Below are positions 1 to 27,469 of a stretch of 27,469 nt of DNA, in pieces. Source of the stretch: a virus. Location: positions 1 to 27,469 of IMG/VR virus record IMGVR_UViG_3300023174_000545, one strand, 5' to 3'. Each line of letters opens with the position of its first letter. Position 1 is the stretch's first letter. Both the position numbers and the translations under genes were made by a program. Under the pieces are notes generated by a model. That model made no database searches. It saw only the letters and a list, made by a program, of their open reading frames with translations, and was not told where the DNA came from.

Positions 1-967
1 GAAACTCGTTTATTCTTGAACGCTTTTCGTCCCAAACAGAAACCTCATTGTTCGGGCCGTTCCAATATGGGCTTTGTCCTTTTTTGAAACAATATAAGCA
101 GGGTTCGTGTTTCTGTTTATATTGTGCGCCAATAGCTCCAAATTGAGCTTGATTTTTATTCCAAATGAGCCAACTACGAATCACATAATTATTTGCTTGG
201 AGGACTTGGAGGACTTGGAGGACTTGGAGCGACTTTGTTGCGGCAAACCACAAATATAGTGCGGCCTCATCCTTCGAGTGCTTAAACATATTTGGAACAG
301 AGTCATCATAGATTAGGGTGGAGTTGTCGTTTTTAAGTTTTTCTCTCCGCTTATCTGTTGCGTGTCCTCCATCATAATTGACTCCATAAGGCGGGTCGGT
401 GAAAACCATATCCGCTTTCTCGCCATTCATAAGCCTAGACACATCTGCCTCGCTTGTTGAGTCACCACAAAGCACTCGGTGTTCCCCAAGAATCCACAAG
501 TCACCCAGCTTGGTAATCGCATCCACCGGAACTTCTGGTACTTCGTCCTCGGTTACTTCTGGGTGTGCGTCCTCCATCATCAAAGCAATCTCGTCCATCC
601 CGAACCCAGTAATTTCCATATCCAGATCGCCAGTATCGATTTCCTCTAGGATGTCCTTGAGCATCGGCATATCGAACTCTCCGCTCAACTTGTTGAGGGC
701 GATGTTGGCCGCCTTCTCCTTCTGCTCATCCAGATCAACCGCCCAAACATCGACCTCGGTTTTGCCCATTGCCTTATAGACCTTGAGCCTTTGATGGCCT
801 CCAACCACATTCCCAGTTCGAGCGTTCCAAGTGATCGGCTGGATGTTTCCGAACTCCGCTAGGCTCTTGGTCAATCGACCCATCGCCTCATCGGAGATTT
901 TTCTGGGATTATATTTTGCCCCCGATATCTCGGAGATTTTTTTGGTTAATAGACAAGGATATTTCAT
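1..967 (-). CDS. ParB-like nuclease domain fused to DNA methyltransferase (3' part outside window)
   Basis: About 322 residues are visible from ATG 967; the frame stays open to the left edge, so the C-terminus is missing. Residues 10-130 look like a ParB/Srx domain, with NPR at 20-22 and GGHQR at 56-60. A methyltransferase domain follows, with a typical entry motif (HRVLCGDS, 163-170) and catalytic motif IV TDPPYG at 190-195. Motif I (FxGxG) should lie beyond the edge, as in beta-class N6-adenine/N4-cytosine enzymes. ParB-methyltransferase fusions are common in phages and often sit near terminase genes. The likely job is site-specific methylation of phage DNA. Residues about 246-257 are a three-residue LQV repeat encoded by a 9-bp DNA tandem repeat. 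There is no clear Shine-Dalgarno before the ATG. The domain assignment is confident; the target sequence is unknown. Confidence 0.88.
   Translation of the reverse strand, partial: MKYPCLLTKKISEISGAKYNPRKISDEAMGRLTKSLAEFGNIQPITWNARTGNVVGGHQRLKVYKAMGKTEVDVWAVDLDEQKEKAANIALNKLSGEFDMPMLKDILEEIDTGDLDMEITGFGMDEIALMMEDAHPEVTEDEVPEVPVDAITKLGDLWILGEHRVLCGDSTSEADVSRLMNGEKADMVFTDPPYGVNYDGGHATDKRREKLKNDNSTLIYDDSVPNMFKHSKDEAALYLWFAATKSLQVLQVLQVLQANNYVIRSWLIWNKNQAQFGAIGAQYKQKHEPCLYCFKKGQSPYWNGPNNEVSVWDEKRSRINEF
196..229. repeat. 9-bp tandem repeat inside the ParB-methyltransferase gene
   Basis: The plus-strand unit CTTGGAGGA occurs three times exactly, with a fourth copy of seven bases. Because 9 is a multiple of 3, gain or loss of a unit keeps the frame and only changes the number of LQV triplets in the methyltransferase domain. 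It was probably made by replication slippage. It lies just downstream (in protein order) of the TDPPYG motif. Confidence 0.9.
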
Positions 968-1033
968 AGGTTTGGAAAAGTTACGCAAGATTTGTGGTGT
1001 AAGTGTTTGACATAAAGATTCTTGGGTCAACTC

Positions 1034-1282
1034 TCACAAAATAGTCGCGGTGGGAACCTGTCTTTTAGTGTTTTTGCTGGGTAGAAGTCTCCTAAAAAGG
1101 GGGGGGGGTGGTCTTAAATTTTTGGCGGCCACCTCACAATTTTCTTCCCAATTTTTTTCCAATTTTTTTCCTTTTTTTGTTTGCATTGCGTTGATTTTAA
1201 GAGTGTTTGCGACTTTTTCGTGTGCTTTTTTTTGTGTTTTTTTTGTCTTTTTTTTGTGTTTTTTTCGTCTTTTTTTACCCAT
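1034..1282 (-). CDS. Very lysine-rich small basic protein (uncertain)
   Basis: An 82-codon frame starts at ATG 1282 and overlaps the end of the preceding gene by 8 bases, which fits the packing style of this genome. The first 25 residues are mostly lysine with K-K-x spacing, resembling basic tails that bind nucleic acid. The lysine bias comes directly from phased runs of A in the DNA, so the frame could be a by-product of a structural DNA element. A run of ten C on the coding strand (1099-1108) encodes four prolines and makes the last quarter sensitive to slippage or sequencing error. No family is recognised. It could be a real DNA-binding peptide or a chance frame. Confidence 0.4.
   Translation of the reverse strand: MGKKRRKKHKKKTKKTQKKAHEKVANTLKINAMQTKKGKKLEKNWEENCEVAAKNLRPPPPLFRRLLPSKNTKRQVPTATIL
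1099..1108. repeat. Homopolymer of ten G (plus strand)
   Basis: Ten consecutive G on the plus strand follow a run of five A. On the coding (minus) strand this is C10 inside the lysine-rich frame. Such tracts slip readily during replication and sequencing, so the reading frame downstream should be treated with caution. Confidence 0.95.
1152..1276. other. Helically phased A/T-tracts, predicted curved DNA
   Basis: Plus-strand T-tracts lie at 1152-1158, 1163-1169, 1172-1178, 1214-1218, 1226-1233, 1237-1244, 1248-1255, 1259-1265 and 1270-1276. The last five are centred 10.5-11 bases apart and the first three 9-11 apart, so they recur about once per helical turn. Runs of A/T of 5-8 bases in helical phase are known to curve DNA. 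The segment lies between the ParB-methyltransferase gene and a gene of unknown function. It could serve packaging, transcription or replication, or it may only reflect the lysine-rich frame encoded here. Confidence 0.75.
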
Positions 1283-1760
1283 TTGGGGGTAGTTTCCCGC
1301 CTGCTTCGAGGAACGCCTTTACGATTGGTTCAGCTTCGGACACGAAGTCGGCCTTCTGTACTGACGACCAGTCTTGTATGCTCTTACGCGTGAGCCATTG
1401 GCGACAGGCCACTAGATAGTGATGCCAAGACCTCTGGGGGCGGGGGGTAGAGGTTTCGATTGGGTCGGGCATTAGACCTACCCAGAGGGCTAACTGCTTA
1501 AGGGATTGGGAGCTTGGGGAGTGGAGGCTGGGTCTAGCCTTAGCTACCCTTTTGAATCGACGAGCCTGCTCCTCGGATACCCCCCCCACCCCTAAAATTT
1601 CTGGGAGGTTTAGCCCCTCAAGCTCTGCCGACATTATGATGTCCCCTGCATCGGCCGCTAGGCTGATGGCTTGACCCATCTGCTCGATGGCTGTTTCTTT
1701 GGCTTTGTCTAAAAGCCTCACCGTTTTTTGTAGTTCCATTCCGATCTGTTTTTCACTCAT
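1275..1760 (-). CDS. Phage protein of unknown function, HTH-like centre
   Basis: This is 161 residues from ATG 1760, chosen because AAGGAAA lies about 8 bases upstream and the frame before it overlaps the previous gene heavily. The N-terminal half is helical and rich in Q, K and A (residues 1-50). The stretch with LPEILGVGGVSEEQARRF (about 49-66) looks like a helix-turn-helix with a basic recognition helix, similar in style to DUF3102-type phage proteins. The C-terminal half has tryptophans and no recognisable motif. A G8 run on the coding strand (1580-1587) falls within the GVGGV segment. It lies downstream of the KVICVDD-type protein and upstream of the curved DNA. Function is not assigned; DNA binding is a guess. 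Confidence 0.7.
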   Translation of the reverse strand: MSEKQIGMELQKTVRLLDKAKETAIEQMGQAISLAADAGDIIMSAELEGLNLPEILGVGGVSEEQARRFKRVAKARPSLHSPSSQSLKQLALWVGLMPDPIETSTPRPQRSWHHYLVACRQWLTRKSIQDWSSVQKADFVSEAEPIVKAFLEAGGKLPPNG

Positions 1761-1779
1761 TCTGGGATTTCCTTTTTGG

Positions 1780-2070
1780 TTATGCCGTAGCCTCAACGAG
1801 TTCCTCATTTTCGACTTCGGCGGGTGGTTCAATCTCTCGAAATCTGTCGGCGTGAAACCCTCTCTCCGGATGCGGTGAGGTGGTCGAGCAGGGGTTTTTT
1901 AGACCCTCAAGATAAATGACAATTTCACCCTCTTGCCCATTCAGCCCTACCCCTACACCCATCCCTCTTACCACATACACCTTGTCTTTGATAGGTAAGT
2001 GGTTGTAGAAAAGGATTATCTCTGTGGGGAAGCGATCATCTACGCATATCACTTTTGAGCCTGCCCTCAT
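1780..2070 (-). CDS. Small beta-rich phage protein (KVICVDD type)
   Basis: This is 96 residues from ATG 2070, which forms an ATGA overlap with the stop of the preceding gene; a longer frame to 2124 lacks this coupling. The N-terminus MRAGSKVICVDDRFP, then LPIKDKVYVVRG, and a late FHADRF resemble a widespread small phage family with an SH3-like beta barrel whose role is unknown. The tail is acidic (PPAEVENEELVEA). It sits in a run of small regulatory-looking genes. No catalytic motif is visible. Confidence 0.75.
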   Translation of the reverse strand: MRAGSKVICVDDRFPTEIILFYNHLPIKDKVYVVRGMGVGVGLNGQEGEIVIYLEGLKNPCSTTSPHPERGFHADRFREIEPPAEVENEELVEATA

Positions 2071-2594
2071 TTCTTGCCCCTCTTTATGCCTTTTGACCAA
2101 GCCTCTTTGTTCCATTTGGGGCATTGTTCCCGCCTCTTTTTATGGACTCGCAAGGCTCGCTCCTTGTAGATTTGGCGTACTCGTTCACTCCGTTGGATGC
2201 GTAGAACTAGCCCAGTCCTTTGCGATAGCTCCGTCAGCCGTGCCGATATGGCGGCTCTGGTATATGGCTTGCCAGTTGAGGGGTTGATGTACCGTTTTGC
2301 TATGGAGGTTAGCGAGTCTGGAGAGCGATTTGTGGCGAGCGCCAGCAAGGATTCGTCCAAAGTGTCGTCCCGCCGATGCCTCAACATTTGCGAATCACCC
2401 TCGTGCTTTATCGTCTGCTCCACTACTTCTGCCGTGAGCTTGGCTAACTGGTCAAGGTCGATGCTTGGATTCATCGCTTGTATTTTTGCGAGCCGTTCCT
2501 TTACCCTATCTTGCAGGGTGTCGATATGCTCTGCCATATCGGGAGTGTAACTAGCCAAGATTGAATCCGCTGGGTCTTGGCCGATGTGATTCAT
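2067..2594 (-). CDS. HTH-containing protein, possible small terminase-like
   Basis: This is 175 residues from ATG 2594, which directly follows the TAA of the 3D-domain gene. Residues about 93-125 read as a helix-turn-helix (SLTSIAKRYINP, then TRAAISARLTEL), a pattern often seen in phage DNA-binding proteins and in some small terminase subunits. The last 40 residues are strongly basic, ending KGIKRGKK, as expected for nucleic acid contact. The N-terminal part is helical and acidic and may be for oligomerisation. The nearby ParB-methyltransferase would fit a place just ahead of packaging genes, but that is inference. A plain transcription regulator is equally possible. Confidence 0.72.
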   Translation of the reverse strand: MNHIGQDPADSILASYTPDMAEHIDTLQDRVKERLAKIQAMNPSIDLDQLAKLTAEVVEQTIKHEGDSQMLRHRRDDTLDESLLALATNRSPDSLTSIAKRYINPSTGKPYTRAAISARLTELSQRTGLVLRIQRSERVRQIYKERALRVHKKRREQCPKWNKEAWSKGIKRGKK

Positions 2595-3155
2595 TTACTG
2601 GATTTCCACAACTGCCGTCCGTCCCACCCTTGCCAACTCACGCCTTGCCTGCCGTTCTGTTGCATAAAATAGGTCAATAACTGGGAGCTTGGTTTTGCCC
2701 GATGCCTTGCGTGCGATAACTGCCGTACCGGTATCGTGTGCGTGGTATGCCTTTCCCTCAACTAATAGGGTCGTTCCGTAGGGGATGATTTTAGGGTCTA
2801 CTGCACAAGATTTGCCAGAGACTAACCGTTTTCCAGTAGAGCTTTTCCACCCAAACTCGTCCTCGCCCAACCAGTACGCTGTGATGCGAGCCTTGATGGT
2901 TTTCTTGGGTGGCGGCTTCGGTGGCTCGATCATTATGTTTGCCCCCTGTACCGAAGTTAAGAGCGTGATGGCTAGGATGATGATGGCTTTTTTCATCGTT
3001 AAGAAGTGGAGTCGCTCGCACAAATGGCGGTAGCGTCTTGAGGGAGATTCGTCCCCTTTGGTTCTTTTGCCTTCTGCGTTGTCAATCGTGGCCTTGAGCC
3101 TCTCGATCTGTGCCTCGATTTCCTTGGCCTCCATCTTATTGATTTTCTTGTTCAC
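2595..3155 (-). CDS. 3D-domain (MltA/RlpA-like fold) cell wall protein with internal signal anchor
   Basis: This is 186 residues from GTG 3155, which forms a GTGA overlap and has GGGAGG upstream. Residues 90-170 carry the three aspartates that name the 3D domain: VDP (D120), HDTG (D141) and IDLF (D161). This fold is shared with MltA-type lytic transglycosylases and peptidoglycan-remodelling proteins. Unusually, a hydrophobic segment starting MKKAIIILAITLL sits at residues 54-70, after 53 charged, coil-like residues. The protein could be a type II membrane protein with the 3D domain outside. Alternatively, translation could also begin at ATG 2996 to give a secreted form, although no good ribosome site precedes that ATG. 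The gene is in the DNA-metabolism half, away from the lysis cassette. Confidence 0.82.
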   Translation of the reverse strand: MNKKINKMEAKEIEAQIERLKATIDNAEGKRTKGDESPSRRYRHLCERLHFLTMKKAIIILAITLLTSVQGANIMIEPPKPPPKKTIKARITAYWLGEDEFGWKSSTGKRLVSGKSCAVDPKIIPYGTTLLVEGKAYHAHDTGTAVIARKASGKTKLPVIDLFYATERQARRELARVGRTAVVEIQ

Positions 3156-3445
3156 GCTTCAACGGCCTCCCGCCAATGGCATCGCTTGTTCCGTCTCTTT
3201 AGTTTGCCGTCCCCCTCAAGACAGCGCAGGTGATACTGGATTGCTCCGTGGGTTTTGCGTAGAACTTGGGCGATGGTGCAAGTGGGAATCTTGTTAGTAA
3301 TCAAAGTGAACACGGCATCCCTCAACATATCGATGGTCGCTTGGTTTCGATTATCTGCGTAGAGTTTCGACATCTCCTTGCCGGAGTAGCGGTCGGATAA
3401 TATGCCCTTGGCCTTTGCCTCGGAGGATGTGAAGGGTTCATTCAT
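3152..3445 (-). CDS. Small winged-helix/HTH protein
   Basis: This is 97 residues from ATG 3445. Residues about 45-80 (TLITNKIPTCTIAQVLRKTHGAI and on to the LRCLEGDGKLKRR region) look like a winged helix of the ArsR/MarR style, with a basic wing (KRRNKRC). There is no Shine-Dalgarno before the start, and a 55-base gap separates it from the DNA methyltransferase gene, so it might have its own start of transcription; no convincing promoter was found. It is followed by the 3D-domain gene with a 4-base overlap. It is probably a phage regulator; the target is unknown. Confidence 0.7.
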   Translation of the reverse strand: MNEPFTSSEAKAKGILSDRYSGKEMSKLYADNRNQATIDMLRDAVFTLITNKIPTCTIAQVLRKTHGAIQYHLRCLEGDGKLKRRNKRCHWREAVEA

Positions 3446-3500
3446 TGAATGTGCAAGCTACTTTGAGTGTCATTTGAGGCAAGGGGTAGTTTTAGGTTGT

Positions 3501-4586
3501 TCAACAGAATAGCTTTGATTGGGTGTTGCTGATTCTTGTTTTTGCCAATTCGATATATTCTGGATTAAGCTCTATAATCAAAGCGTTTCTTCCGTTCTCG
3601 ATTGCCACTTCTGCTGTTGTCCCGCTACCTCCAAATGGGTCTAGGATTGTTCCGTCTTTAGGGCATCCAGCCAACACGCAAGGCTCTATAAGTTCCTTTG
3701 GGAATGTTGCGAAGTGAGCTTCTTTATAGGGCTTTACATTTACCGACCAAACACTCCTCTTGTTTCTTGTATTACCATCCCCACCCATCCATCCACTGTG
3801 GTCTTGTTGTGGAGACATTCCTTTCCCAGATGCAACGGCATAACTCTGTTGTCCTCTTCCGATTGCTCCTTTTCCTTGTTTTGATATTGCATTTTCGGAA
3901 ATAACCTTATTATCAAAATAATAATTTGAGTTTTTAGTCATAAGAAAAATGTATTCGTGAGCCTTGGTGCATCTATCAGTAACGCTCTCTGGCATCGGGT
4001 TCGGCTTGTGCCATATAATGTCTTGGCGTAAATACCATCCGTCTGCTTGTAGCGCAAAGGCAACACGCCAAGGGATTCCCACCAAATCCTTCGACTTTAA
4101 TCCATATATCTTATTGTTTATAGCTGTCGATTGCCCATTTCTCCCATTTGAATATTTTGGGTCTTTCCACTCACCCTTGCTTCCAGTCCCGCAATAACTG
4201 TCACCCAAATTAAGCCATAGAGTCCCGTCATTTCTTAAAACCTTTCTCACCTCACGGAACACATCGACCATCTTTTGAACATAACTTTCTGGCGTAACTT
4301 CCAATCCTATCTGCCTATCCTTTCTTTCTGCTCCACACCTCTTGCACTTGTCTTTGTAGATTCCGTCACCAACCGCACCCTCAAGATTCCTATGTCCAGT
4401 TTGGGTTAGTTCACTTTGTTTTGAATCTCGTTTGTGAGAGCAGGCTGGGTCTCCACCAACCCACTCGCCAGTTCCGTAGTCTCTCAATCCCCAATATGGG
4501 GGCGATGTGATACAACAATTTACAGACTCGCTAGAAAGAGTTTTTAGAACTTCCAAGCAATCCCCTTGTTTTATTTCGTAGTTCAT
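3501..4586 (-). CDS. DNA methyltransferase, beta class (SPPY type)
   Basis: This is 361 residues from ATG 4586, coupled to the upstream HTH gene by ATGA. Motif IV is TSPPYWG at 28-34 and motif I is DPFGGSGTT at 316-324. The order IV then I, with the target-recognition region between, defines the beta class of N4-cytosine or N6-adenine DNA methyltransferases. It acts in the cytoplasm, moving a methyl group from S-adenosylmethionine to DNA. Cysteine pairs at about residues 50-90 (ACSHK and CKRCG) may hold a zinc ion. No restriction endonuclease gene is adjacent, so it is an orphan enzyme, probably for protecting phage DNA. Length is normal and the gene is intact. This is the second methyltransferase in the window. 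Confidence 0.93.
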   Translation of the reverse strand: MNYEIKQGDCLEVLKTLSSESVNCCITSPPYWGLRDYGTGEWVGGDPACSHKRDSKQSELTQTGHRNLEGAVGDGIYKDKCKRCGAERKDRQIGLEVTPESYVQKMVDVFREVRKVLRNDGTLWLNLGDSYCGTGSKGEWKDPKYSNGRNGQSTAINNKIYGLKSKDLVGIPWRVAFALQADGWYLRQDIIWHKPNPMPESVTDRCTKAHEYIFLMTKNSNYYFDNKVISENAISKQGKGAIGRGQQSYAVASGKGMSPQQDHSGWMGGDGNTRNKRSVWSVNVKPYKEAHFATFPKELIEPCVLAGCPKDGTILDPFGGSGTTAEVAIENGRNALIIELNPEYIELAKTRISNTQSKLFC

Positions 4587-4849
4587 AAATAATACTCGGC
4601 CACTCGCTTGCCGCTGTTGGTTTGAACCGTTCGCTTCTCAATCTGATGCCCCGCCTTTTTCAAGTCGCAGATTCGGCTCGCCAACCGGAAACACTTGAAC
4701 CATTCGAGGGCTTCCAGAGCCGTGAGTGTTCGCCCAGTTTGTAGATGGGCTAGGATTCGAGCGTTCTGGTCGTGGCCTTCCGTCTTGACTGGATGCGTGG
4801 TTCTCATAAATGGAAGTTCGAACTGCTCGGCTTCTAATAATGCGATCAT
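4583..4849 (-). CDS. Helix-turn-helix protein (HTH_39-like)
   Basis: This is 88 residues from ATG 4849. That start makes an ATGA overlap with the preceding stop and has AAGGGGAAT upstream, so it is preferred over the longer frame to 4930. The segment NARILAHLQTGRTLTALEAL, followed by RLASRICDLKKAGH, is the classic pattern of the small phage HTH_39 family. A beta hairpin with VQTNSGKRVAEYYL ends it. These proteins occur next to replication genes in many phages and presumably bind DNA. It sits between another HTH protein and the DNA methyltransferase. Confidence 0.82.
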   Translation of the reverse strand: MIALLEAEQFELPFMRTTHPVKTEGHDQNARILAHLQTGRTLTALEALEWFKCFRLASRICDLKKAGHQIEKRTVQTNSGKRVAEYYL

Positions 4850-5241
4850 TTGATTCCCCTTCCGCTTGACTTCCGAGCCGTGAAGTTTTTGCTTTTTGCG
4901 TTCACGATTGAGGAGTGATGGCATCCCCAAGCGTTCGCAATCTCCTTTACTGTTAGCCCAGACTCATATTGAGCTTTCCAAATCCCCCATCGCTTCTGAA
5001 CTGTATTGTGGGAGCGATTTCCCCTTGCCCTATACTTGCCGTAGGTAGGCACAAGCTCCTTTGGAATGTCGAGGGGGGTGGTTGTACCCATTACGAGCGT
5101 TGCAAGCCCTTTAGAGGCTAACTCCGTTCGATTTTGAGCCATCTGGGCGGTGAGTGTGGATACCATTTGCTCAAATTGGGCAATCCTATCCTCACAGAGC
5201 TTCACCCGATGGATTGTGGCCGCTAAAACAAGGTCGTTCAC
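4846..5241 (-). CDS. HTH DNA-binding protein with N-terminal coil
   Basis: This is 131 residues from GTG 5241, chosen because it forms a GTGA overlap with the stop of the initiator-like gene; an upstream GTG at 5262 is possible. Residues about 12-45 are a heptad-like helix (KLCEDRIAQFEQMVSTLTAQ). Near the C-terminus, GLTVKEIANAWGCHHSSIVNA is a clear helix-turn-helix similar to those in DnaA domain IV and sigma-like regulators, followed by a basic tail. It is co-translated with the initiator-like gene, so it may help at the origin or control the operon. No enzyme motif is visible. Confidence 0.75.
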   Translation of the reverse strand: MNDLVLAATIHRVKLCEDRIAQFEQMVSTLTAQMAQNRTELASKGLATLVMGTTTPLDIPKELVPTYGKYRARGNRSHNTVQKRWGIWKAQYESGLTVKEIANAWGCHHSSIVNAKSKNFTARKSSGRGIK

Positions 5242-6002
5242 GGACAACCCGCCTTTTCCCACGCCTCAAGCGTCTGAAATCCCATAATTTTGTAAGTTGG
5301 GGGGGATTCACACCCCGATTTAATTGGCTTCTTCATTGGTTGGTTTCCTTTGATTGGTTGTTGGTTGCTCCTGCGCTGACAATTTCTGGCACACGCTCGC
5401 CAATCCTTAACCGATGCCCTGCCCCCAACTTTCCATCCGTTCGATTGGTAGTAATCAAAAGCCGACTCTGCATCCGTAAGCCTCCATCCGATCTCATTTG
5501 CAAAGGCAATCCATTCAGCGTGCGTAGGTCGTAAGCCCTCTCTCTCTTTCTTGTTATCCTTATTACTATAACTCTTACTATTACTATTACTCTTATTATA
5601 TACGATAGATGGTTCATCTATGGACGATAGATGGTTCATAGATGGTGCATCTATGGCGCATCTATGGGTTATCCTTCGAGCATATCCAGCCGATCTTTCC
5701 TCCATCTTTGCCAGTGCGGAGGCCACTCCTCCGTGATAGATTGCCCCATCTTTAATTTCATAAACCCCTGCAACCTCAAGCTCTTGTAGTAGTGGTTTTG
5801 CATCTTGACCAACCATCCGACTGATCTGCTCTGGGCTTGGGGGGTTGCCGTTGATCGTTAGCTTGCCGCCGGCGTTGGCCTTATACATAAGGCACAATAG
5901 GTGAATCCATAGCCCCTTGGCCTCAAGGCTAACCAAGGCCAGCTTCTCATTCGCCAGCCAGCGGTTAGGCTCAAAGGGAAACCAGAAGCTATCCCGCCTC
6001 AT
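5238..6002 (-). CDS. Replication initiator/replisome organiser-like protein
   Basis: This is 254 residues from ATG 6002 (ATGA overlap with the upstream gene). The N-terminal 100 residues (SFWFPFEPNRW, then ISRMVGQDAKPLLQELEVAG) look like a winged-helix domain of phage replisome organisers. Residues about 112-134 are encoded by the six 11-bp repeats, and 135-152 are a low-complexity S/N/K linker encoded by the AT-rich stretch. The C-terminal part has SAFDYYQSNGWKVGG and VKDWRACARNCQRR, a DnaD-like tail often found in phage initiators that recruit a helicase. Its neighbours (HTH proteins, methyltransferase, SSB-like protein) fit replication. The exact family cannot be fixed by eye. Confidence 0.75.
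   Translation of the reverse strand: MRRDSFWFPFEPNRWLANEKLALVSLEAKGLWIHLLCLMYKANAGGKLTINGNPPSPEQISRMVGQDAKPLLQELEVAGVYEIKDGAIYHGGVASALAKMEERSAGYARRITHRCAIDAPSMNHLSSIDEPSIVYNKSNSNSKSYSNKDNKKEREGLRPTHAEWIAFANEIGWRLTDAESAFDYYQSNGWKVGGRASVKDWRACARNCQRRSNQQPIKGNQPMKKPIKSGCESPPTYKIMGFQTLEAWEKAGCP
5548..5601. other. AT-rich stretch beside iterons, candidate unwinding element
   Basis: About 54 bases are dominated by TTACTAT-type steps with very few G or C. They directly adjoin the six 11-bp repeats on their downstream side in gene direction. Within the initiator-like gene this encodes a serine/asparagine/lysine linker. The layout iterons plus AT-rich block inside the initiator gene is that of the lambda origin. 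Unwinding function is inference. Confidence 0.55.
5602..5667. repeat. Six contiguous 11-bp iterons, candidate replication origin
   Basis: The plus-strand units begin at 5602, 5613, 5624, 5635, 5646 and 5657, each 11 bases with no gap and each ending ATGG. They read ACGATAGATGG, TTCATCTATGG, ACGATAGATGG, TTCATAGATGG, TGCATCTATGG and CGCATCTATGG. The core octamers CATAGATG and CATCTATG are reverse complements, so the site flips strand while staying on one face of the helix. The period of 11 does not fit codons, so the repeats cannot be explained by protein repetition. Their place inside an initiator-like gene suggests binding sites for that protein. Confidence 0.8.
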
Positions 6003-6286
6003 ACTGGCAGGTTAGCGAGAGCTTCGCTAAACTTTTCTGGGTCATCTATTGGTTTGCATACTAAATTTCCGTTCTCTGATATATGCAAAGAAACACAACC
6101 CAATGTTGCAAGCAGAAGAAAGTTATAGTCCTTCATTACATTTGTTGCCCAGCCTACAACTTTAATAATATCCTCTTCTGTTTGCTCCCTTCCAGCCACC
6201 GCAGAACATATTAGCCTTTGTCTTTGTTTCTCGGACAAAAGTTCTTTCATAATATCATCAGGCAATTCCATTTTTGTATCTTTCAT
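5999..6286 (-). CDS. Small protein of unknown function
   Basis: This is 95 residues from ATG 6286 with a strong AAGGAGA about 9 bases upstream. It is largely helical and acidic, with one hydrophobic stretch (YNFLLLATLGCVSLHI, about 54-69) that could be a buried core or a weak membrane segment, followed by a short hairpin (ENGNLVCKPIDD). It overlaps the initiator-like gene by 4 bases, so the two are probably co-translated and may work together. No family is recognised. Confidence 0.7.
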   Translation of the reverse strand: MKDTKMELPDDIMKELLSEKQRQRLICSAVAGREQTEEDIIKVVGWATNVMKDYNFLLLATLGCVSLHISENGNLVCKPIDDPEKFSEALANLPV

Positions 6287-6287
6287 T

Positions 6288-6512
6288 TTATTGTATCTCC
6301 TTTTTTTTATTTGTTTTTTCCATATCGATCTTCTGATACTTCTTGGCTCGTTCTAATAGCTCTTTAGTGATACGATGCGAGTAGTCGAGGTGACTAATGA
6401 TGTCCTTAAAGTTTTCCACTTCTGCGTGATTCAATCGCTTAAACAAGTCTTTTAATCTTCTACTGACCAGTCCGTGAAACTCATCGACAAGGCTCAATCT
6501 TTTGACGCTCAT
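6288..6512 (-). CDS. Small helical protein of unknown function
   Basis: This is 74 residues from ATG 6512, preceded by GGAGGAG about 9 bases away and by an ATGA overlap with the 49-residue membrane protein. It is rich in K, R, L and H, predicted all helical, with a lysine-rich end (KYQKIDMEKTNKKKEIQ). It may be an accessory or nucleic-acid-binding protein. No motif supports a function. Confidence 0.65.
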   Translation of the reverse strand: MSVKRLSLVDEFHGLVSRRLKDLFKRLNHAEVENFKDIISHLDYSHRITKELLERAKKYQKIDMEKTNKKKEIQ

Positions 6513-6658
6513 TTTTTAATTCTCCTCCATATATCTCTTACTAAATCCCAGAATAGGTCGGCCAGAAATAGAATGGTGAGAAAAATACTCAAGCATCCTA
6601 TACCTACCACGAACAATTCCCACAAAACTTTCCCGATGGATGAAAGGAAAGTTACCAT
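6509..6658 (-). CDS. Small membrane protein, 49 residues
   Basis: This frame runs from ATG 6658, overlapping the end of the preceding gene by 7 bases and the next start by ATGA. Residues about 15-38 are a strongly hydrophobic helix (VVGIGCLSIFLTILFLADLF), followed by the basic C-terminus RDIWRRIKK that would stay in the cytoplasm. The tight joins on both sides favour it over a longer frame in another register (6516-6791), which has no such coupling. Function is unknown; small membrane proteins in early phage regions often act on host functions or exclusion. Confidence 0.65.
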   Translation of the reverse strand: MVTFLSSIGKVLWELFVVGIGCLSIFLTILFLADLFWDLVRDIWRRIKK

Positions 6659-6873
6659 TTAGGCGCTTTCGGCCAGCTTGCCCAAAGCCGAACATCATTT
6701 TCAGAATGTCCCCAGCTTCGAGAGACAAACGAATCATCAACGAAACGACCGACAACAACCTCACCCCCGATATCCATAAGAACTCTTTCATCGTTATGTG
6801 GTTTCTCCTTTATGGTTTTCCAAACAAGCATCGACCACTTGGTTTGTGGAACTTCAACATCAACGGCTGACAT
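6652..6873 (-). CDS. Small DUF551-like phage protein
   Basis: This is 73 residues from ATG 6873, which has a perfect AGGAGG about 7 bases upstream; the longer frame to 6900 is less likely. The pattern of a VLMDIGGEVVVGRF strand pair, a tryptophan-rich end (VRLWASWPKAPKW) and small size recalls DUF551-type proteins of phages, in which a conserved W-x-P motif ends the domain. The role of that family is not known. It overlaps genes on both sides, so it is part of the early operon. Confidence 0.65.
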   Translation of the reverse strand: MSAVDVEVPQTKWSMLVWKTIKEKPHNDERVLMDIGGEVVVGRFVDDSFVSRSWGHSENDVRLWASWPKAPKW

Positions 6874-7048
6874 CTCCGAGCCTCCTAATCGCAAGCACAA
6901 CCTCGTTTAAGATTCCGGTGATGACTGCATCCTCTGTTCCGTCTGCCAGTTGTTGCACGAGGTCGGCACATCGTTCTCTTTCAATATCGGCGGCCTTGCT
7001 CCTCACATCGTTAAGTATGTCTTGGATAAGTTCAGAATGGGATTTCAT
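6860..7048 (-). CDS. Small helical protein of unknown function
   Basis: This is 62 residues from ATG 7048 with AAGGA upstream, overlapping the SSB-tailed gene by 17 bases and the next gene by 14. It is all helix by composition, with the segment AADIERERCADLVQQLADG, which is common in small phage proteins as an exposed helix. There are no catalytic residues or membrane parts. It may be an accessory protein of the preceding ssDNA-metabolism gene, but this is only suggested by overlap. Confidence 0.6.
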   Translation of the reverse strand: MKSHSELIQDILNDVRSKAADIERERCADLVQQLADGTEDAVITGILNEVVLAIRRLGDVSR

Positions 7049-7862
7049 CGGGTGTTCCTTTACTTAACGCCTCGCTCTCCAAAAGAATCTCTTGGATGAT
7101 TTCGTTGCGTATGATGTCGTTCTTATATGGTTGGCCGTCCTTGCCGGGTTTAAGTTCTTGTTTGCTCAACCAGTCCAAGTAGTCCAAGCCCTTCTCACCA
7201 AAGGCGGCGATCTGACGAAGGGTAGAGCCTTTATACTTACCAAACTTCAATTCCATATCCCTCGGCTCTGTACCGTTGGTCTTATTAGGAGCGTTAAGTT
7301 TGGCCGTGATATCTGCCAAGTCTGCCTTGCTGATCTTGGCGGGTTCGGCCTTAGGTGCTTCCTCAAACTTATCCGTGTTTATATCTTGGAATCCTCCATA
7401 AGGAACTTCCTCGGCTGGTGTCGTGGATAGGCTCTTGTCGATCAATACCACGATGTGTGCAAAGGCAGAGCGACAAGCCCTACTGATTGCACGAGTCTGG
7501 CACATCGCTCGCTTGGCATAGGTCGGGCGGCTTGCCCACATCGGCTCATCGTCACCCAAGAAACCCTCGGCACTTGATATTACTTGGCCGTTGTCCATTC
7601 GCTTTACCTCACCGATGCACCTATACCCATCTTCAAGACGCTCCACATCTCGGGCAGAGGCTACGCATCCGTGAGCTACTGCAATGGATTGCCATCCCTC
7701 GACTCTCACATACTTCTTGTTGCCTTTGCCTATTTGCTGGGCGGTCTCCATTACGATTGCCCTACATACGCCAGCTACATCCGTAGCTTGTCGCATATAG
7801 TTTTGCACTCCGTTGGAGTGGCCTAGGCCGTGGTCATTCTTTAATACTATCTGTTCATTCAT
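7032..7862 (-). CDS. ssDNA-metabolism protein with FGKYKG domain and SSB-like C-terminal tip
   Basis: This is 276 residues from ATG 7862 with AAGGAGA upstream. The N-terminal half (KKYVRVEGWQSIAVAHGC at about 49-66; RAMCQTRAISRACRSAFAHI at about 118-137) matches a phage family found among recombination/replication genes and of unsettled function. Residues 206-235 (LKFGKYKGSTLRQIA, LDYLDWL) are a DUF3820-like domain also found at the end of exonuclease X-type proteins. The last residues, PDEIPF, copy the acidic tip of single-strand binding proteins (usually DDDIPF), which docks partner enzymes. It therefore probably binds or anneals ssDNA, or recruits host proteins that recognise SSB tips. The intact gene sits in the replication block. 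Confidence 0.72.
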   Translation of the reverse strand: MNEQIVLKNDHGLGHSNGVQNYMRQATDVAGVCRAIVMETAQQIGKGNKKYVRVEGWQSIAVAHGCVASARDVERLEDGYRCIGEVKRMDNGQVISSAEGFLGDDEPMWASRPTYAKRAMCQTRAISRACRSAFAHIVVLIDKSLSTTPAEEVPYGGFQDINTDKFEEAPKAEPAKISKADLADITAKLNAPNKTNGTEPRDMELKFGKYKGSTLRQIAAFGEKGLDYLDWLSKQELKPGKDGQPYKNDIIRNEIIQEILLESEALSKGTPDEIPF

Positions 7863-7880
7863 TTTTTGGTTCTCCTTGGT

Positions 7881-8096
7881 TTATTTTTTGTTCTGTCCGT
7901 CATCGAATACGCCAAAGCCTTCGGCGTTTTCTTTCTGTGTCTTGGGTAAGTTCAAAAATCTAAAGTCATTCCGGCTATCGAACTCTGTATCGGGGAACGC
8001 TCCAAACACTCTTACTACCCATTCATCCGTAGTTTCATTTGGTAATTTTTTCTTGGCTGGTTCTTGATGCCAGAATGTAGGCATTTCTTCACTCAT
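7881..8096 (-). CDS. Small acidic protein of unknown function
   Basis: This is 71 residues from ATG 8096, which overlaps the nuclease stop as ATGA; the longer frame to 8141 is not preferred. It begins MSEEMPTFWHQEPAKKK, with a core TDEWVVRVFGAFPDTEF and a charged tail FGVFDDGQNKK. No domain is recognised. It lies between the PD-(D/E)XK-like nuclease and the SSB-tailed protein, so a role in DNA metabolism is possible. Confidence 0.6.
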   Translation of the reverse strand: MSEEMPTFWHQEPAKKKLPNETTDEWVVRVFGAFPDTEFDSRNDFRFLNLPKTQKENAEGFGVFDDGQNKK

Positions 8097-8422
8097 TTTT
8101 TTGTCCTCTCTTTGATGGTTTCTACTATCGGGGAAAGCCACTTGGCTGATATGTCGTGAGAAGGCACTCGGAAAACTAGGATGCCCATCGATGCGGCGAG
8201 ATTATATTTTTCCATATCATTGAGGAATCCGGAGGGTCTTGTATGCCTGCCCCTCGTCCACACCCCACCCTCTAGCTCGATAGCAATGCCAGAGGTTAAG
8301 AAGTCCACATAGTAATCGAATCTAAACCTTCTGCCCTCGGCAAACTTATGTTCCCTCTTTAGCTCCCCACCGCCAAGGCTTCTCCATAGAAGTTCAAACT
8401 TGGCCGATGGGGTTAGCTTCAT
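8093..8422 (-). CDS. Small PD-(D/E)XK-like endonuclease
   Basis: This is 109 residues from ATG 8422, immediately after the TAA of the preceding gene. The core is RFRFDYYVDFLTSGIAIELEGG (D35 and E48/E50 region), followed by a basic helix with GRHTRPSGFLNDMEKYN and the strand GILVFRVP. This follows the restriction-like fold order: first acid, E-x-E on the next strand, a helix with lysine/arginine, then a strand. Similar single-domain phage nucleases (DUF559/VRR-like) act in recombination or branch resolution. The metal-binding set is plausible but not exact to one family, so the substrate cannot be named. Confidence 0.68.
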   Translation of the reverse strand: MKLTPSAKFELLWRSLGGGELKREHKFAEGRRFRFDYYVDFLTSGIAIELEGGVWTRGRHTRPSGFLNDMEKYNLAASMGILVFRVPSHDISAKWLSPIVETIKERTKK

Positions 8423-8647
8423 TTAGTTACGCCCTACCCAGTTCTTTGTGGGCAACAATAGCTCTGGTTCTTTTGGTTCTTTGGGCTGGTTGCCCTCGGC
8501 GACGATCTTGTCCATCTTGTCCAACTCGCCGGCAACAAATAAATAAAACTTCCTGCGTTCGTAATTCTGCTGGTCGATGTGCTTGCCCAAGAGCCGTAGC
8601 CCTTGGAGGATGAAAAGCCCGATAAAGACTACGAGGCCGAAGATCAC
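8423..8647 (-). CDS. Small single-pass membrane protein
   Basis: This is 74 residues from GTG 8647 (GTGA overlap with the ligase-like gene). Residues 2-20 are a hydrophobic helix (IFGLVVFIGLFILQGLRLL), then a charged helix with KHIDQQNYERRKFYLF, and a proline/glutamate repeat (PKEPKEPELLL). It is probably anchored in the inner membrane with a soluble tail. No family is known. It lies between ligase-like and nuclease genes, an odd place for a membrane protein. Confidence 0.6.
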   Translation of the reverse strand: MIFGLVVFIGLFILQGLRLLGKHIDQQNYERRKFYLFVAGELDKMDKIVAEGNQPKEPKEPELLLPTKNWVGRN

Positions 8648-9213
8648 CAGCGTATCCTATGTTTCTGCCACGAGGGCGAGCAGTAGTTGGGGTTGGTGAT
8701 GTAAGGATATTTGCCGTCGTTCAGAGCCTTCATCACGAAGCCTTCCCAGATAACTTCACCCGCCTTGTTATTTTGAAAGTTCATCTCTTCCCAGATTGCG
8801 TTGATCTTGTGGTGGGCAAGACGGACAAAGCGAAGGAGCTTGTTGGGTTGCAGATCAAAGGTCACGGCCTCGAGGTGTTCGATCTCCTTCATCCGTTCTG
8901 AGTAGGGCTTGGGGTTGGCGGGGTCGAACGCATCCATCACTACGATTGTTCCTTTGCCAGCCTTGGTGCGTTGCCCCATAATTTCGCAATCGACAAAGCG
9001 TGATTTGATTCCAGCACCAAGAATCCTCTCGGCCATCAGATTATGATTTGAGGCGAACTTGCCGTGGCGGTTGTAGCCTTGCTTGGTTTCTTGATCGAAC
9101 CATCCCCGCCATCCGTTGAGCTTGCCCTCAATGGAGAAGCCCTCGGCAAACTCATCGTGTAAGGCGGGAACGGCTGAACCTACTGGCCTTGCTGGTAGCG
9201 GGAAGGATGTCAT
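8644..9213 (-). CDS. Minimal ATP-dependent polynucleotide ligase adenylation domain
   Basis: This is 189 residues from ATG 9213. Nucleotidyltransferase motifs of ATP-dependent ligases appear in order: motif I EGKLNGWRG, with the AMP-accepting lysine at K31; FVDCEIMG (73-80), like motif III; WEGFVMK (156-162), like motif IV; and WQKHRIRW (182-189), like motif V, at the very end. The usual aspartate of KxDG is asparagine (N33), as in some phage ligases. There is no OB-fold after motif V and no zinc finger, so it is only the catalytic core, shorter than typical DNA ligases (around 270 or more). It should seal nicks in DNA, or perhaps RNA, using ATP. It lies among replication genes. Confidence 0.8.
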   Translation of the reverse strand: MTSFPLPARPVGSAVPALHDEFAEGFSIEGKLNGWRGWFDQETKQGYNRHGKFASNHNLMAERILGAGIKSRFVDCEIMGQRTKAGKGTIVVMDAFDPANPKPYSERMKEIEHLEAVTFDLQPNKLLRFVRLAHHKINAIWEEMNFQNNKAGEVIWEGFVMKALNDGKYPYITNPNYCSPSWQKHRIRW

Positions 9214-9251
9214 TGTTTTTTTGTGGGGATTTCGCTGGGTTATGGCAAGAC

Positions 9252-9338
9252 TTATTTTAGCAGTTGCTCAACTATCAAAAGGGTTGAGCCAGCACCTACG
9301 ACTAGTCCGATGATATAGGCTATGAGGATTTTGGTCAT
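9252..9338 (-). CDS. 28-residue membrane peptide
   Basis: A short frame from ATG 9338 to TAA 9252 fills most of the 150-base space between two larger genes. Nearly all of it is one hydrophobic helix (KILIAYIIGLVVGAGSTLLI), with a short polar end VEQLLK. The ribosome site is weak (AAGAAAG). The glycine-rich GLVVGAG pattern resembles real small phage membrane peptides. It is too short to be sure; conservation in related phages would decide. Confidence 0.45.
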   Translation of the reverse strand: MTKILIAYIIGLVVGAGSTLLIVEQLLK

Positions 9339-9363
9339 TTGGTTGGTCTTTCTTGGTTGGGGG

Positions 9364-10209
9364 TTAGGCTGTTACTGACTCTAAAACTTGCCATTTAGAA
9401 GGACGCTTAAAGAAACCAAACAAGGGGTCTTTTTTGCTAGGCTCAAAGGTGGCCGTGAATTTGACCCTATCGCCCTTCTTCTGAAAGGGTGCATCGCCAA
9501 TAGGGGTAGCGCCCAAAATGGCGTGATGACTCCATTCGCCTTTAGCCTTTCCCCAAACCTTTACACCTCCACCAATATCAACAAGAACCACAAATTTAAA
9601 TTTGCCATACTTGCCTTGAGTCTGGCCTGTCTTTACCGATAAGATTGTTCCCTCAACCGATGCCTTCCCGGTGGGTGCAGTTGCCGTAGCAGACGCACGA
9701 TTAGAAATATCTCTTTGGTGAATACCGATAAGAAAAGAAATCTGCTTTTCAGATAGCGAACCAAACCTACGGAGTTTCTCAAGCAAATCAGATGCAACCC
9801 GATTCATTCCACTCTTTGCCCAATCAAGAGCCTCACAAGCCTCCGGGTGTGCTTTGCGAAATTCTTGCTCTCGGCTCTCGCAAAGGATTCTTTGGGAAAG
9901 GGCGATGCTTGCCCCATCGATAATAGACCCACACCTTTTCAGAGCCTCGATATTGCTGGCACACTTGCGACCAAGAGAAGCAATCGTGTTGGTTGGGATG
10001 TGCTTGGCAATAGCAGAATACTTTATCTTATGCCCACAACAATCACACTTGCCACTCTTAAGGTCTTTTTCAGAAAGGTTGGATGCGTCCCATTCTTTTT
10101 GGTCGATAATGTTGATTTGAATATCAAGGCCAGCATCCACATCAAAACCGCATACCTCCGTCACGGCGATAATCTTCACATCGAATGGAGATGCGGATTT
10201 GATTTGCAT
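9364..10209 (-). CDS. Zinc-binding protein with C-terminal OB-like domain
   Basis: This is 281 residues from ATG 10209. Cysteines at about 55, 57 and 58 (KCDCCGHKI) with SLGRKC at 79-83 form a likely zinc site. Residues about 152-166 (GSLSEKQISFLIGI) resemble a short helical motif seen in phage and plasmid DNA-metabolism proteins. The C-terminal 110 residues are beta-rich, with VEGTILSVKTGQ, KFKFVVLVDIGGGVKVWG, and GDRVKFTATFEPS, as expected for an OB fold that binds nucleic acid. It is probably a ssDNA- or RNA-binding protein in replication. An 84-base gap before the start is one of the few gaps in the window; no strong promoter was recognised in it. The family is seen in phages, but a function is not established. 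Confidence 0.65.
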   Translation of the reverse strand: MQIKSASPFDVKIIAVTEVCGFDVDAGLDIQINIIDQKEWDASNLSEKDLKSGKCDCCGHKIKYSAIAKHIPTNTIASLGRKCASNIEALKRCGSIIDGASIALSQRILCESREQEFRKAHPEACEALDWAKSGMNRVASDLLEKLRRFGSLSEKQISFLIGIHQRDISNRASATATAPTGKASVEGTILSVKTGQTQGKYGKFKFVVLVDIGGGVKVWGKAKGEWSHHAILGATPIGDAPFQKKGDRVKFTATFEPSKKDPLFGFFKRPSKWQVLESVTA

Positions 10210-10293
10210 ACCCCCACACTATCACACTCCCCTAACTTGTAAAGGGTTTTTTTATCTTATTTTAACGATTGTTTGTAAGTCCCTATAAACACG

Positions 10294-10566
10294 CTACTTG
10301 TGGGGGGGCTTTGTGGGGAGAATCTTGAAGGTTTTAAGGTTGCGAATCACACGATGGTCTTTTCTGGCGACAATAAAGGGATGTCTTTTCATTTCCACTT
10401 TCTTCTGTTCGAGCATTTGATTGAGCATCCGTGAGGTTGTGTTCATTGATTTCTGCCACAACTTACTCACCTGTTCCCTCGTATAATATCCCGCCGGCTG
10501 GGGTGGAGCAAACTTGTCTTTGATGTGTTCCGACAAAAGTTTCTGCCAAGGATTTTGTGCTTTCAT
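10294..10566 (-). CDS. Small HTH-like basic protein
   Basis: This is 90 residues from ATG 10566. The middle (YYTREQVSKLWQKSMNTTSR, about 27-46) reads like a helix-turn-helix of the type that recognises DNA, followed by a helix MLNQMLEQKKVEMKR and a basic C-terminus. The net charge is strongly positive. It may be a small regulator. A C7 run on the coding strand near 10300 encodes the proline pair close to the end. No specific family is named. Confidence 0.6.
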   Translation of the reverse strand: MKAQNPWQKLLSEHIKDKFAPPQPAGYYTREQVSKLWQKSMNTTSRMLNQMLEQKKVEMKRHPFIVARKDHRVIRNLKTFKILPTKPPHK

Positions 10567-10568
10567 AA

Positions 10569-11318
10569 TTAAAACGCTTTTATGTCCGTGGGTAAATAAA
10601 ACTTGTTGCCTCGTTGCCGTGCTTGAAAAACTTCGTGTGTCTTGTCTGGGTAGATCGCTCCGAACGCCCAGCCGTGTTGCCAGCGGAGTCTGCGGAGTTG
10701 GCCTCGATTATATTCCGGAGTCTTGTTGCAGAGGCATCCGATATTGTAGCCAGTTCGAGGGTCGATCGAGACGCTACGAAAATAATCGATGGCGTGGGTG
10801 TGTCCAAAGATAACATCCCCATAAGCGTCTGCGTGTTGTTTGGCCGAGTGCATAGCGTGGCCGTAGCCGTGGACGAAGGAAAGCCCGCCGCACTTGTAGA
10901 TTCCACCCACAGAATCATAGGGGAACATCCTCGCCTTGGTTTCCTTCATAATCAATTCGATATTCTCAATCCCATCATTGGCATAATCACGAGCTACTCC
11001 GCTTCGGCTGTTACTAGCCATATCAAAAATCCGTTCATCGTGGTTGCCCCTTAAAAAGATTCTCTCATCCCCGAACTTGAAGAACTCCCGAATGAACTCC
11101 TCCCCTGCGTCCCAATCCTTTTGCAAGCTCGATGCCTGCTCCTCATCGCCCGCCCCTTTTCTGATTGCCCTAAAATCCCAGAGATCACCGATGCAGACTA
11201 CAAGCCCACCATCCTTGCCGATGTATTCCTTGGTAAAAGCCAACAGAGCCTTTACCGAGGGAGCGTCTTGTTCGTCGCCGTGGATATCACCACAAGCGAC
11301 AAACTTTATTGGCTTCAT
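10569..11318 (-). CDS. Calcineurin-like metallophosphoesterase
   Basis: This is 249 residues from ATG 11318 (ATGA overlap with the MazG-like gene). All signature blocks are present: GDIHGD (10-15), GDLWD (44-48), GNHDE (91-95), H150 in FVHGYGH, and GHTH (172-175). These residues bind two metal ions and cleave phosphoester bonds in proteins, nucleotides or nucleic acid ends. Phage members include phosphatases and repair-type nucleases, so the substrate is open. It lies between a nucleotide pyrophosphohydrolase-like gene and replication genes, which suits a nucleotide or DNA-end role. The length is normal for a single-domain member, and the gene appears intact. Confidence 0.9.
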   Translation of the reverse strand: MKPIKFVACGDIHGDEQDAPSVKALLAFTKEYIGKDGGLVVCIGDLWDFRAIRKGAGDEEQASSLQKDWDAGEEFIREFFKFGDERIFLRGNHDERIFDMASNSRSGVARDYANDGIENIELIMKETKARMFPYDSVGGIYKCGGLSFVHGYGHAMHSAKQHADAYGDVIFGHTHAIDYFRSVSIDPRTGYNIGCLCNKTPEYNRGQLRRLRWQHGWAFGAIYPDKTHEVFQARQRGNKFYLPTDIKAF

Positions 11319-11674
11319 AAGGGTTTAGATTGACCTGTAAGAGTTGTGTAAATAAGGTGACAACACTCTCTAGCTCTAGGATTTGTCAATGTTTCGTCCG
11401 TGCATCCGTCCCTAGCAAGCTCCATCACAATGTGCATTTGCTGGCGTAGTGTGAGGAGATAGGTCAGTTGGTCGGTTGCTTCCTCGATTGCGTTCTCTAC
11501 CAGTCTGGCGGTGGGCATTTCCCACAATTTTGTCCCGCCGTGTTCTACCACTCCCTTTTTATATTTTCTCTCCATCGACTCGACCGCCGCCATTTGCAAG
11601 GTGGTGAGATGGAGATCGTGCTTCTTTGTAAAAACTTCCTCGGTTGTTTTCTCCACGCCCTGCTCTGATGTCAT
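11315..11674 (-). CDS. MazG-like all-alpha NTP pyrophosphohydrolase
   Basis: This is 119 residues from ATG 11674, with AAAGG directly before the start. Residues about 35-78 (ERKYKKGVVEHGG, LWEMPTARLVENAIEEATDQ, YLLTLRQQ) match the small phage MazG/dUTPase-2 style helical fold, in which acids on one helix (E-E..D) hold magnesium and hydrolyse NTPs or dNTPs to monophosphates. Such enzymes may adjust nucleotide pools or lower alarmone levels during infection. The gene lies directly after the endolysin and overlaps the phosphoesterase, marking the switch from lysis to nucleotide functions. The E-x-x-E second metal motif is only partly clear, so the substrate is uncertain. Confidence 0.7.
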   Translation of the reverse strand: MTSEQGVEKTTEEVFTKKHDLHLTTLQMAAVESMERKYKKGVVEHGGTKLWEMPTARLVENAIEEATDQLTYLLTLRQQMHIVMELARDGCTDETLTNPRARECCHLIYTTLTGQSKPL

Positions 11675-11677
11675 CCT

Positions 11678-12184
11678 TTATCTGCTAGACCACGGACGCT
11701 TATTGACTAGAGAAATCTTTTGCTTGTTCACCTCTTGCTTTTGCGGAGAGACAAGCTCCCTCCACCCGGAAATGTTTGCATCTTCTAGGTGAGGCTGTTC
11801 CCAATCCAATCCTCGGAGGCCGTGCTTCTCTGCGATCTTGCGGGTGATTGAATAGCCTTGGTCATCATCCCAAGAAGCCACTAGATCACCGCTAGGGGTG
11901 CGAGCAAGGGGAACATAGTCGATTGCGTGACTCCCCTTGCCTTGGTCAATGTGGAGCGATTGTGGGGGTATTCCACGAGCGTTTGTGACTTTCCTTCCCG
12001 CCTTTGTCCGTCCTTGGGCGTATAGCTCCTCCTGCTCTTGGGGTGTACGCACCGAGCAATAGATCAAAACTGGAATCTTTTTGCTCATCAACTCCGAGTA
12101 CCAAGCCCCCACCCTCTTGCCGAAACTAGGCTCACACTTTTCTATGTGTCCCCTTGACCTTTCCACGGCCTCTCGAATCGTCAT
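11678..12184 (-). CDS. Endolysin, M15/VanY-type peptidase
   Basis: This is 168 residues from ATG 12184 (ATGA overlap with the lipoprotein gene). A zinc peptidase pattern is present: SVRTPQEQEELYAQG (44-58), the block SLHIDQGKGSHAIDY (76-90) and WEQPHLE (128-134). The likely zinc ligands are H78 (or H86), D89 and H132. The usual S-x-H-x-x-G-x-A-x-D spacing seems to carry about four extra residues here. Phage members are L-alanyl-D-glutamate or D-Ala-D-Ala peptidases that cut peptidoglycan cross-links at lysis. There is no signal peptide, so it depends on the holin. It is the last gene of the lysis cassette. Confidence 0.88.
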   Translation of the reverse strand: MTIREAVERSRGHIEKCEPSFGKRVGAWYSELMSKKIPVLIYCSVRTPQEQEELYAQGRTKAGRKVTNARGIPPQSLHIDQGKGSHAIDYVPLARTPSGDLVASWDDDQGYSITRKIAEKHGLRGLDWEQPHLEDANISGWRELVSPQKQEVNKQKISLVNKRPWSSR

Positions 12185-12462
12185 TGATCGAGCCTCTTTC
12201 GGAGTCGTTCATTCTCCTCCACGAGTCGAGAAATCGTTTTGAGCGATTGCCCAAAAAGCTGTCTGTATTCTTCTGGGGTTGATTTGTTTCGGTCAAGTTT
12301 GTCCCACCGCATAATAAAGTCGGTAATTGAATCTTGGTTCGGGACTTCACCAAGGTCGTAAGGGCGGGTGGTTACGCAACCGCAAAGGAGAAAGCTAGTT
12401 GCGATGAATCCAAGAATCCACTTCCGAATCTCGCAAACGCCGATTATAAGCAATCTCTTCAT
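12181..12462 (-). CDS. Lysis-associated lipoprotein (o-spanin-like)
   Basis: This is 93 residues from ATG 12462. The N-terminus (MKRLLIIGVCEIRKWILGFI) leads to a lipobox L-C-G-C with the lipidated cysteine at C29, so the mature protein should be anchored in a membrane, probably the outer membrane. The C-terminal half ends in a coiled-coil helix (KTISRLVEENERLRKRL). The first 68 bases overlap the 53-residue membrane protein gene in another frame, the arrangement typical of Rz/Rz1 spanin pairs. It is followed directly by the endolysin. The spanin role is inferred from position, lipobox and coil; a longer frame to 12519 has no supporting start. Confidence 0.72.
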   Translation of the reverse strand: MKRLLIIGVCEIRKWILGFIATSFLLCGCVTTRPYDLGEVPNQDSITDFIMRWDKLDRNKSTPEEYRQLFGQSLKTISRLVEENERLRKRLDQ

Positions 12463-12556
12463 CGTCTCGTTCTTTTCTTGTCTTTGCTCGGTTCTTTGTC
12501 CACCAAGCAATGATTCCAATTAGTCCAGCGAGCGAGGCGAGAATGGCCTCCCACAT
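12395..12556 (-). CDS. 53-residue membrane protein, possible inner spanin or holin partner
   Basis: From ATG 12556, two bases after the holin stop. Residues 5-19 are hydrophobic (ILASLAGLIGIIAWW), followed by a long highly charged helix (TKNRAKTRKERDDEEIAYNRR). An N-terminal anchor with a charged coil is the plan of inner spanins, but this one is much shorter than known examples and could not alone cross the periplasm. It may be an antiholin or an accessory lysis protein instead. The overlap with the lipoprotein gene in a different frame is real and supports a lysis role. Confidence 0.6.
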   Translation of the reverse strand: MWEAILASLAGLIGIIAWWTKNRAKTRKERDDEEIAYNRRLRDSEVDSWIHRN

Positions 12557-12558
12557 TG

Positions 12559-12729
12559 TTATTTCCTAGAAAACTTGGAGAGAAACGAAACGATCTTGGT
12601 GAGAGTTGCCTCCGGCTCGTCACCGGGAATCAAAGAGGCAACCGCAATTACCGCCGAGAGCAACGCAACCAACGCACCCACCCAAGCAAACACATCTTGC
12701 GATTGAACGAAGGCTAAGATTTGGTTCAT
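12559..12729 (-). CDS. Holin candidate, 56 residues
   Basis: From ATG 12729 to TAA 12559. A single strong membrane helix (WVGALVALLSAVIAVASLI, about 16-34) follows a short polar N-terminus, and a soluble tail (DEPEATLTKIVSFLSKFSRK) ends basic. Size, topology and place just before a membrane protein, lipoprotein and endolysin make it the best holin candidate. A C7 run precedes the ATG instead of a purine ribosome site, so translation may rely on coupling with the zinc-ribbon gene that ends 21 bases earlier. Confidence 0.65.
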   Translation of the reverse strand: MNQILAFVQSQDVFAWVGALVALLSAVIAVASLIPGDEPEATLTKIVSFLSKFSRK

Positions 12730-12750
12730 AAACAAGGGGGGGTGTCAAGG

Positions 12751-12972
12751 CTACCACTTGCCAGCTGGGCATTCAGCCGTTGCCATTCTTATTTTAACCG
12801 CCATTAAACACCCACACTTAGTACAGAGATGCCCATTAAAATGCTCACACGCTTGGCATAAAATCCTTCTATTGTTTATAGATTCTGACTTCGCTACAGG
12901 TAGTCCAGCACCAACCCAAGTGCTAAGAGACTGAGTAAAACCCTTGACCTTGTGGCAAGCGGAGCAACTCAT
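12751..12972 (-). CDS. Small cysteine-rich zinc-ribbon protein
   Basis: This is 73 residues from ATG 12972 (TGATG overlap with the nucleotidyltransferase stop). Cysteines come as SCSAC at the N-terminus, then RILCQACEHF, LCTKCGCLM and ECPAGKW, enough for one or two zinc sites. The C-terminal half resembles a small protein found near tail and lysis genes in many phages (DUF6171-like), whose role is not known. It is coupled to the nucleotidyltransferase gene. No membrane part. The function is probably protein or nucleic acid binding. Confidence 0.75.
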   Translation of the reverse strand: MSCSACHKVKGFTQSLSTWVGAGLPVAKSESINNRRILCQACEHFNGHLCTKCGCLMAVKIRMATAECPAGKW

Positions 12973-13475
12973 CACTCTGCGCTCTCGTGCTCAAAAAGCT
13001 CTTTGATGCGTTCTCTAGCTAAATCACTATACTTTTCCCAAGAGCCGTGTTCTGGTGCTTGTTCTTCTTGGGTTTCGTAAAAGGATGGCTCGGCAATCCA
13101 TCCCCTGCCTATCATTTTTAGTTTTAAATTCATAGCCACCAAGTGCAATAGCGAAAACCTTTTATGCAAAAGCATTTCAAATGCTTTTTCATAGTCAAAT
13201 TTATGAATAGATGGCTTAGCAAAAATCCCCCTTTCCTTGCTAAAATTAAAGAGGTTACAAGATAAGTCCCAGTTAAAGGGGCTTTTCTGACAATGATAAA
13301 CCACGCAATTTTTAGTTAGCCAAAACTTCTGCCGGTTGTTTGGCCATTGAAAAATCCATTCTGGTTGTTCGTTAAAATAAAAATCAACATCGTTGAAACA
13401 TTCGCCAAGCAATAAATAATCCCTTACAATTCCCCCAGTAAAGATTCCGTTGCTTTCATATATTTTCTTTATCAT
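12972..13475 (-). CDS. Nucleotidyltransferase of the CCA/poly(A) polymerase head type
   Basis: This is 167 residues from ATG 13475 (ATGA overlap). The N-terminus carries FTGGIVRDYLL (12-22) and NDVDFYF (28-34): the G-G-x-V-R-D motif and D-x-D metal pair of class II CCA-adding enzymes and poly(A) polymerases. WDLSCNLF (69-76) matches the later R-R-D-F-T-x-N-A-type motif, giving the third acid at D70. The neck, body and tail domains of CCA enzymes are missing, so it is a minimal head domain. It would transfer nucleotides to an RNA, nucleotide or protein, but the substrate is open. It lies in the late region between distal tail genes and the lysis cassette, an unusual place. Confidence 0.72.
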   Translation of the reverse strand: MIKKIYESNGIFTGGIVRDYLLLGECFNDVDFYFNEQPEWIFQWPNNRQKFWLTKNCVVYHCQKSPFNWDLSCNLFNFSKERGIFAKPSIHKFDYEKAFEMLLHKRFSLLHLVAMNLKLKMIGRGWIAEPSFYETQEEQAPEHGSWEKYSDLARERIKELFEHESAE

Positions 13476-14137
13476 TCTGCTTTTGTTTCTTCTTCAACGG
13501 ATAGCTCAATTTCCAGAGTAGTATATCCGGCTTCTGGGCTAGTTGAACCACTTCCTCCAATTAAATATTGTTTAAATACAAATGGATTAGGTTCAAATTC
13601 ATCACCTCCAAAGCCCTTAAAAGTTACTTCCGCTGATCCCAATACGTCGTTACAATCGCTAAACCACGGCGCATAGATATTGTTATCGTGGGCTGGATAA
13701 ATTACGAGGGAAATTTGGGGATAGTACAAAGAATTGTTTTGTGTAAAATTACTGGTTATAGTAAAAACAACTGAATCTGTAATATCTTCATCTAGGCCAT
13801 CTGGTTCAGGATAAATATTTGTATAATGAAGTTTTTGTCCACAAGTATGAACAATCTCTCCGGGGCACACCCTGTTGCTCATCTTTTCATAGAGTGGGCT
13901 TGTATCCATTACGACTGACCCGCCACCATTAACAGTCACAGGTTGGATAGTAGGTGGATCGGTAGGTGGGCTTTTAAAAAACCACCTATATGTGTATCTT
14001 ATTTTATATACTTTCCACCATAAATACATTGCTTGTTCTAGTGTCATTGCGATAGGCAGATCACATACTGGAACTCCAGCGGGGACGCAAAACCCTTGTG
14101 CTTCTATTGGAAATCTTCCTAAACTCAAGAAGGCCAT
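13472..14137 (-). CDS. Late protein of unknown function, probably virion-associated
   Basis: This is 221 residues from ATG 14137; no Shine-Dalgarno is visible. A short N-terminal part has cysteines (GFCVPAGVPVCDLP) and a helix YLWWKVYKIRYTYRW. The remainder is beta-rich, with GGGSVVMD, VVFTITSNF, ISLVIYPAHDN and TLEIELSVEEE. Cysteines in CPGEIVHTCG might pair. It follows the fibre-like gene and is coupled to the nucleotidyltransferase gene, so a tail tip or fibre-assembly role is likely. No family is recognised. Confidence 0.7.
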   Translation of the reverse strand: MAFLSLGRFPIEAQGFCVPAGVPVCDLPIAMTLEQAMYLWWKVYKIRYTYRWFFKSPPTDPPTIQPVTVNGGGSVVMDTSPLYEKMSNRVCPGEIVHTCGQKLHYTNIYPEPDGLDEDITDSVVFTITSNFTQNNSLYYPQISLVIYPAHDNNIYAPWFSDCNDVLGSAEVTFKGFGGDEFEPNPFVFKQYLIGGSGSTSPEAGYTTLEIELSVEEETKAE

Positions 14138-14165
14138 AGGATTTCGTTAGGGGATTAGCCCAAGG

Positions 14166-15848
14166 TTAATAACCGATGACGGTGATGCGGTAGGTTGCAG
14201 TGTTTACATCCCTCGAAACGCTGTCTGCATTAACGCAAGACAAGCAGACAGTATTGGCTTGATAAACTACGCCTTGAATAATTGCACCTGCTGAAATTGC
14301 CGATGGTAAGCCAACTAAAACAATATCATTTACTGCCGCACCAGTCATAACCACATCCCGATAATGCTGATCGTTGCCAGCAAGAGTTCCAAATGAAACT
14401 GAGGTAAGCGTTGTGACTGTTCGAGGAGATTGCGGAAGCACGCCGTAAGTTGTGCCACTTGCGATTAGTCCAGTATTGATTAGGCCAGAAACAACATTAA
14501 CTGCCGTGGGCTGAGTGTAGGAAATTAAGCCAATGTTTGTTAGTCCAGAGACGATGTTTACGCCAGAGGGTTGAGCGGTGGGCGTGTTGCCATAAAAACC
14601 CATTACACCAGAGAGGGCTAGGCCAGTAGCAAAGCTAACCACATTTGAACCAGAACTATTTACTAGGGTGCGCCCACCATAGTTCACGGCAGTAACTCCG
14701 CTAGAAGATTTTAATGCTCGATTGGTCGCATTTACATTTGTAGCAGAATCGGCGATGAATCCAGCGTCCACTTGTGCCTTGGTATAGTACAGAGCCAAGT
14801 CGGCGGGGGCTAAAGCACCAGTCAAAATTAAATCTTTGCTGATTGATGTGGTGTATTGGAGGAGAGTCTTTGTTTGACCATTCTCCGTCATTTCAATTTC
14901 TAGCGTAGGGGTGATGGTATCTGTGTTTGCCTCGTTGAATAGTTCCTCCATCTCACTTGTAGACATTGTGATCGTGGATGTGTACCAACTATAAGTTTGT
15001 ATGCCTGTGGAGTCCAGTTCAAGGGCGGTAGATATATTTTGTAGGCCAAGACTATTTACAAAAGATATGATCAATCCCCTTTTTGAATCGCTTACAACGG
15101 ATATATTTCCCGACCCAATTCCAGTTATTGCTGAAAGCGATCCAGCAACATTACCTGCGCTCTGATTGTAGGCGATGGCCGTGGAATAGCCGCCATAGGC
15201 CAAGCTATACGAACCGCCATAAACATCGTTTCCAATAGTGAGTGCATAGGTTTCATTTAGTGTTGCCGAGCCATCTTGTATTTTAGTTAAGGCCACGCCT
15301 GTTCCAGAAACTGAGGTGAATGAGCTAGTAAATACAGCCGGGTTGCGGCTCAATGAGACGATTTGCTGTGCATAGACAGAGGCAGTTGGTACTCTCCGTG
15401 TATTAACTTGAACCGCCGCCGTTGGGAAAAGCGTGAACGGCAACGCCCCAAAGCTGAGTGCTGTATTTGCGGTGGCCGCCGTGATAATCCAAGCTGAACC
15501 AGAATCACCATAGGTGGCTACGCCCACATTCCCTGCGATAGCACTAACCGCAGAAAGCACTTGAGCGGTAGTAGCGTTAAAGGATATGGCCGTTGAAGTT
15601 CCTGTGGTAGTAGTTAGCTTGAATTGGCCGTCTGTTGCAGTTGCATCAATATTGCCAATTCCAAGAGAAAAGGATGGAGAAGAAAGAATAGCATCGGTAT
15701 ATGCCCCACTTGCGTTGCGTTCCAACACCCTAATTCTAAAGGGGTAAACATCGTTGCGAGTGAAAGCTGGCAATGTCCCATATGGCGCATCTCCACCATT
15801 TAATAACCCACCAGACTTGTCTAAAAGAATATCAATGTTGGATGCCAT
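14166..15848 (-). CDS. Tail fibre/receptor-binding-type protein
   Basis: This is 560 residues from ATG 15848 with AAGGAG upstream. The composition is rich in S, T, A and G with beta-repeat character throughout. A 20-residue tandem motif near residues 430-470 reads QPSGVNIVSGLTNIGLIS then QPTAVNVVSGLINTGLIA. A helix with ALYYTKAQVDAGF around 350-365 resembles linkers before fibre shafts. The C-terminal 85 residues form a compact beta domain (QHYRDVVMTGAAVNDIV, ending ATYRITVIGY) that may be the tip contacting the host. It sits after the tape measure and distal tail genes. No enzyme motif is seen. Receptor binding is inferred from position and composition. Confidence 0.75.
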   Translation of the reverse strand: MASNIDILLDKSGGLLNGGDAPYGTLPAFTRNDVYPFRIRVLERNASGAYTDAILSSPSFSLGIGNIDATATDGQFKLTTTTGTSTAISFNATTAQVLSAVSAIAGNVGVATYGDSGSAWIITAATANTALSFGALPFTLFPTAAVQVNTRRVPTASVYAQQIVSLSRNPAVFTSSFTSVSGTGVALTKIQDGSATLNETYALTIGNDVYGGSYSLAYGGYSTAIAYNQSAGNVAGSLSAITGIGSGNISVVSDSKRGLIISFVNSLGLQNISTALELDSTGIQTYSWYTSTITMSTSEMEELFNEANTDTITPTLEIEMTENGQTKTLLQYTTSISKDLILTGALAPADLALYYTKAQVDAGFIADSATNVNATNRALKSSSGVTAVNYGGRTLVNSSGSNVVSFATGLALSGVMGFYGNTPTAQPSGVNIVSGLTNIGLISYTQPTAVNVVSGLINTGLIASGTTYGVLPQSPRTVTTLTSVSFGTLAGNDQHYRDVVMTGAAVNDIVLVGLPSAISAGAIIQGVVYQANTVCLSCVNADSVSRDVNTATYRITVIGY

Positions 15849-15872
15849 ATTGATTACTCCTTGTCACTTGGC

Positions 15873-16121
15873 CTATTCTTCTTTTGGAGGAACATAGACA
15901 TAAACAACCAATGTAGATGGAGTGCCATTAGAGCAAACATTTAATGTGACTCGTTCCGCATCTAAATGGAGCTTAATCCCATCGTCAACTTCTTCTGTTT
16001 TTATTGAATACCCAGCAAGCGGAACAGTACATTCAATCCTTCTAACCATCTTCCTAAATTTGTCGCCAGATATCTTCATATCTTTATCGGGCAACATATC
16101 GAGTTTGGATTCTCTTGGCAT
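15873..16121 (-). CDS. Small distal tail region protein of unknown function
   Basis: This is 82 residues from ATG 16121 with GGAGGG upstream. Charged helices at the N-terminus (MPRESKLDMLPDKDMKI) lead to alternating strands (AGYSIKTEEV, GIKLHLDAERVTLNV, TLVVYVYVPPKEE). It is probably a small beta protein of the baseplate or fibre base. There is no similarity that can be named. The gene is short, but the good ribosome site and close packing support it. Confidence 0.7.
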   Translation of the reverse strand: MPRESKLDMLPDKDMKISGDKFRKMVRRIECTVPLAGYSIKTEEVDDGIKLHLDAERVTLNVCSNGTPSTLVVYVYVPPKEE

Positions 16122-16124
16122 AGA

Positions 16125-16925
16125 TTACCCTCCGTAGGCGGGATAGTTATACATTAAGGTGCTTGCTTGTGTATTTTCGTCTGATGGGCCATAAAATGTT
16201 GCCGTGCCAGCCTCAGAAAAGAAAAGCGACGCAAGCAAAAGCCCTCCACGCCGTTCTGTAATTACACGCTTACAAGTAAATCCATAGTAGAATATTTGAT
16301 AACCAAATCGAATCGTCGAATTGGGAGATGGAGTAACAATGACGGTATTGCCATAAATCCCCGGCTCTTTCTTTGGGAAAGGCAAAGACACCCCACGGAA
16401 TGCTCTTGGCATTACTCTGGAAAAATACTCTTGATATATAGAATTTTCGCCACCACTCCCCCCAAGTGCCAAGAATTTTACTTCAATTTCTTGCCCAATT
16501 CCGTCGTATGCCTTCTCCCCATTAAGATCAATAGCAAAAGACCCATCAAGTCCAAATATAAGCGGGCCTCCTTGCCTAATAAATACTTTGGGAGTAGCGG
16601 AGTCGATGGGGTTTCTTGTCCCAACTACTTGCACTGTGAGTGCGGATAGCCCACCATTCATCGGAGTAACCTCAACATTTTCTACAACATACGATGATTC
16701 TTTAACCGTGGGGCTTGCAATTATGCCTTTATAAGCCCCCGAGAGAACAAGGTTTCCATCAAATACATCGTCCTTTTTGGGGATGTATTGATCTACGATT
16801 TCAGTCTTTAGCGTATATTCGTATGTGATATAATTGAAACCATACTCATCTGTCTGTGACTTTTTCTGATTTAGGATTGGAAATGTGCCAACTATATTTG
16901 TAGCCGTAACTGTATTTGTAGCCAT
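16125..16925 (-). CDS. Distal tail/baseplate-like structural protein
   Basis: This is 266 residues from ATG 16925. It directly follows the tape measure gene, where distal tail and tail tip proteins lie in siphoviruses. It is beta-rich with GTRNPIDSATPKVF, GLDGSFAIDLNGEKAYDG and RFGYQIFYYGFTCKRVIT. A clear ribosome site is absent just before the ATG; AGGAGA is far upstream inside the tape measure gene. No family was recognised, and the tail assignment rests on order. Confidence 0.65.
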   Translation of the reverse strand: MATNTVTATNIVGTFPILNQKKSQTDEYGFNYITYEYTLKTEIVDQYIPKKDDVFDGNLVLSGAYKGIIASPTVKESSYVVENVEVTPMNGGLSALTVQVVGTRNPIDSATPKVFIRQGGPLIFGLDGSFAIDLNGEKAYDGIGQEIEVKFLALGGSGGENSIYQEYFSRVMPRAFRGVSLPFPKKEPGIYGNTVIVTPSPNSTIRFGYQIFYYGFTCKRVITERRGGLLLASLFFSEAGTATFYGPSDENTQASTLMYNYPAYGG

Positions 16926-16929
16926 ATAA

Positions 16930-18615
16930 TTATTTTACATATGCGTATGTTCGCATCTCCTTGAGGTTATCTTCCAATAGTTTATATATATCTTGCAAGC
17001 CCTTTTGTTGTTCGCCCTTGCCGGTTCTATCACCTCTGTCTCGCTTTTCTCCACTTTCTTGAGCTACTCTTTCAAATTCTTTGGCACTTTCACTAGCTTT
17101 ATCAAGAGAGTCTGCAAGATCAGAAGCGCTTTCTCCGCTATCCATAAAATCTTCAACCATATTCCCAGAGTTTTCCGTCATACTACTAGAGAAATTATTT
17201 GCGCTTTCCATTGCGCTATCAAAATCAGTTCCCAAATCAGATAGATTAGTTGAGAAAGTATCTGTTTTATAAGACGCTTTGCTGGTGTTATTAGAAAAAT
17301 CAGACAATTCTGATTGTGCTTTTGTAACAGATTTTGCCATTTCATTTGTGCCTAAAGAGGCTTTACCTTGTGCCTCTGCGGCCGCTTTAGCTTCGTCTGC
17401 CAGCCTATTCATAGCATCGGTTTTGCCGGTAAATCTTGTGTCTCCTGCGGCCGCTCTTTCCTGCTTTATTTCATCTATTTTTCTTTGTATTTCTGCGTCG
17501 GCGGCTTCTGTTTTTCCTTTTTCAAACGCTATTCCCGTTTGTTTTTGAAGTCCCACTTCATAGCTTGTGGGTCTACCACCACCTCTTGACGCAGACCCTC
17601 CACTCATAGAACTAGCAACAGACGATGCTTGTTCTGCTGTATTTTGCTTTTGAGATTCTTGTGCTTGAGCTAGGTTTTGTTGTAGTTCTTGCTGTCGAGC
17701 CGCTTTAGCTTCTTCCGCTTTTAGCTCTGCATCTATCCTCTTCTGCATCTGCTCTTGGGATTTTACCTCTGCATCGTATAGTTCGTTGAATCTTTTTTGT
17801 TGGGCTTCTCCTAGCTCCTTTTCTTTCTTTATTGTGTCGTCTAACTGCTTTTGCTTTTGAGTTGCTAGCTCTGCCTCAGCCTTCCCTCGTTCATCGGCAA
17901 ACTTTGCTCGTATCTCATCGGCTTGCATCGCATATTTTTGAGTGACCGCAAGTGCTGTTGATGCTTCTTTAATCGCATCAATCCCCTCTAGTTCTTTTTC
18001 TAAAGCCCTCTCATTTGCCGCAAGAGCCTTCCCCTCTGCGTCTAGTCCCTTAATCCTAGATAAGTGTGCAAGCTCTGATTCTGCCCCAGCTTTTCTAATT
18101 GCTATTGCTTGATCTTCCGATTGTTTTGCAAGCTCCCTCATCCTGTCCGTCGATTGCATTAGGCCGTCGATGATATTTAGCATCGGGCTTTCGTTAATCT
18201 TCTTAATTTCCTCAGTTATCTTTTTTGCTACGCCCTCAAATGTCTTTGCTTGGCCGACCGCATCAGCAAAAGTCAATGCCTTGCCAGAGCTTTCCATACC
18301 AGCAAAAGCATCTGCAACAGCTTTTTCTGATTCCTTAACGGCTTGCTCAATTTTGCTAAATCCATCTACAACAGTTTTGACGGCTATAACCACGCCGGTT
18401 GCCGCTAGGGATGAGCCGAGAATCCTAGAGAAAGCCCCTAGTGCGGCAGAGGCGACATCAGACCCATCCCTAGCTTGAGCAATATCTTGAGCAAAACTTT
18501 TTAATGCACCCGATGCCTTCCTTGAGGATACATCTAACCCCCCAACGCTTTTATCAAATCTACGCAATCCCGAATCATCGGCTTGCGTCTCGATCTTAAA
18601 GATTAGCGGTTCCAT
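16930..18615 (-). CDS. Tape measure protein
   Basis: This is 561 residues from ATG 18615, one base after the upstream stop. The N-terminus (IFKIETQADDSGLRRFD) is like those of tape measure proteins. A hydrophobic segment at about 66-85 (LGSSLAATGVVIAVKTVVDG) is followed by about 400 residues of coiled coil rich in A, K, E and Q. The last third is S/D/N-rich (NNFSSSMTENSGNMVEDFMD). Tape measure proteins set tail length at roughly 1.5 angstrom per residue, so a short tail of about 80 nm is expected. The place after a chaperone frameshift pair and before distal tail genes supports the call. Confidence 0.88.
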   Translation of the reverse strand: MEPLIFKIETQADDSGLRRFDKSVGGLDVSSRKASGALKSFAQDIAQARDGSDVASAALGAFSRILGSSLAATGVVIAVKTVVDGFSKIEQAVKESEKAVADAFAGMESSGKALTFADAVGQAKTFEGVAKKITEEIKKINESPMLNIIDGLMQSTDRMRELAKQSEDQAIAIRKAGAESELAHLSRIKGLDAEGKALAANERALEKELEGIDAIKEASTALAVTQKYAMQADEIRAKFADERGKAEAELATQKQKQLDDTIKKEKELGEAQQKRFNELYDAEVKSQEQMQKRIDAELKAEEAKAARQQELQQNLAQAQESQKQNTAEQASSVASSMSGGSASRGGGRPTSYEVGLQKQTGIAFEKGKTEAADAEIQRKIDEIKQERAAAGDTRFTGKTDAMNRLADEAKAAAEAQGKASLGTNEMAKSVTKAQSELSDFSNNTSKASYKTDTFSTNLSDLGTDFDSAMESANNFSSSMTENSGNMVEDFMDSGESASDLADSLDKASESAKEFERVAQESGEKRDRGDRTGKGEQQKGLQDIYKLLEDNLKEMRTYAYVK

Positions 18616-18616
18616 T

Positions 18617-19504
18617 TTAGACTGCCTTCACCTTTATTTTCTTACCGAACCACGCTTGAGAATTTCTTTCGATCACCAGCTTATAGATTGATGCAATTTC
18701 GGCCGCAACGCCCTTCATCAGTCCTGCCTCCTGTTTTTCTCTTGCCCTTGCGATGTCATTCGAACTTCGCATAGGAGTTCCCTTGTATCTTAGGTCAAAC
18801 ACGCCTGCTCCATTGTAAATCTCGAATCGGTTGCTTCCCGGAGCTAATCTTGTAATATTCGCCCCGCCTCCGTAAGCCTTGCCAGAAAGTCTTTCAAGTG
18901 TAGCTGAACCAAAATCGCCCTTGCTAAACGACTTTCCCAAAGCGGCGGCAGCACAAGCCCAACCAATCCTTAGAAACTTTGAACTTCTCATTCTTGCCTG
19001 AACAAAGGGCTTGGATTTTCCGTCCATAAATCTTGCAACTCCCTGCGACGGCCCTGTATTTCTAGGTGTTTTTGAACCTATAATTGGCTTAAACTTATAT
19101 ACAGTCTCTTTCCCAAAATCTGTTAGACCCTTGTTAAAATACTTCTTTTTTGTGATCTTCATACCTACAACCATCTTTTTAGTTCCACCAAGAGGATGAA
19201 GTCCCATATTTTTTCTTTGCCAATTTATTAGCTTATAAAGGCCGACATATTGCGTGTTTCCAGTACGCTTTTTACCATTGTCTTTTGTGATAGGCAAGGC
19301 TAGAAGATTTGCCTTAATGTTTGCTCGTGGGGAAAAGTATGTATTTTGTGCGGCCTTAAAGGCTATATTTGCCATCTTTTCTTTAACTGAATCATACACG
19401 CTTTGATTGCGACTTTTCACATAATCCTCTAAGGCTTTCTGAACTTGTGCGTAGTTAGACACGATGCCCCCATCTTTGCCCACGGACGCAGTCAGAATAT
19501 TCAT
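18617..19504 (-). CDS. Tail-region structural protein of unknown function
   Basis: This is 295 residues from ATG 19504 with AAGGGGG upstream. It is a basic protein with many lysines and glycine loops (GGTKKMVVGMKITKKKYF, KAYGGGANITRLAPG) and some cysteine near residue 185 (RIGWACAAAALG). It lies between the tail assembly chaperone and the tape measure gene, where an extra structural or assembly gene is sometimes found. No motif links it to a known family. It is probably part of the virion or its assembly. Confidence 0.65.
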   Translation of the reverse strand: MNILTASVGKDGGIVSNYAQVQKALEDYVKSRNQSVYDSVKEKMANIAFKAAQNTYFSPRANIKANLLALPITKDNGKKRTGNTQYVGLYKLINWQRKNMGLHPLGGTKKMVVGMKITKKKYFNKGLTDFGKETVYKFKPIIGSKTPRNTGPSQGVARFMDGKSKPFVQARMRSSKFLRIGWACAAAALGKSFSKGDFGSATLERLSGKAYGGGANITRLAPGSNRFEIYNGAGVFDLRYKGTPMRSSNDIARAREKQEAGLMKGVAAEIASIYKLVIERNSQAWFGKKIKVKAV

Positions 19505-19522
19505 TATATACCCCCTTGGATG

Positions 19523-19738
19523 TTAAACTTCTATGCCCATCAGTTGTGCCATCTCCTTTTTCTCAGAAGAAGAAATCGATGTTTCTCGCATTAACCGCAC
19601 ACCCTCCTCATACAAATAGGTGTGAACTCCTTGGTTGAGGGCGCAGATTGGTAAATCCCAAAGCATATATTCGAGACTCCATCCGGTGCGTTGTGCCAGC
19701 GTGAAAAAGGTGTAGGCAGTCCAAGCTGGCGTTACTCG
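19523..19738 (-). CDS. T-domain frame of the tail chaperone (no own start)
   Basis: This 71-codon open frame follows the slippery site in the -1 register, reading RVTPAWTAYTFFTLA and on through LPICALNQGVHTYLYEEG to MGIEV. It overlaps the first frame by only a few codons. It lacks a start codon at its 5' end, so it looks like noncoding sequence to gene callers. The helical, charged C-terminus is usual for T domains that bind the tape measure. Confidence 0.78.
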   Translation of the reverse strand, partial: RVTPAWTAYTFFTLAQRTGWSLEYMLWDLPICALNQGVHTYLYEEGVRLMRETSISSSEKKEMAQLMGIEV

Positions 19739-20115
19739 TTTCCCATCGAGAAGCCTTCGCCACTGCTAGATATGATGGAAACTCTTGCCTTGCTTGCCTC
19801 CTCAATAATGGAGGAAACGATGTTTGTCGCCGTATCCCTATCCTCTTGAGTCTTGTCCGACACCCAATCAAACAGACTTTCCTTAAAAGCCTCCTTGTCC
19901 CATGCTAGCTTGATGGCCTCTTTGCGGTTTTTAGCTAGGAGGATGTGAAGATATAGAAACGCCCATACAAAATAGACTGGGGAATCTTCCTTTTCCTTTG
20001 CTTGAATCATAAGGAGGCGAGAGCCTTCTGTGTATTCAGCTAGGGGTTGCCCCTTGAAGTCCCTGCCGGGACGGACAAAGGTTGCGTTCAATTCTTCATT
20101 TAGGATATCACTCAT
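19523..20115 (-). CDS. Frameshifted tail assembly chaperone fusion (G-T type)
   Basis: Reading starts at ATG 20115 and shifts by -1 at GGGAAAC (19738-19744), entering a second frame that ends with TAA at 19523. The expected product is about 197 residues: 126 from the first frame plus 71 from the second (starting RVTPAWTAY). In lambda and many siphoviruses such a G-T fusion, made at low frequency, loads onto the tape measure and is absent from the finished tail. The second frame has no ATG near its beginning, so it is only made by the shift. Sequence signals and gene order agree. Confidence 0.8.
19695..19730 (-). promoter_or_regulatory. Hairpin downstream of the slippery site
   Basis: On the minus strand, GCCAGC (19730-19725) pairs exactly with GCTGGC (19700-19695), enclosing a 24-base loop. 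The stem starts 7 bases after the slippery heptamer, the spacing typical for stimulatory structures in -1 frameshifting. The long loop leaves room for a pseudoknot. The stem is only 6 bp, so its strength is untested. Confidence 0.6.
19732..20115 (-). CDS. Tail assembly chaperone (G-type frame)
   Basis: This is 127 residues from ATG 20115 to TAA 19732, mostly helical, with RLLMIQAKEKEDSPVYFVWA and then LAWDKEAFKESLFDWV. The C-terminal segment SIISSSGEGFSMGNE is loose and runs into the slippery site. In phage families of this type the unshifted protein is the main product and coats the tape measure before tail tube polymerisation. The first gene upstream ends one base before this start. Confidence 0.78.
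   Translation of the reverse strand: MSDILNEELNATFVRPGRDFKGQPLAEYTEGSRLLMIQAKEKEDSPVYFVWAFLYLHILLAKNRKEAIKLAWDKEAFKESLFDWVSDKTQEDRDTATNIVSSIIEEASKARVSIISSSGEGFSMGNE
19738..19744 (-). promoter_or_regulatory. -1 frameshift slippery heptamer GGGAAAC
   Basis: In the first frame the codons read ATG GGA AAC GAG TAA, so G-GGA-AAC is a perfect X-XXY-YYZ heptamer, placed one codon before the stop. Slipping back one base re-pairs as GGG AAA and continues with CGA GTA ACG in the T frame. It lies at the end of the gene just where tail chaperone shifts occur in siphoviruses. Confidence 0.82.
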
Positions 20116-20116
20116 T

Positions 20117-20494
20117 TTATATTGCCCTCAAGATGGCCTTCTTTAGCTCTGGTTTGGCGTTTATAGGGACGAGGAGCGTCTGCCCCCCTCTCTTTATGAT
20201 CTGGATTGGCTCGGCTCTTTTAACCAATCCTAGAAGCGTTTCTCGGTTCTCTAGTGCCGCTCGGACATATCGAATTGGGCTTTCGCTGTCTGACTTCATA
20301 TCCCCCCAGTTTCTTTCCATCTCTGCTTTGGCTTCTGTCCCCTCCCCACTATTAAACCAGAAAGTAACTTGCCTACTGCCATCCTCTTTTACGATATGGG
20401 TGACTGGGTCTGATTGGCGTAGCGTCCCTCCGAAAGCGGCCACGCAAGAGGCAATCTTGATATTTGTTGTTCCCCAGTAGGAAGTGCCTTGCAT
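20117..20494 (-). CDS. Tail-module protein of unknown function
   Basis: This is 125 residues from ATG 20494; no good ribosome site is visible. The N-terminus has short strands (YWGTTNIKIASCVAAFGG), then VTFWFNSGEG, a helix with PIRYVRAALENRETLLGLV, and a basic C-terminal helix KPELKKAILRAI. It lies between the candidate tail-tube gene and the tail chaperone. It may be a virion or assembly protein. No family is recognised. Confidence 0.65.
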   Translation of the reverse strand: MQGTSYWGTTNIKIASCVAAFGGTLRQSDPVTHIVKEDGSRQVTFWFNSGEGTEAKAEMERNWGDMKSDSESPIRYVRAALENRETLLGLVKRAEPIQIIKRGGQTLLVPINAKPELKKAILRAI

Positions 20495-20529
20495 AAGTTT
20501 AGGATTTCAATAGAGGATTAGAACCCCTA

Positions 20530-20877
20530 TTAACTTACATTCGGATAGCCAGTCGCCGATATATCCAGAGTTACGAACGCACTATTTGACTTATTGATGG
20601 TCAAGGAGTCGATTCTGACATTCCCAACCGTAGTCGCATTGGCAAGGGTTGAGAAAGCCCCGCCAACTGTGAGAGATGTATTTGCGCCAGTAATCGCTAC
20701 TGAAAGTGAGTAGGCGGTCGTGGGATTGTAATAGCCGATGCCGGTGACATCTCCGCTTGCGTTACGAACTTCATTCTTCTCGATGTTCCTTGTCTCAGAA
20801 AAGCTCTGGACGAGTCCAATCGTCTCTGCCGTTAATCCGAACACCAAGCCCGCTTGTCCAACAGTCGTGGCGGGCAT
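20530..20877 (-). CDS. Candidate tail tube or small structural subunit
   Basis: This is 115 residues from ATG 20877 with GAGG about 12 bases upstream. The protein is almost all beta (GLVFGLTAETIGLVQSF, TTAYSLSVAITGAN, FVTLDISATGYPNVS), with a conserved-looking GDVTGIGYYNP turn. Its pattern and place two genes before the chaperone pair fit a small tail tube or related jelly-roll-like subunit. A 57-base gap with a perfect -35 box precedes it, which would suit a highly expressed virion gene. The tube role is inferred, not shown. Confidence 0.6.
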   Translation of the reverse strand: MPATTVGQAGLVFGLTAETIGLVQSFSETRNIEKNEVRNASGDVTGIGYYNPTTAYSLSVAITGANTSLTVGGAFSTLANATTVGNVRIDSLTINKSNSAFVTLDISATGYPNVS

Positions 20878-20904
20878 TAGATTGAAACCTCAAAAGATAA
20901 TGTT

Positions 20905-20933
20905 TTATTCATAATCTACTTATCGTGTGTCAA
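20905..20933 (-). promoter_or_regulatory. Possible promoter before the candidate tail-tube gene
   Basis: The minus strand has TTGACA (20933-20928), identical to the sigma-70 -35 consensus, in a 57-base gap. At 17 bases spacing stands GAATAA, a poor -10 box; TATGAA lies at only 14 bases. The start of the 115-residue gene is about 28 bases further on. It is suggestive only. Confidence 0.3.
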
Positions 20934-20934
20934 A

Positions 20935-21210
20935 TTATCGTGGGAACACCCTTACTTTAATAAGTTCCCAAATTGTAGAAAACACCGCCCCCGACACTAG
21001 CGCAACTAACCATAGCTTAGTTTTGATGGTGTGCGACTCCCTCTCAAGGGTGTCCACCTTGCCGTTAATCTTGGCTGTCCATTGAGCCAACTCGCTAGTG
21101 TGGCGTTCTATGACGGAAATTATACTTTGCTGTCTTTCTTCTATTCTTGCGATTGCCTCACGGACAACAGATAAACGCTCTTGAAGTTCTGCAACTTGAT
21201 CTGCACTCAT
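20935..21210 (-). CDS. XhlA-like coiled-coil membrane protein
   Basis: This is 91 residues from ATG 21210 (ATGA overlap). Residues 3-60 are one long coiled coil (VAELQERLSVVREAIARIEE and on), and residues about 67-85 a membrane helix (LWLVALVSGAVFSTIWELI) with a basic end RVFPR. This is the plan of haemolysin XhlA proteins, which take part in lysis or host membrane damage in some phages. Here it lies within the tail region, more than 8 kb away from the holin-endolysin cassette. Confidence 0.7.
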   Translation of the reverse strand: MSADQVAELQERLSVVREAIARIEERQQSIISVIERHTSELAQWTAKINGKVDTLERESHTIKTKLWLVALVSGAVFSTIWELIKVRVFPR

Positions 21211-21347
21211 ACCTCACAATCCTCTGCCCCCTCGCACACACGAACGCATAGATCGCCGTTGTTATCGTAGAACTTCTCTATGTAACCCTCGGCCTCAAGC
21301 CATTTGAGCGAGGACATAAAATCCTCGTAGGTGTATTGGTGCGTCAT
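21207..21347 (-). CDS. 46-residue acidic protein
   Basis: From ATG 21347 to TGA 21207, which overlaps the XhlA-like start as ATGA. The sequence starts MTHQYTYEDFMSSLKWLEAE and ends with a cysteine-containing acidic tail (CVRVCEGAEDCEV). Helix followed by a short hairpin is likely. The ATGA junction on one side and a lipoprotein gene on the other support that it is real, but the start has only a weak ribosome site. No function can be named. Confidence 0.55.
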   Translation of the reverse strand: MTHQYTYEDFMSSLKWLEAEGYIEKFYDNNGDLCVRVCEGAEDCEV

Positions 21348-21354
21348 ATTGGCT

Positions 21355-21480
21355 CTACTTGCTGGGCGTTTGCCCTGCGTCCTCGGCAGTTTGCATCATA
21401 TCGTAGTTCGGCAATCCTGTGTTATTGGCTTTCCGTGGCGAGCAGGAGCAGAGCAAGATGGCGATGAGGAGGAGGGGCAT
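21355..21480 (-). CDS. Small lipoprotein, 41 residues
   Basis: From ATG 21480, right after the TAA of the preceding gene. The first 13 residues MPLLLIAILLCSC form a short signal peptide with lipobox L-C-S-C, so C13 would carry the lipid. The mature part is only 29 residues and polar (SPRKANNTGLPNYDMMQ). Such tiny lipoproteins appear in phages as outer-membrane spanin parts or as superinfection-blocking factors. It lies beside an XhlA-like protein. Confidence 0.62.
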   Translation of the reverse strand: MPLLLIAILLCSCSPRKANNTGLPNYDMMQTAEDAGQTPSK

Positions 21481-21945
21481 TTACGCCTCAACTATTGCCC
21501 ACGCTGATAGGGAATTTATGTCCCCATATCCAATATCATCACCAGTTGGAACGACTGAAACGCTGTATAATTCGCCTGCAAGAACTTTCCTAATTAAACA
21601 GCTTGAAGTCGGATATAGCGAACCTCCTGCGGGAACTGGTAGTTCATAAAAAACATCAACAACACCAGCATTTGCCTCATTCAAAAGATTAGTCATTAAG
21701 GAAAGGCTGCCCCAGCTTGCTCCCTGCGATCCAAGACTTAATGAAATAATTGCAACACCATCTTTATTTATTTGAATTTGAGTAAAACCAGCAGTTGAAT
21801 AGATATATGTAAACATTGAGCCAATATTAAATGTTGGACTTGCAGACCAATACACTTGCGTGTTTCCAGAAATTGTATTTCCATTTCCTTGATCCCACTC
21901 TGTACGGATCGCTGATTTGATTGGTGCGGATCTGAATAAAGGCAT
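21481..21945 (-). CDS. Virion-type beta protein of unknown function
   Basis: This is 154 residues from ATG 21945 with AAGGAG about 7 bases before. The protein is beta-rich, with TQVYWSASPTFNIGSMF, FTQIQINKDGVAIISLSLG and a C-terminal YGDINSLSAWAIVEA. The second half resembles small fibre or decoration proteins. It follows the repeat-rich 398-residue gene. No family is recognised; a virion surface role is likely. Confidence 0.65.
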   Translation of the reverse strand: MPLFRSAPIKSAIRTEWDQGNGNTISGNTQVYWSASPTFNIGSMFTYIYSTAGFTQIQINKDGVAIISLSLGSQGASWGSLSLMTNLLNEANAGVVDVFYELPVPAGGSLYPTSSCLIRKVLAGELYSVSVVPTGDDIGYGDINSLSAWAIVEA

Positions 21946-21955
21946 TGCCTACTCC

Positions 21956-23152
21956 TTAGTGACTAATCCAGCTTGCCGTGCCAGCCGTGGCGAAAATAGC
22001 GGAAAGTGTCGTGGTGGTGTAGTTACACTCGTAAAAATCACCGCTAGATAGAGCTACCATAAATCCCCCGCCAAGTGTGGTGGCTGTCGCTCCTGCGTTC
22101 ACAAATAACTGCCCTGCTCCGAGGTTGTAGACGGTGGCCATCTTGCGGGCCGTGTTGGCGGGGACGAGGGTAGCTGAACTTAGGGATGTGAAACTTCCTG
22201 ATGTTATAGAGGAAGATGAAATTGACGGATTGACCGTCACCGTCCCACTAATTGCAGGGAGAGAGCCAATGGTAACAGAGTTTCCAATGGTGACGGAAGA
22301 TATTGAGATTGGAACAGTCCCGCTGATGCTGGCCGTAACAGAACCAATCTGAGCTGTGCCAGCCGCCAAAGCTGGAAGCGAGCCAATAGTGACGCTGTTA
22401 CCTACCGTAACAGACGATATGCTGATAGGAACAGTCCCGCTGATAGATGCGGTGACAGAGCCGATCTGTGCCGTTCCTGCCGCCAAAGCTGGTAGCGAGC
22501 CAACGGCAACATTCAAATAAGCAACTGTGGATATATCTTGATATGTGAGGCTTTTTAAACTGCCCGTGATAGAGCTTGCCTGCAGACTGGCTGTAACGCT
22601 TCCGATCTGTGCCGTTCCTGCTCCGATGGTGACTGTGCCTGCTCCAATCGTTACCACTCCGATGCGGTTTGTGCCAGCAGGGAGAGCAGAGCCGATGGTG
22701 ACTGTGCCAGAGATGGGAAGAGGATTTGCAGACCCAATCATTCCGCCTGAATTGTTAATCTGTACTGGGACTACGATTTGTTGGCCTGTTGCATCGCTTA
22801 TATCTTCGTCATAATAAATAATTGGTATCTGTAGATTTTCAGAACCACTTACATATTTACCAAAAGCATTCGCCGTCACCGTGCCAGCAATCGTCTGTGT
22901 TCCGGTCGGGTTAGCTGTGACTGTCCCAGCGATTGTGACTGTGTTGCCAATAGTGACTGACGCAATCGAGACTGGCTGGGTGGCTGGTAAGTTAGAGATA
23001 GAGACAACGCTTCCACTTACAGCACCCCGCATATCTGTAATCGCTTGAGTGCCAAGGCTAACAACCGTATGGGCGGTGATATGTTGCCCACTAGAAAGGA
23101 CGGTTGAAAGCGTGGTTGCTGATTGATTGCCGTCTAAAATGGAAAGTGCCAT
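21956..23152 (-). CDS. Repeat-rich beta-structured virion protein
   Basis: This is 398 residues from ATG 23152 with AAGGAG upstream. It is dominated by short strands with G-T-V-T-I and I-G-S-V-T-A steps, such as GTVTIGAGTVTIGAGTAQIG. Two exact-pattern 39-residue repeats follow (starting GSLPALAAGTAQIG). The C-terminal 80 residues differ (SLSSATLVPANTARKMATVY, ending FATAGTASWISH) and may be a folded tip. The composition is typical of fibre or spike shafts with a beta-helical fold. It lies in the neck/tail region upstream of the tail tube candidate, which is early for a tail fibre, so it may be a capsid or neck appendage. Confidence 0.7.
   Translation of the reverse strand: MALSILDGNQSATTLSTVLSSGQHITAHTVVSLGTQAITDMRGAVSGSVVSISNLPATQPVSIASVTIGNTVTIAGTVTANPTGTQTIAGTVTANAFGKYVSGSENLQIPIIYYDEDISDATGQQIVVPVQINNSGGMIGSANPLPISGTVTIGSALPAGTNRIGVVTIGAGTVTIGAGTAQIGSVTASLQASSITGSLKSLTYQDISTVAYLNVAVGSLPALAAGTAQIGSVTASISGTVPISISSVTVGNSVTIGSLPALAAGTAQIGSVTASISGTVPISISSVTIGNSVTIGSLPAISGTVTVNPSISSSSITSGSFTSLSSATLVPANTARKMATVYNLGAGQLFVNAGATATTLGGGFMVALSSGDFYECNYTTTTLSAIFATAGTASWISH
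22268..22501. repeat. 117-bp tandem repeat (two full copies plus start of a third)
   Basis: Copies occupy 22385-22501 and 22268-22384, and a third begins at 22267 but diverges after about 20 bases. Each encodes 39 residues with GSLPALAAGTAQIG, then SVTASISGTVPISISSVT. The nucleotide copies differ at many third positions while the protein is nearly unchanged, so selection probably keeps the protein repeat. Confidence 0.85.
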
Positions 23153-23168
23153 ATTCTCAAGCTCCTTG

Positions 23169-23660
23169 TTAAATCACACCCACATACATTGAGTTTCGCT
23201 TTTCGTGGAAGTCCAGATACCTCAAGCCATCGTCTAGTTCTGATGGGGTGCAAATAAGATTAATCTTCAATCCCCTCTGCCAAGCCCTTTTAGCCGTCTT
23301 AATGGTTGGGGTTTGTCCAGTAATCCGTGCCGTATAAACTTTTGTATCTATAATGTTATTTTGAATCTTGGTGAATAGAGGCGTGGTTTCAGAATAGAAC
23401 GCCTCAAAGATTGAACAGTATTCAGAGTCAAAAGCCTCTTGGCTAATCTTAGCCGCTGTGTCAGAGTATTCGATTGTAACTGCCACTTCATACACTCCTG
23501 TGTAGTTCCCAAGAAGCTGACCACCTACTGATGCCGAGATTGTGGCTGATGGGAATAGCTTTGTCCCAATCCTATTTGTCTTATAAATATTAAGGCCAGA
23601 GATTGATGCAAGAAGGCCAGCAATCGCATCCTCCACATTGATTTGAACGCTGTTATTCAT
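23169..23660 (-). CDS. Neck/tail-completion-like protein, paralogue B
   Basis: This is 163 residues from ATG 23660, which overlaps the previous stop as ATGA; a longer frame to 23705 is less likely. It aligns along its length with the preceding gene product: V-E-x-A at the start, ISGLNIYKTNRIG, YTGVYEVAVTIEYSDTAAK, then VYTARITGQTPTI and AWQRGLKINL. The two are tandem paralogues. The fold pattern resembles tail terminator/completion proteins that cap the tail (DUF3168/gpU-like), by position and size only. It has an extra C-terminal 20 residues (DDGLRYLDFHEKRNS). Confidence 0.68.
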   Translation of the reverse strand: MNNSVQINVEDAIAGLLASISGLNIYKTNRIGTKLFPSATISASVGGQLLGNYTGVYEVAVTIEYSDTAAKISQEAFDSEYCSIFEAFYSETTPLFTKIQNNIIDTKVYTARITGQTPTIKTAKRAWQRGLKINLICTPSELDDGLRYLDFHEKRNSMYVGVI

Positions 23661-24073
23661 TTCTTTGCGGTTGCTGTGATGTCTAGGGTCATCGCCCTTG
23701 ACCAAGTTCGGTTTTGACTGATCACGGCTGGACTATCCCCAGTCACCTTTGCCACATAGAAGGTTATGTTTGAGTGATCGGTGAGGTAGCTTGCTAGGTC
23801 TGGGTCACGATAGAGTTGTTCTAGGATGTCATAAAACTTAGCATCGAAGTCGACTCTTGCCGTGGTGTCTGCCCTTGCAACATAGGTTATCGAGGCTGGG
23901 GTTTTGAATACGCCAGAGAAAGGCACAAGCTCCTCCCCGCTGATTTCAGCTTGAACCGTCACACTTGGCATCGTGCGAGCCGTTCCCCTCTCGCTGGTAA
24001 AGAAGTTCACCCCAGTAATACCGGATACAACATTAAGGAGAGCGTTCTCCACCTCCCTTTCAATCGAAGCCAT
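23657..24073 (-). CDS. Neck/tail-completion-like protein, paralogue A
   Basis: This is 138 residues from ATG 24073, sharing TAATG with the preceding stop. Start VENALLNVVSGITGVNFF, middle FSGVFKTPASITYVARADTTA, and end FYVAKVTGDSPAVI then TWSRAMTLDITATAKK. It is similar to the next gene product, pointing to duplication. The size and place after a connector-like gene fit a tail terminator or head-tail joining role. That is inference. Confidence 0.68.
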   Translation of the reverse strand: MASIEREVENALLNVVSGITGVNFFTSERGTARTMPSVTVQAEISGEELVPFSGVFKTPASITYVARADTTARVDFDAKFYDILEQLYRDPDLASYLTDHSNITFYVAKVTGDSPAVISQNRTWSRAMTLDITATAKK

Positions 24074-24390
24074 TAGGTAGTAATTTCCGCAAGCTCGATA
24101 GTATAGGAAAGGCCATCGGTGCTTTGCGAAAATCCTCCGATCATACGCTCCGTGCCGCTCACGGTGCAGAGTGAACCAATCGTGGGGGCAGAGATTGACG
24201 AAGCCAAGACAACTAGGCTCTGGGTGATATTAAATACCTCTCCACCAATATCTAGTTGGCTAGAGGTTGCAAGGTCTGTGACTGATGCCGAAACTGCGGA
24301 AGAGGCAAGCCCAGTAACGGATTGATATAGGTCTTGAATCATATAGGACAAGTCCGTTGCAAAGTAGGAGGTGCTGATTGTGCCAGCCAT
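24073..24390 (-). CDS. Head-tail connector-like protein
   Basis: This is 105 residues from ATG 24390, which has a perfect AGGAGGTGA four bases upstream, the best ribosome site in the window; a longer frame to 24438 is rejected. The N-terminal helix (FATDLSYMIQDLYQSVTGL) leads into a beta domain with QLDIGGEVFNITQSLVV and MIGGFSQSTDGLSYTIELA, similar in plan to small head-completion proteins of the gpFII type. It opens the group of small neck genes. The assignment rests on plan and order. Confidence 0.65.
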   Translation of the reverse strand: MAGTISTSYFATDLSYMIQDLYQSVTGLASSAVSASVTDLATSSQLDIGGEVFNITQSLVVLASSISAPTIGSLCTVSGTERMIGGFSQSTDGLSYTIELAEITT

Positions 24391-24406
24391 AAAATCACCT
24401 CCTATG

Positions 24407-25075
24407 TCAATCCATCCTAAACATCCCATCAAAATCAAATATGTTGTCAGTTTCCCACTCGTTCTTTTGGGGAAAGAAGGCAGTCGGCTTGCTCCTTCTA
24501 ACTACTGAGGCAAGAACAATCGGGGTGCTATTGATAGCCCAGAAATCCTTTGCTCCTCTGATTGCCTTTGCCATCTCTGAAACGCTTGGGGCGGTGTAGG
24601 TAGAAAGCCCTTGAATCCGAATCTCTGGTGGAGTCATCACATAGAAGTTGTCCTTGCCTAGATCGTTTCGTGCCTTGGTGATAAGCTCTAGCGGATTGCG
24701 GTAGAATCCTTGGCTATTGCCAAAGGCGGCTACTAGGTTGTAAGTCTCTGGAAGCCCCACGGCTGGTTTGTCGTCTAGCTTGTCGAGGATGATGTTGGTC
24801 TTGTCTGCGTCCATAATCTCTGGGTGACTATACACAAAGTCAGTCCAGCTTCTTTTGCTTTTGCGATAAGCCTCATACTTCTTTGGCCATATTTCTAAAT
24901 CTAAAACATCCCCCTTGCTTCCAGCCTTTACATAGGAGACAAGATCAAAGACCGAATGATATTGGGGGAAGCAATCAAAGAAAACTTCGTGGCCTTGGTC
25001 TGCTAGGTATTTGCAAGCTGGGAGGCAACGAAGTACATCGCCTAACCTCTGCGAGTATTTGATTGTTTTTGCCAC
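24407..25075 (-). CDS. Glycosyltransferase family 9-like protein
   Basis: This is 222 residues from GTG 25075. The N-terminus YSQRLGDVLRCLPACKYLAD matches the first strand-helix of GT9 heptosyltransferases (R-x-G-D-x-L-x-x-x-P), and the later DFWAINSTPIVLASVVRRSKP resembles the donor-binding turn of the second Rossmann-like half. GT9 enzymes add heptose to LPS using ADP-heptose. This one is shorter than typical (about 320-350), so it may be a minimal or degenerate member. It lies in a cluster with another glycosyltransferase and a methyltransferase, which suggests glycan work on virion or host surface. Confidence 0.6.
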   Translation of the reverse strand: MAKTIKYSQRLGDVLRCLPACKYLADQGHEVFFDCFPQYHSVFDLVSYVKAGSKGDVLDLEIWPKKYEAYRKSKRSWTDFVYSHPEIMDADKTNIILDKLDDKPAVGLPETYNLVAAFGNSQGFYRNPLELITKARNDLGKDNFYVMTPPEIRIQGLSTYTAPSVSEMAKAIRGAKDFWAINSTPIVLASVVRRSKPTAFFPQKNEWETDNIFDFDGMFRMD

Positions 25076-25077
25076 TC

Positions 25078-25701
25078 TTAATTCCTCACGCCAGCCATCG
25101 TCAATATATTGGGAAAGGCCAAATCGGATTTTCTTATCTTATCCTCTGGGTTTGAGTGATAAATTGGGGTGAACCCAGCCGATTCCATAACTTCGCACAA
25201 CCCACCGGCGGTGAAATGATGGAAGTGTTCGTTCTCCCTCCTGTGCTTCCAATGGTAGAACCAATCATCCCCTAGATCGTGAAACCAAGGGACAGAGATA
25301 AGGATTTGATTGGTGTGAAGTTTTGCTAGAAAGCTGGATATGTTTCTTGTCTCAAGATGCTCGATTGAATCAAAAAAGGTTACAAGGTCGCAGTCTATAA
25401 AGAGTGAGTTTGTTTTGATTACTGGTTTCTTTAGGGGGTAATCAGAGACATCATACCCGAACGATTTCACGCCATTATTGGCACAAACAGAAAGAAAGTC
25501 GCCGTTCCCATAGCCAAAATCTAGTACTGAATCAAATTTGAAAAGCTCTTTGCATAAGGCAAATCGCAACTCCGACATCGGCCTTGTTGTCTCATACTTA
25601 TCATAGCGTTCTTCTGAATACTCTTTTGAGTAGGTTGGGATAGCCCCAGTCACTACATCTTGGTAAAGATGGCCGCAAGCCAGCTTCGTATATCCATTCA
25701 T
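25078..25701 (-). CDS. SAM-dependent methyltransferase (class I)
   Basis: This is 207 residues from ATG 25701, overlapping the preceding stop as ATGA; a TTG at 25719 is possible. Residues about 57-80 carry motif I, SVLDFGYGNGDFLSVC, followed by FGYDVS, then DLVTFFDSIEHLE and QILISVPWFHD, the regular order of Methyltransf_23-type enzymes. The end has HFHHFTAGGLCEVMESAGF, also typical of that family. It would methylate a small molecule or a sugar, since there is no DNA-target motif. The neighbours are glycosyltransferases, so O-methylation of a glycan is a reasonable guess. Confidence 0.82.
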   Translation of the reverse strand: MNGYTKLACGHLYQDVVTGAIPTYSKEYSEERYDKYETTRPMSELRFALCKELFKFDSVLDFGYGNGDFLSVCANNGVKSFGYDVSDYPLKKPVIKTNSLFIDCDLVTFFDSIEHLETRNISSFLAKLHTNQILISVPWFHDLGDDWFYHWKHRRENEHFHHFTAGGLCEVMESAGFTPIYHSNPEDKIRKSDLAFPNILTMAGVRN

Positions 25702-25946
25702 TTTTTCACCAACTCGCAAAGTGCCTTTTTAATTACATATTCAATCACGGCTTCTGGGTCGTGTTGCAAGGCTAGCATCCCCGCCTCAAAAAGTTCCTTC
25801 TTGGCCTTGTCATCATAGGTGATATCAACCTTCACATACTTGGTTTTGCAGGGGCGAGACTTCCCGAACTTAATCAGACCAAGCCCCTTCGTATCCTCCC
25901 CCTTTTTTGATTTTCTACATCCAATTATTTGCTTTGCGTTTTTCAT
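25698..25946 (-). CDS. Small basic protein of unknown function
   Basis: This is 82 residues from ATG 25946, preceded by AGGGGAAAG. It overlaps the end of the glycosyltransferase gene by 32 bases in another frame and the methyltransferase start as ATGA. The N-terminal half is very basic (KNAKQIIGCRKSKKGEDTKG, GKSRPCKTKYVKVD), and the C-terminal half is a helix pair (KKELFEAGMLALQHDPEAVI). It might be a ribbon-helix-helix-like DNA-binding protein: a strand YVKVDITYDD followed by two helices. That is a guess. Confidence 0.6.
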   Translation of the reverse strand: MKNAKQIIGCRKSKKGEDTKGLGLIKFGKSRPCKTKYVKVDITYDDKAKKELFEAGMLALQHDPEAVIEYVIKKALCELVKK

Positions 25947-27469
25947 AGATTGCTTTCCCCTTTTGGTAGTGTTCGGGTTTGTTGTGGTTTTTAAGTAGCT
26001 CATCGGGGTTGCCTCCGGTGAACATCGGATTCTCGTGTTTGAATTGGATGTGTCTAGCCTCAACTATTACTTGATCTTTGTATGCCTTGTCCGTATGCTC
26101 GTTGTCCCCATAAATCCCATCGCTCTCTTGGTAGTCTGGGTGAAACATATAGCCTCCCTGCTTCTTTAGCCTCAATTGCGTCATAATAGCCATACAGAGG
26201 AGTTTATCTGTGCGTAGGCCATCTGATACTGCCAACACTTTCTCCCCCGCTGTATCCCCCATAGCGGTCGAAATTAGGGCATCCCAATGGCGGGGTGGTG
26301 TCCAGTCATCGCTCATTTGAATGATGATATCCCCTTTGGCTAACCTTGCCCCTGCGTTCCAAGCGTTGACGATGCCTCCGGGATTTACTCGGATTGCTTG
26401 GTGGGGGGTGTAGTCAACGGCCTCATCGTGATCTACCATAAACAACCATTCAACCTCTAGTGGCTTTTGGGCTAGGGAAAGCCATTGCCAGCGTCTTTGC
26501 CAAGCGATTTGTGGTCTCCCCTTTGTGGCGTGGATAATGCTGATCTTGGGGGCGGGTCGCATCTTCTTAATCTTTTCAGCTTCGCCAGTTTCTCCCACGC
26601 ACACCGAAGCCGTCTCGTACAAGTCCATCGCCTGCCAGTTGTAGATTGCCTCGACAAGATTCCAATAGTGGGTTTTGGGGCGATGAAGCGACATACAAGC
26701 CCTTGCCGAGCCGTAGGTCTTTAGCCAGTTGCCCTTCCCAGCCCAATAGTTTGCTATGTAAAAATAAGCCTCTCGGCGGTCTGGTTGGAGGGCTACTGCT
26801 TGCCCCAGATAAGAAAGCCTCTCATTGTCTGGAACGCATCGGCCAAGATTGCAAAGCACATCATAGCGAAGCGTATCCTCTAGCTCTGAAAAGGCTAAGG
26901 CTCGCAAGCTAGAATCAATACACTTGTCGATCTGATTTGATAGGAAGTATTCTTGGGCTTGGTAGTAAAGGGCGTTGGGGGCGGTGGAAAGCGTGTCGGC
27001 CAAGATGTTAAAGTTCCTTTCCGCACTTTTGGCCTTATAGCCGTTAGGTTTGTGGATTCTGAAAATCTTATCTAGTCCAATAGTCTTGTTTGGCTCTTTA
27101 GTAACAAGCATTTCGTGGACTCGGTTCTTCCAATTACAAGTTCCCCTCTTTGAGATTTCTTCTCGGAGGGGAATGAGTCCGGCGTTGTCCACATTATACT
27201 TTAACGCCACTAGATGAGCGTCTTTCTCAACGGCAAGATCAATAGCCTCCTCAACAATCTTCGCCCCATCTTCGGCCATCACATCGTCAGCATCTACCCA
27301 TAAACACCATTCATTTGAACACGCACCAAGAGCCGTGTTCCTAGCAGTTGCAAAATCGTCTATATGAGGCCAATCAGTTCTTTGATTCTGGTAGTGAACG
27401 ATTTTCGCACCCAGACCTTTGGCAATTTCTTCTGTTTTGTCTGGGACAAGATTCCCCCTAGCGATGCAG
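25915..27469 (-). CDS. Two-domain glycosyltransferase (5' end outside window)
   Basis: 517 residues are visible; the frame is open to the right edge, so the true start is beyond it (a GTG at 27282 falls inside the domain). The first part has FATARNTALGAC and WCLWVDADDVM, the D-x-D region of a GT-A family 2 enzyme. A helical middle of TPR-like repeats follows (ALYYQAQEYFLSNQIDKCI, REAYFYIANYWAGKGNWLK). A second GT-A-like domain comes next, with ISIIHATKGRP, FMVDHDE, NPGGIVNAWNAGARLAKGD and QMSDDW. Such proteins transfer sugars from nucleotide sugars to glycans or proteins. It lies upstream of a methyltransferase and GT9-like gene, in a glycan cluster. Confidence 0.82.
   Translation of the reverse strand, partial: CIARGNLVPDKTEEIAKGLGAKIVHYQNQRTDWPHIDDFATARNTALGACSNEWCLWVDADDVMAEDGAKIVEEAIDLAVEKDAHLVALKYNVDNAGLIPLREEISKRGTCNWKNRVHEMLVTKEPNKTIGLDKIFRIHKPNGYKAKSAERNFNILADTLSTAPNALYYQAQEYFLSNQIDKCIDSSLRALAFSELEDTLRYDVLCNLGRCVPDNERLSYLGQAVALQPDRREAYFYIANYWAGKGNWLKTYGSARACMSLHRPKTHYWNLVEAIYNWQAMDLYETASVCVGETGEAEKIKKMRPAPKISIIHATKGRPQIAWQRRWQWLSLAQKPLEVEWLFMVDHDEAVDYTPHQAIRVNPGGIVNAWNAGARLAKGDIIIQMSDDWTPPRHWDALISTAMGDTAGEKVLAVSDGLRTDKLLCMAIMTQLRLKKQGGYMFHPDYQESDGIYGDNEHTDKAYKDQVIVEARHIQFKHENPMFTGGNPDELLKNHNKPEHYQKGKAIYEKRKANNWM

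Follow-up and report, generated by a model that had tools for sequence, protein, structure and literature searches.

The window analyzed in this work comprises the 27,469 bases of an IMG/VR virus record, from a phage described as freshwater, and its minus strand carries an initiator-like gene (5238..6002), delimited by open reading frame and translation. The AlphaFold2 model of the encoded protein of 254 aa, made from a 46-member alignment, comprises an N-terminal winged helix, a disordered linker and a C-terminal helical domain. The winged-helix domain (residues 1-100; 5703..6002, minus strand) is modelled confidently over residues ~11-100, with pLDDT ~90 across residues 21-90, and is presumed to bind the iterons described below on the basis of this model, of VIA-align structure comparison and of its exchange together with the array. 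The C-terminal helical domain (residues 158-213; 5364..5531, minus strand), which has a pLDDT of 92 when modelled alone and is, according to the swap analysis, common to relatives with other N-domains, is presumed to recruit the replisome. Linker residues 118-155 are predicted to be disordered (pLDDT below 50), and it is the linker, where protein constraint is low, that is encoded by two DNA features on the same minus strand: an array of six contiguous 11-bp iterons (5602..5667), coding for disordered residues ~112-134, and, directly 3' of it in the gene, a 54-base AT-rich block (5548..5601), a presumed unwinding element with AGTAAT-like hexamer repeats coding for KSNSNSKSYSNKDNKK.

In gene-strand order the units of the array are CCATAGATGCG (iteron 1, 5657..5667, minus strand), CCATAGATGCA (iteron 2, 5646..5656, minus), CCATCTATGAA (iteron 3, inverted, 5635..5645, plus, where it reads CATAGATG), CCATCTATCGT (iteron 4, inverted, 5624..5634, plus), CCATAGATGAA (iteron 5, 5613..5623, minus) and again CCATCTATCGT (iteron 6, inverted, 5602..5612, plus), the last of which abuts the AT-rich block; orientations on the gene strand are thus ++--+-. 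Read on the plus strand, the array is ACGATAGATGG TTCATCTATGG ACGATAGATGG TTCATAGATGG TGCATCTATGG CGCATCTATGG. The core is exact CATAGATG/CATCTATG in four units and GATAGATG (equal to CATCTATC) in the other two; the exact cores occur nowhere else in the window. Within the array, identity reaches 0.69 at lag 11 and ranges over 0.05-0.4 at neighboring lags. Re-reading of 5602-5667 therefore directly confirms the six contiguous units, all ending in ATGG on the plus strand and with an octamer core present in both directions, that were reported in the initial annotation. Its further proposal, that the units stay in helical phase while a half-site changes strand, holds in part. The phase is approximate only, as 11 bp against ~10.5 bp amounts to a drift of roughly 85 degrees across six units, and the orientations do differ, but the unit turns round in place, without moving: in the flip the two central bases, framed by palindromic arms CAT..ATG, go from AG to CT. 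Another unit, degenerate but in register (GGAAAGATCGG), is located 33 bp upstream of iteron 1 (5690-5700), and in-register remnants of a similar kind (GGAAAGATCGG, CGAAGGATGAC) are found in relatives, hinting that the array may formerly have been longer. Elsewhere in the window, at 1137-1276, there are T-rich 11-bp tandem repeats (CAATTTTTTTCC, CTTTTTTTTGTG), the second stretch with ~5-6 copies.

Repetition at the protein level, which had already been argued to be incapable of producing such an array, was ruled out as its cause, since 11 is not a multiple of the codon and since the array is rarely matched under a null in which the protein is fixed and synonymous codons are drawn at the phage's own usage. 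Of 20,000 such trials, four produced six sites chained at intervals of 11 bp, and one reached the observed lag-11 match count. Across 23 linkers of initiators in the window and in relatives, lag-11 matches exceed this synonymous null by a mean z of 2.93, with no excess at lags 10, 13 and 17; the mean lag-11 z of 196 other gene segments is -0.06.

A first search for relatives yielded 79 loci, the contigs being at most ~39 kb long, and alignment-based searches extended these to more than 300 loci, many of which are overlapping fetches of the same contigs, several contigs being fragments. Among relatives that share the N-domain of the window (type A), the check for loss of the array in phages that keep the gene turned out in its favor, as the array is kept in register in all 18 distinct type A arrays. 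In these 18 non-redundant arrays 92 of 93 AGAT/ATCT cores lie in one 11-bp register, a count that does not represent 93 independent events because the arrays share descent. Unit number ranges from three (L037, L045) to eight (L032, L034), encoded residues drift, and register and core persist across lineages whose proteins are ~60% identical. Taken as 11-mers, with minus units reverse-complemented, 61 forward and 31 reverse units yield one core, [AT]AGATG. Compared with L023-type arrays, those of the L032 type have 22 bp (two units) more in the array and 1 bp less elsewhere, which means that the frame was repaired outside the array. In L145 the forward cores have changed to CAAGATG and the reverse core to CATCTTG, from which it follows that one constraint acts on units of both orientations. 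The exact two-iteron pattern has 28 matches in 2.9 million viral contigs, 27 of which fall within type A initiator genes and the remaining one at the end of a contig. Conservation and concerted change are thus directly visible at the DNA level, and the relatives argue strongly for selection on the DNA of the array. In four larger phages of up to ~65 kb (L154, L156, L203, L228) both the N- and C-domains are kept and the linker has no array.

Another group of relatives (type B) has a different N-terminus (KLPWIKFYP...WLSDEALRSC), nearly the same C-terminal domain and 11-bp iterons of another sequence, with 82 of 90 motif matches in 11-bp register. Within an array these iterons share a single orientation, and their sequences drift together (AATGTCCAGCA, AATGTCACGCT, AATGTAACGCA, CATGTAACCAA, AATGTAATGCA). 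This bears on the possibility that the alternating orientation in the window was selected for hairpins in single-stranded DNA or mRNA, either as a primer or primosome assembly signal or as mRNA structure, with protein binding being secondary. The gene strand does fold into a nested structure in which units 1-4, 2-3 and 5-6 pair (z of -3.6 as RNA and -3.7 as DNA). However, type B arrays keep the 11-bp period without any flips, hairpins alone need no exact 11-bp register, and orientation strings differ among relatives (++--+-, ++--++, ++-, +++-, +-+-+), so that no fixed pairing scheme is kept. A fixed hairpin scheme as the reason for the flips was ruled out on these grounds, and we consider selection for hairpins in general to be improbable. 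The repeats could also be a mutational by-product of tandem duplication and template switching in the unconstrained coding sequence of a disordered linker. Low-complexity linkers tolerate repeats, unit number varies among arrays and an in-place flip of the center of a quasi-palindrome is what template switching produces; nevertheless, register and core are kept across the diverged type A proteins, cores change in concert, a separate N-terminal type maintains an independent 11-bp array, and background gene segments are devoid of the lag-11 excess. An origin by mutation alone is therefore very improbable.

The two types are connected by exchanges of domains. In six type B relatives with 11-bp ATGTCC-type iterons (L055, L073, L057, L059, L068, L069), DNA identity to the window is 83-94% in the first half of the C-domain and about 90% immediately upstream, but only ~44-56% in the N-domain, array and block, with the crossover in AGAAAGAGAGAGAGGGCTT, just past the block. 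L035 and L049 are the converse, with the N-domain and array of the window and a different C-domain. The cassette that moves thus consists of N-domain, array and block, a co-transfer which is directly observed, and the joint transfer of N-domain and array is the strongest evidence that the N-domain probably targets the array. A link between the type B iteron subtype and single residues that follow the winged helix was also considered; this was dropped because the codons concerned overlap the degenerate first iteron. In L033, L036, L046 and L049 the C-terminal tail of the initiator is exchanged for an unrelated one (KKGGDLMSISSLEFDGM...), and these replaced tails suggest a further exchange point after the C-domain.

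As had been noticed at first, an AT-rich block adjoins the array; it is 80% A+T, and by nearest-neighbor energy the 50-mer at 5553-5602 is directly found to be the least stable of the whole window. The block is likewise the least stable 50-mer in five near-complete relatives with an SNSN-type block (G001, G002, G003, G005, G008) and ranks first for low stability in 34 of 43 type A loci, these loci being ~5 kb long. It is not the least stable 50-mer in G009, G012 and type B; in type B relatives the iterons are present, the AT-rich minimum is absent and 7-bp repeats occupy its place. The cumulative GC skew, for which an inflection at the array had been suggested as a check, is monotonic with gene direction and has no inflection in the window or in nine relatives, complete-sized ones included. 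The skew is uninformative here because nearly all genes point one way. No Rfam RNA family and no tRNA were found in the window. The homologous gene of isolate phages has a replicative helicase gene as its neighbor in Pam1 and Pkon1 and a DnaC-like loader in Versailles. In the record of the window and 12 relatives no genes of the Pfam families DnaB_C and PolA were found, and an initiator that recruits host machinery would accordingly be needed. Downstream of the initiator, beyond two small ORFs, lies an N6/N4 DNA methyltransferase gene (3501-4586; PF01555, E 2e-48).

The four best VIA-align chains for the N-domain are plasmid Rep initiators (4pql, 5kbj, 4pt7, 4pta; Z 6.9-7.3), aligned over 84-86 residues with rmsd of ~4 A, and the best-aligned entries are titled 'Structure of Rep-DNA complex' and 'Structure of MDR initiator'. 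Since these Z values are moderate, the likeness to Rep initiators is to be taken as a lead, one which agrees with the earlier description of the N-terminal domain as initiator-like and with its predicted winged helix. Foldseek in BFVD returned DUF1376, Lin1244/Lin1753-like and replication-initiator-named phage proteins, and members of the family match PHROGs named 'replisome organizer', 'primosomal protein' and 'replication initiation'. The Pfam family Phage_rep_org_N (PF09681) matches 15 of 46 members weakly (best E 1.5e-4) and does not match the window protein, which matches only two PHROGs, both unnamed, via linker and C-terminus. The DnaD-like C-terminal signals mentioned in the initial annotation received no support for this protein from Pfam or solved structures: neither it nor any of the 46 members matches a DnaD-type Pfam family, the C-domain model has no relative among solved structures, and the DnaD-like phrog_186 is matched by four of the 46 members, the window protein not among them.

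Winged-helix regulators also bind repeats of this kind and initiators commonly regulate themselves, so the array could be an operator through which the protein represses or times transcription of its own operon and does not start replication. In the structure ranking, winged helix-turn-helix chains of CRP, NtcA and LexA follow the Rep initiators, those of CRP/LexA close behind at Z 6-6.7. Against this, the array lies ~330 bp inside the gene, a promoter scan of 5000-6600 detected no promoter-like site, in SNSN-type relatives the DNA next to the array is the least stable, a further domain of the protein is of a replication type and has exchanges of its own, and the PHROG labels of relatives are replication labels. 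We regard a purely regulatory role as a slight possibility.

From all these results, the 120-base stretch of array and block is very probably a phage replication origin that lies inside the linker-coding part of the initiator gene and is bound by the gene's own product. The original suggestion of a candidate origin inside an initiator-like gene is thus supported by conservation of the array, by its concerted change and by its replacement together with the N-domain. Weighing against such an origin are the array-free linkers of L154, L156, L203 and L228, the missing AT-rich minimum of type B, the lack of a solved-structure relative for the C-domain and a GC skew devoid of an origin signal. Binding, unwinding, replisome recruitment and origin activity are the steps that we infer for the array and block. 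The winged-helix N-domain would bind the six 11-bp iterons, each on either strand, and contiguous spacing of one turn would place neighboring copies next to each other along roughly the same DNA face. The resulting nucleoprotein complex would strain and open the adjoining AT-rich block, and the C-terminal domain would then bring in host helicase or primase machinery.

Similar combinations of iterons and a second repeat were observed outside the type A family. A tandem 7-bp repeat, YAGAAGC, in at least three copies, follows immediately 3' of the iterons in numerous initiator-like phage genes that are otherwise unrelated, namely in type B (e.g. L073, L128, L142), in Pam1 (L316) and Pkon1 (L318) and in L347-L426; by eye it is present in ~65 of 80 fetched IMG/VR loci. 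Its period of 7 is not a codon multiple either, and all three frames are used (44/26/8). N-domains at these loci match PHROGs named 'primosomal protein' (23/51) and 'replisome organizer' (19/51). Iteron sequences differ and the heptamer stays, which suggests a shared, perhaps host, factor or a role in strand opening. In seven further loci (L229, L233, L237, L239, L243, L244, L249) initiators of the KRPAFQFYPADWRKD type contain GGTTAACC/GGATAACC units ~12 bp apart, followed by TTCATC repeats (a poly-Ser linker), and these are possibly another version of iterons plus a simple repeat in the linker. The linker of a winged helix-turn-helix gene in a distant relative from a Planctomycetota MAG (L251) contains 11-bp repeats, TTCTGTGCAGG and GTTTGTGCAGC, with a lag-11 z of 5.7. 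It is possible, although we put it forward only tentatively, that the array of the window is one example of a widespread type of phage origin, in which abutting iterons of one helical turn (11 bp) would be read either way by a winged-helix initiator in a continuous filament, and in which an adjoining, separately evolving repeat (AGTAAT hexamers in the window, YAGAAGC heptamers in numerous unrelated initiators) would be recognized as a single strand by a conserved host factor, with N-domain, iterons and second element travelling between phages as a cassette.

Most environmental phages have no mapped origin, and the array offers a direct, testable origin candidate for a group of freshwater phages for which neither a DnaB-type helicase gene nor a PolA gene was detected. 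As a sequence rule, a non-codon period of ~11 bp in an initiator linker beside low-stability or repeat DNA could serve to find origins in many phage families. Each DNA-binding domain is paired with its own iteron in the natural swaps, which may be useful for understanding winged-helix recognition, and the mixed orientations raise the question whether initiator assembly needs direction at all.

An origin inside an initiator gene is a kind of arrangement that is already known. In lambda O and in the Stx phages P27 and 933W, iterons and an AT-rich tract are situated mid initiator gene, and iteron number is 4 in lambda and 6 in Stx phages, matching extra amino acids (PMC7466680). The window resembles lambda ori in having both elements in the middle of the gene and an iteron number that varies among relatives, and differs in that its iterons are 11 bp long, gapless and of mixed orientation. 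No lambda O profile matched the window protein, which has no match to an O-like PHROG; the O-like phrog_678 is matched by only two of 46 members. The Rep boxes of the staphylococcal RepA_N protein pSK41 Rep are located in the stretch of rep that encodes the linker and are bound by the winged helix at the N-terminus of the protein, which can do without its linker and interacts through its C-terminal domain with the DnaG primase of the host, and in the hybrid pPR9 N-domain and origin were swapped with >97% of the C-domain kept (PMC5703833). The likeness to the window, where binding is inferred, lies in the sites being in the linker-coding part of the gene and in the swapping of N-domain and sites over a C-domain; the difference is that six contiguous 11-mers in a phage gene take the place of four Rep boxes in a plasmid gene. 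The structural Z is only ~7, and the window protein has no match to RepA_N (PF06970; hmmscan at E<=1 gives only FAM195 at 0.018), which is matched by 0/46 members. Phage replisome organizers and DUF1376-type primosomal proteins are a further point of comparison, several family members matching phrog_13246 (replisome organizer) and phrog_9327 (primosomal protein) and members also matching PF09681 or PF07120 weakly, with no match above threshold for the window protein. In the Vibrio cholerae PLE, the N-terminal DNA-binding domain of RepA covaries with the origin iterons, the C-domain stays and replicon modules are swapped (PMC8263062). The same covariation over a constant C-domain is found here, but PLE iterons are three semi-palindromes of ~30 bp which are intergenic, outside repA. 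In the part of the literature that was searched there was no description of gapless one-turn iterons of mixed orientation with a cassette swap, nor of 11-bp phage iterons in this initiator family or of the CAGAAGC heptamer. Judging from the sequences compared, the origin proposed here would therefore be a new variant of this known kind, one with gapless, one-turn iterons of mixed orientation and with a cassette swap to a different one-turn iteron.
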